Assembly (NCBI GenBank): GCA_003228195.2
Contig: QGNO01000001.1
Span: forward strand, 149,550 to 213,549
DNA: 64,000 bases
Reading direction: 5' to 3'
Source: Chloroflexota bacterium
GTDB taxonomy: Bacteria > Chloroflexota > Dehalococcoidia > Lucifugimonadales > QGNO01
The notes below the pieces were generated by a model, which saw only the letters and a program-made list of their open reading frames with translations, did no database searches and was not told the DNA's origin. Positions 1 through 64,000 of the stretch are shown here, piece after piece (the stretch's first letter is position 1; the number at the start of each line of letters is the position of its first letter). The translations under genes and the position numbers were made by a program.

Positions 1-728
1 ATAAAGAGGTCGCCTGCGAAGAAGTTGGCATAAGTACACGCACCTTTCATCTGCCTACCGATGTCAGTGAAGAGCAGGTAGTTGAACTGATAACTTCTTT
101 AAATAAAAGTGGCTTATATCATGGGATATTGACGCAACTCCCTTTTCCTCCTCACATAAATGACTCGAATGTAATCGATCATCTGGATCCTGCGAAGGAC
201 GTTGATGGACTCCATCCCTACAACTTTGGGTTACTGGCTGCAGGTACTCCCAGGTTTATAGCCGCGACTCCATATGGCGTGCAGCAGATGCTTATTAGAA
301 CTGGCAACGATCCAGCAGGTAAACATGTGGTTGTGTGTGGACGTAGCAATATTGTTGGCAAGCCTTTAAGCATGCTCTTTTCGCAGAAACAGGCTGGGAG
401 TAATGCCACGGTTACTCTATGCCATAGCAATACGAAAGACCTCGGATATTTCACTAAACAGGCTGATATATTGGTCGTTGCGATAGGTAGCCCGGAGGTA
501 ATCAACGCCGATATGGTCAAAGAGGGGGCCGTGGTTATAGATGTGGGCATTAATCGAATAGATGATGATAATAGGAAGCGAGGCTATAGACTTGTGGGCG
601 ATGTTGCATTTTCGGATGTGTCTGAAGTGGCTAGCGCGATCACTCCCGTCCCTGGTGGGGTTGGCCCTATGACCATAGCTATGCTTCTTGTTAATACCGT
701 TGCTGCAGCGAAATCTAGCATCGATTGA
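1..728 (+). CDS. folD: Bifunctional methylenetetrahydrofolate dehydrogenase/cyclohydrolase, 5'-truncated by window edge
   Basis: Interconverts 5,10-methylene-THF and 10-formyl-THF using NADP in cytosolic one-carbon metabolism. The frame is open from base 3, so about 45 N-terminal residues lie outside the window and 241 are visible. The first complete codon (AAA, KEVAC) aligns with the catalytic lysine of the family's YxxxKxxAC motif. Then follow GILTQLPFP, KDVDGLHPYN, the nucleotide-binding GRSNIVGKP, VIDVGINR and the C-terminal signature ITPVPGGVGPMT. Starting at the internal TTG near 129 would remove the catalytic lysine, so that codon is not the start. queA follows 110 bases downstream on the same strand. 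Confidence 0.96.
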   Translation, partial: KEVACEEVGISTRTFHLPTDVSEEQVVELITSLNKSGLYHGILTQLPFPPHINDSNVIDHLDPAKDVDGLHPYNFGLLAAGTPRFIAATPYGVQQMLIRTGNDPAGKHVVVCGRSNIVGKPLSMLFSQKQAGSNATVTLCHSNTKDLGYFTKQADILVVAIGSPEVINADMVKEGAVVIDVGINRIDDDNRKRGYRLVGDVAFSDVSEVASAITPVPGGVGPMTIAMLLVNTVAAAKSSID

Positions 729-838
729 AATATGAATTTCTTCCACGGTTAAACGGGGTTCTCAGTTGCTGTTTGAAGATGAGATGGGTATAGGTGTCGG
801 AATAGAGGATCCGTTAGCGTGATGGACATGAGGTTGAT

Positions 839-1864
839 TTGCACACCAAAGACTTTGATTACTCGCTTCCCAAAGGGCTGATTGCACAAACACCTTTGGA
901 ATCTCGAGATGACTCACGTTTGTTAATACTTGACCGCAGCAATGGTGTGATAAGGCATTCACGTTTCAGGGCAGTCTCGTCTCTGTTAAGACCAGGTGAT
1001 TTACTAGTATTTAACGATAGCCGTGTAATCAGGGCTAGGCTTAATGGTGGACTCGCAGACTCGAAAAGAGATGTAGAACTTCTCCTGTTACGTAGCCATG
1101 AACCAAGTCGTTGGTGGTGTATTGGAAAACCAAGCCGGAAAATTGTCGATGGGGCCCGCATAATTTTCGAAGGGGGATTGGAAGGTATAGTTGTAGAAGC
1201 TGCAGATCATGGTATGCGATTGATAGAATTCAACGACGAAAAATTGATAGAAATTGTTGGCAAGATTCCTTTGCCTCCATACATTCATGAAACTTTGAAC
1301 GAAGTGGAGCGTTACCAGACCGTCTATGCTAAGAACTTGGGTAGTGTGGCTGCTCCGACTGCTGGTCTCCATTTCACAACACAATTATTGGAAGATCTTC
1401 AAGTCGTTGGAATTAACATGGCATTCGTAACATTGCATGTTGGGCTAGATACGTTCAGGCCTGTGGATGAACACGATCCACGAAATCACAAAATACACAG
1501 TGAATATTGGGAGATAAGTGAGGAAACAGCAAAAGCGATAAATCGGGCAATTAGAGAGGGGCGACGGATTGTAGCAGTAGGCACTACGACTGTTAGAACG
1601 CTAGAGCAGGTCTCTCGTCTAATGGATGCTGAGGGTAGTGACGGGGTGGCAGCTGGATCTGGTTGGGCTGATATATTTATCATGCCAGGTCACACTTTTC
1701 GCTTAGTTGATGCGATGATCACAAACTTTCATTTGCCTCGTTCTACCTTGCTCATGCTAGTTTCAGCGTTTGCCGGTGGTGACCAGATAACTAAGGCATA
1801 TGATGAAGCCATAAGATTAAAATACCGTTTCTACAGTTTTGGTGATGCCATGTTAATTTTTTGA
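839..1864 (+). CDS. queA: S-adenosylmethionine:tRNA ribosyltransferase-isomerase
   Basis: Transfers and isomerises the ribosyl group of SAM onto 7-aminomethyl-7-deazaguanine in tRNA to give epoxyqueuosine. The 341 residues match the usual family length. The N-terminal FDYSLPKGLIAQTPLESRD, then RLLILDR, GDLLVFNDSRVIRARL, RYQTVYA, GSVAAPTAGLHFT, HVGLDTFRPV and the C-terminal ITNFHLPRSTLLMLVSAFAG are the classical QueA blocks in order. The start is TTG at 839, preceded by GAGG-like bases; the ATG at 828 is out of frame. No other queuosine gene is in the window. It is convergent with the acetamidase gene. Confidence 0.96.
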   Translation: MHTKDFDYSLPKGLIAQTPLESRDDSRLLILDRSNGVIRHSRFRAVSSLLRPGDLLVFNDSRVIRARLNGGLADSKRDVELLLLRSHEPSRWWCIGKPSRKIVDGARIIFEGGLEGIVVEAADHGMRLIEFNDEKLIEIVGKIPLPPYIHETLNEVERYQTVYAKNLGSVAAPTAGLHFTTQLLEDLQVVGINMAFVTLHVGLDTFRPVDEHDPRNHKIHSEYWEISEETAKAINRAIREGRRIVAVGTTTVRTLEQVSRLMDAEGSDGVAAGSGWADIFIMPGHTFRLVDAMITNFHLPRSTLLMLVSAFAGGDQITKAYDEAIRLKYRFYSFGDAMLIF

Positions 1865-1942
1865 TACGCTCCAATGGGCGAATCTGTTGCAGTAATCAAA
1901 GCCAACTGGAACTATGCTCATCAGTTGTGGATGGAACGGTTA

Positions 1943-2875
1943 TTAACTTTTGAGCAAGTAGCGTTTAGGAAATTTAGCTACGATGGAGTACAAGGTATCG
2001 ACCATGTTTGCTACACGTACTCTGGCTACATGTGAGCACAGTTGATAAACAGACATGCGATCAAAGCCGTACTCTTCTGAAAGCCAAGTTATCAGGTCGT
2101 AGAATGCTATTCGAGCTGCGTCTTCCATAGGCCTGGCACTTCCAATCGACATTAAGTATTCGTCATTCTCAACACGTGGGGTAGGTGTTGCCCTGCCCTT
2201 AATTACTTCTACACTGAAAGTCCCTGTAGTTGGTATCTCGATTGCTGAGCCACACACCTCTGCATCCCCTTGGGCTGCATGCCCGTCCCCCAGATATAGT
2301 AGGGCGCCGGGGTGATGTACAGGTAGGTAAACTGTGTTGCCAGGGCAGATGTCCGCAGCATCCATGTTTCCACCGTGGAACCCTGGCGATAGTGTGGATA
2401 TTGCCTCCATTAGGGGTGCAGTCCCGATAGTTCCATAAAAAGGCTCTATTGGTATCGGTGATATGTCTAGATTTTCATCGTAGATTACTCCATCGGGAGT
2501 AATTGGGTGGATGAGTATGCGGGTTTCCAATGGTTCATTAAGGACACGAGTCCAGACCGTTCCGCATACCCCTCCGAAATTTGGAGCAATAATGCTTGCT
2601 CCAAAATCTCGCGGGATAGATATGTCTTTTATATGGACTACAAGTGTGTCTCCAGCCTCTGCTCCTTCGACGAAGATTGGCCCCGTACATGGATTAACGA
2701 ACGGCATCTGAATTACGTCTTCTAGCCTGACATTTGCAGACACTATGCGATCTCCGTAGGCATCTTTCGTGCTTACCTGAAATGTTTCACCAGGGCTCAC
2801 GCGGGCAATGGGGTCCTGATAGGGGCCCATGACATATGCAAGTTTTTCTATTGATGGAGGCTTAATGTGCAGCAT
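1943..2875 (-). CDS. Acetamidase/formamidase family protein
   Basis: Zinc-dependent FmdA/AmdA-type amidase that would release ammonia from formamide, acetamide or another short amide; the substrate cannot be told from sequence. The 310-residue protein has the family blocks HIKDISIPRDFGA, PNFGGVCGTVW, FYGTIGTAPLM, FHGGNMDAADICPG and GDGHAAQGDAEVCGSAIE, the last carrying metal-binding Asp, His and Glu positions. ATG at 2875 is chosen because AAGGGGA lies six bases upstream; an in-frame TTG one codon earlier (2878) is also possible. A LysR regulator lies 135 bases upstream on the same strand and may control it, which is inference. Confidence 0.9.
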   Translation of the reverse strand: MLHIKPPSIEKLAYVMGPYQDPIARVSPGETFQVSTKDAYGDRIVSANVRLEDVIQMPFVNPCTGPIFVEGAEAGDTLVVHIKDISIPRDFGASIIAPNFGGVCGTVWTRVLNEPLETRILIHPITPDGVIYDENLDISPIPIEPFYGTIGTAPLMEAISTLSPGFHGGNMDAADICPGNTVYLPVHHPGALLYLGDGHAAQGDAEVCGSAIEIPTTGTFSVEVIKGRATPTPRVENDEYLMSIGSARPMEDAARIAFYDLITWLSEEYGFDRMSVYQLCSHVARVRVANMVDTLYSIVAKFPKRYLLKS

Positions 2876-3013
2876 CAATTTCCCCTTATTAGTTTGAGCA
2901 ATAGAGATATATATCTGATTTGCTAGCTTATGTAAACCAGTGGCGTAGACTATTTGTCGATAACTTGGAGTAGAAATCCCGGGCTAATTTTTGCTAGTGG
3001 GGTTCTCCGTTCT

Positions 3014-3925
3014 TTACTCAGAATTACGTGAGTTTTGGTCTTTTGAGTATATGGATAACAACAGGCCGAGGAAACTTTGGACTATTGTCCCTTGAGTAGA
3101 TTGTCTACGTACCATAACGGATGTTGGTAGCACTACGTTGTGCCCCTCTTGAATCCGTATTGTCTTTAGCGTTCCGATTTCCAACTCTCTTCTAAGCGAG
3201 TTTCGCGGTAAGAATGATATCCCTAGGCCTCGTTCAATCATTCGCTTGGTAGCATCAATACTGTCCAAGTCCATTTGAACGTTGGGTACTATGCCAGCTT
3301 CGCGTACTACTCTGTTGATAAGCACGAAGTAGCTTGATTCCCGATCATAAAGTATCAGGGGTTCATGGGCTACATCATAAATACTGGCTTCACCTAACTT
3401 AGCAAACTTGTGAGAAGGATCGGTAACTAGCACTACCTGTTCGTCGTAAATGTGCTGAGCCTGTATGTCCGGGTGTACGATAGTTCGTGAAAGTCCGACT
3501 TGTACTTCTCCTGAAAGTAACATCTCCAAAACCTCAGAAGATCGGCCTGTTTTTATAGACACATCGATACCTGGGTAGAGACTATGGAATTTCTTAAGTA
3601 TGTCAGGCAGTACGTACGCACATATGGCTCTGGCTGATCCTATGTGAAGTTTGCCGCTGGATGCGCGTTGCGTTGCGTCTAAAACAGCCCGGGCTTCATT
3701 GAGTGATTCTAGCGCTCTCGTAACGTAAGGAAGGAAAGCCTGACCCGTTTCAGTCAATCGTGCGCCACGGCCCATCCTGTGGAAAAGAGGTCCTCCAGTA
3801 TCCCTTTCCAGTGACAATATCCTTGCACTTAGAGAGGGCTGTGTTAACCCCATGGCTTCAGCGGCACGGCTGAAACTCTTGTACTCAACAACATTAATGA
3901 AAGCTTCCAGTTGGCCTAGTTCCAT
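3014..3925 (-). CDS. LysR-family transcriptional regulator
   Basis: DNA-binding one-component regulator. Residues 1-60 form the LysR winged helix-turn-helix (LEAFINVVEYKSFSRAAEA, then LTQPSLSARI and the RMGRGARLTETG wing). Residues about 90-295 form the periplasmic-binding-like effector domain (GKLHIGSARAICAYVLP). The length of 303 residues is typical. It sits between gyrA (125 bases upstream) and the acetamidase (135 bases downstream), all on the minus strand. The acetamidase is the most likely local target because gyrA is a housekeeping gene; the effector is unknown. Confidence 0.93.
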   Translation of the reverse strand: MELGQLEAFINVVEYKSFSRAAEAMGLTQPSLSARILSLERDTGGPLFHRMGRGARLTETGQAFLPYVTRALESLNEARAVLDATQRASSGKLHIGSARAICAYVLPDILKKFHSLYPGIDVSIKTGRSSEVLEMLLSGEVQVGLSRTIVHPDIQAQHIYDEQVVLVTDPSHKFAKLGEASIYDVAHEPLILYDRESSYFVLINRVVREAGIVPNVQMDLDSIDATKRMIERGLGISFLPRNSLRRELEIGTLKTIRIQEGHNVVLPTSVMVRRQSTQGTIVQSFLGLLLSIYSKDQNSRNSE

Positions 3926-4050
3926 TTTTCACCCGCTAAATATAGATGATGCCTATGGTAAGCATAGAATAAAGCTATCAATAAGCCAACAGGCACTTAA
4001 GCACAACTTTGGAAAGTGGAGCCATTAGATAAGAAACAGATCTACGTCAC

Positions 4051-6615
4051 CTAATTTTCATTTTCTTCAGCGAAGTGGCCGTTCTCCGAGAGTTGATCAT
4101 GTCCGTTGTTAGATATGGGTTCCATGTCGTCGAACTGGGAGACGTCTCTTCCCGAAGCCGCACGAGGTTTAGTATCTCTGGCGTGTCTGGACTTAGGATC
4201 CATTGATGTTATAGATACTACTTCGTCATTTTCAGGTAACGATACTATACTCACGCCTTGGGTTCGCCGGCTGAGTTCTCGCAGTTCGCTCAGATTGCTA
4301 CGTGTGACTTGGCCTCTTTTCGAAATGATCATTATATCTTCGCCTTCACGCACCACCCTTGCAGTAGCCACTGGGCCGCTTTTTGAGGTTATGCGGAAGG
4401 TTCCAAGACCGGAGCCTCCTCTGGATTGTAGTCTGTAGCGATCCATTGCACTTGGTTTTCCGAACCCGTTTTGGCTTATTACTAGAAGCTGGCAATCGGC
4501 TTGAACTACATCCATGGCAACAACAAGGTCATTTTCCTTAAGTCGCATTCCGCGCACTCCCCCAGCGACCCTTGAGCTTCTTCTGACTTGAATAGCTGGG
4601 AATCTGATTGACATTCCGTTTTTACTGACCATTATTACGTCGTCCTCTGCCGAGCAGAGACGGACGGATACCAGTTCATCACCTTCTTCTAAGTCGATGG
4701 TTCTTATACCGTTTGAACGTATATTTGCGAGTGAAGATAAGGCCATACGCTTAATTTCTCCAAGCTTTGTTGAGAAGAGAATGTCTTCACCACTTACCAT
4801 TGATGAAACATCTAGTATGGTTTGTACCGATTCTTCAGGACGTATATCCAGAGCCTGGACCAAAGGTGTGCCTCTGGAAACACGGGAATTATCCAATGGC
4901 AGTTCGTAGACCTTTTTCTTGTAAACGCGACCGTTGTTAGTGAAGAAGAGAAGGAAATCGTGAGTATCAGCTACCAAGTGATGCCTGATGACGTCTCCTT
5001 CGCGGGTTGTTTGGCCGCGGACACCCTTGCCTCCTCGGTGTTGCCGCCGATACGTTTCTGCTGGTACGCACTTGATGTATCCTCGCTCGCTGAGCGTAAC
5101 CACAACTTCCTGATGGGGGATAAGATCTTCGTTACTAAAGTCAGTTATCTCAGTAAGGCTGACTTCAGTGCGCCGTTCATCCCCAAACTTGTCTTTGAGC
5201 TTCTTTGTTTCTTCAGCCACCACGGCGAGAACCATGTTAGGGTCAGCCAGTAGAGTCATTAATTGCGAGACACGTTTAGTCAGTTGCTCGTGTTCATCCT
5301 CGATACGTTTGCGTTCGAGAGCTGCCAGCCTTCGAAGTTGCATTTCCAGAATAGCCTGTGCCTGCTCTTCGTCTAGATCATATTTCTCCATGAGGCTAAT
5401 TCGTGCCGATTCGGCGTCATCAGCATTTCTGATGAGTTGAATCGCTGCATCAAGATCATCTATAGCCTTACGTAGGCCCTCGAGAATGTGTATCCTCACC
5501 TGGGCTCTTCGCATTTCATATTCGGACTTGCGCCTAGTTATGTCAGTTCTGTGGTCTATGAACTCTTGTAGAATTGACGGAAGAGACAAAGTCTGAGGTT
5601 GCCCGTTAACGAGTGCCAGCATGTTGATATGGAATACTGATTGGAGAGCTGTATGCTTGTAGAGATTGTTCATCACCCGTTGAACTTGAGCATCTCGACG
5701 CAGCTCAATTACCATTCGCATTCCCCGACGGTCTGATTCATCTCTTACTTCTGAGATGCCTTCTATTTTGCGATCTTTTGCTAGAATTACGATCTTTTGC
5801 AGCAGCCCTGCTTTACTGACCTGATAGGGTAGTTCAGTCACTACTAGGCGATAACGTCCTGCCCGTTCCATTTCTTCAGCTTCCATCTTGGCCCTTACGA
5901 CTGCTCGGCCCTTTCCGGTTTGGTACGCTTCCCTGATACCCTGCTGTCCCAAAATAGTAGCTCCGGTTGGGAAATCGGGTCCAGGGACTATTTCTATCAA
6001 GTCTTCTGGCGTAGCGTTGGGATTTTTTATGAGGGTAAGCACTGCGTCACATATTTCAGATAGGTTATGAGGCGGTATGTTTGTAGTCATCCCAACCGCT
6101 ATTCCAGTAGACCCGTTTACAATGAGATTTGGAAGTCTAGCTGGTAGTATCTTGGGCTCATTCAAAGAACCGTCAAAATTTGGTGAGAAATCTACAGTGT
6201 CTTGATCAATGTCAGCCAACAGTTCCTGTGCAATCGGGGAAAGACGGGCCTCAGTATAACGCATTGCGGCTGGGGGATCATTGTCAACACTACCAAAGTT
6301 TCCTTGCCCATCAACAAGTGGATATCTTACTGAGAAATTTTGGGCCATCCGCACCATAGCTTCGTATATGGGGCTGTCACCATGAGGGTGATACTTTCCC
6401 ATGACCTCACCTACTAGGCGAGCACTCTTTTTGTATGCGGTTCCAGGCCGCATAGCCAATTCATCCATCGAATAGAGGATCCGCCTTTGAACAGGCTTGA
6501 GCCCATCTCTTACATCGGGAAGGGCCCTAGAAACGATTACGCTCATTGCATAATCGAGATAAGAAGTACGCATCTCATCTACAATGCGTACGGGCTTTAC
6601 TGAGTCTGTAGTCAT
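4051..6615 (-). CDS. gyrA: DNA gyrase subunit A
   Basis: Breakage-reunion subunit of DNA gyrase, which introduces negative supercoils with GyrB. Of 854 residues, the N-terminal winged-helix/tower region holds the active-site tyrosine at about residue 120 ([10 protein letters not shown]). The quinolone-determining segment [12 protein letters not shown] has Ser81 and Glu85, the positions usually found in susceptible enzymes. [18 protein letters not shown] is also present. The C-terminal pinwheel begins near residue 530 with a GyrA-box form QHRGGKG, which separates gyrase from ParC. The acidic tail ([12 protein letters not shown]) is low complexity. gyrB is not in the window. Confidence 0.97.
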
Positions 6616-6693
6616 GGACCTCTCTTAATCTAAAAGGATATGAAACTCGAGAACTGTGCGTCGAAGCTCAATACCTTGTGTTTTAGCCCTCTA

Positions 6694-6722
6694 ATTCTAC
6701 CAGATGCAGTATGTACATACAA
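6694..6722 (-). promoter_or_regulatory. Probable sigma-70-type promoter of gyrA
   Basis: On the minus strand TTGTAT (6722-6717) and TAGAAT (6699-6694) are separated by exactly 17 bases, placing transcription start near 6687 and leaving a leader of about 70 bases before the gyrA ATG at 6615. The -10 matches 5 of 6 consensus bases and the -35 about 3 of 6. Confidence 0.5.
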
Positions 6723-6852
6723 GAAAATACAGCCAATTCACTAAGCCGAATTGGCGCTTCGAAATTAGGAAAGTCCGAGTGGGGACTGAGTACCTTCCGA
6801 TGACAAACTCAGATGTTTTAAGAGATGCTTTGGTCAGCCAACGCGAGGTTGA

Positions 6853-7689
6853 TCATGAGTCAAGGCGTAGGCTTCCAGCTTCATCATCAGATGTTACGTC
6901 CATTAAGAAGGCTGACCCTGAGTAATCTGGCAGTGCTTCCTCTTCTTCGTCCCAATATGCATCGGCATCTGAATCCAATTTGCCATTTTGTCTAGCTGGG
7001 CCGCCTGATCTCACTGGTTTTAGGAGGGTATTACCCACAAGATTTTGCTGAAATGACTGAATACCTCGCTGCGAAGGATCTTGATACTCTTCCCGTATTA
7101 TTATGGTGATATTTTCGTCGCTAACACTTGTGATAGCTGCGTCGTAACGGTTTCCACCGTCAATCAACCGTAATATTCTATTTGATAACCGTGGCGGCAC
7201 TAGGCCTAAATAGTTGCCGTGCCAGTCATCAATAGACAAACGCCTGTCGATAATTTGTAATTTTACGGGATCCCCCGGGGCCAGCTTTGCTAGATGATTC
7301 TGATTAACAGGTTTCTCTAATGTTGTAGTGGCTGTTTTACCGCTTTCCTCCAAAAAATGGCTCGGAGCAATCTTGCTAGTTTTCTTGGGCCGTTTGTCTT
7401 TCTGTTTCAGATGAGAAAGACGCTCAAGATTCTTTTGTGCAATAGTATTGCTGGGAGAGATTGCGACAGCAGTTTGGAACGCTACCTTTGCGTTTCTGTA
7501 ACGCCCAAGTTCCACTAGAGCTTTGCCTAGGCGATTATATGCCTCTATGTCCTGCGGGAACAACTCAACAATGTTGTGGTTAGCAGATACCGCCTCCTCC
7601 CAGCGGTTCTCCATGGCCAGCAAGATTGCTTCCTTAGATGTTTTCCTTCTTAATTGCGATTTGTATTCTGCCTGGCGATAAAGAGTCAT
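6853..7689 (-). CDS. TPR-repeat protein of unknown function
   Basis: A 278-residue cytoplasmic protein without signal peptide or membrane segment. Residues about 17-95 contain two tetratricopeptide-like units (RWEEAVSANHNIVELFPQD, then YNRLGKALVELGRYRNAKVA and AISPSNTIAQKNLERL), a protein-interaction scaffold. A lysine-rich linker follows (HLKQKDKRPKK). Residues about 135-220 have a beta-rich pattern (LAPGDPVKLQIIDRRLSI) that could be a small nucleic-acid- or ligand-binding fold, and the tail is acidic. It lies between gyrA and the glycosyltransferase on the same strand. An AGGATG-type ribosome site precedes the ATG. I do not recognise a specific function. Confidence 0.8.
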   Translation of the reverse strand: MTLYRQAEYKSQLRRKTSKEAILLAMENRWEEAVSANHNIVELFPQDIEAYNRLGKALVELGRYRNAKVAFQTAVAISPSNTIAQKNLERLSHLKQKDKRPKKTSKIAPSHFLEESGKTATTTLEKPVNQNHLAKLAPGDPVKLQIIDRRLSIDDWHGNYLGLVPPRLSNRILRLIDGGNRYDAAITSVSDENITIIIREEYQDPSQRGIQSFQQNLVGNTLLKPVRSGGPARQNGKLDSDADAYWDEEEEALPDYSGSAFLMDVTSDDEAGSLRLDS

Positions 7690-7785
7690 GTTGTCATCCT
7701 TGTCTCCAGGGGACAGCCGATTTTAATCTTTATTGCCCATATAAATCAATAGGCAATTGAACTAATTTCCCTGAAATAAGGTTGA

Positions 7786-8544
7786 TTAGTTGCCAATTCG
7801 ACCGTATTTGCCAGCTAATGAGGCCAAATGGATTCTCACTATGTTTGCAGCCATCAGTAGACTGTCCCGCACAGGTCTAACCTTGCTTTCCTTATCGTAG
7901 TACCAGTTGATAGGAACCTCTTTGATTTTGAGCCGTTTGCGTGTGGCCAGATACATTATTTCTACATCGAAGGCAAAGCCATTGATCCGCTGAAGCGAAA
8001 ATAGATTATCTGCGACATTTCCAACGAAACATTTAAAGCCACACTGGGTGTCCATGAAACCTGGCACAGCCATGATCCGCACGAAAGCATTGAACAGCCT
8101 TCCCATGATATGTCGGTAGGGTGGTTCTTCAAATCTTTGGGCCCCGTGGATCTCTCTGGAGCCTAGGGCTAGATCATAATCCCCGATCTTATCTGGGAGA
8201 AATCTCTCAAGCTGTTCAATCGGCATTGATAGATCGGCATCACACATAAATCGGTACTGTCCTTTCGTATGTAGCATTCCGGCTCGGACTGCGGACCCTT
8301 TGCCTCCGTGAGGTATAGATAATAACGATAAACGATTATGATCTTTCGCAAAATTACTCACCACAGAGCCCGTCATGTCAGTGCTCCCGTCGTCAACTAC
8401 GATCACTTCCCAAGAGTAGCTTTGCATCGACAGATAGCTGGTAACTTTTTCGAGTGTCTGTTTTATCCGGTGCTCTTCGTTATACGCTGGTATGACTAAA
8501 GCTAGGAATGGAATTTCACTGGTGGTAGCGCTATTCTTTTGCAA
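7786..8544 (-). CDS. Family 2 glycosyltransferase, dolichyl/polyprenyl-phosphate glucosyltransferase (ALG5) type
   Basis: GT-A fold enzyme that would move a sugar from a nucleotide donor to a polyprenyl phosphate carrier at the cytoplasmic membrane. Visible motifs are LVIPAYNEEHRI, EVIVVDDGSTD, GKGSAVRAGM and the metal-binding CDADLSMP, then LGSREI, MDTQCGFKCF and GFAFDVEIMYLA, the usual ALG5/DPM order. Residues total 252, and the C-terminal transmembrane helices of some relatives are absent. The start is TTG at 8544; no earlier ATG keeps the frame. The acceptor and sugar are not predictable. Confidence 0.88.
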   Translation of the reverse strand: MQKNSATTSEIPFLALVIPAYNEEHRIKQTLEKVTSYLSMQSYSWEVIVVDDGSTDMTGSVVSNFAKDHNRLSLLSIPHGGKGSAVRAGMLHTKGQYRFMCDADLSMPIEQLERFLPDKIGDYDLALGSREIHGAQRFEEPPYRHIMGRLFNAFVRIMAVPGFMDTQCGFKCFVGNVADNLFSLQRINGFAFDVEIMYLATRKRLKIKEVPINWYYDKESKVRPVRDSLLMAANIVRIHLASLAGKYGRIGN

Positions 8545-8626
8545 TTAATCACACGCCCAATGTTTTTTATAAGAACCTATTTATATAGGTGGTATCGATT
8601 GTGTTCAAAAACTTGCCCTTCAAGTC

Positions 8627-9526
8627 TTATTCGGTTGAGTGCACTCCTATCGGAGTTGGCTGGGTAATTTTAATTGAACCGTCGATTCCAGCGATCCTTG
8701 CGCCTTGTTCCATTTCTCGAGCGACTGTAATTTCATTGCCGGCTGATAGTGCCAATACGCTCGATCCGGCGCCAGAAAGACAAACACCCAGCGCCCCGCC
8801 ATCTAAAGCACTGGTAAATAATGTTTTCATTTCTGGCAATAAGGCTTGCCTAGCGTCTTGGTGGAGCCTGTCTCTCGTCGCGACATGTAAACTATCGAAT
8901 TTACCAGTGGATAAAGAATTCACCAATAGTCCTACGCGGCTCATATTATAGATTGCGTCAACTAGGCTAATTTCCTGTGGGACCAATCCTCGTGCTTCTT
9001 GGGTAGGCATAGGTTGCTCTGGTACGAATATCACAACCTTTAACTCTTTTGGCAATGGCACCTCGGAACGAATCAAATTACCCTCATCTGTAACTACTAT
9101 CTGAAATCCTCCGAATAATGCGGGAGTGACGTTGTCTGCATGGCCTTCCATCTCAACGGCTATTTCCCATAGTAGCTCCAGATCTGGATTGTCACCGTTC
9201 ATGAGACAAGCACCAAACAGTCCCGCTACAATTGCGGCGGAGCTGCTCCCCAATCCTCTAGCGAGAGGAATTTGATTTTCACATTCGATCGAAAACCCCG
9301 GTACATTATTGGAAGTCTTTTCGAAATATTTAGTAGCTGCGATATATAGGAGATTATCAGGTCCTTGAGGCAAGATTCCACTTCCCTCACCCTTCACAGA
9401 TACTGTGTGAGCATCTTCTGGGGTAAACTTGACATAGTTCCATATTTCTAGTGCCAGCCCCAAACAATCAAATCCTGGACCAAGATTTGCCGATGTCGCG
9501 GGGACTGCAATGGTTGCTGGTTTCAT
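8627..9526 (-). CDS. thrB: Homoserine kinase
   Basis: GHMP-family kinase that phosphorylates L-homoserine with ATP in threonine synthesis. The 299-residue protein has the N-terminal VPATSANLGPGFDCLGLAL, the ATP-binding loop PLARGLGSSSAAIVAG, GHADNVTPALFGG, and the C-terminal GVCLSGAGSSVLAL, all diagnostic. The start ATG at 9526 is preceded by an extended -10 (TGCTATACT) only nine bases away, so the mRNA is predicted to have almost no leader. thrA and thrC are not adjacent. It is divergent from tRNA-Pro. Confidence 0.96.
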   Translation of the reverse strand: MKPATIAVPATSANLGPGFDCLGLALEIWNYVKFTPEDAHTVSVKGEGSGILPQGPDNLLYIAATKYFEKTSNNVPGFSIECENQIPLARGLGSSSAAIVAGLFGACLMNGDNPDLELLWEIAVEMEGHADNVTPALFGGFQIVVTDEGNLIRSEVPLPKELKVVIFVPEQPMPTQEARGLVPQEISLVDAIYNMSRVGLLVNSLSTGKFDSLHVATRDRLHQDARQALLPEMKTLFTSALDGGALGVCLSGAGSSVLALSAGNEITVAREMEQGARIAGIDGSIKITQPTPIGVHSTE

Positions 9527-9535
9527 GATGCATGG

Positions 9536-9544
9536 AGTATAGCA
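9536..9544 (-). promoter_or_regulatory. Extended -10 promoter element of thrB
   Basis: On the minus strand TGCTATACT (TG plus one base plus TATACT, with TATACT at 9541-9536) stands nine bases before the thrB ATG. A usual 7-base distance would start transcription about three bases before the start codon. No good -35 is seen, which is typical for extended -10 promoters. Confidence 0.5.
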
Positions 9545-9605
9545 TCAAGGTATTGTACTTATCTCAGGAAGCATTTATTAAATGCACGTTAATGCCGATA
9601 TAAGA

Positions 9606-9611
9606 TATAAT
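9606..9611 (+). promoter_or_regulatory. -10 element of tRNA-Pro
   Basis: A perfect TATAAT lies 11 bases before the mature 5' end of tRNA-Pro. The hexamer 17 bases upstream (TGCACG) is a weak -35. Transcription would begin near 9618. Confidence 0.5.
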
Positions 9612-9622
9612 CTTATTGTGTT

Positions 9623-9699
9623 CGGGGTGTAGCTCAGCTTGGCAGAGCGCTACGTTCGGGACGTAGAGGCCGGTGGTTCAAGTCCACTCACCCCGACCA
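9623..9699 (+). tRNA. tRNA-Pro (anticodon CGG)
   Basis: Cloverleaf of 77 bases with CCA encoded. Acceptor stem CGGGGTG pairs with CACCCCG. The D arm is GCTC/GAGC, the anticodon stem CTACG/CGTAG encloses loop TTCGGGA with anticodon CGG, and the T arm has GGTTCAAGTCC. It reads the proline codon CCG. It is a single gene, not part of a tRNA cluster. Confidence 0.96.
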
Positions 9700-9800
9700 A
9701 TGTAATTCAAAAACGGTCTCGATATGGGATTTACACAGGTGTTTTTGAAGTTTTAGATGTTGCCATAGGAAGCTTATACAAAACTTCGATGTGAATCGAG

Positions 9801-10553
9801 ATGACAAATTTTGTTACTGGTTCTCTAGTTAGCCCCGCAATAGATATACGAAGACTTGGCTTTAGTTTCGGTGCTAAGAGCATTTTGAGTGATTTGAGCA
9901 TCAGAATCGAGCCTGGTCAAGTTCATGGATTCCTAGGTCCGAACGGTGCTGGAAAAACGACACTTTTTAGGATACTGACTGGTTTTCTTAGCCCAGATGT
10001 CGGGACCGTTGAGTTATTTGGGGAACGGCTATCACCTAAATTGGCAACAAGAATTGGATACATGCCTCAGCTTAGCGCACTTTATCAAGAAATTTCTGTA
10101 CAACAGAATGTTGAGTTCTTTGCTTCTATGTACGGATTGTCCGACTCAGTTGCGCGGCGTGAGGCCGTGGAGTCGGTCCTTAGTCTCGTCAATCTGTGGA
10201 ACGAGCGCAGCCAGCCTATCTTGCAACTTAGTGGAGGGATGAGGCAACGAGCGAGTTTAGCGATTGCCATGGTACACAATCCTAGTCTTCTATTGCTTGA
10301 CGAGCCTACGGTTGGACTTGACCCAGAACTAAGGGCCACTTTCTGGGATCACTTCCGTGAAATGGCGGATTCAGGGGTCACGTTAGTTCTGTCCAGTCAC
10401 ACTATGGATGATGCTAGTCATTGTGACCGACTGAGTTTTCTTCAGGAAGGCCGCTTAGTGGCTACTGGGACTCCGTCCGATTTGATGGCATCTGTTGGCA
10501 AGGCTGGGGCAACGCTAGAAGACGCATTTCTGCACTTCGTGAGGAGTCGGTAA
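9801..10553 (+). CDS. ABC transporter ATP-binding protein (ABC-2 export type)
   Basis: Nucleotide-binding subunit of an exporter. Walker A GPNGAGKT at residues 46-53, Q-loop at GYMPQLS, signature LSGGMRQR, Walker B LLLLDEPTVGLD and switch histidine in SSHTMDD are all present. The 250-residue length and DrrA/NodI-like pattern fit drug, lipid or polysaccharide export rather than import. The permease gene starts one base after this stop, so the two form an operon. Substrate unknown. Confidence 0.94.
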   Translation: MTNFVTGSLVSPAIDIRRLGFSFGAKSILSDLSIRIEPGQVHGFLGPNGAGKTTLFRILTGFLSPDVGTVELFGERLSPKLATRIGYMPQLSALYQEISVQQNVEFFASMYGLSDSVARREAVESVLSLVNLWNERSQPILQLSGGMRQRASLAIAMVHNPSLLLLDEPTVGLDPELRATFWDHFREMADSGVTLVLSSHTMDDASHCDRLSFLQEGRLVATGTPSDLMASVGKAGATLEDAFLHFVRSR

Positions 10554-10554
10554 G

Positions 10555-11286
10555 ATGTCTTTCGTGCGTACTTTAGCCATAGCCAAACGTATTTTTCTAC
10601 AGATTCGACATGATCGCAGGTCTGTTGCACTGATTATTGGTGCGCCAATTATGGTTATGACTTTGGTTGGATTGAGCCTATCTGAACAGGAAGATATTCT
10701 CGACCAGGTAGCTCCTGCCCTCATTGCGACTTTCGCATTTTTCTTTTCCTTTCTGCTAACTGGAGTGGGTTTCCTTAGGGAACGCGCATATGGAACCCTA
10801 GAAAGACTTCTGACTACCCCAGTAGGTCGCGGTGACATTGTTGCGGGTTATATGATCGGATTTTTAATTTTCGCATGGCTGCAGTCTATGTTAATCATGT
10901 TTTATACAATTTTTGTTTTGCAGATCGATTACGAGGGGTCGTTGTGGCAAGTATTTGTTCTACTCTTAGTACTTACTGTTGGCAGTGTGAGCTTGGGGAT
11001 TTTTGTGTCTACATTTGCTCGGAACGAATTCCAAGTAGTGCAATTTATTCCTTTGATATTGACTCCCCAAGTATTCTTGTCAGGCGTAATTGTTAGAGTG
11101 GAGCAACTCCCTGGTTACCTCCGAGTGGCTTCTGACGTATTGCCTTTAACTTATGCTGTTAGGGGCATGCAGGGCATTATGATTCTGGGGCAAAATTTGA
11201 GTGATATAATACCGGAATTAGCTGCATTGGTGGCCTTTGCGCTGTTTATGATGGCACTGGCGCTTTTGACAGTTAGGAAAATTTGA
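10555..11286 (+). CDS. ABC-2 type transporter permease
   Basis: Membrane subunit for the preceding ATPase. The 243-residue protein shows about six hydrophobic segments. It also has the ABC-2 signatures ERAYGTLERLLTTPVGRGDIV after the second segment and PLILTPQVFLSGVIVRVEQLP with LPLTYAVRGMQ before the last. The one-base spacing to the ATPase gene implies translational coupling. Substrate cannot be predicted. Confidence 0.93.
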   Translation: MSFVRTLAIAKRIFLQIRHDRRSVALIIGAPIMVMTLVGLSLSEQEDILDQVAPALIATFAFFFSFLLTGVGFLRERAYGTLERLLTTPVGRGDIVAGYMIGFLIFAWLQSMLIMFYTIFVLQIDYEGSLWQVFVLLLVLTVGSVSLGIFVSTFARNEFQVVQFIPLILTPQVFLSGVIVRVEQLPGYLRVASDVLPLTYAVRGMQGIMILGQNLSDIIPELAALVAFALFMMALALLTVRKI

Positions 11287-11360
11287 TACCTTGAATATTG
11301 TCCTCTCAATTAAGCTGGGGATCACGGTATACAAATCGGTGAATTTTTGTAGAGAAAACT

Positions 11361-12443
11361 ATGATTAATCGAGAGCGCCTTGTTAAGACTTTTTGTGATC
11401 TTGTTAAGATTGACAGCCCTTCTGGCGAGGAAGATGAAATTCGTCTTGAATTGGTCCGTCGCCTTGGCGATTTAGGATTTGCCGTTCAACAGGACTCTTA
11501 CGGGAATTTGATTGCTACGGAAGAAGGGAATAATCCGCTTTTGCTGTCCGCACACATGGATACGGTTGAACCTGGTCGTGGTATTAAGCCGAGCGTGGAT
11601 GGGGATAACATCGTATCGGATGGCACTACTATCCTTGGTGGCGACTGCAAGGCAGGTATCACAGCTATATTGGAAGGATTGGAGTCTATAAAGGAAGATG
11701 GCATTGATCGGATTCCCGTAGAACTTGTATTTAGTAGAGAGGAGGAGGTTGGTTTGGTAGGGGCAAGAAATCTTGATATGTCTATGTTGAAAGCGACACG
11801 AGGAGTTGTGTTTGACGGCAATGGTCCACCTTCAAAAATCACAAAAGCTAGCCCGACTTATATAAGTTTTAAGATCGACATTACAGGCCGTGCTGCTCAC
11901 GCGGGGGTTGAACCTGAGAAAGGTCTTTCTGCGGTTAAGATAGCGTCAGAGTTGATAACTCAGTTGCCTCAAGGACGGATGGATGACGAGACTACGTTGA
12001 ATGTTGGAGTTATCTCTGGAGGCTCGGTGCGTAACGCTGTTCCAGAACACGCATCCTTCGAGGGCGAATTCAGAAGTCGTAACATCGAGTCATTGGAGAT
12101 GATTAAGCTCGACATTAACAACATATTGGAAGAGGCACGGAGCAAATATCCAGACGCGGTAATTGACGAAACTCTGAATGTGGAGTTCGACATGTACAAT
12201 TTAAGTGATAAAGACCCAATGATGGCTCTAGCGTCTGACGTGATAACTAAGATGGGTATGACCCCGGTTATCGGCCCATCCGGCGGCGGTACTGATGCTA
12301 ATATTTTCAACAAGAAGGGTGTGAGTTGTGTTTGCGTAGGAATGGGTACACGAGATATGCATACCGTTCGAGAATACGTTCCCATATTGGACCTGTATCA
12401 TGCTGCCCTTTTTTGTCATTCACTTCTTGTGTACGAAAAATAA
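11361..12443 (+). CDS. M20-family metallopeptidase, PepT-like tripeptidase
   Basis: Cytosolic dizinc aminopeptidase/deacylase of the M20 clan. Of 360 residues, SAHMDTVEPG gives the first metal His65 and the Asp67, GGDCKAG gives bridging Asp95, REEEVG (127-132) gives the general base and metal Glu, and FDGNG a further metal Asp. HAGVEPEKGLSAVKIA marks the dimerisation/lid domain, and GGTDANIFN with a late MHTVREYV completes the site. The pattern matches the 'peptidase T-like' group more than DapE or ArgE. It stands alone, with a T-run after the gene. Confidence 0.9.
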   Translation: MINRERLVKTFCDLVKIDSPSGEEDEIRLELVRRLGDLGFAVQQDSYGNLIATEEGNNPLLLSAHMDTVEPGRGIKPSVDGDNIVSDGTTILGGDCKAGITAILEGLESIKEDGIDRIPVELVFSREEEVGLVGARNLDMSMLKATRGVVFDGNGPPSKITKASPTYISFKIDITGRAAHAGVEPEKGLSAVKIASELITQLPQGRMDDETTLNVGVISGGSVRNAVPEHASFEGEFRSRNIESLEMIKLDINNILEEARSKYPDAVIDETLNVEFDMYNLSDKDPMMALASDVITKMGMTPVIGPSGGGTDANIFNKKGVSCVCVGMGTRDMHTVREYVPILDLYHAALFCHSLLVYEK

Positions 12444-12521
12444 CGGACGGAACTGGGCAATCGAGCTAATTTCCTGTGCCTTTTGTATATATCGAGTTGA
12501 ATGTGATTATGTCAGTTGATT

Positions 12522-12550
12522 GACGACATACAGTGACGTCCTCTTTTTTT
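12522..12550 (+). terminator. Weak candidate intrinsic terminator after the PepT-like gene
   Basis: A short stem GACG (12522-12525)/CGTC (12537-12540) is followed by a run of seven T (12544-12550). The T-run is convincing, the four-base-pair stem is not. Confidence 0.35.
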
Positions 12551-12607
12551 ATATCTGAATGGTCTGTTATCATCGTGCTTATCGGCAAAGAGACTGTGTG
12601 AGGCAAA

Positions 12608-12697
12608 ATGAAAAAACATACATTCGGGGTTGTAGCGCTCAGCGTTACAGTATTCCAGTTATGTAGTGGGTTATTTGTTTGGTTATGGTTTAGATAA
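12608..12697 (+). CDS. Possible 29-residue single-span membrane peptide
   Basis: ATG at 12608 opens a 29-codon frame ending in TAA. It begins MKKHTFGVVALSVTVF and has one continuous hydrophobic stretch ending GLFVWLWFR, so one membrane segment with a positively charged N terminus. A modest GAGG-like site sits just upstream. It lies 24 bases before the double-hotdog dehydratase gene and could be co-transcribed. It is too short for composition evidence; it could be a real small membrane protein or a decayed signal sequence. Confidence 0.35.
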   Translation: MKKHTFGVVALSVTVFQLCSGLFVWLWFR

Positions 12698-12721
12698 ACG
12701 CCAGATTGAAGGAGGCCGCTC

Positions 12722-14098
12722 GTGGCAACATCTCAGACTTTTGAAGAAGCTATCCAGGAATTCATAGAATTATCGAAGGAATTGGTTGGCGTAGAAACGT
12801 CCGAGAGCATGCCTCCTGCTCCTCCGGCACCATACGACCAAAATGGTCCACCGTATGAAAATCCGATCCGATTCGATGCCCGCACTATTCACAATTACAT
12901 GTGTACCATAGGGGATGACAACCCTCTCTATAATGATCCAGAGTATGCTAAGGGCACCAAATACGGTTGCTTAATTGCCCCTGGCCCGATGCTTTCCCAG
13001 ATAAGAGGCATTACAGCCCATGGTGTTCAGTATGGCGGAGAAGGCAAGCGCCGTCCGGGGGGCTATCCAGTCGCGAACTATTTTTCTGGTGCCGCGTGGG
13101 AATTTTTTGACACAATTAAAGTTGGTTCAAAATTTAGATCCTCTATGGTGACCAAGGATCTTTTCACAAAGCAGGGATCTAGGGGTAATTTGATATTCTT
13201 TATATCGGAGCTTATGTATTGGGATTACCATGGTGACTTGGCTGGAAAGTGTTATGGAACACTTATTATGGTTCCCATTGAAGCTATGGGCACCTCTCGT
13301 TCCATGGACGTTGACAAGGTAGGCTCTCAACTCCTCTATGAGCGCGGTACGCAGAATTACTCCACGGAGGATTTGCAGAAGATTGTAGAGGATATTGAAG
13401 GCATGCAACAGCGCAGGAGGGGTTCTGAAACGTTGTATTGGGAGGATGTAGAAATTGGCGATAAACTTGGCCCTGTAGTCGTACCTCCGTGGACTCTCCA
13501 GGATTTAGAGGCACCAAACATGGTGGGTTCTTGTGTTTTACATATACATAAGGGCGATCCTGGTGACGAACTTACCTTTGAGCCAGTTTTCAATAAATTT
13601 AAGAATAACCAGGGGCATTTTGTGACTCACCCAGTAACTAGGTGGCCTTGGTCAGTTTCTGCCGAACACTCGGATCCTCTGATGGCGGCGTATCGCGCTC
13701 TTCCAGGTCCTTTTGATGGGGGTGTCCAGAGGACTCAAATACCACATCGATTACTTAGTGATTGGATGGGCGACGATGGATTTGTAAGGCGCCAACAAAC
13801 CGCCATAAGGAAGCCGGTTTTTTATAGCGATACTACCTATTATACCGGTGAGGTTGTGAAAAAATATAAGGAAACTCAGGAAGGTGAAGAAGGGCCCGGT
13901 GCTGTGCCTGGAAAGCATGAATATCATGCCGTGGGCATACGTTTAGAGGGCAAGAATCAGGTTGGGGAAATATCGACCCCCGGTACGGCATGCATATACT
14001 TGCCATCTCGGGAATCTGGTCCTGTTAAGTTGCCGATTCCTCACAAGGCAAAGCCGGACTCCGTTCCATACGATGTATTTTATCGAGATTGGTTTTAA
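12722..14098 (+). CDS. Double-hotdog MaoC/FAS1-type dehydratase-like protein
   Basis: A 458-residue protein with two hotdog domains. The N-terminal one (about 45-190) carries IRFDARTIHNYMCTIGDDNPLYND, where the usual hydratase DxNPxH has Tyr for His. The C-terminal one (about 240-430) contains YWEDVEIGD and AEHSDPLMAAYRALPGPFDGG. The fold suggests hydration or dehydration of an acyl thioester or related enoyl substrate; chemistry is not certain. The GTG start has GGAGG six bases upstream. The GMC oxidoreductase starts six bases after the stop, so both enzymes probably act on one catabolic pathway. Confidence 0.78.
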   Translation: MATSQTFEEAIQEFIELSKELVGVETSESMPPAPPAPYDQNGPPYENPIRFDARTIHNYMCTIGDDNPLYNDPEYAKGTKYGCLIAPGPMLSQIRGITAHGVQYGGEGKRRPGGYPVANYFSGAAWEFFDTIKVGSKFRSSMVTKDLFTKQGSRGNLIFFISELMYWDYHGDLAGKCYGTLIMVPIEAMGTSRSMDVDKVGSQLLYERGTQNYSTEDLQKIVEDIEGMQQRRRGSETLYWEDVEIGDKLGPVVVPPWTLQDLEAPNMVGSCVLHIHKGDPGDELTFEPVFNKFKNNQGHFVTHPVTRWPWSVSAEHSDPLMAAYRALPGPFDGGVQRTQIPHRLLSDWMGDDGFVRRQQTAIRKPVFYSDTTYYTGEVVKKYKETQEGEEGPGAVPGKHEYHAVGIRLEGKNQVGEISTPGTACIYLPSRESGPVKLPIPHKAKPDSVPYDVFYRDWF

Positions 14099-14104
14099 CA
14101 GTCA

Positions 14105-15715
14105 TTGGAACGTGAAGGTCAGACTGTTGATGTACTGGTAGTCGGGGCTGGTGCTTCCGGCGCCGCTTTTTCCTGGAGCCTGGCAGAGTCAGGTATCAGT
14201 GTCTTATGTTTGGAACAGGGCGACTGGGTCCAAAGCCATTCCTATTCCTCTACCCACGATGACTGGGAATTGCATCGACAGACAGATATGAATCCCAATC
14301 CCAATGTTCGAAGGGACAGACAAGATTATCCGGTTGATGAAACGGATTCGGACATATCCCCACTGATGTACAACGCCGTAGGGGGTAGTACGATACATTG
14401 GAGTGCTCATGTTCCGCGTTTTCACCCGTCTGATTTCCGGGTACGTACTTTAGATGGTGTAGCCGATGACTGGCCAATCAAATATGAGGATTTAGAAGAG
14501 TTCTATGACTTGAATGATCAGATGATTGGGGTAGCTGGAGTAGTAGGGGATCCTGCGTATCCACTCAAGTCAGATCGACAGACTGGGCCAGTCCCGCTTG
14601 GAAAGCTGGGGCTCAAGATGGTCGAAGGATTCGAGCGACTTGGTTGGCACTGGTGGCCTTCTGAGAGCGCAGTAGTTACGGAGGCGTATGATGGGCGCTT
14701 GCCGTGTAACAATTGTGGGCCGTGCGACATAGGGTGTACTAGAGGGTCAAAAGCAAGCAGTGACATAACATATTGGCCAAAGGCTCTCGAGGCTGGGGCA
14801 AAGCTGGAGACAGGTGTTACAGTATCGGAGATCACGCTGGATGAAGATGGCTTAGCGAATGGGGTTTTGTATTACAGCAGAGATGGGTCGGTTCACCGAC
14901 AGCGAGCTGATTTTGTAATTCTTGCAGCTAATGGCATAGGGACAACGCGCTTATTGCTGAACTCAAAATCTACGTTGTTTCCAGATGGATTAGCAAACCG
15001 TAGTGGTTTAGTTGGTAACAATCTTATGTTCCATCCGTACACCAGAATTACGGGTGTATTTGACGAGGCTTTGGACGGCCATAAAGGCCCAATAAGCTGT
15101 TGTTTTATTAGTCACGAGTTTTACGAAACTGACCCTTCAAGAGATTTTTTTCGAGGCTATTCGCTTCAGGTTGTACGTGGTTCTGGACCTGCCCAATCTG
15201 CTTTGGGGGGTCTGGCGAGTAATATGGTTCCTTGGGGGCTGAATCATCACAGAGTATTTCGAGAGAGATATAATCATGAAATTACCCTGGCAATTTCTGG
15301 AGAAGATTTACCGGAAAAAGAAAACAGAGTTGAGTTGGACACTTTATTGACCGACAAATTTGGAATACCTGCCCCAAAGGTTATATATAGACTTAGCGAT
15401 AATAGTAAGAAGCTTATGAACCACGCTATCAGTAAGGGTGCCGAGGTACTCAAAGCGGCAGGGGCAAAATACGTTTTGACCCACCCTCTGCTTAGAGCGT
15501 CTGGTTGGCATTTGCTGGGAACGGCGAGAATGGGATCAAGCCCAGAGACATCCGTGGTTAATCAATGGGGCCAGTCGCATGACGTAAAGAATCTGTTCAT
15601 CATTGACGGCAGTATTTTTGTGACAAGTGCAGCAATAGCACCGACGTCCACGATCCAGGCCCTTGCGTTGCGTATTGCAGACTACTTCAAGCGCAATATC
15701 AAAAGGATATCATGA
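14105..15715 (+). CDS. GMC-family FAD-dependent oxidoreductase
   Basis: Flavoprotein alcohol/sugar dehydrogenase of 536 residues. The FAD Rossmann motif GAGASG is at 14-19. VGGSTIHWSAHVPR follows, then a four-cysteine cluster CNNCGPCDIGC (about 201-211) of the kind found in the gluconate 2-dehydrogenase-like branch. The C-terminal GMC domain has GWHLLGTARMG with the catalytic histidine and IDGSIFVTSAAIAPTSTIQA. No signal peptide is seen. TTG at 14105 follows the dehydratase stop by six bases. The electron acceptor and substrate are unknown. Confidence 0.9.
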   Translation: MEREGQTVDVLVVGAGASGAAFSWSLAESGISVLCLEQGDWVQSHSYSSTHDDWELHRQTDMNPNPNVRRDRQDYPVDETDSDISPLMYNAVGGSTIHWSAHVPRFHPSDFRVRTLDGVADDWPIKYEDLEEFYDLNDQMIGVAGVVGDPAYPLKSDRQTGPVPLGKLGLKMVEGFERLGWHWWPSESAVVTEAYDGRLPCNNCGPCDIGCTRGSKASSDITYWPKALEAGAKLETGVTVSEITLDEDGLANGVLYYSRDGSVHRQRADFVILAANGIGTTRLLLNSKSTLFPDGLANRSGLVGNNLMFHPYTRITGVFDEALDGHKGPISCCFISHEFYETDPSRDFFRGYSLQVVRGSGPAQSALGGLASNMVPWGLNHHRVFRERYNHEITLAISGEDLPEKENRVELDTLLTDKFGIPAPKVIYRLSDNSKKLMNHAISKGAEVLKAAGAKYVLTHPLLRASGWHLLGTARMGSSPETSVVNQWGQSHDVKNLFIIDGSIFVTSAAIAPTSTIQALALRIADYFKRNIKRIS

Positions 15716-15731
15716 CTTTTTATGAAGCCAG

Positions 15732-18700
15732 TTAGTCAAAGTCTGAACTAGGTACTATTGCTGGTATCTCTACCTCGTGAAGCAAATTTATGAAATCCTG
15801 TAGATCCTTGTCCTTGATGTCCTTAAGCGTCACTAGGTTTGGATCTATTCTGTCATTTATGTCACTAAGAACGTCATAGATTTGTCTGGTAGGTCTAAAG
15901 TCGGCTGCGGATATAACATTCATCAATTCAGCTAGCTTTCGGTTTAGTTTAGCCTGTATGTGAAGTCTGTCTCGTTCCCCTTTATAGCCAGTTTGCATTA
16001 ACTGGTCTTCGATCTCGCTAAGTTTTCCATTGAGTTTATTGGCCGCATTCCCGACCACTTCGGCAATTGCTGTTCCATCAGCTCTTTTGGCCCATTCTGT
16101 TGCCTGGTCTCTAATGCTGCGCATATCCAGAATTGCATCAGTTACCTGGGAGAACTTATCGCGGACAGTTATCGCTAGTTTGAATTGCTCCTCGAAGTCT
16201 TCTTGGGAAGTTGCCACTCTGGGATCCTTAATCAACTGGAAAGTTCTTGTGTCTGAATTGCCATCGACGGTAAGAGTGACACTATAAGTTCCTGGAGGTG
16301 CCAAAGGGCCTGTAGTAACTGGGTCCAAAGCTTTGTCATCAGGAACTTTTCGAGCGAAAGGATATCGCATGTCCCACACGAATCGATTCCCCCCTTTCTG
16401 TGCTGAGGCGAGCGGATCCTCTGGTTGTAGGTGTATAGAATCGTCACTTTTAATACTACTAAAAGCCTTGATCACGTTTCCATTAGAATCGCTTATGCGC
16501 AAAGTCAGTTCTTTACTTGGGGAGTCTTTTAATAGGTAAGTGATTACGGCCCCTGCGGGAGGATTTTGGCCGGCATCCAAGAAAGTTTGTTGAACACTTC
16601 CCAACTCATCTTTATGTTCGTAGTAAGCTACTGCTGCCCCCAGTGCAAGCATATAGTTTTTGCCTGAAGAACCGCGTCTGGCACCAAAAGTTGCTGCCGG
16701 CCGGTATGTGTCGCGGGGTTGCAAAAGACGGAATGCACTGTCTTGAATGTCTTCAGACATTTGACGCAGGATGGTAACGTCATCGAGTATCCAGAAGGAT
16801 CTTCCGTGTGTTGCTGCCACCAGGTCGTCAGATTTTATTGCAAGATCATATACAGGGACTACTGGAAGATTGGCATTCAAGCTTTGCCATTTTCCGCCAT
16901 CGTTGAAAGATACGTATATACCCGTTTCGCTCCCTGCATACAAAAGCCCGGGTTTTTCCGGGTCTTCTCTCACACAACGTAGGTAATCTCCTTCTCTTAT
17001 ACCTTCATTAATAGCTGTCCAGCTGGCTCCATAGTCGGTAGTACGAAACAACAACGGCCTAGGGTCGTCCATTTTGTATCTAGTGGCCGTCATGTATGCT
17101 TTAGCTCCGTCGTAATGAGATGGTTCAATCATCGTGATTAGTGCCCATTCGCCAAGCTCTTTTGGAGTAATATCCTCCCAGGTTTTACCATCATTCCGTG
17201 ATATATGAACTAGGCCATCATCGGAACCTGCCCAAAAAACACCTTTATCAACGGGAGATTCTGCAAAGGCGAAAATAGTCGCATAATTCTCTGCCCCGGA
17301 AGTATCTTTGGTTATAGGGCCTCCAGAAGGTTCTAGCGTTGCTGGATCATGGCGGGTCAGGTCGGGGCTGAGGGCTTCCCAGCTGTCTCCCTGATCCGTG
17401 GATTTGAAAAGGACATTGCCGGCTACATATAGGACGTTCGAATCATGAGGGGAAAATTTGATTGGGTAAGTCCACTGGAACCGATACTTCATGTCTTTGG
17501 CGCCCCAGCCTGTATAGAACTCTGGCCAAACCGTGACTATTCGAACTTGCCCTGTTGAGTGATCGTATCGGAGTAGATTCCCGCCTCCTCCGGGCGAACT
17601 ACCTATAGCCCCTGAGAAGACGATGTTCGGATCTTTCGGGTGTACAGCTATATAGCCACTTTCTGAACTACCTACCGTGTAACAATCGCCCCACGGAATA
17701 GCTCCCTTAGTAGTTTTTGAAGGGACGCTTATAGCGGAGTTGTCCTGTTGGGTCCCATAGACACGGTATGGATATTGATTGTCAGTGTCTAAGTGGTAAA
17801 TTTGAGCCGTGGATTGATTGTAGATTGTTGACCAAGTGTCCCCTCCATTGAAGGTTGCCGTCGCCCCACCATCATTTCCTTCAACCATTCTTTTAGGGTT
17901 ATTTGGGTCAATCCAAAGGTCATGGTTGTCTCCGTGGGGGGTGTTCACCTGCTCATAGGCCTTTCCGCCATCAGTAGATTTCCAAACCGAAGAATTGAGA
18001 ATCCAAATGGTGTTCTCATCTTTTGGGTCGGCGAAGATATGTTGATAATACCAAGGCCTCGCTTGAACGTCGTGGCTGTCGCTGACCTGTTCCCAGTTGT
18101 CCCCATTGTCGTCGGAACGAAAAACTCCCGGATGTTCTGCTTCGATAGTTGTCCATACCCGACCAGGGCGGGCAGGAGAAACAGTGACGCCCATTCGACC
18201 TTTGTCGACTTGAGGCAGCCCTGGTTTATTGTTGAGGTTTTCCCAAGTATCTCCCCCGTCTATTGACCGATATATTCCGCTTTCTGGGCCTCCTCCGTTC
18301 AATCCCCAAGGCGTTCTTTGAACCTGCCAGAAGGTGGCAAAGAGTATGAGCGGATTATTCCGATCGATAATTAGATCGGCCGCTCCCGTTGTTTCGTTTA
18401 CAAAAAGGACTTGCTCCCAATTGTCTCCACCGTCCTTGGAGCGGAAAATACCCCGTTCCTTGTTAGGCCCGAAAGTGTGCCCAAGTGCGGCTACGTATAC
18501 AAGATTAGAATCTCTTGGATTCACTCTGACGCGCGCAATGTGACGGGTTTCCACCAGCCCTACGTTGGCCCAGGTTTTACCTCCATCAGTGGATCTATAC
18601 ACTCCGTCACCGTATGAAACGTTATTTCTGATGCATGATTCGCCCATTCCTGCGTAGATAACATTCGGGTCCGATTCAGATACAGCGATAGCGCCGACAG

Positions 18701-18914
18701 ATGCAGTTTTAAGGAAACCGTCTGAAATATTTTGCCAGTAAGTACCGCCGTCGTCAGTTTTCCATATTCCCCCAGCGCAGGCGCCAAAGTAGAAGATCAT
18801 GTCTTCTGTTGGATGACCGGCTACAGCGACCACCCTTCCACCGCGATGGTGCCCAATACTTCTCCACTTCATGGAATTGATAGCATCAGACGCTAATTTT
18901 CTATCAACTGGCAT
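15732..18914 (-). CDS. Large Asp-box (BNR) repeat beta-propeller protein, sortilin/Vps10-like
   Basis: A 1060-residue protein. From residue about 15 to 690 it is built of beta-propeller blades with at least ten Asp boxes, for example KTDDGGTYW, STDGGKTW, SKDGGDNW, SIDGGDTW, SDDNGDNW, STDQGDSW and TTDYGASW, interleaved with DPNVIYAG-type strands. This is the VPS10/sialidase-like fold. The remainder (about 690-1060) has beta and then helical character (QFKLAITVRDKFSQV). Homologues are often annotated as glycosyl hydrolases, but no catalytic residues can be named here. A CAGGAGTG ribosome site precedes ATG 18914, and the N terminus (MPVDRKLASDA) has no signal peptide. Confidence 0.85.
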   Translation of the reverse strand: MPVDRKLASDAINSMKWRSIGHHRGGRVVAVAGHPTEDMIFYFGACAGGIWKTDDGGTYWQNISDGFLKTASVGAIAVSESDPNVIYAGMGESCIRNNVSYGDGVYRSTDGGKTWANVGLVETRHIARVRVNPRDSNLVYVAALGHTFGPNKERGIFRSKDGGDNWEQVLFVNETTGAADLIIDRNNPLILFATFWQVQRTPWGLNGGGPESGIYRSIDGGDTWENLNNKPGLPQVDKGRMGVTVSPARPGRVWTTIEAEHPGVFRSDDNGDNWEQVSDSHDVQARPWYYQHIFADPKDENTIWILNSSVWKSTDGGKAYEQVNTPHGDNHDLWIDPNNPKRMVEGNDGGATATFNGGDTWSTIYNQSTAQIYHLDTDNQYPYRVYGTQQDNSAISVPSKTTKGAIPWGDCYTVGSSESGYIAVHPKDPNIVFSGAIGSSPGGGGNLLRYDHSTGQVRIVTVWPEFYTGWGAKDMKYRFQWTYPIKFSPHDSNVLYVAGNVLFKSTDQGDSWEALSPDLTRHDPATLEPSGGPITKDTSGAENYATIFAFAESPVDKGVFWAGSDDGLVHISRNDGKTWEDITPKELGEWALITMIEPSHYDGAKAYMTATRYKMDDPRPLLFRTTDYGASWTAINEGIREGDYLRCVREDPEKPGLLYAGSETGIYVSFNDGGKWQSLNANLPVVPVYDLAIKSDDLVAATHGRSFWILDDVTILRQMSEDIQDSAFRLLQPRDTYRPAATFGARRGSSGKNYMLALGAAVAYYEHKDELGSVQQTFLDAGQNPPAGAVITYLLKDSPSKELTLRISDSNGNVIKAFSSIKSDDSIHLQPEDPLASAQKGGNRFVWDMRYPFARKVPDDKALDPVTTGPLAPPGTYSVTLTVDGNSDTRTFQLIKDPRVATSQEDFEEQFKLAITVRDKFSQVTDAILDMRSIRDQATEWAKRADGTAIAEVVGNAANKLNGKLSEIEDQLMQTGYKGERDRLHIQAKLNRKLAELMNVISAADFRPTRQIYDVLSDINDRIDPNLVTLKDIKDKDLQDFINLLHEVEIPAIVPSSDFD

Positions 18915-19099
18915 GCTTCACACTCCTGACTCAGAATGGACTCTTATTTTTTGATTAGCCATGCTTGTTGCGCAAACAGTAGCTAAATCTATTTGTCGTA
19001 GATGATGGTGCTACGGCGCTAGACTATCAAATAATCCCAAGGTTCAAAATACCTTGCGCGACTAAGCGATAATAGTTAATAGAGATCTTTGCGGTCGAA

Positions 19100-19984
19100 T
19101 CAAGTTGAGGGATATCTATTTAGCCACCAGTTAGCAATTTCGTTGCGTCCTGCGAACCATACGCCAGATTTAGTTTTTGCATATTCTAGAAATTGGGCTA
19201 AGGCCAAAGCTCGAGCTGGCCTTCCAACCATTCGGCAATGTAGCCCAATTGACATCATTTTGGGGTGAGTAGCCCCTTCTTCATAAAGTCTGTCGAACGC
19301 GCTACGCATTATTTCGTAGAAGTCGCTGGGGCGCACTATGAGGCCTTGATGAAATTGGTAGTCGTTAACTTCCTGGGTGTACGGTACTACCAGCCACTTA
19401 CGATCCTTAACTGTGGCATAGAAAGGTATGTCGTCAGCGTATGAGTTACAGTCATAGGCGAATCCCCCTTCTTCGACAAGTAGCTCACGGGTGTTTACGC
19501 TAGGGCTTGATCGTGTGTACCACCCTATAGGTCTCTGGCCAGTAGTACGTTTGATGGACTCTACTGCCTTGCTAATCGTATTTTTCTCTGTTTCACGATC
19601 CATGCTGTGGTATTCTTCCCATCTATAGCCGTGACCGACGATATCGTGCCCCCGATTAACAATTTCTTTGGCTACGTCTGGGTTGCGTTCCAAAGCAAGG
19701 GCACAAACGAAAAAAGTGGACTTAACATCGTAATCGTCTAATATTTTGAATATTCGCCACACGCCAGCCCTGCTTCCATATTCAAAATTCGACTCCATGT
19801 ATAAGTCACGGTCCCCTGCCTTTACTACCGGCGGCCCTTCGCCTTGTGAATCGCCATCTAGAACGGAATACTCGGAACCTTCTTCGTAATTTACTACTAC
19901 TGAAACGGCCAGGCGCTCTCCATTAGGCCACTCTACTCTTGGTACATTTTGACCATAGCCGATAAAGTCGCGTTCCATTACCAT
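19100..19984 (-). CDS. Polysaccharide-deacetylase-fold hydrolase, PuuE allantoinase-like (copy 1)
   Basis: A 294-residue protein of the NodB-fold branch that includes cofactor-independent allantoinase PuuE. It has VVNYEEGSE in place of the TFDD motif, GHDIVGHGYRWEEYH, GWYTRSSPSVNTRELLVEEGGF, YDCNSYADDIPFY and SIGLHCRMVGRPARA. AGGAG sits six bases before ATG 19984. It is a close paralogue of the next gene, which ends 13 bases upstream. Either allantoin or an N-acylated sugar or amide could be the substrate; no other ureide gene is nearby. Confidence 0.87.
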   Translation of the reverse strand: MVMERDFIGYGQNVPRVEWPNGERLAVSVVVNYEEGSEYSVLDGDSQGEGPPVVKAGDRDLYMESNFEYGSRAGVWRIFKILDDYDVKSTFFVCALALERNPDVAKEIVNRGHDIVGHGYRWEEYHSMDRETEKNTISKAVESIKRTTGQRPIGWYTRSSPSVNTRELLVEEGGFAYDCNSYADDIPFYATVKDRKWLVVPYTQEVNDYQFHQGLIVRPSDFYEIMRSAFDRLYEEGATHPKMMSIGLHCRMVGRPARALALAQFLEYAKTKSGVWFAGRNEIANWWLNRYPST

Positions 19985-19997
19985 GTTGAACTCCTAA

Positions 19998-20894
19998 TTA
20001 CTGGTTTGGTGGATAGTTCTCTAGCCACCAGTTGGCGATATCTATTCTCCGGGCGAACCATACGTCTGGGAGGGATTTCGCATATTCAAAGAATTTCTTT
20101 AGTGCCGCTGCACGTCCAGGCGTTCCTACTATCCGACAATGAAGTCCTATGGACATCATCTTAGGTTGTGTTTCGCCCTCTTCGTACAGGAAGTCAAAAG
20201 CGTTTTTCATAGTTTCATAAAAATCGTTAGGGTTGGGCATGACCCCGGTCCAGAACTTGATGTCATTTATGTCGAGCGAATAAGGCACGACTAGCCAAGG
20301 CTTGCCATGTACATTGGTATAAAATGGCAGGTCGTCGGCGTATGAGTTGCAATCATAAACGAAACCTCCCTCCTCCACTACCAACTCCCTGGTGTTAACG
20401 CTCGGGCCATATCGGGTGTACCATCCCAATGGGCGGGTTCCAGTGGTTTGTTCGATAGACTTAACGGCCTGTTTAATTGCTTCTCTTTCAGCGTCTCGAT
20501 CCATCTTGAAGTATTCTTCCCAGCGGTTGCCATGTCCCATGACCTCGTGCCCATCTTTAATAATTTGAGGTCCTACCTCTTTGTTTCTTTCTAATGCCAA
20601 TGCACAGACATAGAAAGTGCCTGTTATTTCTGACTGCCTTAGTATCCGTAAAATACGCCATATTCCCGCCCTGCTTCCGTACTCGAAGAACGATTCGTTA
20701 GCCAAATCGCGCTGGCCTGTAGGGACTGGTGATGGTGCCTCACCCATAGCTTCACCGCTCGCATCACCATCCAAGATTGAATACTCAGATCCCTCTTCGT
20801 AGTTTACAACTACTGAAACGGCTATTTTAGCCTTATTGGGCCACTCGAATTTAGGTGGGGTGCTTCCATATCCAACGAAATCCCTTTCAGTCAT
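19998..20894 (-). CDS. Polysaccharide-deacetylase-fold hydrolase, PuuE allantoinase-like (copy 2)
   Basis: Tandem paralogue of the preceding entry, 298 residues, with the same blocks: VVNYEEGSE, GHGNRWEEYFKMDRDAE, GWYTRYGPSVNTREL, YDCNSYADDLPFY and SIGLHCRIVGTPGRA. It carries a small insertion near residue 45 (DASGEAMGEAPSPVPTG). ATG at 20894 is chosen because AAGGAG lies eight bases upstream and because it aligns with the start of copy 1; a GTG three codons earlier is possible. Conservation of all motif residues in both copies argues that both are active, perhaps on different substrates. Confidence 0.86.
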   Translation of the reverse strand: MTERDFVGYGSTPPKFEWPNKAKIAVSVVVNYEEGSEYSILDGDASGEAMGEAPSPVPTGQRDLANESFFEYGSRAGIWRILRILRQSEITGTFYVCALALERNKEVGPQIIKDGHEVMGHGNRWEEYFKMDRDAEREAIKQAVKSIEQTTGTRPLGWYTRYGPSVNTRELVVEEGGFVYDCNSYADDLPFYTNVHGKPWLVVPYSLDINDIKFWTGVMPNPNDFYETMKNAFDFLYEEGETQPKMMSIGLHCRIVGTPGRAAALKKFFEYAKSLPDVWFARRIDIANWWLENYPPNQ

Positions 20895-21027
20895 AATAAT
20901 CACTCCTTATTAGGCATTCTTGCCTGATTCGGCCTTTTCGCCTTTGCTAAACCTTGTGAATAGGCTCGTTCGCGGTTTGTCTTTAGGAAATAATCGGCTT
21001 GACGTTTTTGACGCCGTTTTTTCCTTG

Positions 21028-21891
21028 TTATGCTTTTACTGCTCCGTTGTTCGCATTTAAGGCTTCCAAAAAGAAACTCCTAATATCTTCAGCAATAGGT
21101 TTTCCGGTTGCGTAAGTTTCGTGACCAAGGCCTTCATACTTATACAGCTTGTACTTGGCTCCGCAAGTTTTCAGTACATTTGCTAGAGCTACTGGATTGC
21201 CTTCATAAAGCATGTTTTCGTCCTGCTCTCCATGGAAAAACCCGACTTCTGGCAACATCTGCCCTAAGCCATCCCCGTGTTGCACTATAAGTAGGCGCGT
21301 GCGCTCGAGAGGGTCATTGTTTCGCAGTGTAGCTATAGCAAGGTCATCATCTGCCTCTCCGGGGATACCCCAGGCGTCTAGTAGATCTCCTTTAAACTTA
21401 TGAGCGCGGATTACACTTTCAAAGTTTAGGGTTGCTTGTTGGAGTCCCACAGCTTTAATTTTGCCGATTAATGGGCCTGTTACGGCACTCCATAGGGCGG
21501 ATCCCCCTAGCCCCCCACCCAGCATTCCCATCCTATTTGAATCTACGTTGGCTTCATCGATCACGATATTGAATAGTTCTGCATAAGCTGCTACTGCGTC
21601 AGGCCGACCCCAGGCGCTACCCTTAGCATGTGATCCGGCCACAGCTATCCCTGCGTCTACCAACGTTCGGATGAAAATGCTTTTACCATGTTCGTCTAGT
21701 GAATCTGAACTAGATATAGAATAATCGCCGTCTTTTACAAACCCGCTATTTCCGTGACACTGAATGATGCAAGGGACAGGTTCCCCAGATAGGCTGTAAT
21801 CACTAGGCGTTCGTAGATAACACCATTCTCCACCTGATTTGAAGAAGACGGTTTGTTCTCCCTCACTAAGCCGTGGAATTAAATTGGTCAT
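21028..21891 (-). CDS. Alpha/beta-hydrolase-fold protein lacking the nucleophile serine
   Basis: A 287-residue protein with the alpha/beta-hydrolase course: strand with oxyanion HG (IIQCHGNSGFV), nucleophile-elbow region MGMLGGGLGGSALW, acid strand FFHGEQDENM and late histidine YEGLGHETY. At the elbow, where GxSxG is expected, the sequence reads GGGLG, so residue 127 is Gly (codon at 21513-21511). The Asp and His appear kept. It may be a non-hydrolytic or altered-chemistry member. ATG 21891 has a GGGGGTGG stretch upstream; an in-frame TTG lies five codons earlier. Confidence 0.8.
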   Translation of the reverse strand: MTNLIPRLSEGEQTVFFKSGGEWCYLRTPSDYSLSGEPVPCIIQCHGNSGFVKDGDYSISSSDSLDEHGKSIFIRTLVDAGIAVAGSHAKGSAWGRPDAVAAYAELFNIVIDEANVDSNRMGMLGGGLGGSALWSAVTGPLIGKIKAVGLQQATLNFESVIRAHKFKGDLLDAWGIPGEADDDLAIATLRNNDPLERTRLLIVQHGDGLGQMLPEVGFFHGEQDENMLYEGNPVALANVLKTCGAKYKLYKYEGLGHETYATGKPIAEDIRSFFLEALNANNGAVKA

Positions 21892-21991
21892 GTAGTCCAC
21901 CCCCAAAGCCTAAATTGAAGATGTGGACATGTTATCAGAAACCGTGAAAGCTTCATGGGGAAAAGATTGAATAATCAGCTAATATACGCTT

Positions 21992-22342
21992 ATGTTGGTA
22001 ATTAGGGTTTGGAAAAATGTTGGTCTAGCCCTCAGGTTGGTGAGTCTCTCATTTCTGATTGTAATTTTGGTTAACTGCACATCTGGTTTTGGAACAGTTG
22101 AGGGCTACGTAACGAGCGTTGAGGGGGAGGGCATCATGGAGATAAAATCATTTGCAATAGAGAAGAGTGACGGGGGCACGATCCGTTTGACCACTGAAGC
22201 AGGCATTTTTGATTTATCTAGCGGCATAGAGTTGACGCCTTCTCATTTGAGAGAGCATATGTTGTGGGGTCACGCTGTTTCGGTTCGCTACTATGAGTCT
22301 GACGATGTATTAATAGCGATAAGTATTGAAGATGTTCGTTAA
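21992..22342 (+). CDS. Small predicted lipoprotein, function unknown
   Basis: A 116-residue protein with a charged N terminus, a hydrophobic stretch (about 11-28) and a lipobox-like ILVNC with Cys29, so it is likely exported and lipid-anchored. The mature part is short and beta-rich (EGYVTSVEGEGIMEIKSF, then LREHMLWGHAVSVRYYES), resembling a small OB- or DUF-type domain, but I recognise no family. Its last four bases overlap the stop of the convergent lipoprotein gene. Confidence 0.65.
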   Translation: MLVIRVWKNVGLALRLVSLSFLIVILVNCTSGFGTVEGYVTSVEGEGIMEIKSFAIEKSDGGTIRLTTEAGIFDLSSGIELTPSHLREHMLWGHAVSVRYYESDDVLIAISIEDVR

Positions 22343-23235
22343 ATGACTAGCTGGAGTTTCTTGGAGATTTCTTCAAAAGATGCGTAGCCCTCGAATTTCC
22401 CCGATATTCGCCCATCCGAGTCTATTACGAATACCCAAGGTTCACTTGGCAAGTTCCATTCTTTAACGATGGGCGAAAGGGAAGCGGACTCAATACCGCT
22501 GCTTATTTCTTGGGGATTTGAGTATATCTCAGCATGTATGAAATGGGCTTGATCCCGATAAGATGTCCTTAGCTGCTTGACCACCTCTAATTGTGGACCA
22601 CACGTGGCAGATTTACAAAATGATGGTGTTACAAAGGCAATTAAGGAAGGTTGTCCCGATTTTATCGCTTCGCTAATTCTCACTGAATAAAGATCTGTAT
22701 CGGGTTCAGGATCAGAGGTCAACTGTGATAATGAAGCGTCCCGTAAGCTTTTGTGAGATAAACTTGGAGGTGCGTGCGATCCGACACTGGGAGCCTTGGA
22801 CGTTTCCGACACGGTCAAAATCAATCTGCCTAACTCAGTGCTATTATCCCCATCCTCAGGTGAAATTTCAGCGAACCACGACCCTGCTGCGTCAAAGTCG
22901 ATCTCAGTAACAAAAACACCACCTAATCCAGTCGGCCAAGGGCGCCAGGTAGCGGCTACTTTGCCCTTGTTGATAATTTCGGTTTCATTGGAATAGAAGA
23001 GTTCCATAATTGCTGCGCCCGAAATTACAGGAGTATTTTTTGAATCTAACAGCCCGAAAACCAACCGATTCTTACCAATCGATAGATCTGTGGACGCCAA
23101 CAAAGGCCGTAAAGACAGTTCAACACTTGTTTCCTCGAATGAGAGGTCTTCAGAAGTATTACAGCCTGGTAGTGTCAGTGACAGCGCAATGGCTACAGAT
23201 AACAGTGCAAATCGCAAACGTGCATCAGGAGACAT
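22339..23235 (-). CDS. Lipoprotein with C-terminal thioredoxin-like domain
   Basis: A 298-residue exported protein. The signal peptide ends in lipobox LPGC (Cys25). Residues about 35-135 form an Ig/copper-chaperone-like beta domain (RLVFGLLDSKNTPV). Residues about 180-298 look like a thioredoxin fold (SLIAFVTPSFCKSATCGP, then WVFVIDSDGRISGKFEG) with a CX4C rather than CXXC pair. A role in extracytoplasmic thiol or metal handling is possible. folB ends two bases before this start, so they form an operon. Confidence 0.75.
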   Translation of the reverse strand: MSPDARLRFALLSVAIALSLTLPGCNTSEDLSFEETSVELSLRPLLASTDLSIGKNRLVFGLLDSKNTPVISGAAIMELFYSNETEIINKGKVAATWRPWPTGLGGVFVTEIDFDAAGSWFAEISPEDGDNSTELGRLILTVSETSKAPSVGSHAPPSLSHKSLRDASLSQLTSDPEPDTDLYSVRISEAIKSGQPSLIAFVTPSFCKSATCGPQLEVVKQLRTSYRDQAHFIHAEIYSNPQEISSGIESASLSPIVKEWNLPSEPWVFVIDSDGRISGKFEGYASFEEISKKLQLVI

Positions 23236-23236
23236 T

Positions 23237-23617
23237 TCAGCCTTTTGTACGATAGATTTCTACTGATATACCTTCTGATACCAATCCGTCTATCGGCGGG
23301 GCAGTTTTTTTAACTCTTGCACGGGCTGTTGCTACTGGAAATAAGGTGAGCACTGTCTTTGTTATAGCCTCGGCCATCGACTCTATTAAGTTAAAGGTTC
23401 GATTTTCAACGATATTCTTAACTACTAGGTATAAATCCTCGTAGTTGATTGTGTCTCCAAGACTATCAGAATGCGCTGGCGCACTAAGATCAAGGGCAAC
23501 CTCGAGGTCTACGATGAATTGTTGTTTTACGGAGCGTTCATCTGAATGTACCCCATGGAACCCGTAGAGCGAAAGTTGCTCTAGCCTAATCGTATCTTGA
23601 TTTCCATGCTCTGCCAT
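23237..23617 (-). CDS. folB: Dihydroneopterin aldolase
   Basis: Cleaves 7,8-dihydroneopterin to hydroxymethyl-dihydropterin and glycolaldehyde in folate synthesis. The 126 residues match the family length. RLEQLSLYGFHGVHSDERSVKQ carries the substrate-binding block, DTINYEDLYLVVKNIVE holds the central Tyr/Glu region, and FNLIESMAEAI and ARVRVKKTAPPID are typical. No Shine-Dalgarno is seen; an extended -10 ends nine bases before ATG 23617. The thioredoxin-like lipoprotein gene follows immediately. Confidence 0.94.
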   Translation of the reverse strand: MAEHGNQDTIRLEQLSLYGFHGVHSDERSVKQQFIVDLEVALDLSAPAHSDSLGDTINYEDLYLVVKNIVENRTFNLIESMAEAITKTVLTLFPVATARARVKKTAPPIDGLVSEGISVEIYRTKG

Positions 23618-23626
23618 CGGTGGGCA

Positions 23627-23635
23627 ATTATAACA
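23627..23635 (-). promoter_or_regulatory. Extended -10 promoter element of folB
   Basis: On the minus strand TGTTATAAT (TATAAT at 23632-23627) lies nine bases before the folB ATG, predicting a leader of about two or three bases. No matching -35 is visible. It lies downstream of the 21-bp hairpin, so folB can be transcribed independently of the tiny gene. Confidence 0.5.
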
Positions 23636-23659
23636 TGTAGGCAGTTTGCATTTGGTGGG

Positions 23660-23704
23660 GAATACAGAAGAGGGCCCGGAAATTCCGGGCCCTCTTCTGT
23701 ATTC
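23660..23704 (-). repeat. Perfect 21-bp inverted repeat (strong hairpin) after the 18-codon ORF
   Basis: Arms 23660-23680 and 23684-23704 are exactly complementary over 21 bp with a 3-base loop; the core contains GAGGGCCCGGA. There is no T-run on either side, so it is not a textbook intrinsic terminator, but it could stop or process transcripts from either strand. The minus-strand first arm begins inside the TGA stop codon of the tiny ORF, so a terminating ribosome would cover it. Confidence 0.85.
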
Positions 23705-23759
23705 AGGCTGGACTAATCTCCAGATTGACCTGTGCTAACCTACGTCTATAACTACTCAT
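23703..23759 (-). CDS. Candidate 18-residue peptide gene or leader peptide
   Basis: The peptide reads MSSYRRRLAQVNLEISPA. Its ATG is preceded by AAGGAGGTGAT (23774-23764), an exact complement of the 16S rRNA tail, with five bases between. Upstream is a promoter with an 18-base spacer (TGGACA at 23837-23832, TATACT at 23813-23808), giving a leader of about 40 bases. Immediately downstream is the 21-bp hairpin. The three consecutive arginine codons are AGA CGT AGG. It is either a free-standing micro-protein or a leader peptide whose translation controls the hairpin. I recognise no family. Confidence 0.55.
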   Translation of the reverse strand: MSSYRRRLAQVNLEISPA

Positions 23760-23807
23760 AGGCATCACCTCCTTGTGTTTCAAAAGAACACTGCTGAGAT
23801 GGCGCCT

Positions 23808-23837
23808 AGTATATCGAAGCATTTTGTGATTTGTCCA
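23808..23837 (-). promoter_or_regulatory. Promoter of the 18-codon ORF
   Basis: Minus-strand TGGACA (23837-23832) and TATACT (23813-23808) are 18 bases apart, with start predicted near 23801. The -35 of the divergent 5S promoter begins only 21 bases away, so the two polymerases would compete or share a control region. Confidence 0.5.
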
Positions 23838-23858
23838 CTGATCCGCCCTTCAGCATTA

Positions 23859-23887
23859 TTGCGTGTTGTGCGAAGAGTTGGTATTCT
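23859..23887 (+). promoter_or_regulatory. Promoter of the 5S rRNA gene
   Basis: TTGCGT (23859-23864), a 17-base spacer, and TATTCT (23882-23887). The predicted start near 23894 is within two bases of the mature 5S 5' end. Confidence 0.6.
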
Positions 23888-23895
23888 GTTCTGCG

Positions 23896-24017
23896 CTCCC
23901 TGGTGATTAGAGCGGGGTGGCACCACCCGTTCCCATCCCGAACACGGAAGTGAAACGCCCTAGCGCCGACGATACTTTGCTCGCAAGGGCATGGGAAAAT
24001 AAGCCATCGCCAGGGGG
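23896..24017 (+). rRNA. rrf: 5S ribosomal RNA
   Basis: About 120 bases with a closed terminal helix (CTCCCTGGTGA pairing with TCGCCAGGGGG) and the conserved interior ACCCGTTCCCATCCCGAACA. GAAGTGAAACGCCCTAGCGCCGA and the loop with CGATACTTTGC are also present. Ends are set by the helix and may be off by one or two bases. No 16S or 23S gene lies within the window on either side, and the gene has its own promoter and terminator. Confidence 0.95.
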
Positions 24018-24026
24018 CTTTTTTTT
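24001..24026 (+). terminator. Intrinsic terminator of 5S rRNA
   Basis: AAGCC (24001-24005) can pair with GGCTT (24016-24020) and is followed by eight T (24019-24026). The stem overlaps the 3' strand of the 5S terminal helix. Confidence 0.6.
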
Positions 24027-24152
24027 GGATTGCCATTATATGGTGGAGTACGTATTTGTTAATAACCTCACTAATTACTTTCTTTGAACAACTCCATCTG
24101 GTAAATTAAAGATGTACCTAATTATGAATACGGTTGAGCGTAGCTGATCTTG

Positions 24153-24182
24153 TTTACAGCTACTGATGCTGGCGGCTATAAT
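24153..24182 (+). promoter_or_regulatory. Promoter of rpsA
   Basis: TTTACA (24153-24158, 5 of 6 to consensus), 18-base spacer, and a perfect TATAAT (24177-24182). Start is predicted near 24189, two bases before an ATG that opens an 11-codon frame (24191-24226) overlapping the first rpsA start candidate. Confidence 0.6.
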
Positions 24183-24206
24183 TGATCGCGATGGGCATCC
24201 AATCGT

Positions 24207-25376
24207 TTGGAAGTGGTGTTACCTAAATTGTCTTCCTCAATCGAACGAACTTCACAGTCTACCGAGCCGGAGATGGCCAGGTTGCTAGAGCAATCGCCAT
24301 CTTTCAAGGAGTTGCGACGGGGTGATTTGGTCGCAGGTGAAATTATGAGTGTTGGCCAGGATGGTTTGCTGGTGAATGTCGGCCACAAGTCGGAGGGTTT
24401 CGTCCCGCTAAGAGAGATGAGCACTGTTACCCCAGATGAAATGGCGAATTTCCAGATTGGTGATGAAGTATATGTGTCCGTACTTCGATCAGATAGTGAA
24501 GAACACTCTGCGATGCTGTCCATAGATAAAGCGCGTGGCGAACAAGGCTGGAAAGTATTGCAGGATCATCTGGAATCTGGAACGTTTGTTAACGGCACGG
24601 TCCGGGCATTTAATAAGGGTGGAGCGGTAGTCGATGTGGAGGGAATACAAGGCTTTGTCCCACTGTCTCAGCTGGCGCCCAACAGTCGAGCATCTGAGCT
24701 GAAGCAAGAGGACGTCCTAGCTCAACGAGTTGGTGAGACGATAAAATTACAGCTTCTGGAACTGGACCGGCAACGTAATAGAGTGGTTCTGTCGGAAAGG
24801 CAAGCGCTGCAATATTCAAGGGATCAGGAGAAAGACAGACTTTTAAAAGAGTTGAATGAGGGTGAGGTTAGAAAGGGCGTTGTATCGGGAGTTTCAGCTT
24901 TTGGTGCGTTTGTGGACCTAGGAGGAGCGGACGGGCTCATACACATTTCGGAGATGTCATGGGATCAAGTGCGGGCACCTTCTGATTTGGTTACCGTTGG
25001 CTCAGAAATCGAGGTGTATGTATTAAAGGTCGACCAGGAAACTCGAAAAATTGCATTAAGTTTGCGTAGATTGTCTCCAGAGCCTTGGCAAACAGCGGCG
25101 GAGACCTACTCAATCGGACAAATAGTGGAAGCTGTTGTTACTAGGCTAACTGATTTTGGCGCTTTTGCACGAATTCAAGGGAATATAGAAGGGTTAATTC
25201 ATATTTCTGAATTAGCTCATCAGGTGATCAGGCATCCCAAGGAGGTAGTAAGCGAAGGCGACACGGTTAGCCTTAAGATAATAAATATTGAACCTGAACG
25301 CCGCCGGCTTGGTCTTAGTCTTAAGCAGGTTGAGGGAGTGTTACTTGAAGGCGATTCATGGTCCTTTGGGGAATAG
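24207..25376 (+). CDS. rpsA: 30S ribosomal protein S1, four S1 domains
   Basis: RNA-binding protein that helps mRNA onto the 30S subunit. The 389 residues hold four S1 OB-folds: GDLVAGEIMSVGQDGLLVNV, GTFVNGTVRAFNKGGAVVDV, GEVRKGVVSGVSAFGAFVDL and GQIVEAVVTRLTDFGAFARI. Four domains is the short form common in Gram-positive and Chloroflexota lineages, against six in E. coli. TTG 24207 has no Shine-Dalgarno; ATG 24273 with GGAG nearby is a credible alternative, 22 residues shorter. clpC follows 38 bases later. Confidence 0.9.
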   Translation: MEVVLPKLSSSIERTSQSTEPEMARLLEQSPSFKELRRGDLVAGEIMSVGQDGLLVNVGHKSEGFVPLREMSTVTPDEMANFQIGDEVYVSVLRSDSEEHSAMLSIDKARGEQGWKVLQDHLESGTFVNGTVRAFNKGGAVVDVEGIQGFVPLSQLAPNSRASELKQEDVLAQRVGETIKLQLLELDRQRNRVVLSERQALQYSRDQEKDRLLKELNEGEVRKGVVSGVSAFGAFVDLGGADGLIHISEMSWDQVRAPSDLVTVGSEIEVYVLKVDQETRKIALSLRRLSPEPWQTAAETYSIGQIVEAVVTRLTDFGAFARIQGNIEGLIHISELAHQVIRHPKEVVSEGDTVSLKIINIEPERRRLGLSLKQVEGVLLEGDSWSFGE

Positions 25377-25414
25377 CCGTGAAAGAAATTTACCCATGAT
25401 TATGGAGATGTTTA

Positions 25415-27892
25415 ATGTCAAGTAGATTTGAGAAATTTTCGGAACGCGCAAGAAGAGTTTTGTCGCTCGCACAGGAAGAGGCTCAAAGATTTAACCACAA
25501 TTACATTGGGACTGAGCATATACTGTTGGGTTTGGTTAGGGAGGCAGATGGAGTTGCGGCTAGGGTGCTTTCAAGCCTGTCAATTGAGCTACCTAAGGTT
25601 CGCTCGGCGGTCGAATTCATTATAGGGAGAGGTGAGCGTGCTTCAGGTGGAGAGATAGGGCTTACTCCTAGGGCAAAGAAGGTTATTGAGCTTGCAGTAG
25701 ACGAAGCTAGAAGGCACAGTAATCATTACATAGGTACTGAACATTTACTTATTGGTTTAATGCGAGAAGGGGAGGGCGTTGCTGCGGGTGTGCTGGAAAG
25801 CCTTGGAGTTAGTTTGGACAAAGTTAGAGCTGGCACGAGCCGAATATTAAGCCAGAGTTTATCTGCAGGGGCACAAGCTAGCGGCCGTACTGCTAGCAAG
25901 ACACCGACTCTCGATCAACTCGGGATTGATTTAACTAACTTATCCAGGCAGGACAAGTTGGACCCAGTGGTTGGGAGGAGTAAAGAGATACAGAGGGTGA
26001 TTCAGATTCTTAGCAGGAGAACCAAGAACAATCCCGTGTTGGTGGGAGAGCCTGGGGTTGGGAAGACGGCGATTGTTGAAGCGATTGCACATCAAATAAA
26101 CAAAGGGGACGTTCCTGAAACATTGCAGAAACGCCGCCTGGTTACCTTAGATATGGGAGTCCTAGTTGCAGGTACTAAGTATCGAGGCGAATTTGAAGAG
26201 CGCTTGAAGAAGATTATTGAGGAGATTAAAAGTTCTGGTAACTGCATACTGTTTATAGATGAAATGCATACGTTGGTTGGTGCTGGAGCTGCCGAAGGTG
26301 CCGTGGATGCGGCAAATATCCTTAAGCCCTCGTTAGCTAGAGGGGAGCTTCAGTGTATAGGCGCTACAACGCTTGACGATTATAGGAAGTATGTCGAACG
26401 TGACCCTGCGTTGGAGAGGCGTTTTCAACCGGTAACGGTTGAGGAGCCAACAGAAGAAGAAACCGTGGAGATTTTGAAAGGCGTTCGTTCGCGATATGAA
26501 AGCCATCATAAGTTAACCATAGAAGATGAAGCTCTTGAGGCTGCTGCCCATTTATCTTCAAGATACATATCGGACCGATTTTTGCCTGATAAGGCAATAG
26601 ATTTGGTCGACGAGGCTTCTAGCCGTGTACGCATAAGACACACAACGATGCCCCTTTCTGTGAAAGAGGTAAGTAATGTTTTGGATAAAGTTAAGAAAGA
26701 TAAGGACGAAGCGTTGGCTGCTCAGCAGTACGAATACGCTGCTGAGTTGCATCAGAGAGAGCAGTCTCTTCGTGAGAAAGTGGATGGTCTGGAGAAAGAT
26801 TGGCAAGAAGGAACAAATGGTAGTGATAAGGAAGCAATAGTCACCGCAGAGGAAATAGCAGAGGTGGCGAGCATGTGGACTGGCATACCAGTAACTAGGC
26901 TGGCGACTGAAGAGAGTCAGAGGCTGTTGCAGATGGAAGAAGAACTTCACCAGAAGGTCGTTGGCCAAGATGAAGCGATTGTTTCCATAGCCAAAGCAGT
27001 GCGTAGGGCGCGGTCTGGCTTCAAGGATCCTAGGCGACCGATAGGAGCATTCTTGTTTCTTGGCCCTACTGGCGTAGGCAAGACTTATTTGGTTAGGGCC
27101 CTTTCAGAATTCATGTTTGGTAGTGAAGATAGCATGATACGGTTGGACATGTCCGAATTCATGGAAAGGCACAGCGTTGCCCGTTTAGTTGGCGCCCCTC
27201 CTGGTTATGTGGGATTTGACGACGGAGGGCAGCTCACTGAGGCAGTCCGAAGGAAAGGTTACTCGGCTATCTTGCTTGACGAAATTGAGAAGGCACACCC
27301 AGATGTATTTAATATTTTGTTGCAATTGTTTGATGATGGCAGGCTTACAGATGCCAAGGGCCGGAAGGTGGACTTCCGCAACACAATAATCGTTATGACT
27401 AGTAACATCGGCTCGGACTTGATTAGGCGCGATACTCAACTAGGGTTCTCAAATATTTCCGACGATGAATCCAAGACGTCGAAAGAATCCTACGAACGTA
27501 TGAGAGATAAGGTTCTAGATGAAGTAAAGAAATTCTTTAGGCCAGAGTTCATTAACCGGATAGACGCGTCGGTTGTTTTCCATTCTTTAGGGAAGGAGCA
27601 TATAGTTCAGATAGTAGAATTGATGCTTAGAGAAGTCGGAAAACAACTTCTTGAAAAAGGTGTTTCTTTGGAGGTTTCTGAAGAGGCAAAAGAGCTTATT
27701 GCTGAAACAGGATTTGATCCTAATTTTGGGGCCAGACCATTGCGTAGAGAAATCCAAGACAAGATTGAGGATAAACTCTCCGACGAATACTTGGCCGACA
27801 AATTTGGTCCTGGTGACACCGTGCATGTAGAAGTTCAGGATAGTGAAATAGTTATTAGAGTAGATGCTCCAGTGGCTCCGCCTGTAGAGTAA
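25415..27892 (+). CDS. clpC: ATP-dependent Clp protease ATPase subunit
   Basis: HSP100 unfoldase that feeds substrates to ClpP. The 825 residues are arranged as two Clp-N repeats (1-145; FNHNYIGTEHILLGL and SNHYIGTEHLLIGLMREGEGVA), AAA1 with GEPGVGKT near 211, a UVR-containing middle domain near 425-460 (AAQQYEYAAELHQREQSLR), AAA2 with GPTGVGKT near 550, and a C-terminal small domain. The UVR middle segment separates ClpC from ClpA and ClpB. ctsR and mcsAB, its usual neighbours in Firmicutes, are absent; radA follows 151 bases later. Confidence 0.97.
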   Translation: MSSRFEKFSERARRVLSLAQEEAQRFNHNYIGTEHILLGLVREADGVAARVLSSLSIELPKVRSAVEFIIGRGERASGGEIGLTPRAKKVIELAVDEARRHSNHYIGTEHLLIGLMREGEGVAAGVLESLGVSLDKVRAGTSRILSQSLSAGAQASGRTASKTPTLDQLGIDLTNLSRQDKLDPVVGRSKEIQRVIQILSRRTKNNPVLVGEPGVGKTAIVEAIAHQINKGDVPETLQKRRLVTLDMGVLVAGTKYRGEFEERLKKIIEEIKSSGNCILFIDEMHTLVGAGAAEGAVDAANILKPSLARGELQCIGATTLDDYRKYVERDPALERRFQPVTVEEPTEEETVEILKGVRSRYESHHKLTIEDEALEAAAHLSSRYISDRFLPDKAIDLVDEASSRVRIRHTTMPLSVKEVSNVLDKVKKDKDEALAAQQYEYAAELHQREQSLREKVDGLEKDWQEGTNGSDKEAIVTAEEIAEVASMWTGIPVTRLATEESQRLLQMEEELHQKVVGQDEAIVSIAKAVRRARSGFKDPRRPIGAFLFLGPTGVGKTYLVRALSEFMFGSEDSMIRLDMSEFMERHSVARLVGAPPGYVGFDDGGQLTEAVRRKGYSAILLDEIEKAHPDVFNILLQLFDDGRLTDAKGRKVDFRNTIIVMTSNIGSDLIRRDTQLGFSNISDDESKTSKESYERMRDKVLDEVKKFFRPEFINRIDASVVFHSLGKEHIVQIVELMLREVGKQLLEKGVSLEVSEEAKELIAETGFDPNFGARPLRREIQDKIEDKLSDEYLADKFGPGDTVHVEVQDSEIVIRVDAPVAPPVE

Positions 27893-28043
27893 GCTTAGTA
27901 TGATTTGCTAGCAGTGTTTGATGCGGCCTAAAGAGACCATAACCAACCAAGTTGTGGAATGGGTTAAGGTAAAATTCAGTCTTATTGTTTCTGCCCCGAA
28001 CTTTAGATTGCCGTCCTAGAGGTACGAACATTCGTGAGGCCAT

Positions 28044-29426
28044 GTGAGACTTATGCCTAGTAGTAAATCTAGAACGATTTTTGCCTGTGAGGATTGTGGC
28101 GCTCAATCTGCGAAATGGGGGGGGCGATGCTCTCAGTGTGGCGAATGGAACACCTTGACGGAAACGTTGATCAAACCCTCTAGCTCTAACAAATCAACTA
28201 GTATCATCGCTTCAATCCCCGAAAAACTTTCTGATTTGACGGTTGGGTCCGAGATGAGAATCGAGTTGCCATTCCGAGAGCTTAATAGACTACTTGGTGG
28301 AGGATTGGTCAGGGGATCTGTGGTTCTTATGTCGGGCGAGCCTGGGATAGGGAAATCGACTCTGTTATTGCAGTCCTTAGCAGGGATAGCAGCCCAGGGA
28401 GAGGTCGTGTTGTATGTTTCCGGAGAGGAGTCGCCTAGCCAAGTTTCCATGCGTGCGGAAAGGCTTAAAGCAGGAGGCGAGAGTTTATATTTTTTGTCTG
28501 AGACAGAGCTAGGGCAGATAATTTCTCATCTAGATGAGCTGAGTCCAGCTGCATTAGTTGTTGATTCAATCCAAACCGTACACTCAGCAGAGATATTGTC
28601 TGCAGCAGGAAGCGTTGCACAAGTCAGAGAGTGTACAGGACTGATAATTCAATGGGCCAAGTCGAAAGGAGTTCCAGTAATAATTGCTGGGCAAGTCACG
28701 AAAGACGGTACGGTAGCAGGCCCGAGGGCTCTCGAGCATCTTGTTGACGTTGTTTTGAACCTAGAAGGTGATTCGTTGGGAGTTTACCGAATCCTAAGAT
28801 CGACTAAGAACAGATTCGGTTCGACCAATGAGATTGCGGTTTTTCAAATGAGTGAGCATGGCCTTGAGGAAGCCTTGGAACCTTCGATGCTTTTTTTGTC
28901 TGGCAGACCAGTTAACGTTCCAGGATCTGTAGTAACCGTTGCCATGGAGGGAAGCCGTCCGCTATTAGTAGAAGTGCAGGCTTTGACAAGCACTACAGTA
29001 TTCCCTCAGCCGCGAAGAACTTCTACGGGCATAGATTTCCAAAGGTTGCTATTAATAACTGCAGCATCAACTAAAAGATTAGGGATTCCATTGGGTAATC
29101 AAGACATTATAGTTAACGTACCGGGGGGTCTAAGGGTGGCTGAACCAGCATCCGATCTAAGTGTTGCTTTGGCATTGATATCAAGTTACAAGAACGTGGC
29201 AGTTGATTCGCAGCTTGTCGCCCTAGGTGAAGTTGGTTTGGGGGGTGAAATAAGGGCGGTTCCTCATATAGAAAAGCGACTTACAGAAGCAGCTAGACTC
29301 GGATTCAAAAGTGCAATCGTTCCCCGAGTCCAGGCTGAAGAGATTGAAATTCCTGGGATCAAGATAATTGGTTCGTCGACACTGGGAGAAGTTTTAGGTA
29401 AAGTCTTTCCTGAGAATATAGACTAA
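28044..29426 (+). CDS. radA: DNA repair protein RadA (Sms)
   Basis: DnaB-like ATPase that drives branch migration in recombination. Residues 14-34 form the CxxC...CxxC zinc finger (CEDCGAQSAKWGGRCSQCGE). Walker A GEPGIGKS is near residue 98, and the RadA motif KNRFG and the C-terminal Lon-like domain (VNVPGGLRVAEPASDLSVAL) follow. At 460 residues it is normal length. GTG 28044 has GAGG five bases before it; ATG 28053 is three codons later. clpC-radA adjacency is conserved in many Gram-positive genomes. Confidence 0.97.
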   Translation: MRLMPSSKSRTIFACEDCGAQSAKWGGRCSQCGEWNTLTETLIKPSSSNKSTSIIASIPEKLSDLTVGSEMRIELPFRELNRLLGGGLVRGSVVLMSGEPGIGKSTLLLQSLAGIAAQGEVVLYVSGEESPSQVSMRAERLKAGGESLYFLSETELGQIISHLDELSPAALVVDSIQTVHSAEILSAAGSVAQVRECTGLIIQWAKSKGVPVIIAGQVTKDGTVAGPRALEHLVDVVLNLEGDSLGVYRILRSTKNRFGSTNEIAVFQMSEHGLEEALEPSMLFLSGRPVNVPGSVVTVAMEGSRPLLVEVQALTSTTVFPQPRRTSTGIDFQRLLLITAASTKRLGIPLGNQDIIVNVPGGLRVAEPASDLSVALALISSYKNVAVDSQLVALGEVGLGGEIRAVPHIEKRLTEAARLGFKSAIVPRVQAEEIEIPGIKIIGSSTLGEVLGKVFPENID

Positions 29427-29532
29427 GCGTAACGAATCGGAGAACATAGGGAAGCAATGCATGGTTTCTCTTTATAAGGGAAAAAATTAGCTATATTCCA
29501 GACTATTTGATATCAAAATTAGAGGTGTCCTA

Positions 29533-29844
29533 TTGCAAATATCTATACTGTTTTGTGAAGGCTGCCCCAATTGGTCTTTAGCCTTAGAAGATGTGAAAGA
29601 AGTTGTCGCTGAATACTATGTTGATGCAGACATTCAAGCTGTCGAGGTTACATCCCAGGATCAAGCTGCGGAGTTGGAATTTCTAGGCTCTCCTACTGTG
29701 AGGGTTGATGGGATGGATGTTGAGCCTGATGTAATTGAGTCGGGTTTCAATCTGGATTATCGAACCTACTGGCTTGAAGAGGAACTTTTGAATCGCCCAC
29801 CGAAAGAATGGATAGCGGCGGCTATCGAAGTAGCTCTAGAGTGA
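29533..29844 (+). CDS. Small thioredoxin-like protein with CxxC near the N terminus
   Basis: A 103-residue cytosolic protein. ILFCEGCPNW places a CxxC at residues 8-11 after the first strand, followed by a helix, a second strand (DIQAVEVTSQDQAAE) and the cis-proline-like LGSPTVRVDG. This pattern is seen in small proteins annotated as thioredoxin family. It might handle thiols or metals. The start is TTG with GAGGTG six bases upstream. It is unrelated in strand logic to the tRNA genes that follow. Confidence 0.75.
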   Translation: MQISILFCEGCPNWSLALEDVKEVVAEYYVDADIQAVEVTSQDQAAELEFLGSPTVRVDGMDVEPDVIESGFNLDYRTYWLEEELLNRPPKEWIAAAIEVALE

Positions 29845-29869
29845 TATCGTAAGGCTCAGCCTCCATTTC

Positions 29870-29898
29870 TTGACGTGGTATAGCTAGAAAGATATACT
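29870..29898 (+). promoter_or_regulatory. Promoter of the tRNA-tuf-ribosomal protein operon
   Basis: TTGACG (29870-29875), 17-base spacer, TATACT (29893-29898), 11 of 12 consensus positions apart from the last base of each. Transcription would begin near 29905, about 93 bases before tRNA-Thr(TGT). Confidence 0.65.
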
Positions 29899-29997
29899 TT
29901 CACTGGTATCGCTCGAACTATTGATAGTTGCTTTGAACAGCGGCTCAATTCCGTTAGGGATTTGGGTCGCTGTTAAGTGAGGGAGCAGAAGCTACGG

Positions 29998-30070
29998 GCC
30001 CGAGTGGCGCAATGGCAGCGCAATCGATTTGTAATCGATAGGTTAGTGGGTTCGAATCCCCTCTCGGGCT
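29998..30070 (+). tRNA. tRNA-Thr (anticodon TGT)
   Basis: Acceptor GCCCGAG pairs with CTCGGGC. The anticodon stem ATCGA/TCGAT encloses TTTGTAA with anticodon TGT, reading ACA/ACG. CCA is not encoded. The T stem GTGGG/CCCCT contains one mismatch (T against C) and one G-T pair, weaker than usual. Confidence 0.93.
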
Positions 30071-30127
30071 TGCCAGTTTGCTTGCCTTTGCACCGTGGGT
30101 TGCTCAGTGTTAAACTGAGTCGTTCTC

Positions 30128-30215
30128 GGAGGGGTGGGTGAGTGGTTAATACCACCAGACTGTAAATCTGGCGCCCGGAAGGGCTACGCAGGTTCGAATC
30201 CTGCCCCCTCCACCA
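30128..30215 (+). tRNA. tRNA-Tyr (anticodon GTA)
   Basis: An 88-base class II tRNA with the long variable arm typical of bacterial tRNA-Tyr (GCGCCCGGAAGGGCTACG region). Acceptor GGAGGGG pairs with CCCCTCC. The anticodon stem CCAGA/TCTGG encloses CTGTAAA with anticodon GTA. CCA is encoded. Confidence 0.96.
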
Positions 30216-30242
30216 CTGAGTGGAGAATTATAATTGTGGAAG

Positions 30243-30318
30243 GCCCACATAGCTCAGTTGGTAGAGCACGTTCTTGGTAAGAACGAGGTCATCGGTTCAA
30301 GTCCGATTGTGGGCTCCA
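30243..30318 (+). tRNA. tRNA-Thr (anticodon GGT)
   Basis: Acceptor GCCCACA pairs with TGTGGGC. The anticodon stem CGTTC/GAACG encloses TTGGTAA with anticodon GGT, reading ACC/ACT. CCA is encoded. tuf starts 19 bases downstream, so the tRNA is probably cut from the tuf mRNA. Confidence 0.96.
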
Positions 30319-30336
30319 TATTAGGAGGATAGGAAA

Positions 30337-31524
30337 ATGGCTAAACAAAAATTTGAGAGAAACAAGCCACATATGAATGTTGGCACGATTGGGCATGTGG
30401 ACCATGGAAAAACCACATTGACTTCGGCTATTACGCAGGTTTTGACGAAGCATGTCACTGGTAATGCGGCGCGACCTTTTGACAGTATTGATAATGCCCC
30501 TGAGGAAAAGGCTCGTGGAGTTACCATTGCGATAGCTCACATTGAATACCAAACGGAAAATCGTCATTATGCTCACGTTGATTGCCCAGGCCATGCTGAT
30601 TATATCAAAAACATGATTACTGGAGCAGCTCAGATGGACGGAGCAATTCTGGTGGTCAGCGCCCCCGACGGTCCTATGCCACAAACAAGAGAACATATTC
30701 TTCTAGCTAGACAGGTAGAGGTACCTCGTATAGTGGTAGCTCTCAACAAAGTGGATATGATGGACGACGAGGAACTTCTTGAACTCGTGGAGATGGAAAT
30801 TAGAGAACTGCTTAGTAAATACGACTTTCCTGGGGATGATATACCGATAGTGAGGGTTTCCGCCCTTAAGGCTTTAGATGGAGATCCGGATGCAGAACAG
30901 GGAATCTTGAACCTAATGCAGGCAGTTGATGATTATATGCCTGTTCCAGACCGACCGCATGACGGAACTTTTTTGATGCCGGTTGAAGATGTATTTGGGA
31001 TTAAAGGAAGAGGTACGGTAGTCACTGGGCGTATAGAACGTGGAGTAGTTAAACCAGGGGATGAAATTGAGATTGTAGGGATTGTAGACACTCGTAAAAC
31101 CGTTTGTACAGGCGTTGAGATGTTCCACAAGTTGCTTGATTCAGGGGAGCCTGGCGACGCGGTAGGCTGTTTGCTGCGAGGTGTGGACAGAGAGGACGTG
31201 GTTAGAGGGCAGGTTTTAGCGAAGCCTGGCAGCGTGACAGGCAGTACCAAAGCTCTTGGGCAGGTTTATGTACTGACTAAGGATGAAGGTGGTCGTCACA
31301 CCCCGTTTTTTAATGGATATAAGCCTCAATTCTATATCAGGACAACAGATGTGACGGGTGAAATTGAGTTGCCAAGCGGCGTTGAGATGGTTGTGCCAGG
31401 TGACAATATTGAAATGACTATTAAATTGATTAATCCTATCGTGTTAGAAAACGGATTACGTTTTGCCATTCGTGAAGGTGGCAGGACTGTTGGATCTGGT
31501 GTTGTTACTAGCGTAGTGGAGTAA
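30337..31524 (+). CDS. tuf: Elongation factor Tu
   Basis: GTPase that delivers aminoacyl-tRNA to the ribosome. The 395 residues include the G1 loop GHVDHGKTT, switch region [13 protein letters not shown]3 DCPGHADY, G4 NKVD and SALK, and the beta-barrel domains 2 and 3 ([30 protein letters not shown]). AGGAGG lies nine bases before ATG. It is the first protein gene of the tRNA-headed operon. Confidence 0.98.
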
Positions 31525-31526
31525 AG

Positions 31527-31697
31527 ATGGCTAAGAGAAAAACGGAAGCACGAGTGCTTGTAACTTTGGCTTGCTCCGATTGTCGGGAGCGTACGTATAA
31601 CACGGAAAAGAACCGTCGTAACGACCCAAATCGAATTGAGTTGAATAAATTCTGCCCGCGATGTCGAGGCGCAAGACTTCACAGGGAAGTACGATAA
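31527..31697 (+). CDS. rpmG: 50S ribosomal protein L33
   Basis: A 56-residue protein beginning [19 protein letters not shown], followed by [20 protein letters not shown] and [15 protein letters not shown]. The two CxxC pairs form the zinc ribbon of the C+ type of bL33. It starts two bases after the tuf stop, and secE follows one base after its stop, the standard position for rpmG. Confidence 0.96.
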
Positions 31698-31698
31698 A

Positions 31699-31941
31699 GT
31701 GGCTCGCTCTGGTGGAAATATATTGCGAAAGCCGGCTTCTCCTACAACTACTGGCCCCAAGAAAGGGCTGATTCAGTTCTTTGGTGAAGTGGTGAGTGAA
31801 CTGAAGCAAGTTACTTGGCCATCTAGGGAAGAGACTGTCAGATTGACGCTGTTAGTTATAGCTGTTTCTGCAGCCACCGGTTTTGCGTTGGGATTGGTAG
31901 ATATTATTTTCACAAGACTTTTGGATTTAGTGATCGCTTAA
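31699..31941 (+). CDS. secE: Preprotein translocase subunit SecE
   Basis: An 80-residue single-span membrane subunit of the SecYEG channel. The amphipathic helix FFGEVVSELKQVTWPSREET carries the conserved WPsrxE motif and is followed by one membrane helix (LTLLVIAVSAATGFALGLVD). The GTG start lies one base after the rpmG stop. Confidence 0.96.
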   Translation: MARSGGNILRKPASPTTTGPKKGLIQFFGEVVSELKQVTWPSREETVRLTLLVIAVSAATGFALGLVDIIFTRLLDLVIA

Positions 31942-31952
31942 GGCTCATTAGC

Positions 31953-32531
31953 ATGACTTCTAAGACTGGTAAAACCGAGAACACCTTAATAGAGCCGCGC
32001 TGGTATTTTGTCCATACGTACTCAGGTCAGGAAGAAAGAGTTAGGAAGAATCTTGAGCAACGCATTACTACGATGGACGCCGAAGATCGGATACTCCAGG
32101 TAATCGTCCCGACTGAAGAGGTCGTGGAGATAAGATCAGGTAAACGAATCCCTAAGCGAGCCCGCCTGTATCCTGGTTACATCATGGTTGAAATGAAGAT
32201 GGATGATGAAGGTTGGCATATTGTTAGAAACACTCCTGGGGTGACTGGATTTGTGTCGGTTGAGGATGAGAATGAAAAGAGACCTAAGCCAGTGGCTTTG
32301 GAGCCATGGGAGGTCGAGAATATTCTCCAGCTGGTGGCATCAGAAACGCCCAAGGCAAGAATTGGCTTCACTAGGAACGAGAGTGTTAGAATTACTGATG
32401 GGCCATTTGCAGACTTTATTGGAGTTGTTGATTCGATTGATACAGACAAGGGGAAAGTCAACGTTCTGGTGTCATTTTTTGGCAGGGAGACACCAGTAGA
32501 GTTAGATTTCCTACAAGTGGAGAAACTTTAG
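31953..32531 (+). CDS. nusG: Transcription termination/antitermination factor NusG
   Basis: A 192-residue RNA polymerase-binding factor. The NGN domain has RWYFVHTYSGQEERVRKNLE and LYPGYIMVEMKMDDEGWHIVRNTPGVTGFV. The C-terminal KOW domain has GPFADFIGVVDSIDTDKGKVNVLV. It lies between secE and rplK. Confidence 0.97.
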   Translation: MTSKTGKTENTLIEPRWYFVHTYSGQEERVRKNLEQRITTMDAEDRILQVIVPTEEVVEIRSGKRIPKRARLYPGYIMVEMKMDDEGWHIVRNTPGVTGFVSVEDENEKRPKPVALEPWEVENILQLVASETPKARIGFTRNESVRITDGPFADFIGVVDSIDTDKGKVNVLVSFFGRETPVELDFLQVEKL

Positions 32532-32542
32532 GGTAATTAAGT

Positions 32543-32968
32543 ATGGCTAAGAAGATCAGAGCTATAATCAAACTACAGATACAGGCAGGGCAAGCGACGC
32601 CTGCTTACCCTGTGGGACCTGCATTGGGGCAGCACGGTGTCAACATAATGGGCTTTGTAAAAGATTTCAATTCGAGAACTGCCTCTCAATCAGGTAATTT
32701 GATACCCGTAGCCGTCACGGTTTTTGAAGACCGTTCTTTTACTTTTGTGACTAAAACGTCTCCTGCTTCCGATATGTTACGTAAAGCAGCTGGAGTGGAG
32801 AAGGGTGGGGGTATGGCAGGTAGAGAAAAAGTTGCTACTGTGCCTAGGTCAGCAGTGGTTGAAATAGCTCAATCCAAGATGAAAGACCTTAACGCAGGAT
32901 CGGTGGAAGCGGCTGTGAAGATTATCGAGGGCTCAGCCAAGAGTATGGGAATTGAGGTTACTGAGTGA
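32543..32968 (+). CDS. rplK: 50S ribosomal protein L11
   Basis: A 141-residue protein of the GTPase-associated centre. [20 protein letters not shown] and [13 protein letters not shown] are the N-terminal signature, and [18 protein letters not shown] and the C-terminal [12 protein letters not shown] the RNA-binding domain. Its TGA overlaps the rplA ATG. Confidence 0.98.
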
Positions 32969-33681
32969 TGGTTAAACATGGAAAACGTTACAATGAAGTT
33001 TTTGAAAAGCTCGATAGGGAACAGAACTATGAGCCAGAAGAGGCTATCAACTTAGTCAAAAAAACTACTACAGCAAAGTTTGATGAAACTGTAGAGATTC
33101 ATCTTCGGACTGGAGCAGACCCTAGGCATGCTGAGCAGCAAATCCGTGGAGTGGTGCAGTTGCCGAATGGTTTAGGTAAACCGGTCAGAGTGTTGGTGTT
33201 CGCACAGGGAGATGCCGCTAAGGCTGCCCGGGAAGCGGGTGCAGACTCAGTAGGTGATGAGGATATAATACAGAAGATTGATGGAGGATGGATCGACTTT
33301 GATATGGCCATAGCTACCCCTGATATGATGGGTAAAATAGGTCGACTTGGTCGGGTCCTTGGACGTAAAGGCTTGATGCCCAATCCCCGGACTGGAACGG
33401 TGGTGCAGCCAGGGGATATTCCTAGAGTAGTGGATGAAGCGAAGAAGGGTAGGATCGAGGTCAGAATGGACAGGACAGCGATAATCCATGTGCCGATAGG
33501 TAAGGCCAGTTTCGAATCTGAAAAACTACTGGAAAACCTCTCTAGCTTGATGGACATGATATCTCGTTCAAAACCTCCGGCTGTCAAAGGACAATTTATC
33601 CGCAGTGCCTACCTGACATCTAGCATGGGGCCTAGCATTCCGCTTGATGTTGCCACTTTAACTGAACTCAAGGTAGAATAG
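32968..33681 (+). CDS. rplA: 50S ribosomal protein L1
   Basis: A 237-residue L1-stalk protein. [60 protein letters not shown] and [16 protein letters not shown] are characteristic. ATG 32968 overlaps the rplK stop by one base; a GTG one codon earlier is less likely. Confidence 0.97.
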
Positions 33682-33716
33682 AGTCGTTGAAGTGTTGTTA
33701 AAAACTGAATAGTCAC

Positions 33717-33820
33717 ACCGTAGACAGTGGGTGCTTAGGCTTAAAAAAGCCCGCCGAGGTATAAGGTTGAACCGTTGTTTCTGCATGTTCCCCTGTCCCT
33801 CTGGCTGGGGAATTTTATTT
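33717..33820 (+). ncRNA. Ribosomal protein L10 leader with attenuator-like hairpin
   Basis: The non-coding stretch before rplJ contains the conserved L10 leader blocks CCGTAGACAGTGGGTGCT, AAGCCCGCCGAGGT and a later GTTTCTGCATG, which fold into the kink-turn element bound by the L10(L12)4 complex. It is followed by TTCCCC (33788-33793)/GGGGAA (33807-33812) and TTTTATTT, a terminator-like hairpin. Excess L10 would be expected to repress rplJL. Family assignment is from the motif pattern only. Confidence 0.75.
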
Positions 33821-33829
33821 GAGGTGAAA

Positions 33830-34357
33830 ATGCCTACTCAAAAGAAAATAGAAGAAATTGAGATATTGACCGACAAGTTCTTGAAGGCGACTGTGGCGAT
33901 TGCCGCCGACTTTAGTTCTACCTCTGTTCAAGAAATGACCGATCTTAGGAAGCATCTTAAGGAAGGTGAGATAGAATTCAGAGTCGTGAAGAACACGTTG
34001 GCAGAAAGAGCAGCGGAAGCTGCCGGTAGGCCAGAAATCAAGGAATTGCTGGTGGGTCCCACTGGGTTAGCACTGGGTTTTGGCGATGAGCTTACTCCTA
34101 TAAAGATGATAGCCGAATATGTTCGGGCTAATCGACTATTAGTCAAAGTAAGGTCAGCTACTATGATGGATGGACGTGTCTATAGAGAGGCACAACTGGC
34201 TACTTTGATTACGTTGCCGCCAAAAGAAGTGTTGGCTGCTCAGCTACTTGGACAAATGGCTTCGTTATTCACTCGGTTGGTTCGGTCTATGAATCAGCCT
34301 CTTCAGGGCCTTTCTAATGTGTTACAGGCTAGGATAGAACAACAGGAAAATAGCTAG
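33830..34357 (+). CDS. rplJ: 50S ribosomal protein L10
   Basis: A 175-residue base of the L7/L12 stalk. It starts MPTQKKIEEIEILTDKF. FRVVKNTLAERAAEAAG and VGPTGLALGFGDE are typical, and the C-terminal helix (TRLVRSMNQPLQGLSNVLQA) binds L7/L12 dimers. ATG 33830 is chosen because GAGGTG lies four bases upstream. The longer frame back to 33731 runs through the leader RNA and has no sense as protein. Confidence 0.96.
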   Translation: MPTQKKIEEIEILTDKFLKATVAIAADFSSTSVQEMTDLRKHLKEGEIEFRVVKNTLAERAAEAAGRPEIKELLVGPTGLALGFGDELTPIKMIAEYVRANRLLVKVRSATMMDGRVYREAQLATLITLPPKEVLAAQLLGQMASLFTRLVRSMNQPLQGLSNVLQARIEQQENS

Positions 34358-34406
34358 ACAATTTATATTCTAAAATCAAAAATTGGAAAAGTTTAAGGAG
34401 AAGTTA

Positions 34407-34796
34407 GTGGGTAAAGAAGAAATTATAGAAGCAATTAAGTCGCTCACCGTGCTTGAACTATCGGAAGTAGTGAAAGCCTTGGAGGAGGAGTTTGGTGTTA
34501 GTGCAGCGGCTCCTGTGGCTGTTGCTGCACCAGCCGCACCTGCTGCTTCGGCTGACGGGGGTGGAGCTAGTGATGACGAAGAGCAGACTGAGTTCCAAGT
34601 CGTCCTTAAGGAAACGGGAGCAGAGAAAATAAGCGTCATTAAGGCGGTTAGGGAAGTCACTACCCTCGGATTGCGCGAGGCTAAGGAGTTGGTGGAAGGA
34701 GCTCCGGCTACGGTGAGAGAAGGTATTGGCAAAGAAGAGGCCGACGAAATTCTCAAGAAACTTCAAGCGGCTGGCGCCACAGTAGTTATAGAATAG
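34407..34796 (+). CDS. rplL: 50S ribosomal protein L7/L12
   Basis: A 129-residue stalk protein. The N-terminal dimerisation helices ([20 protein letters not shown]) are joined by an Ala/Pro/Gly hinge to the factor-binding domain [20 protein letters not shown] and [17 protein letters not shown] 34407 has AAGGAG with a six-base spacer and matches the family start. A TTG at 34383 in the same frame is less likely. The next gene is convergent aroG-type; rpoB does not follow. Confidence 0.96.
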
Positions 34797-34844
34797 TATG
34801 CAGATACTTTCCAAGTCTGCTTAATTTCTAGAATATTTAGTACC

Positions 34845-34876
34845 CTCGAGCTATACCTTGAATATAAGGTCTCGAG
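34845..34876 (+). terminator. Candidate hairpin after rplL
   Basis: CTCGAG (34845-34850) pairs with CTCGAG (34871-34876), and inside ACCTT (34855-34859) pairs with AAGGT (34866-34870), leaving a four-base bulge. There is no T-run, so it may be a processing or Rho-assisted site. The rest of 34,797-35,032 between the convergent genes shows nothing else. Confidence 0.35.
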
Positions 34877-35032
34877 ATATATGCTTGGTGTTCTATTTTG
34901 AGCAGAGCTTGTCTCTTGGGGGTGTAGTGCCAGATGTTACGCGTGGACTTTCTGAATCAGTAGAATCGCGTATGTGCTGAAGAATTCGTTTCCGGGTGGC
35001 GTTATGTGGCTAGTATAGTAATGTTGACGATG

Positions 35033-36091
35033 CTAGCTATTCGGTTGCCCTAGTATTCCATATGCTTCAGATAGTAGGATTTCGGTATCTTCCCACCCGA
35101 TGCAGGGGTCTGTAATTGAGACGCCGTATTCTAATTTAGATGGATCTTTCTCGTTAAGTTTCTGATTTCCAGGGTTTAAGTTGCCTTCTAGCATCATTCC
35201 GGCAATGTTCGTGTCGCCAGCGGCACGCTGGTCCAGTACATTCCGAAATGCAACGGATTGGAGGAGATGATCCTTATTAGAATTAGCGTGAGAACAATCT
35301 ATAATCATATTCGAAGGCATCCCAGATTTATTCAATAACTCTGTTGTGGTTTTAACCGACTCCGAGTCATAGTTTGGTCCATCAGATCCCCCACGTAGGA
35401 TTATATGACAGTTTGGGTTTCCTTTGGTCATTACGATTGATGCTTGCCCGTCACTATCCACTCCTAGGAAGGCGTGTGGCGCGCTAGCAGACACCATACC
35501 ATCTACTGCTAGCTGAATACTCCCTCCAGTCCCATTCTTAAAGCCAACTGGCATGCTAAGACCACTAGACATTTGTCGATGCGTCTGACTTTCAGAAGTT
35601 CTTGCTCCTATTGCGGCCCAAGACACGAGGTCGGCTATATATTGAGGCGTAATCGGATCCAAGAATTCTGTGGCTGCTAGTACTCCCATTTCCGCTACCG
35701 TTAGCAGGAATTTTCTTGCTAACTCCAATCCATGTTCTATGTCAAAGCTGCCATTAAGGTGGGGGTCATATACTAGACCTTTCCAACCGACCGTGGTTCT
35801 AGGTTTTTCAAAATAGACTCTCATCAGGATTAGCATTCGGTCCTTGTACCTTTCAATCAATTCCTTGAGGCGACCGATATACTCAATGCCTGCCTCCGTG
35901 TCGTGGATGGAACATGGTCCAACGATCACTAAGAGTCGATGGTCTCTCCCAGCGAGAATGTTAGCTATTTCTGCCCTACCGTTTACTATCATTGCAGCAG
36001 CTTTCTTCGTAACTGGAAGTCTATTAAGGTAATTTTCCGGCGACGGTAATCGCTGAATCTTTGCGATGTTCGTATTTTGCAATTGGTGCAT
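35033..36091 (-). CDS. 3-deoxy-7-phosphoheptulonate synthase (class I, AroG/F/H type)
   Basis: First enzyme of the shikimate pathway, joining phosphoenolpyruvate and erythrose 4-phosphate. The 352 residues hold LLVIVGPCSIHD, MRVYFEKPRTTVGWKGL, GARTSESQTHRQMSSGLSMP, GFKNGTGG, LRGGSDGPNY, IDCSHANS and GMMLEGNL with metal ligands Cys, His and Glu in their usual order. This is the E. coli-like type I-alpha. ATG 36091 has GAGGAT six bases upstream; a TTG seven codons earlier is possible. Which aromatic amino acid inhibits it is not predictable. Confidence 0.95.
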   Translation of the reverse strand: MHQLQNTNIAKIQRLPSPENYLNRLPVTKKAAAMIVNGRAEIANILAGRDHRLLVIVGPCSIHDTEAGIEYIGRLKELIERYKDRMLILMRVYFEKPRTTVGWKGLVYDPHLNGSFDIEHGLELARKFLLTVAEMGVLAATEFLDPITPQYIADLVSWAAIGARTSESQTHRQMSSGLSMPVGFKNGTGGSIQLAVDGMVSASAPHAFLGVDSDGQASIVMTKGNPNCHIILRGGSDGPNYDSESVKTTTELLNKSGMPSNMIIDCSHANSNKDHLLQSVAFRNVLDQRAAGDTNIAGMMLEGNLNPGNQKLNEKDPSKLEYGVSITDPCIGWEDTEILLSEAYGILGQPNS

Positions 36092-36271
36092 TACTGAATC
36101 CTCATTTCGCAATTAACCGTTGTATTTGTTAATTATATTTCCCTCTTGTTGGCCGAAATAAAACAATCAATGATTGCGTAAATAATCCTTCACGCTGACC
36201 CAAGTAATAGTCACAGACGGTTAGTATTGGCTAGTTTTGAGCACGTGTCAAGGGGAACTGTTGTACAAGTA

Positions 36272-36778
36272 CTAGCTCGGTTTAGTCCATTTAGTAATGG
36301 GCCAATATTTTAACAATACCTTGCCTATAATGAGTGAATAATCTACAGGGCCAAAAGTGCGACTGTCGCGGCTATCGTTTCTGAAATCGCCCAAAACGAT
36401 GAATTCTCCTTTAGCAGTTATCCATTGAGTTGGTGATGATTTAGGTAGTTTTGGAGCTTTTTGGATGTAAGGCTCGTATAGTCGTTCCTCGTTTACCATC
36501 ATGAATGAATTATTGACCCGAATGTATTCATCAGGTAGACCGATTATTCTTTTTACGCAACGGACTCCGGGTTGTCCAGGATCCATTAGTACTACAATGT
36601 CACTGCGAGATGGCTGCTTATCGGGCGTATAAGCTTTCACATCAACCAATATTTTATCCCCATGAACTAGTGTTGGCCACATACTGTTTCCGTCGACTGA
36701 AAAACGAGCCAAACTTATTTTTTTAAAACTAGTTATTCTAAGTGCTATTGTCAGCCAGAGTTTAAGTATTGCTAGCAT
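36272..36778 (-). CDS. sodX: Nickel-type superoxide dismutase maturation protease (S26 signal-peptidase-like)
   Basis: A 168-residue S26 serine protease. The N-terminal hydrophobic stretch is followed by VDGNSMWPTL with catalytic Ser32, VKRIIGLPDE with catalytic Lys76 and the late box GDFRNDSRDSRTFGPV. It is shorter than housekeeping LepB. Its position, divergent and 107 bases from the nickel superoxide dismutase gene, indicates that it removes the SodN propeptide to expose His1. An AAGGAT-type site precedes ATG. Confidence 0.85.
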   Translation of the reverse strand: MLAILKLWLTIALRITSFKKISLARFSVDGNSMWPTLVHGDKILVDVKAYTPDKQPSRSDIVVLMDPGQPGVRCVKRIIGLPDEYIRVNNSFMMVNEERLYEPYIQKAPKLPKSSPTQWITAKGEFIVLGDFRNDSRDSRTFGPVDYSLIIGKVLLKYWPITKWTKPS

Positions 36779-36885
36779 ATCCTTGATTTTAATTTTATTA
36801 TCAATTTCGATCCATACCTAAGGGTTGATGGCGAGGGCTTGTTCTTGTAATCTAATCCTTGTAAGCACTCAAATTGGAGGTATAC

Positions 36886-37404
36886 ATGTTTTTAATAAAA
36901 AACCTATCCGCAAGATGGGGAAAGATGGTTTCGCCAGCAATAGTTTACGCCCATTGCGATATTCCTTGTGGAATATATGACCCACATACAGCACAAATTG
37001 CTGCTTTAACAACGGTTAGGATGAATCAACTGATAGAGGCTTTGGAAACTCCTGGAGCCAGTGCATCGGCAAAGGAGAAGAGTGATTACGCTCATGCGAT
37101 TAGCCGATACACATCTGTTAAAGAGGAACATTCGGAACAGTGTAAGTCGGAGCTCAGGATTTTGTGGGCAGACTATTTTAAGCCGGAGCACGTTGAAGAG
37201 TACCCGGAACTCCATGAAAAGGTTTTTAATGCATTGAAGGCAGCAAGCAAGGTAAGGCAAACGCAAGACTTGAACGCGTCTAAAGACTTACTTTGCGCCA
37301 CCCAAGATATAGCGGAGATTTTCTGGAAGACTAAGGGTTCAATACCTGTTAAGCACTCCTCTCGACAGGGTGCGGTTGGTGAGGAACTGGTATACCCTAG
37401 CTGA
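36886..37404 (+). CDS. sodN: Nickel superoxide dismutase precursor
   Basis: Converts superoxide to oxygen and hydrogen peroxide at a nickel centre. The 172-residue precursor has a 22-residue propeptide ending in SPAIVYA, then the nickel hook HCDIPCGIYDP, where His23, Cys24 and Cys28 of the precursor become His1, Cys2 and Cys6. The mature helical bundle is about 150 residues. ATG 36886 has GGAGG with a five-base spacer; a TTG four codons earlier overlaps that site. It is divergent from sodX. Confidence 0.96.
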   Translation: MFLIKNLSARWGKMVSPAIVYAHCDIPCGIYDPHTAQIAALTTVRMNQLIEALETPGASASAKEKSDYAHAISRYTSVKEEHSEQCKSELRILWADYFKPEHVEEYPELHEKVFNALKAASKVRQTQDLNASKDLLCATQDIAEIFWKTKGSIPVKHSSRQGAVGEELVYPS

Positions 37405-37454
37405 ATAAAATTTTGCCTTATTGCTGCAGCATAGGTGTGGGTTGGTGATTTGCT

Positions 37455-38102
37455 TTGAATCTTGAAAAGGTTAAAGGCAAACTTTTTAGGGATCTTCGAG
37501 CCGAATTAGATGATCCAACTGTACTCAATGCTATGTTTGAAGTGCAGAGGGAGGCATTTGTTTCGGGCAATCTTAGATGCTTGGCTTATGAAAATATGCC
37601 CCTCGCTATTGCTGAAGAACAGACTATCTCACAGCCACAGATTGTGGCGAAAATGATTTCACTGCTTTCACTTAGGGGATCCGACAAAGTTCTAGAAGTG
37701 GGTACTGGTTCCGGGTATCAGGCGGCAATATTATCCCTACTTGCGGCTACAGTTGTAACTACAGAACGTTTCAAAAGCTTAATTGATGTTGCAAAGAAGA
37801 GGCTAAGATTATTGGGCTATGAAAACGTTATCGCCCGTGAGGCGGGTGACATCATGGGAAGTTCAGCAGATGCACCCTTTGATGCAATTGTAGTTGCAGC
37901 GGCCGCCCCTAGGCTCCCTAGAGACTTACTAGATCAACTCGCCTCAAACGGGCGTATGATGATTCCGGTTGGGCCCAGACAATCGCAAGATTTACTACTC
38001 GTTGTAAAATCGGAAGAGGGATATTCTGTAACCAATCATGGAAAATGCAGATTTGTTCCACTTGTTGGTCCTAGCGCTTGGGATACATTCGATGCGATTT
38101 AA
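37455..38102 (+). CDS. pcm: Protein-L-isoaspartate O-methyltransferase
   Basis: SAM-dependent repair enzyme for damaged aspartate and asparagine residues. In 215 residues it shows AEEQTISQPQIVAKM, the SAM motif VLEVGTGSGYQAAILS and FDAIVVAAAAPRLPRDLLDQL with GGRMMIPVG-like NGRMMIPVG. The start is TTG. gatB follows 65 bases later. Confidence 0.94.
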   Translation: MNLEKVKGKLFRDLRAELDDPTVLNAMFEVQREAFVSGNLRCLAYENMPLAIAEEQTISQPQIVAKMISLLSLRGSDKVLEVGTGSGYQAAILSLLAATVVTTERFKSLIDVAKKRLRLLGYENVIAREAGDIMGSSADAPFDAIVVAAAAPRLPRDLLDQLASNGRMMIPVGPRQSQDLLLVVKSEEGYSVTNHGKCRFVPLVGPSAWDTFDAI

Positions 38103-38167
38103 TATGGATTCTAATGCCCTAGGAGCTTACCTGATATAATCGTGGCGCTTGGATTATTACAATTATC

Positions 38168-39673
38168 ATGAGTTCATTGACCAAAAAAGATTACGAAGCA
38201 GTAATTGGGCTAGAGGTACATGCACAATTACTGACAGAAAGTAAGATGTTTTGCGCTTGCAGGGCTGACTATCAAGGCGCGACTCCAAACTCTGAGGTAT
38301 GTCCGGTTTGCTTGGGAATGCCTGGCGTTTTACCAGTGATCAATGAGCGTGCCGTTGAATGTGTAATTCGTACGGGGCTCGCTTTAAACAGTAACATTGT
38401 TGAGCACACAAAATTTGATCGTAAGAACTACCCATACCCAGATTTAATGAAGGGCTACCAAATTTCTCAGTATGACAAGCCAATAGCTAGTGGAGGTTGG
38501 CTTTCTATAGCAGTCGATGGGGATGACCGAATGGTCGAAATTAACCGAGTCCATTTGGAGGAAGATGTCGCAAAATTATTTCATCTTAATGACGCAGATG
38601 GGGAAGCATATAGTTTACTAGATGTGAATCGTGCGGGAGTGGCCCTGATGGAAATAGTAAGTGAGCCATCTATGAGGTCTCCCGAAGAGGCCAGGCAGTA
38701 TTTGGTTAAGCTTAGGACGATTCTCAGATACTTGAAGGTTTCTACTGCGAACATGGAGGAAGGTAGTTTTAGATGCGATGCGAACGTAAGTATAAGAGAA
38801 ATGGGTAGTGATGGGCTTGGAACCAAGGTGGAAGTGAAGAATATGAATAGCTTCCGGGCCGTTTTCAGAGCAGTGCAGTACGAGATTGAAAGACAATCAA
38901 AGGTATTGGACGAGGGAGGACGTATAATTCAGGAAACCCGTGGTTGGCTAGAGGAAGGAAACACAACGGTAAGCCAGAGATCGAAGGAATTTGCTCATGA
39001 TTACAGGTATTTCCCAGAGCCAGATCTGTTGCCCTTAGTAGTTAGTCGTAAGTGGGTTGCAGCAGTGGAAGCCACCATGCCAGAATTGCCCGACGCTAGG
39101 GCAAAGCGGTATGTTGACCGGCTAGGAATTAGTCAATATAAAGCGGAACAGCTTACACTGAATACCAGCTCCACCAGCGATTATTTCGAGGCTGCTATTT
39201 TGGGGACTAATCAATTGTCCAACGATCAACTGGAAAACAGAGCTGGTACAGTATGCAATTTAGTGTTAGGTGACGTGATGAGATTATTTAACGGCATTGG
39301 ATCGGAACTGGATCCTCATAGATTGAATCCGTCTCACGTTCTTGAAGTTGCCAATATGTTAGAAAGTAGACAATTGAGCACAAACATGGCCTCGGAAGTT
39401 CTAAATATTCTGTTTGAATCGCCGGGCAAAACACCCAGTGCTGTAGTAAAAGAGCGTGGATTAGAGCAGATCTCGGATGTATCTATGATAGATTCCACGG
39501 TTGATGAAGTCATAAAGAGTAATTCTCAGGCCGTAGAAGACTATTTGCGAGGTAAAGAATCTGCTGTAAAATTCTTGGTGGGACAGGTTATGAAGTCCAC
39601 CAAAGGGCAGGCTAATCCTGTGTTGGCGACTGAAGCTATACAGGAAAAACTGAAGGCACTGGGCAAAAGATGA
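38168..39673 (+). CDS. gatB: Aspartyl/glutamyl-tRNA amidotransferase subunit B
   Basis: Kinase/transamidase subunit of GatCAB, which converts Glu-tRNA-Gln (and Asp-tRNA-Asn) to the amidated form. The 501 residues include IGLEVHAQLLTESKMFCACR, CPVCLGMPGVLPVIN, RKNYPYPDLMKGYQISQYD, HLEEDVAK, EIVSEPSMRSPEEA, SFRCDANVS and the C-terminal YqeY-like tail. A TATAAT lies 27 bases before ATG. gatA and gatC are not in the window. Confidence 0.97.
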   Translation: MSSLTKKDYEAVIGLEVHAQLLTESKMFCACRADYQGATPNSEVCPVCLGMPGVLPVINERAVECVIRTGLALNSNIVEHTKFDRKNYPYPDLMKGYQISQYDKPIASGGWLSIAVDGDDRMVEINRVHLEEDVAKLFHLNDADGEAYSLLDVNRAGVALMEIVSEPSMRSPEEARQYLVKLRTILRYLKVSTANMEEGSFRCDANVSIREMGSDGLGTKVEVKNMNSFRAVFRAVQYEIERQSKVLDEGGRIIQETRGWLEEGNTTVSQRSKEFAHDYRYFPEPDLLPLVVSRKWVAAVEATMPELPDARAKRYVDRLGISQYKAEQLTLNTSSTSDYFEAAILGTNQLSNDQLENRAGTVCNLVLGDVMRLFNGIGSELDPHRLNPSHVLEVANMLESRQLSTNMASEVLNILFESPGKTPSAVVKERGLEQISDVSMIDSTVDEVIKSNSQAVEDYLRGKESAVKFLVGQVMKSTKGQANPVLATEAIQEKLKALGKR

Positions 39674-39734
39674 ATTATAGATGTAGCCATTACGCTCAAC
39701 TGAGTAATGCGTCGTGGCACTATGGAGTAACAAT

Positions 39735-39962
39735 ATGCAGACTTATATGAATTTGGCGGCGGTATTTCTTTCGATAGTGCTTATAGCGGTGGTATTGCTT
39801 CAGGTTAAAGGAGGAGGTTCGGGGTTATTTGGTGCCGCGGATGGCACTTTTCGTACCCGTAGGGGTGTAGAGCAAATTATGTTCCGGTTTACCATATTCT
39901 TAGGCGTTTTGTTTGTGGCATTGTCTTTGGTCAGTGTATGGAAGCCGTGGGAGCGTTTCTAG
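39735..39962 (+). CDS. secG: Preprotein translocase subunit SecG
   Basis: A 75-residue two-span membrane protein. The first span is LAAVFLSIVLIAVVLLQ, followed by the loop KGGGSGLFGAADGTF and the second span TIFLGVLFVALSLVSVW. The GGxGSGxFGG-like loop is diagnostic. ATG 39735 has GGAG seven bases upstream; an in-frame GTG at 39714 is less likely. Confidence 0.92.
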   Translation: MQTYMNLAAVFLSIVLIAVVLLQVKGGGSGLFGAADGTFRTRRGVEQIMFRFTIFLGVLFVALSLVSVWKPWERF

Positions 39963-39968
39963 AGAGGG

Positions 39969-40463
39969 TTACGTCTGCAACAGTTCCACAGAGTCACCAG
40001 GCCTTAGAATACCGATTTCCAATACCATAGCCGTGACACCGCGTCGCCCTAGAAATGACTTTATTATGTTATTGTGATAAACGTTCAATGTTGCGCACGG
40101 GCGATTCTGACTTGTAATTTTGATCGACACCTCGGTTCCTAACCTCAATATATCTCCAACGTTAATTTGTGCCAAATCTCCCATTCCTTCAACTAGGACA
40201 TTTTCCCCTATTGACCCAGGTGGGAGTTGAATTCCTAATTCCGAGGCTACAGTCTGGACAGATTCACGGGCAATTATTGTTAAGTGTCTTGTATTGGGCT
40301 CTTCTTCTCCAGACTTCTTGTGTTTGTTTATTGGACTTGCGTGGAAGTCACCGTCAATCCCATGAATGCCAACGGAGACTTCCGGTGCCGGATACTTGGG
40401 AACTCCACTTGTTGGGCTGGAACAAACTGCGACTATGGTTCCACTACTTGAATTCTGATGCAT
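39969..40463 (-). CDS. MOSC-domain protein
   Basis: A 164-residue protein with the MOSC beta-barrel (molybdenum cofactor sulfurase C-terminal family). GIHGIDGDFHA, RHLTIIARESV, LPPGSIGENVLVEGM, GDILRLGTEV and the conserved cysteine in NRPCATLNVYH are visible. Such proteins bind or transfer Moco-linked sulfur, but the partner is unknown and no molybdenum enzyme is in the window. It is convergent with secG. Confidence 0.88.
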   Translation of the reverse strand: MHQNSSSGTIVAVCSSPTSGVPKYPAPEVSVGIHGIDGDFHASPINKHKKSGEEEPNTRHLTIIARESVQTVASELGIQLPPGSIGENVLVEGMGDLAQINVGDILRLGTEVSIKITSQNRPCATLNVYHNNIIKSFLGRRGVTAMVLEIGILRPGDSVELLQT

Positions 40464-40528
40464 CGTCCTCAGCCAATGATTCAGTATACTGCCAAACTAA
40501 CAATATATTCGAGGCTAGAATTCAAACT

Positions 40529-41887
40529 CTAGCGCTTCCGCCACTTAGTGCCTTCAGGTGAATCCTCTAGGCTCACTCCAAGCTCAGTCAAATTATCGCG
40601 TATTGAATCTGCCACTGCAAATTGTTTGGCGCCGCGAAGTTCCCTTCTTATGTTTATGAGCAAATCTATAAAAGGTGCCGCCTCGATGTTTTGTGAATTA
40701 TCGGACGCGGCGAAAGCTAGACCAAGTACGCTTCCAATGGTCAAAAGTACTTCTTGTGCTTCAGCGATGTTTCCACCTTCATCACGGGCTCGATTTATAT
40801 CTCTACAAAGGTCGAAAATTACTGCGAGAGCTCTTGGGGTGTTTAGATCTTCTTCCATCGCCTCGTCAAATCGCTTTTTGTATGTTGCAGTGGTTAATAA
40901 GGTTCCACTGCCGGATGACCCTGCTAGGGCGGTTCTAATTCGTTCCAACGCACGCTCTTGGGCTAGTACGTTGTCATTGGTGTAATTTAAAGGGCTCCTG
41001 TAATGGGAACTCAGGAAAAATAGCCTCAATGCGTCCGTCGAAAATTTTGATAATGCTTCTTTTACGGTTATAAAGTTGCCTAGCGACTTACTCATCTTAT
41101 CTTCGCCGAGCCTGAGCAAGCCGTTATGGACCCAGAATTGTGCCATAGGTTTCCCGTTGTTGAACGCCTCTGTTTGTGCGATTTCATTTTCGTGATGCGG
41201 GAACACTAAATCTTGGCCGCCGCCATGTATGTCCAGAGTTTCTCCGAGATAGGCTAATGACATAGCACTACATTCAATGTGCCATCCTGGTCGTCCCTTA
41301 CCCCACGGACTGTCCCATGACGGCTCACCTGGTTTTTCAGCCTTCCAAAGAGCGAAGTCTAAAGGATCATTTTTTAGTTCACCTGGCTCTATTCGAGCAC
41401 CCACTCGCATTGTATCAAGGGTTCTGTGACCCAACTTCCCGTAGTCTTCTTTCTTTCTGACCTTGTAGTAAACGTCGCCCTGAACCGCGTATGCGTAGTC
41501 CTTATCGATTAGCCCACTTATAATTTCTTGAATTTTTGGTATCTCTTCCGTTGCCCTTGGGTAGATATCAGCTCTTTTCACATTTAACGCATCCATTTCG
41601 TCAAGATACGCAACTATGTTCTTTTCAGCCAAATCCTGCACGGTTATTCCCATATCCGCAGCGCCGGCTATCATTTTGTCATCTATGTCGGTGAAGTTTT
41701 CTACGTACTTAACACTGAAGCCTTTGTATTCTAGATACCTTCTCAACACATCAAATATAATTGATCTCATCGCATGTCCGATATGAGCTGATGCATATGG
41801 TGTGATGCCACATACGTACATCTTTATTGAGCCGTCTGTTGCAGTCAGCTCTTTGGTTTTCGCAGTCAGGGTATCGTATAAATTCAT
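40529..41887 (-). CDS. cysS: Cysteinyl-tRNA synthetase
   Basis: Class I synthetase of 452 residues. It starts MNLYDTLTAKTKEL and has CGITPYASAHIGHAMR (zinc cysteine and HIGH motif), WHIECSAM, HGGGQDLVFPHHENE and KMSKSLGN. ATG 41887 overlaps the ispF stop by four bases (ATGA), so translation is coupled; the longer frame into ispF is unlikely. It is the last gene of the PIN/TRAM-ispD-ispF-cysS operon. Confidence 0.97.
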   Translation of the reverse strand: MNLYDTLTAKTKELTATDGSIKMYVCGITPYASAHIGHAMRSIIFDVLRRYLEYKGFSVKYVENFTDIDDKMIAGAADMGITVQDLAEKNIVAYLDEMDALNVKRADIYPRATEEIPKIQEIISGLIDKDYAYAVQGDVYYKVRKKEDYGKLGHRTLDTMRVGARIEPGELKNDPLDFALWKAEKPGEPSWDSPWGKGRPGWHIECSAMSLAYLGETLDIHGGGQDLVFPHHENEIAQTEAFNNGKPMAQFWVHNGLLRLGEDKMSKSLGNFITVKEALSKFSTDALRLFFLSSHYRSPLNYTNDNVLAQERALERIRTALAGSSGSGTLLTTATYKKRFDEAMEEDLNTPRALAVIFDLCRDINRARDEGGNIAEAQEVLLTIGSVLGLAFAASDNSQNIEAAPFIDLLINIRRELRGAKQFAVADSIRDNLTELGVSLEDSPEGTKWRKR

Positions 41888-42360
41888 GTTTTTGATTCTA
41901 TGAGTGCTACTGAATGGCAAGTAACACCACTCAGATTTCCTGTGAATCCCAATCCGTCGGTGGTAGTTGCCTTAACACTCACTCTTTGACTCTCTATAGC
42001 TAACAAGGCTCCGATTTCTTTTCTCATTAGACATATATATGGAGTCAATCTGGGCTTTTCGGCAACAATTGTAGCATCGATGTTGAGTGCGCGCCAACCT
42101 TTCAGGTCTAGTAATTTCTGTACTTTAGTTAACATAACAGTGCTTTTTATGCCGGCTAATGCCGGGTCATCTGATGGAAAGTGCTGGCCGATATCCCCTA
42201 ACGCTGCGGCGCCTAACAGAGCATCTATAATTGAGTGAATGAGGACATCTCCATCGCTGTGCCCCTCCAATCCATTTTCCTTGGAAATTTCGATACCGCC
42301 GAGTATAAGGGGTCGGCCACTAGCCAGTTTATGAGCATCGTATCCTATGCCTACTCTCAA
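41884..42360 (-). CDS. ispF: 2-C-methyl-D-erythritol 2,4-cyclodiphosphate synthase
   Basis: MEP-pathway enzyme that cyclises CDP-ME 2-phosphate. The 158 residues hold GIGYDAHKL with zinc ligands Asp8 and His10, LEGHSDGDVLIHSIIDALLGAAALGDIG, FPSDDP and TTDGLGFTG. TTG start overlapping the ispD TGA by four bases. Confidence 0.97.
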   Translation of the reverse strand: MRVGIGYDAHKLASGRPLILGGIEISKENGLEGHSDGDVLIHSIIDALLGAAALGDIGQHFPSDDPALAGIKSTVMLTKVQKLLDLKGWRALNIDATIVAEKPRLTPYICLMRKEIGALLAIESQRVSVKATTTDGLGFTGNLSGVTCHSVALIESKT

Positions 42361-43085
42361 AGATGCGACTCCAACCCGTTGCTTAGGATGTTGTGAACGA
42401 ACGCAACATCTTTAGCAGTAGTGATTTTAATATTTGAATACAAACCTTCGTAAAGATGTACGTTAAATCCTGCCAATTCCATCAGTTCCGCCTCATCTGT
42501 GACTGTCTGGTTTATCTTTGCGAAGGCACTCTGGAGATCTTCTAATTGAAAAATTTGAGGAGTTTGTGCGGCTCGAAGCTTAGTCCTGTCCAGAGTCTTT
42601 TCAACTTGGTTGTTATTAGATGCTATCTTGATCGTGTCCGTTAATGGAATTGCAGGTACTGCGGAGCCCCAGTTTATTGCCTCATCTATTCCGTTTTCTA
42701 TCAAATCCTTGGTTAAGCAAGGCCGGGCTGCATCATGTATAACTACCCATTTATGGCTTCCTAGCGTGGCTAGACCGTTTCTAACAGAATCTTGCCGTCG
42801 TTCCCCCCCAATGCAGATTTTGCTTACTTTGCGAAATCCGTGGCTATTGACTATTTCTCTAGCTAACTTTTTTCTATCTTTTCTGACTACCAATACAACA
42901 CTTCTTATAGATGGAGCAGCCTCAAATTTATCGAGTACAAATGACAGGGCAGTTGAACCGTGTAACTGCATGAACACTTTATCGAGCCCTTCCATTCTAC
43001 TGCTTTGACCCGCTGCAACAATTACTGCAGCAGATTCCCGCTGTTGAGAATGATGTTGAGGTGAAGGAACATTATTTTCAGGCAT
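42357..43085 (-). CDS. ispD: 2-C-methyl-D-erythritol 4-phosphate cytidylyltransferase
   Basis: MEP-pathway enzyme that makes CDP-methylerythritol. In 242 residues it has the nucleotide-binding VIVAAGQSSRMEGLDKVF (a slightly changed AAGxGxRM), GGERRQDSVRNGL, VVIHDAARPCLT, AVPAIPLTDTIK and AAQTPQIFQ. It starts two bases after the stop of the PIN/TRAM gene and overlaps ispF, so the order is a tight operon. Confidence 0.97.
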   Translation of the reverse strand: MPENNVPSPQHHSQQRESAAVIVAAGQSSRMEGLDKVFMQLHGSTALSFVLDKFEAAPSIRSVVLVVRKDRKKLAREIVNSHGFRKVSKICIGGERRQDSVRNGLATLGSHKWVVIHDAARPCLTKDLIENGIDEAINWGSAVPAIPLTDTIKIASNNNQVEKTLDRTKLRAAQTPQIFQLEDLQSAFAKINQTVTDEAELMELAGFNVHLYEGLYSNIKITTAKDVAFVHNILSNGLESHL

Positions 43086-43087
43086 TA

Positions 43088-44152
43088 TCAGCTGGCTATT
43101 GGGTGAGCGAAAACCAGGCGTCCCGCTGCTGTTTGAAGTACACGGGTTACCGAAACATCTACAGTCGTACCCAAAAGCCGACGTCCTCCTTCTACTACTA
43201 CCATAGTTCCGTCATCTAGGAATCCAACGCCTTGCCCTGACTCCTTGCCTTCTTGGATGACGCTTAGCTCCATTTCCTCTCCAGGCAGCACTACAGACTT
43301 TAACGCATTCGCTAGTTCGTTCACGTTCAGAACGTGAACGTCTTGAATTTCAGCAACTCTGTTTAGGTTAAAGTCTGTGGTTACTATCGGCGCATGTAGA
43401 CTTTTCGCTAGCAGAACTAATTTTGCATTGACTTCTTGTCCTTCCCAGCGATCTACTTCCAAGACTTGCACTGGGGTACCAGAGTCTTTCCTTAGTTTGT
43501 TGAGCATTTCCAGGCCACGACGACCTCGATTTCTTCTAACGGAGTCGCTTGAGTCGGCGATATGTCGCAGTTCATCTAGGATGAACGTCGGTATTATAAA
43601 TTCGCCAGGAACAAATCCAGTGTGACTTATGTTGGCTATTCGACCATCTATAATTGCACTGGTATCTAAGGCCATCTTGCTGTTTGACTTGCCCCCACTA
43701 GTTGAGGAATTTTGGAGTCGAGGGAACAGAGATAGCAAATCCTCTTCTCTATTTACAGCTATAGCTCCGCCGATTATTGCGAATAGAAGAGTCAATATGA
43801 TTGGGAACCAGACTCCGGGCCAGTCGGTTAATCTAGACAACGGGACAGAAATAAGTATTGCCACCACCAGACCGGAAATCAGACCGATAGTAGACGCAAG
43901 TATTTTGGAAGAAGCAACATTTTGACTGGATGATATTATGATTTTCGCAGCTAATTTAGTGAGATAGGGAGTGGCTACGAGGCCTATTAGCACAAATGAT
44001 ACAAGTATGATTACGCTTAATTGAGGGTCATTTCCTACTGCTAGCGATCGGTCCAATTCAGTCCCTAGTGGCCATGCAATCAGTCCTAAAACTATCGCCC
44101 CTGCAAGGCGTTGTCCCAAGCTAAAAGATTTCAACAACGTCTCCTCTGCCAC
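43088..44152 (-). CDS. Membrane PIN/TRAM-domain protein (YacL family)
   Basis: A 354-residue protein. About four membrane segments occupy residues 1-140. A PIN nuclease-like domain follows at about 155-275 (LDTSAIIDGRIANI, LDELRHIADS and VTTDFNLNRVAE carry its acidic residues), then a TRAM RNA-binding domain at about 290-345 (GQGVGFLDDGTMVVVEGG). The Bacillus homologue YacL sits next to ispD and ispF too. It may be a membrane-tethered RNase; its target is unknown. The start is GTG. Confidence 0.92.
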   Translation of the reverse strand: MAEETLLKSFSLGQRLAGAIVLGLIAWPLGTELDRSLAVGNDPQLSVIILVSFVLIGLVATPYLTKLAAKIIISSSQNVASSKILASTIGLISGLVVAILISVPLSRLTDWPGVWFPIILTLLFAIIGGAIAVNREEDLLSLFPRLQNSSTSGGKSNSKMALDTSAIIDGRIANISHTGFVPGEFIIPTFILDELRHIADSSDSVRRNRGRRGLEMLNKLRKDSGTPVQVLEVDRWEGQEVNAKLVLLAKSLHAPIVTTDFNLNRVAEIQDVHVLNVNELANALKSVVLPGEEMELSVIQEGKESGQGVGFLDDGTMVVVEGGRRLLGTTVDVSVTRVLQTAAGRLVFAHPIAS

Positions 44153-44375
44153 CTATTTCTCAGTCCTGACAACTATCTATATTATTTTTGTCAGGCGATA
44201 AAATTTGGAGTGCCCGCTCCCTGTCTTCTCTGTCCCCGAATAAAGAGAGGTGGTGATAATGAATACGAATAAATATGAAATCCAAGTTTAGCAAAGGGGC
44301 TGATAGGCTGTCAAAAGTCGCTATTGTACTAACTGTATAGGTAAAACGCCTTTTGACTCGAAGCTTGTATTGGCC

Positions 44376-45806
44376 TTACCAAGTTTTTGCTCGATTATCT
44401 TTGTCTAGCGATACTAGTCTATCCACTGTCAAAGTTTTCCCATTAATAGAAACCAAAGTAGGGTTAATTTTACCGTCATCTACAACGTATACGTGTTTCC
44501 CCAAATCAGACTTATACAAGATCTTGGGGTCTCTCCATTCGCCCCTCCGCGATTGTATACATACGTTGGTCCCTTTCTTTACGATTTGAATTCGCCCTAG
44601 AGATCTTATTGGCCTACTTCTCGCTACAAAGCCTGTCCTGTGTCTATAAACGCCAATAATGCTCGATTCTTCATCAGAGGCGATAGGCTTTTTTGAAATC
44701 TCAATTTTCGGATTCCCTAGAAGCTCGTAAACGATTTCGTTTGTAATTTCATCGACCAAATCTGAGGTGAGATTTAGATGGATCATTATTCCTAAATTCG
44801 ATTCAGGCAACAAAAGCATAACCGTGTTCCAGCCTCCACTAATGCTGCCGTTGTGACCGAAAGCACTGTGCCCAAAGATTGTTTTTAGTTGAAAGCCTAG
44901 GCCCATTCTTGTACTTAGGTTTGGATCGGGGGCGTATTGTACTTCAAGCATTGTTTCGAAAGTTTCCTCTGACACAACTCCAGCAGACTTATTCAATAAA
45001 GACTTTGTGAAAACACACATGTCTTCTAGTGATGACATTACTGATCCAGCGGCAGCCGGCCCTACATAGTCGTATTTGGCTGCCCTAATATTCGTCTCGT
45101 CAATAAGATCACCATATACTAGTTCGTCACCGATGATTTCCATACGATCAAGCTCGTCTTGACCTAAATCTCTATGGTAGCCGACTGACATTTCTTTGAC
45201 CGGATCGTCGTAGGCATAGGAGTCTTCCATTCCAAGTGTCTCAAAGATCACTTTGTGTATCACGTTGTGCCAGGTGTCTTCCTCTGCCCTAGCTACTATC
45301 TCTCCGAGTATTCCCCATCCATGATTGGCATAGTGCCAGTCTGAGCCAGGTTCGAAATCGACATCGATGCCATTTGGGTAGTGATTGGGAATGTCAAATT
45401 GTCCTGAGCTCCCCCATAATTTCAAATCTGCGCCACTGTAGTCTTTAAGCTCTGGAAACTCTCCAATCCCTGAAGTGTGAGTGAATAGATGCTTAACCCT
45501 CACAGGGCTAAATTTACTATTGAATCTTATGCTTGGGACAAGTTCTGTAACTTCTGCCTCCATGTCCAATTTTCCTTGTTCGACTAGTCTCATAGCTGCA
45601 AGGGCAGTCATAGTCTTGGTAATTGAACCAATTCTCTGTACAGTTTTAACTGTGTGTTCGGTTTTGGTTTCTATTTCTGAGTAACCAAAACCCTCCATGA
45701 ACAGTATCTTCTCCGAGGAGACAATGCCTAGACCCATTCCTGGCAGTTTATGCCTTGTGATGAGGTCGTGGGCTAACTTTGCTAGTTTCGTCGTGTCAGG
45801 TTTCAT
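44376..45806 (-). CDS. Serine beta-lactamase-fold hydrolase (class C/DD-peptidase-like)
   Basis: A 476-residue protein of the beta-lactamase/penicillin-binding superfamily. SxxK nucleophile motif in IGSITKTMTALAAM, YxN in WHYANHGWGIL and the third motif HNGSISGGW are present. The N terminus has no signal peptide, and a C-terminal beta-rich extension follows residue 360 (IGVYRHRTGFVARSRP). Esterase or peptidase activity is more likely than drug resistance. Confidence 0.87.
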   Translation of the reverse strand: MKPDTTKLAKLAHDLITRHKLPGMGLGIVSSEKILFMEGFGYSEIETKTEHTVKTVQRIGSITKTMTALAAMRLVEQGKLDMEAEVTELVPSIRFNSKFSPVRVKHLFTHTSGIGEFPELKDYSGADLKLWGSSGQFDIPNHYPNGIDVDFEPGSDWHYANHGWGILGEIVARAEEDTWHNVIHKVIFETLGMEDSYAYDDPVKEMSVGYHRDLGQDELDRMEIIGDELVYGDLIDETNIRAAKYDYVGPAAAGSVMSSLEDMCVFTKSLLNKSAGVVSEETFETMLEVQYAPDPNLSTRMGLGFQLKTIFGHSAFGHNGSISGGWNTVMLLLPESNLGIMIHLNLTSDLVDEITNEIVYELLGNPKIEISKKPIASDEESSIIGVYRHRTGFVARSRPIRSLGRIQIVKKGTNVCIQSRRGEWRDPKILYKSDLGKHVYVVDDGKINPTLVSINGKTLTVDRLVSLDKDNRAKTW

Positions 45807-46018
45807 TTACCAGTCCTTAGTTGGTTACTTAGAGGCAGGATTACAACCTCCAGTATTAATTGTTGAAAGGTCGCTGAAGGCACTTATATCTCTACCGGAG
45901 AATTTACTCTAACGTTTAATTAATGGCAATGAAACTTTGCAAAAAGTAGAAATTTAGGCGATGGATATTGTCGGATTACGGAAGACTTTGCTCTAAAGGT
46001 ATGCTGAAAGCCATTGTA

Positions 46019-46048
46019 TATACGCTTAGAATCGAATATACACTTAGA
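46019..46048 (+). repeat. Two 12-bp direct repeats upstream of a membrane-protein gene
   Basis: TATACGCTTAGA (46019-46030) and TATACACTTAGA (46037-46048) differ at one base and are 18 bases apart from start to start. They end 53 bases before the ATG at 46102. An operator for a dimeric regulator is possible. The rest of 45,807-46,101 holds nothing I can name. Confidence 0.4.
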
Positions 46049-46101
46049 CACGGTCTAATCATAGAAATCATCCGGAATAAATAAATTCTACGGAGGCAAA
46101 G

Positions 46102-46737
46102 ATGAATGCAAAAGGTTTAAGTGGTTTGTTATTGGCTATCTGTCCCATAAGTATGATGGTACTTTGGATAGCCATATTTCCCGCGTTGATTGGAGATTCA
46201 GACACTACAGAAGCCGGCCTTAAACTGGCCTTGGAAAATCAGGCAGCGTGGATGGGACTTGGTATGTTGAGCGCCGTTATATTCGGAGGCTTGTTTGTTG
46301 GTTTGGCTCTACTATCTATGCAAATTCGGGCTGCAGGTGGTCCAGGCTCAACATTGACAACGGTTTCGTTAATTATGTTCATTGTGTGCTTCGCTGTTTT
46401 CGCTTCCAGCACTGGGCTTACGGTAGGAGCATTTGAACTTGCGAAGGCAGAAGGGGTCAAGGCCGCAGTTCCTGTGCAGCTTATTAGTGATCAGATTGGT
46501 GCAGGCATGCCGATGTTTTGGGGATTTGGATTGTTTCTACTAGGGCTGGCACTAGCCTCTTCAAAGGCTGTGAATGAGTACATTGGGTGGGCAATGGCTG
46601 TGATTGGTGTTGTTATGGTTTCTTCACTTATGTTTGACGTTTCAAACAGTCCGGTCGGTATTGTGCTATGGATGGGCATGACTGCTATAACAACAGTTGT
46701 AGGGGTTATGACCTATTTAAGCAGGGACGCAAGTTAG
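46102..46737 (+). CDS. Multi-span membrane protein, function unknown
   Basis: A 211-residue protein with about six membrane helices, for example LLLAICPISMMVLWIAIFPAL, GMLSAVIFGGLFVGLALLSM, SLIMFIVCFAVFASSTGLTV and WAMAVIGVVMVSSLMF. Loops are short and there are no enzyme motifs. GGAGG lies before ATG. A bidirectional hairpin follows. I recognise no family; its length and helix number resemble DUF998-like proteins, but this is weak. Confidence 0.75.
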   Translation: MNAKGLSGLLLAICPISMMVLWIAIFPALIGDSDTTEAGLKLALENQAAWMGLGMLSAVIFGGLFVGLALLSMQIRAAGGPGSTLTTVSLIMFIVCFAVFASSTGLTVGAFELAKAEGVKAAVPVQLISDQIGAGMPMFWGFGLFLLGLALASSKAVNEYIGWAMAVIGVVMVSSLMFDVSNSPVGIVLWMGMTAITTVVGVMTYLSRDAS

Positions 46738-46816
46738 GCTTATTGCCCTTTATTGATTAGATTGGATAAACGCCTATAAATAGTGGCATCAATTAGTTAT
46801 TGAGTTACGCAGTATT

Positions 46817-46847
46817 AAAGCCCCGGCTTTGTAATTGCCGGGGCTTT
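46817..46847. terminator. Bidirectional terminator between the membrane protein and icd
   Basis: AAAGCCCCGGC (46817-46827) pairs perfectly with GCCGGGGCTTT (46837-46847) around a nine-base loop. The stem ends in AAA on one side and TTT on the other, so it can serve both convergent genes. Confidence 0.8.
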
Positions 46848-46870
46848 CTCATCAGTTAGCTATACAATCA

Positions 46871-49099
46871 CTAGATCGCGGCAATGATATCGTTAAGAGT
46901 AGGACTTGGGCGCATCGCTTTTGAGCATAGCTCAACATTGGGGTGATAATAGCCACCGATGTCCACCGGATTTCCTTGAGCAGCGTTAAGTTCCTTGACG
47001 ATTTTGTCTTCATTAGTGGACAACTGCTGGTATATTTCGGCAAAGCGAGTTTGCAGTGCTGAATCTTGTGTCTGTTGAGCCAATGCTTCAGCCCAGTAGA
47101 GAGCGAGGTAAAAATGACTGCCTCGCGTATCCAGTTCCTTTACTCGACGGGACGGCTCCCGTCGGTTTTCCATATGTTGCCCAATTGCTTGGTCCAAGGT
47201 TTCTGCTAATATCTTTGCCTTGTCGTTCTTATGAGTCTCTCCGAAATGTTCGAAGGAAGTGACTAGTGCACAGAATTCACCTAGGGAATCCCATCTTAAA
47301 TGGCCCTCTTCGATGAATTGTTGTACATGTCTTGGGGCGGACCCGCCAGCACCCGTTTCAAAGAGTCCACCGCCGTCAAGTAGTGGGACTATGGATAGCA
47401 TTTTCGCACTGGTCCCCAATTCTAGGATGGGGAAGAGGTCGGTTAAATAATCACGAAGAACGTTACCGGTAACAGAAATCGTGTCTTCGCCAAGTCTGCT
47501 ACGGGCTAGCGTGAATTTTATTGCTTCAACTGGAGACATGGTTCGAATGTCCAAGCCTTTAGTATCGTGTGCCGGGAGAAATTGCTTCACCTTTTTAATC
47601 TGCTCGGAGTCGTGAGCCCGGTTAGGGTCCAACCAAAAAATAGCTGGTGATCCAGTAGCTTTAGCCCGATTGACAGCAAGTTTCACCCAGTCTTGTATCG
47701 CTGCGTCTTTAGTTTGGCACATTCGGAATATGTCACCTTCTTCAACGACTTGTTCCATCAAGGTTGTGCCAGATGCATCTGCCACTCGGATTACCCCGTC
47801 ACCGGGAGCCTTGAATGTTTTGTTGTGAGACCCATACTCTTCGGCTTGCTGAGCCATCAATCCGACGTTTGCGACACTGCCAATGGTGGTCGGATCGAAT
47901 GCTCCATGCTCTTGGCAATCTTCGATAGTTGCTTGAAAGATAGTGGAGTAGGAACGGTCGGGTATCAATGCGATCGTGTCGTGTAGCTCGTTGTCAGGCC
48001 CCCACGTTCGACCGCCATCTCTAATTATAACTGGCATGGAGGCATCAATAATGACGTCGCTCGGAACATGGAAATATGTGATTCCTCGGCCAGAGTCTAC
48101 CATCGCCAATTTTGGGCCGGTGTCATAGACAGCTTGGATATCTGCCTCTATTTCCTCTCTCTTGGAATCAGGAAGAGATTGAAGTCTGGTATAGAGTTCA
48201 GCCACTCCATTGTCGGGGTTCACTCCGAGCTCCCTAAGGACATCCGCGTGTTTGGTAAATACGTCTTTGTAGTAAACCGACACGCATTGGCCGAAAATAA
48301 TCGGGTCGGAAACGCGCATCATGGTCGACTTGAGATGTAAAGAAAGCAACACGCCGTCAGCTCTCGAATTTTCTATTTCATCAGTGTAAAATTGGCGCAG
48401 AGCTTTCATGCTCATCACAGCGCAATCGATGATTTCATCAGCCACCAAAGGTATATCGGATTTGAGCGCGGTCACACTGCCATCTTTGGCCACAAATGCG
48501 ATCGAAGCCGATCCGGCCTCCGAAACTGTTACAGCCTGTTCGCTGCCGTAAAAATCTCCACCTTTCATATGGGCAACGCGGGTCTTTGATACCTCAGGCC
48601 AGTCCTGCATCATTTGATGAGGATTTCGTTTGCCGTGTTCCTTCACCGCTGTGGACGAACGACGATCGGAGTTCCCTTCCCTTAGAACTGGATTGACCGC
48701 ACTTCCCAATACCTTAGAGAATCGTTGATGGGCGTCGTGTTCGTAGTCAGTTGAAGGGTTATCTGGATAGTCCGGGATATTATATCCATTGTCCTGTAAC
48801 TCCTTGACAGCACTCTTTAATTGGGGAATAGAGGCGCTAATATTAGGCAACTTGATAATGTTGGCAGTCGGGTCCAAGCATAACTTACCAGCCATTGTGA
48901 GATAGTCCGGTATTTTCTGCTCATCTGTAAGATTATCCGGGAAATTGGCAATGATCCTAGCAGTTAAAGATATGTTCCAGTCCTCAAGTTCAATGCCTGA
49001 CCCTTTGGTAAATGCCTGAATCAGCGGCAGTAACGAGAATGTGCCAAGGGCTGGGGCCTCGTCAGTTTTAGTATAGATAATACGAGACGCTTCTGGCAT
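46871..49099 (-). CDS. icd: NADP-dependent isocitrate dehydrogenase, monomeric type
   Basis: Oxidises isocitrate to 2-oxoglutarate and NADPH in the TCA cycle. The 742 residues and motifs [75 protein letters not shown] and [13 protein letters not shown] are those of the large monomeric IDH-II, not the dimeric form. It stands alone with a long upstream gap divergent from the amidohydrolase gene. Confidence 0.97.
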
Positions 49100-49309
49100 A
49101 TGTTTCTCCTACACAAGTAATTTATCTGAGAGGTTCATAAACTGTGACTTCCTATATTAAAAGCTCTGTTTATACTAAGGCAGGCTGTCTTTTATGTCGC
49201 TCAGTTTTCCCCTAATGGTTCTACTTGATTGGATACGAGAATGCAAGAGGTTCATCTAGTTGGCTATACTGTAGGATGGTGATATACCGTTCGTAAAGGA
49301 GGAATAACA

Positions 49310-50794
49310 GTGCGTACAGCAATTCAAGGTGGTTGGGTAATAGCATGGCAAAAGGAGCAGCATTTTCTCCTAGATGGGGGAATTGTTATCTATAATGGCA
49401 GCACCATTGAATTTGTTGGCTTTCCTGGTGATCCTGAATGCCCGAGACCTGATCGAATTATTAACGCTAGTGGTAAATTAATTTCTCCTGGGTTCGTTAA
49501 CTTCCATTGCATAGCAAATTTCGATCTCCAAATCCTAAATATTGACCATCCTAGGTCTGCAGGTTATAACCGACCGTCCTGGGTAATTGAACCTAATGCC
49601 AAAACGATCATGAGTGATGATGATTTTAGGATCAGCGCGGACTTTAGCGTGACCAGTCTACTAAAGTGTGGGAACACCAGTTTTGGTGCAGTTACGACAG
49701 GTCTGACCAAATTTTGGGATGACGCTGATGCTGAACCTTACGCTTTGGCTGAAGCATCCGAGCGATTGGGGGCTAGAGCATGGTTGTCACATCTCTACCA
49801 GGAAGCGTGCGATTACATGGATGAAGACGGCGTTCCTCAGCGCATTTGGGACAGTTCTAGGGCTCAAACAGGTTTAGATAAGGCTTTAAGTTTTATTAAA
49901 TATGCCAACGAGAGCGGGAGCGAACGTCTAAATGGATTTCTTTTCCCTTACCAGACTGCTCGATGCTCAGATGAACTTCTAAAAGAGACCATGCGCCAAT
50001 CGGAACTGTTAGGGAATATTCACGTACGGTCCCATTTCTCTCAGCGCTTAGAGGAGTTTAAGCAGCATAAAGTAAAGACTGATGAATCGATGGTTGAATG
50101 GTTGCAGGGAATCGGATTTCTAGGGAGGCAAGTATCACTCGTGCATGCTAAGTATATTGCCGGTCATAGTGCTACGGGTGATGAGCCACGTAATGATCTG
50201 CAGATACTTGCGGAAACTGAGACGACCGTATGCCATACTCCTATTGTCTACGCGAGATCGGGAGATTTTCTGGAATCATTCAGTAGATATGCCAGATCCG
50301 GTGTAAACATGGCCTTAGGCTGTGACACATTTCCTCCCGACCTATTAGAGGAAATTAGGGCAGGTTCTTTGATCAATAAGATTATCGAGCGAGACAGAAT
50401 GGCAGGGATGGTAAAGGAGTTTTTCTATGCTGCCACAATAGGCGGAGCAAAAGCATTGGGGCGCGATGATATAGGCAAACTAGAAGCAGGATGTAAGGCA
50501 GACATCAGTGTTTTTAACATTGCCGCTTTCGATGCCGGGCCTATAGATGACCCTATGAGAACATTACTGCATTTTGCTAACGGGCAACATTGTGAGACAG
50601 TGATAGTGGATGGAAATGTTGTTGTAGAAAATGGCTTAGTGAATGGAGTTGACGAAGAAGCATTACGGCAAGACGCACAGCGCGTATGGACTAAATATAA
50701 GGCAGGAATTGTCTCTTGGGATTATGCCAAGAGGCGCAGTGATGAAATATGGCCACCTTTGTTTCCAATTAAGAAATCGGCGTTTAAGAATTAG
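49310..50794 (+). CDS. Amidohydrolase-superfamily protein with an altered HxH motif
   Basis: A 494-residue protein of the TIM-barrel amidohydrolases (SsnA/chlorohydrolase branch). It has an N-terminal composite beta domain, SPGFVNFHCIANFD where HxH is expected, then NIHVRSHFS, SLVHAKYI, CHTPIVYARSG and LGCDTFPPDLLEE. The first motif keeps only one histidine (H-C-I), while the later histidines and the Asp remain. GTG start with AAAGGAGG seven bases upstream. It is convergent with the MFS gene. The substrate is unknown. Confidence 0.83.
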   Translation: MRTAIQGGWVIAWQKEQHFLLDGGIVIYNGSTIEFVGFPGDPECPRPDRIINASGKLISPGFVNFHCIANFDLQILNIDHPRSAGYNRPSWVIEPNAKTIMSDDDFRISADFSVTSLLKCGNTSFGAVTTGLTKFWDDADAEPYALAEASERLGARAWLSHLYQEACDYMDEDGVPQRIWDSSRAQTGLDKALSFIKYANESGSERLNGFLFPYQTARCSDELLKETMRQSELLGNIHVRSHFSQRLEEFKQHKVKTDESMVEWLQGIGFLGRQVSLVHAKYIAGHSATGDEPRNDLQILAETETTVCHTPIVYARSGDFLESFSRYARSGVNMALGCDTFPPDLLEEIRAGSLINKIIERDRMAGMVKEFFYAATIGGAKALGRDDIGKLEAGCKADISVFNIAAFDAGPIDDPMRTLLHFANGQHCETVIVDGNVVVENGLVNGVDEEALRQDAQRVWTKYKAGIVSWDYAKRRSDEIWPPLFPIKKSAFKN

Positions 50795-50795
50795 G

Positions 50796-51935
50796 TCAAT
50801 ATCGACCACTTCGATTCAGTGGCAACATGGTAAAGCCAGCAAGTAAAGACAAAACAGCAGCCAATATCAATGCAAATTTTAAATCCATACCGGCCATTAT
50901 TCCAGCTAACACCGCTCCTAACGCAGCGAAACCCTCTCCTACCGATGAAATTAATCCGAGAACCGTCGAATCCCGATGACCGATCTTTTCTAAGGCCATA
51001 GCAATAATGACGGAACGCACCGCTAACATCAGAATTCCAGTAATAATTAGAAGCGGGAATATGGTGATATCGTTCGATACAAAGGTTATGAGCCAAGCAC
51101 AAATTCCTCCCCCTGTAAGCCCCCCAATTGCCATGGTTTTTCTGCCGACTTTATCCGAAATGTGACCAACAAAAGGAGTTGCTACCGCTCCACCTATCAA
51201 GAACAACGAAACCCCTAATCCGGTTAATCCGGAGGAGAAACCCTTAATCTCCAGGAAGTACAAAGGCGCCATGCTCATAAACGCAATTATGGACATACTG
51301 TGGAGTATGATTGCAAGTAGAATAGCCAAGGCCCCCGGTTGCACAACCGATTTTGCCAAACCTCTGATATTTAGACCGACCCCAAATTCCCTTGGAGGGG
51401 CTATTACCATTGGTGCCAATCTAATAAATACCAACCCTAAAATGATGGTTGGTATCGTATTAATCTGAAGTACCTGTCTCCAACTAAGGAACGTAAGCAA
51501 GATTCCTACTAAAAGCGGAGTAGCTATCTCTGCGACAGTTCCTCCCATCATATGCATTCCTAAGACAAATGCTTTCCTATCCGGCATCCATTGGATCATC
51601 GCTCCCATCGCAACAGGGTGCCACGCCGCGGCGCCGGCACTTGCAAGTGTTAAGAATCCTACAACAGCCCAATAATTGCCCGATCCTGAAGCTATGAGTT
51701 GAGCTGCAGACACCCACCAAAATGTGGCGAGCAAAAAGATGCCGCGCCTTTTCAGATTGTCTCCAATAAATCCTGCCGGGAGTTGGGTAATACCAGCTCC
51801 TATCTGCCTAGCAGCAAACAGTATGCCTACTTGGAAAGGGCTGAGGCCCATTGAGACAGCTATTGCTGGGACCAGCAACCATAAAGCCCCGCCGCCCCAG
51901 TCCACTGCTCCGTGACCGGCAGGGAAGACCAACAA
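50796..51935 (-). CDS. Major facilitator superfamily transporter
   Basis: A 379-residue protein with about 12 membrane helices. The loop 2-3 motif GFIGDNLKRRG and the central VGHISDKVGRKTMAIGG are MFS signatures. TTG 51935 has no ribosome site. The frame is open upstream, adding WLYL at the start of helix 1, and reaches ATT 51974 and ATC 51971 just after AAGAGGAG, so a rare start codon may be used. Its stop is one base from the amidohydrolase stop on the opposite strand. Confidence 0.87.
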   Translation of the reverse strand: MLVFPAGHGAVDWGGGALWLLVPAIAVSMGLSPFQVGILFAARQIGAGITQLPAGFIGDNLKRRGIFLLATFWWVSAAQLIASGSGNYWAVVGFLTLASAGAAAWHPVAMGAMIQWMPDRKAFVLGMHMMGGTVAEIATPLLVGILLTFLSWRQVLQINTIPTIILGLVFIRLAPMVIAPPREFGVGLNIRGLAKSVVQPGALAILLAIILHSMSIIAFMSMAPLYFLEIKGFSSGLTGLGVSLFLIGGAVATPFVGHISDKVGRKTMAIGGLTGGGICAWLITFVSNDITIFPLLIITGILMLAVRSVIIAMALEKIGHRDSTVLGLISSVGEGFAALGAVLAGIMAGMDLKFALILAAVLSLLAGFTMLPLNRSGRY

Positions 51936-51974
51936 ATATAGCCACTTATGTTGTTTATGCGAAGATTTGATAAT

Positions 51975-52242
51975 GGCTCCTCTTCTTAATACATAATCAT
52001 TTTTATAAGGTCAATGGGTTTAAAGGTGTAGGGATTTGTCATCTATAACAAAGTTACATTCATTGGTATTTTTGTTTTATGCTTAATTACTGCCATTGTA
52101 TTGGATCTTTATTTCGCTGGCGTCACAGGTAGTCGTCTATTTCCATCGTGGGAATGGCAGCTATATTCTCCATTGGTGTTTTGGTAGTTTGGGGAATAGT
52201 TTTTGGGGCAATATGCTCTAGAAAGTAATACATAGAAATGGA
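51975..52242. other. Gap with a possible decayed membrane-peptide ORF
   Basis: Besides the MFS ribosome site this gap holds a plus-strand open stretch (52038-52187, 49 codons, no ATG/GTG/TTG start). It encodes a hydrophobic segment (VTFIGIFVLCLITAIVLDLY) and ends in TAG. A second frame from ATG 52154 to TAA 52228 continues with another hydrophobic run (FSIGVLVVWGIVFGAICSRK). Together they look like a two-span protein broken by a frameshift, but this is not certain. Confidence 0.3.
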
Positions 52243-52956
52243 TCAACTTAATATCGTGGCTTCCAGAGAAGTTTCTATAACTTGATCCCCGATTTTCTCA
52301 ACATAGTAGGCACCTGCATTATCTCTGGAGCTAATTATATTGCGAACATCTGTGCCTACAAAATGGATTGCTGCGTCGTCATCTATAGCGTAACCATGGG
52401 CGAACCCCTCGGATATTAATCTATGATACAAGGGCCTCCTTTGTTCCTCTCCATCGTAATGAGGGCAATGAGAGCCTGGCAAGAACCCCAAGCCATCGTA
52501 GAGTGGCTCAAGTTCATACAAATTAAATGAATCTGTGGTGCCGCATTCAAACCAACACAAAGATCCGGCACTGCCGCCACACATAATTACGCCTGCCTTC
52601 CACGCTTTTTCTAGAGCAATATCTACTTCATGAATCCGCCATGTCGCCAACATGTTAGCGGTGTTGCCGCCGCCCACCATAATGATGTCTTGACTTAATA
52701 AATATTCTTCAACGTCGTAAACGGTTCTATTAAATAAAGATAGGTGAGACGTTTCGGCATTCGATGCAGTGAAACGATCATAGAATGCTACTATCGAGGT
52801 TGCCGCATCTCCTGTCGCAGTAGGTATAAAACATACCTTAGGGCGATCCCCCTTGGATAATGAAAGAACATAGTTTATCAATGGATGGGTTTTACCTTTA
52901 GACGGCCTTAATCCACCAAACGCAATTATTTGCTTTTCAACCAAAACTCCCTCCAA
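52243..52956 (-). CDS. Peptidase E-like (S51) protein
   Basis: A 237-residue protein with the class I glutamine amidotransferase-like fold of alpha-aspartyl dipeptidase PepE and cyanophycinase. QIIAFGGLRPS, VCFIPTATGD, DIIMVGGGNTANMLATW and the nucleophile elbow CGGSAGSLCW (Ser) are present, followed by LPGSHCPHYD with histidine. TTG 52956 is in frame; a second TTG at 52944 has GGAGGG four bases upstream and may be the true start (233 residues). It follows the methyltransferase gene on the same strand. Confidence 0.85.
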   Translation of the reverse strand: MEGVLVEKQIIAFGGLRPSKGKTHPLINYVLSLSKGDRPKVCFIPTATGDAATSIVAFYDRFTASNAETSHLSLFNRTVYDVEEYLLSQDIIMVGGGNTANMLATWRIHEVDIALEKAWKAGVIMCGGSAGSLCWFECGTTDSFNLYELEPLYDGLGFLPGSHCPHYDGEEQRRPLYHRLISEGFAHGYAIDDDAAIHFVGTDVRNIISSRDNAGAYYVEKIGDQVIETSLEATILS

Positions 52957-52975
52957 CCATGCTTTATTACACTTG

Positions 52976-53539
52976 CTACGTCTTTTTGATCCTCCATACG
53001 AATGCCGGGGGAATATTTCTGAGAGTTATCCCACAGAAGATTTTCTTTCCCGCGTGTTTGGCGATTACGTTCTTAGGGACTGGGCAACGTGGGAGGTAAG
53101 AAACCTGGACAAACGAACCTCCACGCTTAAGATGCTTGAATGCTTCATCGCATATGATTTCTCGGAGCATTCCCCCCATCACATTTAGAGGTATTCCTGA
53201 CACCACCTCATCAACCTCTTCTATTTCCAATGTGGCCAGTATCCCCGATAAGTTTTTTGCATCCCCGCAAATAACATTTGCGCTTGGGAAGTCTCGCTCC
53301 AATATTTCAGTGAATTCTGGTGATTGCTCTAAAACCACCAACTTTTCCTCCGGCACTCCCGTTTTTATCAGTGAGTTCGTAAAGGGGCCTATGCCGGCAC
53401 CAAGTTCCAGAATTCGGCCGCTAGTCTTAGGGTTAATGTGTTTAACCATGAGCGAACCTAACGCAGGGCTACTAGGAAAAAGTGCGCCTAACTTAAGGGG
53501 ATGCTTCAGGTAGTTTCTGAACCATGTCCTATAATTCAT
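52976..53539 (-). CDS. Class I SAM methyltransferase, PmtA-like
   Basis: A 187-residue protein. FRNYLKHPLKLGALFPSSPALG matches the N terminus of Rhodobacter-type phosphatidylethanolamine N-methyltransferases and rRNA-adenine-methylase-like proteins. The SAM motif ILELGAGIGPFTNSLIKTG and the post-motif VVSGIPLNVM follow. Lipid headgroup methylation is likely but not proven. It starts in a tight unit with the peptidase E-like gene. Confidence 0.82.
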   Translation of the reverse strand: MNYRTWFRNYLKHPLKLGALFPSSPALGSLMVKHINPKTSGRILELGAGIGPFTNSLIKTGVPEEKLVVLEQSPEFTEILERDFPSANVICGDAKNLSGILATLEIEEVDEVVSGIPLNVMGGMLREIICDEAFKHLKRGGSFVQVSYLPRCPVPKNVIAKHAGKKIFCGITLRNIPPAFVWRIKKT

Positions 53540-53589
53540 CTTGAAAATTTACGGCTTGTATTAGTCTTACCAACAGCGGGTATGGCTAA

Positions 53590-54537
53590 TTAGAAACCAT
53601 GCTCTTCGAGGATAGCATCTAGTTCGGCTTTCTCTTCGATTGTGAGTTGGCAGTCTCCTGCTTTAGCATTCGCCTTAACCTGTTCTGGCTTTGTTGCGCC
53701 GGCTATTACACAGCTTACTGAGGGGTTAGCTAACAGCCAAGCTATAGCCAACTCCACCATGCTGCAGCCGCGCTGCGCTGCGAAATCCTCCAATTTTTCC
53801 AATAGGTCAAAATTCGAACTTGTGAGTGCTGCATCAGCTCTTTGTTGGTTTCCAGCTAATCTTGTGCCATCTGGTGTCCCAGCACCTCTTTTGTATTTAC
53901 CAGTCAGAAACCCACTTGCAAGCGGAAAATACGGCAAGATGCCCAAACCTAGCTTCGCTGCGGCAGGGGATATCTCTTTCTCAACATCACGCTTCATCAT
54001 GCTATATTCTGGCTGGACGGTAACAAAGGGTTGTAGGTTGAGGTTATTGGCAACTCCCATAGCTTCAGCTATTTGCCAGGCGGCATAGTTTGAGCATCCG
54101 ATGTAACGGACTTTACCTTGTTTCACGAGATCATCTAGGGTTCTCATAGTCTCTTCAACTGGTGTATTTGGGTCATGCCTATGAATCTGATATAGATCTA
54201 TATAGTCAGTTTGAAGCCTGCTCAAACTGACGTCTATTTGCTGCATCAGATGTTTTCGGGATGAACCAATTTCGTTAGGCCCGTCCCCAACACTCATGCC
54301 TGCTTTGGTTGCGAGTAGCACTTCGTGCCGTTTGCCCTTGAGCGCTTTGCCCATGTAATCTTCTGAAAGCCCACCTCCGTATACGTTTGCTGTATCGAAG
54401 AAATTGAGACCTTCTTCAATACATTGGTTCAAGACTAGAGCCGTTTCTTTAGGATCTAGACGCCCACCGAAGTTGTTGCATCCAAGCCCTACCACTGGCA
54501 CCTTAAGTCCCGAATTACCTAGTAATCTGTGTTCCAT
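53590..54537 (-). CDS. Aldo/keto reductase
   Basis: A 315-residue NADPH-dependent TIM-barrel reductase. The catalytic tetrad is visible: Asp in FFDTANVYGGGLSE with its Tyr, Lys in VLLATKAG and His in YQIHRHDPNTPVEETM. RYIGCSNYAAWQ and the C-terminal VIAGATKPEQVKANAKA are also typical. Closest to YajO/YhdN-like enzymes. The substrate is unknown. Confidence 0.93.
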   Translation of the reverse strand: MEHRLLGNSGLKVPVVGLGCNNFGGRLDPKETALVLNQCIEEGLNFFDTANVYGGGLSEDYMGKALKGKRHEVLLATKAGMSVGDGPNEIGSSRKHLMQQIDVSLSRLQTDYIDLYQIHRHDPNTPVEETMRTLDDLVKQGKVRYIGCSNYAAWQIAEAMGVANNLNLQPFVTVQPEYSMMKRDVEKEISPAAAKLGLGILPYFPLASGFLTGKYKRGAGTPDGTRLAGNQQRADAALTSSNFDLLEKLEDFAAQRGCSMVELAIAWLLANPSVSCVIAGATKPEQVKANAKAGDCQLTIEEKAELDAILEEHGF

Positions 54538-54601
54538 TGCTACTCCTTAATGAGCTTCTTTTCTGATTTATTTCAGAAACTTTATCTTAAAACGCTTAGC
54601 A

Positions 54602-54955
54602 TTACGATTCCAGAAAGTGGCGTTGTACGTTAGTTGTTGGGAATATCGCTATAAATTTTGCTGGTTTGTCACTTTTATTTACTAAGGAATGCTTGATATC
54701 TCCAGGAGCTAACACAGTGTCACCGGGTCCTACCTGAGTTACATCATCTCCTACCAGTGCCTCTAGCGAGCCTTCCAAAATTACCATGCACTCTTCGTGC
54801 CCGGGATGGATGTGTACTGGTATTTCTCCGCCTGGCGGTACGTCTAGCTCGAATACCGTTAGGTCCGTCGCTCCAAGTTCTCCATTCACCAACGTTTGCC
54901 TTTGGTTCCCCGAAAGTTCGTCAGCAGGGATATCCCCTTTTCTAATGATTGGCAT
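54602..54955 (-). CDS. Cupin-domain protein
   Basis: A 117-residue single-domain cupin. Motif 1 is GGEIPVHIHPGHEECMVILEG (metal histidines and Glu; split here as GGEIPVHIH and PGHEECMVILEG), and motif 2 is GDTVLAPGDIKHSLVN. A metal ion is likely bound. The ligand is unknown. It lies 64 bases upstream of the aldo/keto reductase gene. Confidence 0.85.
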   Translation of the reverse strand: MPIIRKGDIPADELSGNQRQTLVNGELGATDLTVFELDVPPGGEIPVHIHPGHEECMVILEGSLEALVGDDVTQVGPGDTVLAPGDIKHSLVNKSDKPAKFIAIFPTTNVQRHFLES

Positions 54956-55015
54956 TACAGCCTCCTGTATACGTTAAAAACCTTTACAAGTATGTCGTAC
55001 GATGATATCAGGAAT

Positions 55016-55756
55016 TTACACTAACTTTTCACCTATGTGAATTGCAAGTGCTCCAAATCCCACCTTGCGATGTTGTACATTTTTCAGGCCTGCCTCTTTC
55101 ATTATCGAGGCGAATAGGTCAGCATTAGGGAATAAATCGACTGAACGTGGCAGGTATGTGTACGCCTCGGCATCTCCAGTCAGGAGCCTTCCGATGATTG
55201 GAACCAGTTTGTGAAAATAGAAACGAAACAACCTAGGGAATACACCGCCTTTTTTGAAGGGAGTAATTTCTAGCACAACCACTCGGCCGTTAGGTTGTAC
55301 CACTCTTCTCATTTCAGATACCGCTTTTGGTATGTCGGATACGTTCCGCATGCTGAAAGCGGAAGTGGCGCAAATGAAAGAATCATCTTTGAAGGGTAGT
55401 TGTAATGCGTCACCTTGTAAGAACAGAGTTTCCCTTGATAGGTGCCGTTGTTTGGCCTTTATGGTGGCTATGGAGACCATTTCAGCGACGAAATCCACTC
55501 CTACAGTTGATAGGACACCTTTTTGTTTTAACAGAGCGAATGCCAAATCACCTGTGCCAGTCGCTATATCGAGAGCGTTTCCTTCCAGCCCTTTGGTGGC
55601 GAGTTGTGCCGTAAGCTTTCTCCAGTGATGATGCATCCCCCCGGTCATCACTGTGTTGAGTAGGTCGTACCTTCCGGAGATTCGGGCGAACATACCGGCT
55701 ACGTAACGGGCCTTTTCATCTCCCTTTAAGCTGTGTGGTTCGTGCTTTTGTGTCAT
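55016..55756 (-). CDS. menG: Demethylmenaquinone (ubiquinone-type) C-methyltransferase
   Basis: SAM-dependent enzyme of quinone synthesis. In 246 residues it shows FARISGRYDLLNTVMTGGMHHHWR, the SAM motif NALDIATGTGDLAFALL, FCVTSAF-like FICATSAFSMRNVSDIPKAVSEMRRV, VLEITPFKKGG and GDAEAYTYLPRSVDLFP. Menaquinone rather than ubiquinone is likely for this phylum. It is divergent from the dehydratase operon. Confidence 0.94.
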   Translation of the reverse strand: MTQKHEPHSLKGDEKARYVAGMFARISGRYDLLNTVMTGGMHHHWRKLTAQLATKGLEGNALDIATGTGDLAFALLKQKGVLSTVGVDFVAEMVSIATIKAKQRHLSRETLFLQGDALQLPFKDDSFICATSAFSMRNVSDIPKAVSEMRRVVQPNGRVVVLEITPFKKGGVFPRLFRFYFHKLVPIIGRLLTGDAEAYTYLPRSVDLFPNADLFASIMKEAGLKNVQHRKVGFGALAIHIGEKLV

Positions 55757-55804
55757 TTTGGGTTCCTATTGCCTATAGATAAAGCAAATCGTTGCTGCGG
55801 TTTA

Positions 55805-55834
55805 TTGATTCGATAGTATACTCATCTCTATAAT
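55805..55834 (+). promoter_or_regulatory. Promoter of the dehydratase-plsX-fabG operon
   Basis: TTGATT (55805-55810), 18-base spacer and a perfect TATAAT (55829-55834). Start is predicted near 55841, about 29 bases before the first ATG. Confidence 0.5.
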
Positions 55835-55869
55835 CGGTGGCGACATTATACTTTGACACTACTTAAATT

Positions 55870-56265
55870 ATGATTAATCATGGATTTACACCTGGCAGGG
55901 CATTCGAGTCAGACAAGGTTACTCTGAATAGTAACGTGCTTGGAGACTACCGCTCTGTTATTGAAGCTACCGCAGAAGTCTATAATGAAGACTACGTTCC
56001 CACTATAGCGCTTGCTGCGTTAGGTATCAGAACCTTACTGAGTGGCCTTGGTGTGCCTCCTGGTGCGGTCCATGTTTCGCAGGAGCTCCAATCGCATCGA
56101 GCAGCTAAGTCTGGTGACACAGTTTATTGTCACGGTGAAGTTACTCAATCTAGTCGGCGTAGCAAAGGCGGTGAAATTGTGATTTTGGAGTTTAAGGTAA
56201 TGGATAGTGAAGCGGCGCTGCTTTTGGATGGTCGGACAACACTAATTATTTTTGAGCAGGAGTAG
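55870..56265 (+). CDS. HadA-like hotdog subunit without catalytic motif
   Basis: A 131-residue single hotdog-fold protein. FESDKVTLNSNVLGDYRSVIEATAEVYN and the later VHVSQELQSHRAAKSGDTVYCHGEV fit the N-terminal FAS1/MaoC-like half. It lacks the DxNPxH hydratase motif, as do the structural HadA/HadC subunits of mycobacterial dehydratases. The next gene (catalytic half) begins directly after its stop, which supports a heterodimer. Confidence 0.75.
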   Translation: MINHGFTPGRAFESDKVTLNSNVLGDYRSVIEATAEVYNEDYVPTIALAALGIRTLLSGLGVPPGAVHVSQELQSHRAAKSGDTVYCHGEVTQSSRRSKGGEIVILEFKVMDSEAALLLDGRTTLIIFEQE

Positions 56266-56688
56266 ATGTTGCAGGAAGGAATGTCGCTTTCAGAATTGAG
56301 GAGATCTATTACACAGGATCAGATCAATCGGTATGCGGAGATTTCTGGGGATCATAACCCGGTTCACATAGATGTGGAATTTGCGACCAAGAGCATGTTT
56401 GGCCGTATAGTAGCCCACGGTATGATGGTGCTTGGGTTGATTTCAGAGATGCTGACAGTAGATTTTGGGCAAAATTGGTTGGATAGGGGCCGCCTTAAGG
56501 TGAGATTTAGATCACCGGTGTATCCGGGTGACCGCATATCAACCACGGGTAAAATCACAGGTATTATTAGCACAGATAGTGAGACTAAGATTGTGTGCAC
56601 GGTTGGATGCATTAATGGTGACGGCGAATATGTGATTACAGGAGAGGCTTCAGTGACTGTAAATGACACTGTTTTGAACAAGGAATAA
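56266..56688 (+). CDS. MaoC-like (R)-specific enoyl hydratase / HadB-like dehydratase
   Basis: A 140-residue hotdog protein with the complete motif ISGDHNPVHIDVEFA, where Asp and His are catalytic, followed by FGRIVAHGMMVLGL and YPGDRISTTGKI. It abuts the HadA-like gene and its TAA overlaps the ATG of plsX by one base. In this setting it probably dehydrates 3-hydroxyacyl-ACP for fatty-acid synthesis. Confidence 0.85.
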   Translation: MLQEGMSLSELRRSITQDQINRYAEISGDHNPVHIDVEFATKSMFGRIVAHGMMVLGLISEMLTVDFGQNWLDRGRLKVRFRSPVYPGDRISTTGKITGIISTDSETKIVCTVGCINGDGEYVITGEASVTVNDTVLNKE

Positions 56689-57725
56689 TGATGGAAGGAA
56701 AAGATAGTTTTACAGTTGCTGTTGACGCAATGGGTGGTGATTTTGCCCCTAGGGAGATCGTTAAAGGTGCCATTCGTGCTGCTCAGGAAAACGGGCATAA
56801 GATTTTGCTAGTAGGTGATGAGAGTGCACTTGAAGTTGAACTTAGTAATTACGAAGTCGGCAAATTGGATATTATTGTAGTTGCCTCAGAAGGCGTAATA
56901 GAGGAAACGGATAACCCTATACGAGCTATCAAAGAAAAACCGTACGCTTCAGTAGTACAGGCGGCCAGATTGGTTAAGTCTGGAGACGCACATGCGTTTG
57001 TTACAATGGGCTCTACTGGGGCTGCTATGGCTGCAGCAACCCTTGAAATGGGACTTTTGGACAACATAGACCGGCCTGCAATAGGCGGCCCGTTATTTGG
57101 GGGGCTTTCTAGAACCGTATTTGGGGGGCTTTCTAGAACCGTGCTGATGGATCTTGGCAGCAATGTTGATTGTCGCCCCAGCCGGCTTTTGGGATTTGCT
57201 GCTTTAGGAGTAGCATTCGCGAGAGTTATACAAGGAATTGAAAATCCTAGAGTTGGTATATTGAGTGTGGGATCCGAAGAAGGCAAGGGGAACCGACAAA
57301 CCAAAGAAGCCTACCCATTATTTAAAGAGAGTAACCTGAACTTCATAGGCAATGTGGAAGGAATGGATATTTTATTAGACAAGGCCGACGTGGTGGTCTG
57401 TGACGGATTCGTTGGAAACATATTAATGAAATATACGGAAGGCCTCGGAATGGCTTTGCTAAAGCATATGCCAGACTTGTTGGGGGCGTCGTTGCCGGCT
57501 GAAATATCAGCGCAGATTTCAAAAAAACTTGTTGAAATGACATCTCCTGCCGAGGTGGGCGGGGGTGGCCCTCTATTCGGAATTAATGGAACGGCGATTG
57601 TGGGACATGGTCGTGCAAATGGTGAAAATGTTGCACAGGCGATAATAATGGCAGAAAACGTGGTTAAGGGCGGTTTGATAGAGGCCATGAGCAAAGAGCT
57701 GGCTGCTCTAAATCAATTAGGATAA
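56688..57725 (+). CDS. plsX: Phosphate acyltransferase PlsX with an 8-residue tandem duplication
   Basis: Makes acyl-phosphate from acyl-ACP for phospholipid synthesis. The 345 residues include FTVAVDAMGGDFAPREIVKGA, VRIKPYAS-like IKEKPYASVVQAARLVKSG, STGAAMAAATL, NVDCRPSRLLGFAALG, NFIGNVEGMD and DGFVGNILMKYTEG. Near residues 136-151 FGGLSRTV occurs twice in a row, encoded by a perfect 24-bp tandem repeat (57095-57142). The frame is kept. Confidence 0.95.
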   Translation: MMEGKDSFTVAVDAMGGDFAPREIVKGAIRAAQENGHKILLVGDESALEVELSNYEVGKLDIIVVASEGVIEETDNPIRAIKEKPYASVVQAARLVKSGDAHAFVTMGSTGAAMAAATLEMGLLDNIDRPAIGGPLFGGLSRTVFGGLSRTVLMDLGSNVDCRPSRLLGFAALGVAFARVIQGIENPRVGILSVGSEEGKGNRQTKEAYPLFKESNLNFIGNVEGMDILLDKADVVVCDGFVGNILMKYTEGLGMALLKHMPDLLGASLPAEISAQISKKLVEMTSPAEVGGGGPLFGINGTAIVGHGRANGENVAQAIIMAENVVKGGLIEAMSKELAALNQLG

Positions 57726-57733
57726 GGAGAGAT

Positions 57734-58489
57734 ATGACTTCGCAAAGACCTCTTGAAGGAAAGGTCGCGTTAGTTACTGGTGCTTCTGGAGGCATAGGCG
57801 GGGCAATTGCTTTGAAGCTGGCCTCTCAAGGTGCTTCTATTGGAGTTCATTACAACGCAACAAAATCAAATGCAGAGAAAATTTGTGAAGGTGTGCGGGT
57901 AGCTGGAGGTTCCGCCATATCAATTCACGCTGACGTAACTGATGTAAGTCAGGTAAATTGTATGTTCGATGATCTGGGTAGTGAATATGGCTCGGTTGAT
58001 ATATTGGTAAACAATGCAGGAATTAACAAGGATGGACTCCTTATAAGGATGTCTGACTCAGATTGGGACGAGGTAATTCGAGTGAATTTGAAAGGAGCTT
58101 TCCTATGTTCGAGGGCAGCTGCGAAAGTCATGTTGAAAAAAAGATGGGGCAGAATAATCACAATCTCATCCATTGTGGGTCTGGTTGGTAATTTTGGTCA
58201 GGCGAACTATGCGGCTTCTAAGGCGGGATTAATCGGATTGACTAAGAGTTTAGCGAGGGAGTTGGCTTCACGCAATGTGACTGTGAATGCTTTGACTCCT
58301 GGCTTTATTGAAGTTGGAATGGTTAAGAGTATGACTAAAGAAATGAAAGATATGGTAACTGCCCGAATTCCGATGGGCCGATTGGGCTCTCCGGAAGACG
58401 TGGCGGCTCTTGCCGGATTTCTTGCAAGTGAGGAAGCAGGTTACATTACTGGGCAGGCTTTCTCGGTGGATGGAGGATTAGTTCTGTAG
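57734..58489 (+). CDS. fabG: 3-oxoacyl-ACP reductase
   Basis: NADPH-dependent SDR enzyme of fatty-acid elongation. In 251 residues it has VTGASGGIGGAIALKLA, DILVNNAGINKD, ISSIVGLVGNFGQANYAASKAG (Ser, Tyr, Lys) and TPGFIEVGM. GGAGAG lies just before ATG. It follows plsX by eight bases, which argues for lipid synthesis over a catabolic SDR role. Confidence 0.93.
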   Translation: MTSQRPLEGKVALVTGASGGIGGAIALKLASQGASIGVHYNATKSNAEKICEGVRVAGGSAISIHADVTDVSQVNCMFDDLGSEYGSVDILVNNAGINKDGLLIRMSDSDWDEVIRVNLKGAFLCSRAAAKVMLKKRWGRIITISSIVGLVGNFGQANYAASKAGLIGLTKSLARELASRNVTVNALTPGFIEVGMVKSMTKEMKDMVTARIPMGRLGSPEDVAALAGFLASEEAGYITGQAFSVDGGLVL

Positions 58490-58499
58490 TGAATTAAAC

Positions 58500-59582
58500 T
58501 TAACTGCGGCTTAGCAGTTTTTCTTGGATGGGAGAGGTTATAACCTCTCCCAATACGATGTCGTTGGAGTCGTGGGCTTGCAAAGCCTTATTAGTTTCAA
58601 TGTGATCTATATGCACTATAGCAAGCCCTATGCGTTGTTGGGTCACTGGATTTATCGATAAAGACGATACCCAGCCAACTTCCACTCCGTCAGATTTAAG
58701 CTGAGCTCCCTCGATGATATTGTCGCTCAACGTCTCAATAGAAACTAACTGACGCCTCACTTTATTGTAGTTATATAGCCGCAGAACCACTTCTTGGCCG
58801 GTGTAGCAACCCTTATCCCAATGTATGTATTTGTTCAGGTTAACCTCCCACGGATTCACCCTTTCAGTTAACTCGTGGCCGTACCGTGTTATCCCTGACT
58901 CTATTCTCACAACGTTGTAAGCTTCATGACCTACTGGGGAAGCCCCGTGGGACACAAGGAGTTTCCATACCTCTTGCGCCTGGCTTGATTCCATAACAAA
59001 GCTGTAACCTAATTCGCCTAGTGGATCAGTTCGAATTATCGAAGCAGGCGCACCTTTTACTGATAAAGCCAAATGCTCGTAGAGGGCGAGTTGAGCGGAT
59101 TCTAAGTTGAACGCTTTCTCCACAAGTAGGTTAGATTTAGGTCCTGTTAGCGTGAACATTCCAGTGCTCGTAGTGATATCTTCTAAAATTACCTCTTCTA
59201 GAAAAATGTACAGCTCGATCCATTCCGAAGTCTGTTCTATTGCTTCCGGGCTGGTTATCATCATCAGCCCATCTTCCTTGGCGAATATGTGGACTAGATC
59301 TATAATTCGACCCTTGTTGGTTAACAGAATGGTTCCTTCACCAGTGCCAGCTGGCAAAATATCTATCTTGTATGTTGACAGCCTGTTTAGTAGATCTAGG
59401 GCATCCTTGCCGTCAATTCTTATGCGTCCGAAGTGAGAATGATCTATAAGCCCGGTTTCATCCTTGATTACTCTGTACTCTTCAGATGGATCCCCGTAGT
59501 TCCCGGGTAATTTCCAGTCTCCGATCGAGATGAAAGCAGCTCCTGCGCTTTCGTGTAATTCACTCAAGTGCAAATTTTTCAT
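58500..59582 (-). CDS. ygfZ: YgfZ/GcvT-family folate-binding protein
   Basis: A 360-residue protein of the GcvT fold. The YgfZ signature KGCYTGQEVV (about residue 262) and RTDPLGELGYSF are present. RIDGKDALDLLNRLST and the N-terminal barrel are shared with aminomethyltransferase, but the KGCYxGQE motif assigns it to the group that helps maintain Fe-S enzymes with tetrahydrofolate. An A-type Fe-S carrier gene lies 69 bases upstream on the same strand, consistent with that role. Confidence 0.88.
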   Translation of the reverse strand: MKNLHLSELHESAGAAFISIGDWKLPGNYGDPSEEYRVIKDETGLIDHSHFGRIRIDGKDALDLLNRLSTYKIDILPAGTGEGTILLTNKGRIIDLVHIFAKEDGLMMITSPEAIEQTSEWIELYIFLEEVILEDITTSTGMFTLTGPKSNLLVEKAFNLESAQLALYEHLALSVKGAPASIIRTDPLGELGYSFVMESSQAQEVWKLLVSHGASPVGHEAYNVVRIESGITRYGHELTERVNPWEVNLNKYIHWDKGCYTGQEVVLRLYNYNKVRRQLVSIETLSDNIIEGAQLKSDGVEVGWVSSLSINPVTQQRIGLAIVHIDHIETNKALQAHDSNDIVLGEVITSPIQEKLLSRS

Positions 59583-59651
59583 AAGTTTTTTCTAGGAACA
59601 TGGGCCGGAATTAGCTGTAAGTACACTGATACTTTATGAAATGGGCGTAAA

Positions 59652-59990
59652 TTATACAGAGAACGATGTTCCGCAGCCACATGTGGTCTTTGCATTGGGA
59701 TTGCTAAAAACAAAACCCTTGCCGTTCAACCCACCGGAGTAGTCCAAAACCGTCCCAGCTAGGAATATGTAACTCTTCTTGTCAATCATTATAGAAACGC
59801 CGTGTTGTTCGATTACCTTATCCGTATCTCTTGCTACATCATCCACGGCGAGATCGTAAGTTAGCCCAGAGCAACCTCCGCCTTTCACGGCGACGCGCAA
59901 CGACACTTCCTCTCCTTCCATTTTACGGGTGAAATCCCTTACGTGGCTGGCTGCATTTTCAGTTATGTTAATACTCAGAGGTGCTACCAT
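59652..59990 (-). CDS. erpA: A-type iron-sulfur cluster carrier/insertion protein
   Basis: A 112-residue protein of the IscA/ErpA/SufA family. The three conserved cysteines are in GGGCSGLTYDL and the C-terminal TTCGCGTSF. INITENAASHVRDF and the central VSIMIDKKSYIFLAGTVLDY are typical. Which of the A-type paralogues it is cannot be fixed. It is upstream of ygfZ. Confidence 0.93.
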   Translation of the reverse strand: MVAPLSINITENAASHVRDFTRKMEGEEVSLRVAVKGGGCSGLTYDLAVDDVARDTDKVIEQHGVSIMIDKKSYIFLAGTVLDYSGGLNGKGFVFSNPNAKTTCGCGTSFSV

Positions 59991-60071
59991 TGATTTGATC
60001 CTTAATGCGTAGTTAGAAGATATTAGCCCATTGTAATGACAGGTTATCCGTCAGGTCAAATAGCGGAATGC

Positions 60072-60077
60072 TATAAT
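60072..60077 (+). promoter_or_regulatory. -10 element six bases before the adenosyltransferase start
   Basis: A perfect TATAAT is followed by six bases and then ATG 60084. Transcription at the usual distance would begin at or next to the A of ATG, giving a leaderless mRNA. No strong -35 is seen. Confidence 0.5.
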
Positions 60078-60083
60078 CCTATT

Positions 60084-60644
60084 ATGGTTAAGATTTATAC
60101 TAAAAGTGGCGATGATGGTGAAACAGGGCTGTTGTATGGTGGGCGAATATCAAAAGCTGATCTACGCTGCGACGCTTACGGTACTACTGATGAGGCTGTT
60201 TCAGCCATGGGTCTGGCTCGTTCCTTGGCGCGTGATACGAGAGTGAGAGAAATTTTGGACCGTATGCAACGAGAACTGTTTACGGTTGGTGCTGAACTGT
60301 CTACTGACCCTAGCAAGTATGAGATCATGAAGGGACACTTTGGAGTGACTACCTCAGAGATGGTAGGTAATTTGGAGCTAATAATTGACGAATTGGCGAG
60401 CGAGGTTCAACTTCCTAGGTCGTTTATAATCCCTGGAGGTTCCCCGTGTTCAGCCGCTTTGGATATGGCGCGTTCCGTGCTGCGTCGTGCTGAGCGTCAC
60501 ACGGTTTCGGTAAAAGAGGCTGGTCTATTGGTAAACTCGGAGATACTGCGGTATCTCAACCGTGCGTCGGACCTACTATTTATGTTGGCTCGTTACGAGG
60601 ATCGTGATCTAATTTTAGAAACTCTTACAGAAAACCCTTCCTAG
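60084..60644 (+). CDS. Cob(I)alamin adenosyltransferase, PduO type
   Basis: Transfers adenosyl from ATP to reduced corrinoid to form adenosylcobalamin. It starts MVKIYTKSGDDGETGLLYGG, the ATP-binding N terminus. RSVLRRAERHTV, LNRASDLLFMLARYED and the helical bundle follow; length 186 residues. An in-frame ATG 16 codons earlier (60036) would add TGYPSGQIAECYNP, which is not family-like, so 60084 is chosen. There is no Shine-Dalgarno. No cobalamin riboswitch is seen. Confidence 0.92.
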   Translation: MVKIYTKSGDDGETGLLYGGRISKADLRCDAYGTTDEAVSAMGLARSLARDTRVREILDRMQRELFTVGAELSTDPSKYEIMKGHFGVTTSEMVGNLELIIDELASEVQLPRSFIIPGGSPCSAALDMARSVLRRAERHTVSVKEAGLLVNSEILRYLNRASDLLFMLARYEDRDLILETLTENPS

Positions 60645-60681
60645 AGTATTTATTAGTTTCACTGAATATATGAAGCTAATC

Positions 60682-61044
60682 CTAGCTTACATCCACCTCT
60701 ATACCCCCGGTCCAGCCTAGTACAATATTGAATACCCAGGTGCCAATTGCTGTGAATATTAAAGCGGCTGTAATGTAAAATATGGGTAATCCGATCATTA
60801 TCCCAAAAGCTTCCCCACCGCTTCCGCTTACTAGCATAACTAAGCCAATTAAAAAGCAGATAGGGATCATCAGTACGGCATACGTAACCGTAGAAACTTT
60901 AGTAGCGGACCAAATGCCGATTCTACGCACAGTTTTTCTTTCTAAACTTCCGGTATTCTGAATTTCTCCTACAGATTTCCCGCACTCCCCACAAAAAGTA
61001 GCTCCAGAATCCTGTTCTGACCCACAATGTCCACAATATTCCAT
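60682..61044 (-). CDS. Zinc-ribbon protein with C-terminal membrane helices (DUF3566-like)
   Basis: A 120-residue protein. The N terminus is a double CxxC zinc ribbon (YCGHCGSEQDSGATFCGECG), followed by a linker and two membrane helices (VLMIPICFLIGLVMLVSG and IFYITAALIFTAIGTWVF). ATG with GGAGGAG upstream. The function is unknown; the second part resembles DUF3566-like membrane proteins. Confidence 0.75.
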   Translation of the reverse strand: MEYCGHCGSEQDSGATFCGECGKSVGEIQNTGSLERKTVRRIGIWSATKVSTVTYAVLMIPICFLIGLVMLVSGSGGEAFGIMIGLPIFYITAALIFTAIGTWVFNIVLGWTGGIEVDVS

Positions 61045-61155
61045 AGCCCGACTCCTCCTTTCGTAACTTAATCTCGATCATGCTTGATGAGTATTATAAA
61101 AAAATGGGGAAATTAAGTATATAATCCTTCGAACCTTGGGAAGTGAGGTGTCAAA

Positions 61156-62427
61156 ATGGTAACGACGGTGGTTACGGCGAAAAAACTGATAGATGGCAAA
61201 AAGGATTCTCCTTTTGAGAATATGGCTGTTGTGATAGATGGGAGTCGGATTGTCCAGATTGTCCCACAATCGCAATTACAGTTGCCGGAAGGAATTGAGG
61301 TCCGTACCTTTGATTTCCCTAATAGTCATATATTGCCAGGTCTGATAGATGCTCACACCCACCTGATGTTTGGCACTGTTGATGGTAAAGGTTATGACGA
61401 AGGTCCATATGAGAAAGTTATAGAGCGTGATTCCGATGAAATCATGCTTCTTAGGGCTGCTCATAATACTCACATGCATTTAAGTTCCGGAGTCACCACT
61501 CTCAGGGACAATGGTGCTAGAAATAAGATAACTTTTGATCTTAGAGAAGGAGCTAGGCAGGGATTAGTAACGGCCCCAAGATTGCTCTTGTCTGGCCGCC
61601 CAGTCACGATGACAGGCGGTCATTTTTTTTGGTGTAACGGTGAGGCAGATGGTACTGAGGGGGCCCGTGACGCTGTGCGGTTACTAGTAAAGGAAGGGGC
61701 TGATCATATAAAGATCATGGCATCCGGGGGTGGTACGGCCATAACGGACAATCGTAAGGCTTCGTATGGCGTTGAGGAGATGCGCGCTATTGTTGAGGAG
61801 GCCCATGTGCACGGTAAACTCACCACCGCTCACTGCCTAGCTACCAAAAGCATCAGCAACGCGCTGGATGCTGGAGTGGACATGATTGAACACGCAGGCT
61901 TCATAGAGCCTGACGGCTCATACGTTTTTGACCCTAGAGTTGCGGAGAGAATAGCGAATCAGGGCGTATATGTAAGCCCAACTATACAGACCGGTTACCG
62001 AGGCCTGGAGCGGCTGTTAAGTAAACAGGGGATAGCCCCGTTGTCTGTTCAAGAGGAGTTAAGGCTTGACTCTTTAAAGGCAAAGTGCGAAAGCCAGCTT
62101 GAATTTGTTGGGAAACTGTGGAAGGACTGGGAGGTTAAGATTATTGCCGGCACTGATGCGATACAAATGTTTGGTGATTATAGCCTTGGCCTAGAGCTAC
62201 ACAGTGATGCTGGAATGAGCAATATGGATGTAATAAAGTCAGCAACAGGCGAGGCTGCCCAAGGATTAGGAATGATCGATCAGATTGGCACCCTGGAAGT
62301 TGGGAAGGAAGCCGATTTGATAGTTGTTGAAAATGATCCTCTGAAAGATGTAAAAGCAATGCGCGAAATTCAGTTAGTGATAAGGGCTGGCCGTGAAATC
62401 TTGCCATACAAGACTAACGAGAGGTGA
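61156..62427 (+). CDS. Amidohydrolase (imidazolonepropionase/Xaa-Pro-like)
   Basis: A 423-residue metal hydrolase. ILPGLIDAHTHLMFG gives the HxH ligands, KIMASGGG gives the carboxylated or metal-bridging lysine position, AHCLATKSISNALDAGVDMIEHAGF gives two histidines, and AGTDAIQMFGD gives the Asp. The metal site is complete, unlike the amidohydrolase at 49,310. It is followed by an MFS permease on the same strand, so uptake and hydrolysis of an amide or dipeptide is plausible. Confidence 0.9.
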   Translation: MVTTVVTAKKLIDGKKDSPFENMAVVIDGSRIVQIVPQSQLQLPEGIEVRTFDFPNSHILPGLIDAHTHLMFGTVDGKGYDEGPYEKVIERDSDEIMLLRAAHNTHMHLSSGVTTLRDNGARNKITFDLREGARQGLVTAPRLLLSGRPVTMTGGHFFWCNGEADGTEGARDAVRLLVKEGADHIKIMASGGGTAITDNRKASYGVEEMRAIVEEAHVHGKLTTAHCLATKSISNALDAGVDMIEHAGFIEPDGSYVFDPRVAERIANQGVYVSPTIQTGYRGLERLLSKQGIAPLSVQEELRLDSLKAKCESQLEFVGKLWKDWEVKIIAGTDAIQMFGDYSLGLELHSDAGMSNMDVIKSATGEAAQGLGMIDQIGTLEVGKEADLIVVENDPLKDVKAMREIQLVIRAGREILPYKTNER

Positions 62428-62545
62428 GATCAGGTTTTGGCCGGCATGACTCAAACTCCGATGATATTTTGAAAGCTGAGATTGCAATATTTGGGAAATT
62501 ATTATTTGTAGCTTGCCCATTGCAGTGTGAATAACGGGATACTGG

Positions 62546-63841
62546 ATGAAATCTGAACTTCGCAGCACAAATCTTTCCCGTCTAACGCTTGCTAGACGCC
62601 TGCCATTTTTTTATGGATGGATAATAGTTGCTGGGGGTTTCCTGGGAACATTTATCGGGGGTGGCCTTCAGAGTTTTACCTTCAGTATTTTTTTGGAACC
62701 AATGAGTTCTGATTTAGGCTGGAGTCGTACTGCGCTTACTGGGGCCCTAACTTTACAATTAATCGTAGCATCAGCTTTAGCTCCATTTTTTGGCAAGATG
62801 ATAGATAAAAGTGGACCTCGATTGATTATGTTGGTATTGGCATTTGTCGGCGGCGCTGTTGCCATCGGGTTGAGTCAAGTTAAAGAAATATGGCAATTCT
62901 ATTTGGTTTTTGCTTTGGCCGGGATGTCAGGAGGTGCCGGGATTGGATCGGTCGTAACGGGGGCCGCAGTTTCAAAGTGGTTTGTTAGGCTGCGTGGCAG
63001 GGCGTTGGCCTTTACTACTATGGGTAGCGCGGCGCCTGGAGCAATATTGGCTCCAATTGTTACTGTCATCGTATTCACGTATGGATGGAGGCTTGGTTGG
63101 GTCACGATGGCGATGCTGTTTTGGATTGTGCTATTACCATTTTCGCTATTGATGGCAAGACAGCCGGAAGATTTGGGTTTATTGCCTGATAACGCAAAAA
63201 ATGATGAAGAAGTCAGGAAGGCCTATGTCATGCGTGGTGGTTTGGCCTCTTCTACGTCTTGGACTCTGAGCGAGGCGATTCGAACAAAATCTCTGTGGCT
63301 TCTCGTCTTAGCACTTGTAATGGGCGGTGTTTCAACTTCGTCTGTAGTACTACACGAGTTTAGTTTCGTGCGTAGCCTTGGTTATTCCCCGACAATCGCC
63401 GCTGCCGTGCTTTCAACTCACGCGTCTACGGCGTTAATTATTAGACCACTTTGGGGGGTTTTGCTTGAGTATGTTCCGGTTAGATTCTGTATGGCGGGGG
63501 TATATATTGGTTCGTTCCTAGCAATATTGATATTATTGAATGCCCAATCGATTCAGATGATCTTTGCATTTGCGCTAGTTTACGGAATGAGTATCGCCGG
63601 GCATGCTGTAAGCCATGCGGTTGTGTTTGCTAACTACTTTGGGCGAGACCATGTGGGAGCTATAAGAGGGTTTGTGACTCCAATTACTGCGCTTGCGAGC
63701 GGTATTGGTCCCCTAATTGTGAGCTTAGGCTTTGACCAGTTAAATGGGTACTATTTGCCGTTTGCTGGCCTTGCGGTGCTTCTTTTCTTGGGGGCCCCGG
63801 TTTTCTTATTGGCTAAGCCTCCTGAATCGAACAACGTTTGA
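62546..63841 (+). CDS. Major facilitator superfamily transporter (oxalate/formate antiporter-like)
   Basis: A 431-residue membrane protein with about 12 helices. FFYGWIIVAGGFLGTFIGGG is the helix 1 pattern of the monocarboxylate/oxalate-formate branch. GKMIDKSGPRLIMLVLAF is the loop 2-3 motif, and GMSGGAGIGSVVTGAAVSKW the helix 4-5 region. It lies 118 bases downstream of the amidohydrolase. Carboxylate or peptide-derived substrates are possible. Confidence 0.9.
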   Translation: MKSELRSTNLSRLTLARRLPFFYGWIIVAGGFLGTFIGGGLQSFTFSIFLEPMSSDLGWSRTALTGALTLQLIVASALAPFFGKMIDKSGPRLIMLVLAFVGGAVAIGLSQVKEIWQFYLVFALAGMSGGAGIGSVVTGAAVSKWFVRLRGRALAFTTMGSAAPGAILAPIVTVIVFTYGWRLGWVTMAMLFWIVLLPFSLLMARQPEDLGLLPDNAKNDEEVRKAYVMRGGLASSTSWTLSEAIRTKSLWLLVLALVMGGVSTSSVVLHEFSFVRSLGYSPTIAAAVLSTHASTALIIRPLWGVLLEYVPVRFCMAGVYIGSFLAILILLNAQSIQMIFAFALVYGMSIAGHAVSHAVVFANYFGRDHVGAIRGFVTPITALASGIGPLIVSLGFDQLNGYYLPFAGLAVLLFLGAPVFLLAKPPESNNV

Positions 63842-63878
63842 TCCGTTGTTTAGGCATGAACTAGTGATCTTTGAGCAA

Positions 63879-63906
63879 TTGGGACAGTCGTTGTGTAAAA
63901 TATAAG
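63879..63906 (+). promoter_or_regulatory. Promoter of hisH, predicted leaderless
   Basis: TTGGGA (63879-63884), 16-base spacer, TATAAG (63901-63906), then seven bases to ATG 63914. The mRNA would start at or next to the start codon. Confidence 0.45.
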
Positions 63907-63913
63907 CGTTGAT

Positions 63914-64000
63914 ATGAATCCAACTATTGTAATAGTCGATTATGGGGCAGGTAACCTACGTAGTGTTGAAAAGGCTTTTGAGCACTTGGGGTACCCTGCG
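63914..64000 (+). CDS. hisH: Imidazole glycerol phosphate synthase glutaminase subunit, 3'-truncated by window edge
   Basis: Twenty-nine codons are visible, starting MNPTIVIVDYGAGNLRSVEK and continuing AFEHLGYPA. The DYGAGNLRSVEKAFE block is the HisH N-terminal signature. The nucleophile cysteine lies outside the window. HisH supplies ammonia to HisF in histidine synthesis. No Shine-Dalgarno is present. Confidence 0.9.
   Translation, partial: MNPTIVIVDYGAGNLRSVEKAFEHLGYPA

Follow-up and report, generated by a model that had tools for sequence, protein, structure and literature searches.

Sequence anatomy of a candidate 18-codon gene between a 5S rRNA gene and folB in an uncultured bacterium

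Known short genes and the setting of the locus

Stand-alone bacterial small-protein genes, which have fewer than 50 codons and their own promoter and terminator, resemble the candidate tiny gene described here in the order of their parts, in length and in a good Shine-Dalgarno site; the tiny gene differs from them in being known from its sequence alone and in lacking conservation in the genomes searched. Leader peptides and attenuators, such as TnaC and trpL, offer a second comparison. The rbf uORF of S. aureus is described in PMC13009471 as an arginine-sensing leader peptide. As in all three, the tiny gene has a very short open reading frame (ORF) that leads into a hairpin and shares its strand with the next gene. 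Unlike in those systems, the next gene (folB) has a start-proximal promoter and no Shine-Dalgarno site, and a competing stem is missing. Bidirectional intrinsic terminators with A-rich and T-rich stem bases form a third group, to which the hairpin is related by a GC core flanked by AGAAGA and TCTTCT; it departs from them in that its T-rich tail is broken by C and G and its first base lies in a stop codon.

The tiny gene lies on the minus strand of an uncultured bacterium, in the gap between a 5S rRNA gene and folB, and its whole arrangement takes up about 180 bp of the 64-kb window, that is, of the entire stretch of DNA analysed. Next downstream on the same strand is folB, which encodes dihydroneopterin aldolase (23237-23617; Pfam FolB, E=3.4e-31). 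Just upstream and divergent is a stand-alone 5S rRNA gene on the plus strand (23899-24015; Rfam RF00001, 89 bits), absent from an earlier note on this DNA.

The most likely reading, to which we attach about an even chance, is that of an independent minus-strand unit between 5S and folB that would produce a lineage-restricted small mRNA for an 18-residue peptide. Transcription would start near 23801 and give a transcript of about 145 nt, with a leader of about 45 nt followed by an 18-codon ORF that carries an unusually strong Shine-Dalgarno site. The ORF would be translated into a mildly basic, lineage-restricted peptide of 18 residues, and transcription would end at a 21-bp hairpin that starts in the stop codon. 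The earlier note had proposed a micro-protein gene at this site: the anatomy is indeed best read as a complete tiny gene, whereas homologue searches and codon usage lent the proposal nothing. If expressed, the roughly 180 bp would make a compact example of a minimal protein gene from an uncultured lineage, of the sort that annotation pipelines omit.

Promoter-like element, Shine-Dalgarno site and reading frame

A promoter-like element, TGGACA-18-TATACT, was read directly on the minus strand (23808-23837) and was also found by a consensus scan, matching 10 of 12 positions. TGGACA occupies 23837-23832 and TATACT 23813-23808, with the 18-nt spacer that the earlier note had reported. The same scan found four sites of this grade in 1,061 bp, where 1.8 were expected; the match is thus ordinary and, as evidence alone, weak.

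The Shine-Dalgarno site, AAGGAGGTGAT (approximately 23764-23774, minus strand), has 11 bases complementary to the 16S 3' end. No 16S rRNA gene was found in the 28 contigs of the bacterium's own assembly, which is rated 90% complete. The tail GGCTGGATCACCTCCTT is present in 8 of 9 relatives searched, so that AAGGAGGTGAT is a true 11-base complement of the expected 16S tail, and the 11-base match given by the earlier note holds. Its five-base spacer has to be corrected: four bases, GCCT, separate AAGGAGGTGAT from the ATG. Across 341 ORFs of at least 150 codons in the genome, complementarity to the 16S tail reaches 9 bases at most, compared with 11 at the tiny ORF. This genome does use Shine-Dalgarno sites, as Shine-Dalgarno pentamers peak 4-9 nt before the ATG in 393 of its ATG-initiated ORFs. 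The tiny ORF falls in this genome-typical range, with its ATG 8 nt after GGAGG, as expected of a small-protein gene with a ribosome-binding site. Taken by itself, the 10-mer AAGGAGGTGA is present at four places in the genome, close to the chance expectation, and the other copies lie mostly away from starts; the evidential force therefore lies only in the combination of parts.

The ORF itself (23703-23759, minus strand) consists of an ATG at about 23759-23760, depending on the count, 18 codons (MSSYRRRLAQVNLEISPA) and TGA, all as the earlier note had described and all visible on direct reading. It belongs to an in-frame open stretch of 48 codons that, on the 5' side of the ATG, runs into the promoter; a second ATG two codons upstream is too near the Shine-Dalgarno site. 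Codon usage gave no coding signal, with 78% of shuffled ORFs scoring as well, although 18 codons give such a comparison little power. The coding case is accordingly carried solely by the Shine-Dalgarno/ATG/stop arrangement.

A promoter and a terminator without a conserved ORF might instead mark a small RNA some 145 nt long, either non-coding or with a dual function; it would have a stem-loop at its 5' end and a terminator at its 3' end, and its purine-rich GGAGGUGAU stretch would pair with targets. A stem-loop that includes the Shine-Dalgarno site can be folded from the 5' region, and the leader may partly pair with that site. The fold is no better than that of shuffled sequences (z -1.2 at best), and neither an Rfam match nor a homologue was found; we regard a small RNA of this kind as quite unlikely. 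The same comparison with shuffles led us to reject a structured leader in which the Shine-Dalgarno site would be masked.

We searched for relatives of the tiny gene at several levels. By blastn against 250 genomes of the order, the whole region was found in its own genome only; elsewhere, the best matches (E 6e-5 and weaker) were confined to the hairpin, and all others were no stronger than chance. Against 393 genomes of the class, the region returned nothing else at E 0.001, and the peptide found only itself at E<=0.1. Weaker peptide matches in four genomes of the order (E 0.15-2.7) lay inside longer frames or in DNA coding in another frame and were set aside as chance. Phages, plasmids, viral contigs and PDB sequences held no match to the peptide or the RNA. 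In the Rfam search, no known RNA family came up apart from 5S rRNA; the remaining hairpin matches fell below the threshold. The nearest genomes compared belong to the same order and to other families, and a query of 18 residues is a weak one; with genomes no closer than the order and so short a feature, the absence of a homologue says little.

The lack of conservation, together with strong initiation signals on a tiny ORF, would also be accounted for by a remnant, in which the 5' end of a former gene (promoter, Shine-Dalgarno site and first codons) was fused by deletion to its terminator. Similar sequence was found in no frame of the order or class, and the rest of such a gene leaves no trace in the gap; we consider this origin extremely unlikely.

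The hairpin and the combination of parts

The hairpin extends from 23704 to 23660 on the minus strand. All 21 of its 21 positions are paired around a 3-nt loop, and the stem opens with the G of TGA; direct reading and a hairpin search agree on this with the earlier note. As DNA it is a 45-bp palindrome (22+1+22) centred on a single A. No other perfect hairpin in the 64-kb window comes close to it in length, the next having 11 bp, and it is single-copy in the genome, which led us to reject a mobile or repeated palindrome. The stem holds the GC core GGGCCCGGA, flanked by AGAAGA and TCTTCT, and the T-rich tail TCTTCTGTATT likewise lies within the paired bases. It has the stable, GC-rich hairpin of an intrinsic terminator. 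No T-run follows the full 21-bp stem; TCTTCTGTATT, which comes after the GC core, sits inside the stem and is interrupted by C and G. The consensus scan that picked up the promoter-like element did not list it.

Perfect hairpins of 16-24 bp occur elsewhere in the sampled genome. Several, at five loci including L073, lie 18-40 nt past gene ends with their A-rich and T-rich parts paired; an example is the TAAAAAGAAGAGGGACCCC...GGAGTCCCTCTTCTTTTTA hairpin, 21 nt past a 944-codon frame. In other genomes of the order, hairpins of similar sequence lie 17-63 nt past gene ends at four loci. Long hairpins past gene ends, here and in relatives, make that of the tiny gene terminator-like, and long perfect hairpins with a T-rich part in the stem appear to be a type of terminator that this genome uses commonly. 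The simplest reading of the hairpin is a bidirectional terminator, formed by the GC core GGGCCCGGA and the tail TCTTCTGTATT. Perfect hairpins of 18-24 bp in the same genome include L073:10940-10994, which lies 40 nt past a 619-codon gene, and L142:2970-3018, L151:5204-5242 and L153:1463-1501, which have no clear gene end nearby. Length alone is therefore no proof of a terminator. On the minus strand, no convincing gene was found from the hairpin to 25.4 kb, so that the tiny unit is what the hairpin would terminate on that strand.

We then estimated how often such parts would come together by chance. Random genome positions served as stand-ins for the hairpin, and at each we looked for an ORF of 8-40 codons ending at most 6 nt away and counted its match to the 16S tail, in a sample of 0.85 Mb taken in stretches. 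The fractions of random positions with a match of at least 6, 7, 8, 9 and 10 bases were 3.7e-3, 6.6e-4, 1.1e-4, 4e-5 and 1.3e-5, respectively. The sample holds 25 hairpins of at least 12 bp, that is, 50 sides. The sample should hence contain about 6e-4 hairpins with an ORF and a match of at least 10; one was observed, with a match of 11, and at every other hairpin in the 0.85 Mb any mini-ORF matches the tail over at most 5 bases. The test was designed after the case had been seen, and its figure is to be read as post hoc. With about 1e-5 per site for an ORF within 6 nt and a match of at least 10, the earlier note's judgement that chance assembly is unlikely stands: the combination of parts is non-random, the evidence lying in the combination only and judged post hoc. 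These results point to a real, better-than-chance arrangement of ordinary parts and make the site a candidate tiny gene.

The same figures bear on whether the hairpin might serve only as a bidirectional terminator that insulates 5S and folB from stray transcription, with the ORF and Shine-Dalgarno site as coincidences. The palindromic hairpin is terminator-like on both strands, AAGGAGGTGA occurs at about its chance number, and neither a coding signal nor conservation in the genomes searched was found, all of which fits. Such a coincidence is expected only about 6e-4 times in the sample (post hoc) and recurs, even at a match above 5, at no other sampled hairpin. We rate this explanation as somewhat unlikely.

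folB and the 5S rRNA neighbourhood

The earlier note had placed folB downstream with a -10 of its own, and both points are borne out: besides its Pfam assignment, folB has an extended -10, TGTTATAAT, that ends 9 nt before the ATG. No Shine-Dalgarno site precedes this ATG. From the position of TGTTATAAT and the missing Shine-Dalgarno site, the folB mRNA would, as expected, be leaderless or nearly so. The alternative raised in the earlier note, a translation-sensing leader, is not supported: these features speak against it, as a read-through mRNA would offer folB no Shine-Dalgarno site; folB does not appear to depend on read-through from the leader promoter. Nor did the MFE or centroid fold contain a competing stem, as mutually exclusive structures would demand. 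A ribosome on a stop codon reaches about 12-13 nt beyond its first base. At the TGA it would cover the lower half of the stem only, and the 9-10 bp GGGCCCGGA core with the T-rich tail would probably still terminate; with the core free, translation to the stop is not expected to block the hairpin. A hairpin that abuts a stop codon is by itself no ground for calling a site a regulatory leader.

A more specific version is an attenuator for folB that senses, for example, arginine through the Arg-Arg-Arg run of the peptide. The ORF ends 86 nt upstream of folB on the same strand, a run of three consecutive Arg codons is expected 0.002 times per 18-residue peptide (judged post hoc), and arginine sensing by a leader peptide is described for S. 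aureus (PMC13009471). The three codons, AGA, CGT and AGG, make up 0.27, 0.15 and 0.19 of the genome's Arg codons and are not rare, there is no evident tie between folate synthesis and arginine, and the extended -10 of folB is placed for a leaderless mRNA. Given also a fold without an antiterminator stem, we think such an attenuator very unlikely.

On the other side of the tiny gene, the 5S rRNA gene is followed on the plus strand by a gene for an S1-domain protein and then a ClpC-type gene, and in many relatives 5S likewise lies beside an S1-type or ClpC gene. When contigs were searched with the S1 protein as query, the best relative was 49% identical (Dehalococcoidia ALOHA_A2.5_17); with folB as query, no match was found. 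The tiny-gene mRNA would have one of the genome's strongest Shine-Dalgarno sites, and one could imagine that a micro-protein specific to the lineage, or a small RNA that binds ribosomes, is encoded beside the 5S and S1 genes and acts in ribosome supply or translation, an idea we hold to be highly improbable.

A collapsed rRNA operon or rRNA relic was also considered and rejected. On the plus strand, ATCACCTCCTT is identical to the end of 16S on its 3' side, whereas the preceding bases (GGCTGG) differ from 16S, and many relatives have 5S in the same kind of position, next to the gene for an S1-type protein or ClpC. A T run lies just 3' of the 5S rRNA gene. Just beyond the 5S 3' end is a strong promoter-like TTAACA-16-TATAAT on the minus strand (24035-24062), which matches the consensus at 11 of 12 positions and is aimed into the 5S antisense strand and then toward the tiny ORF.
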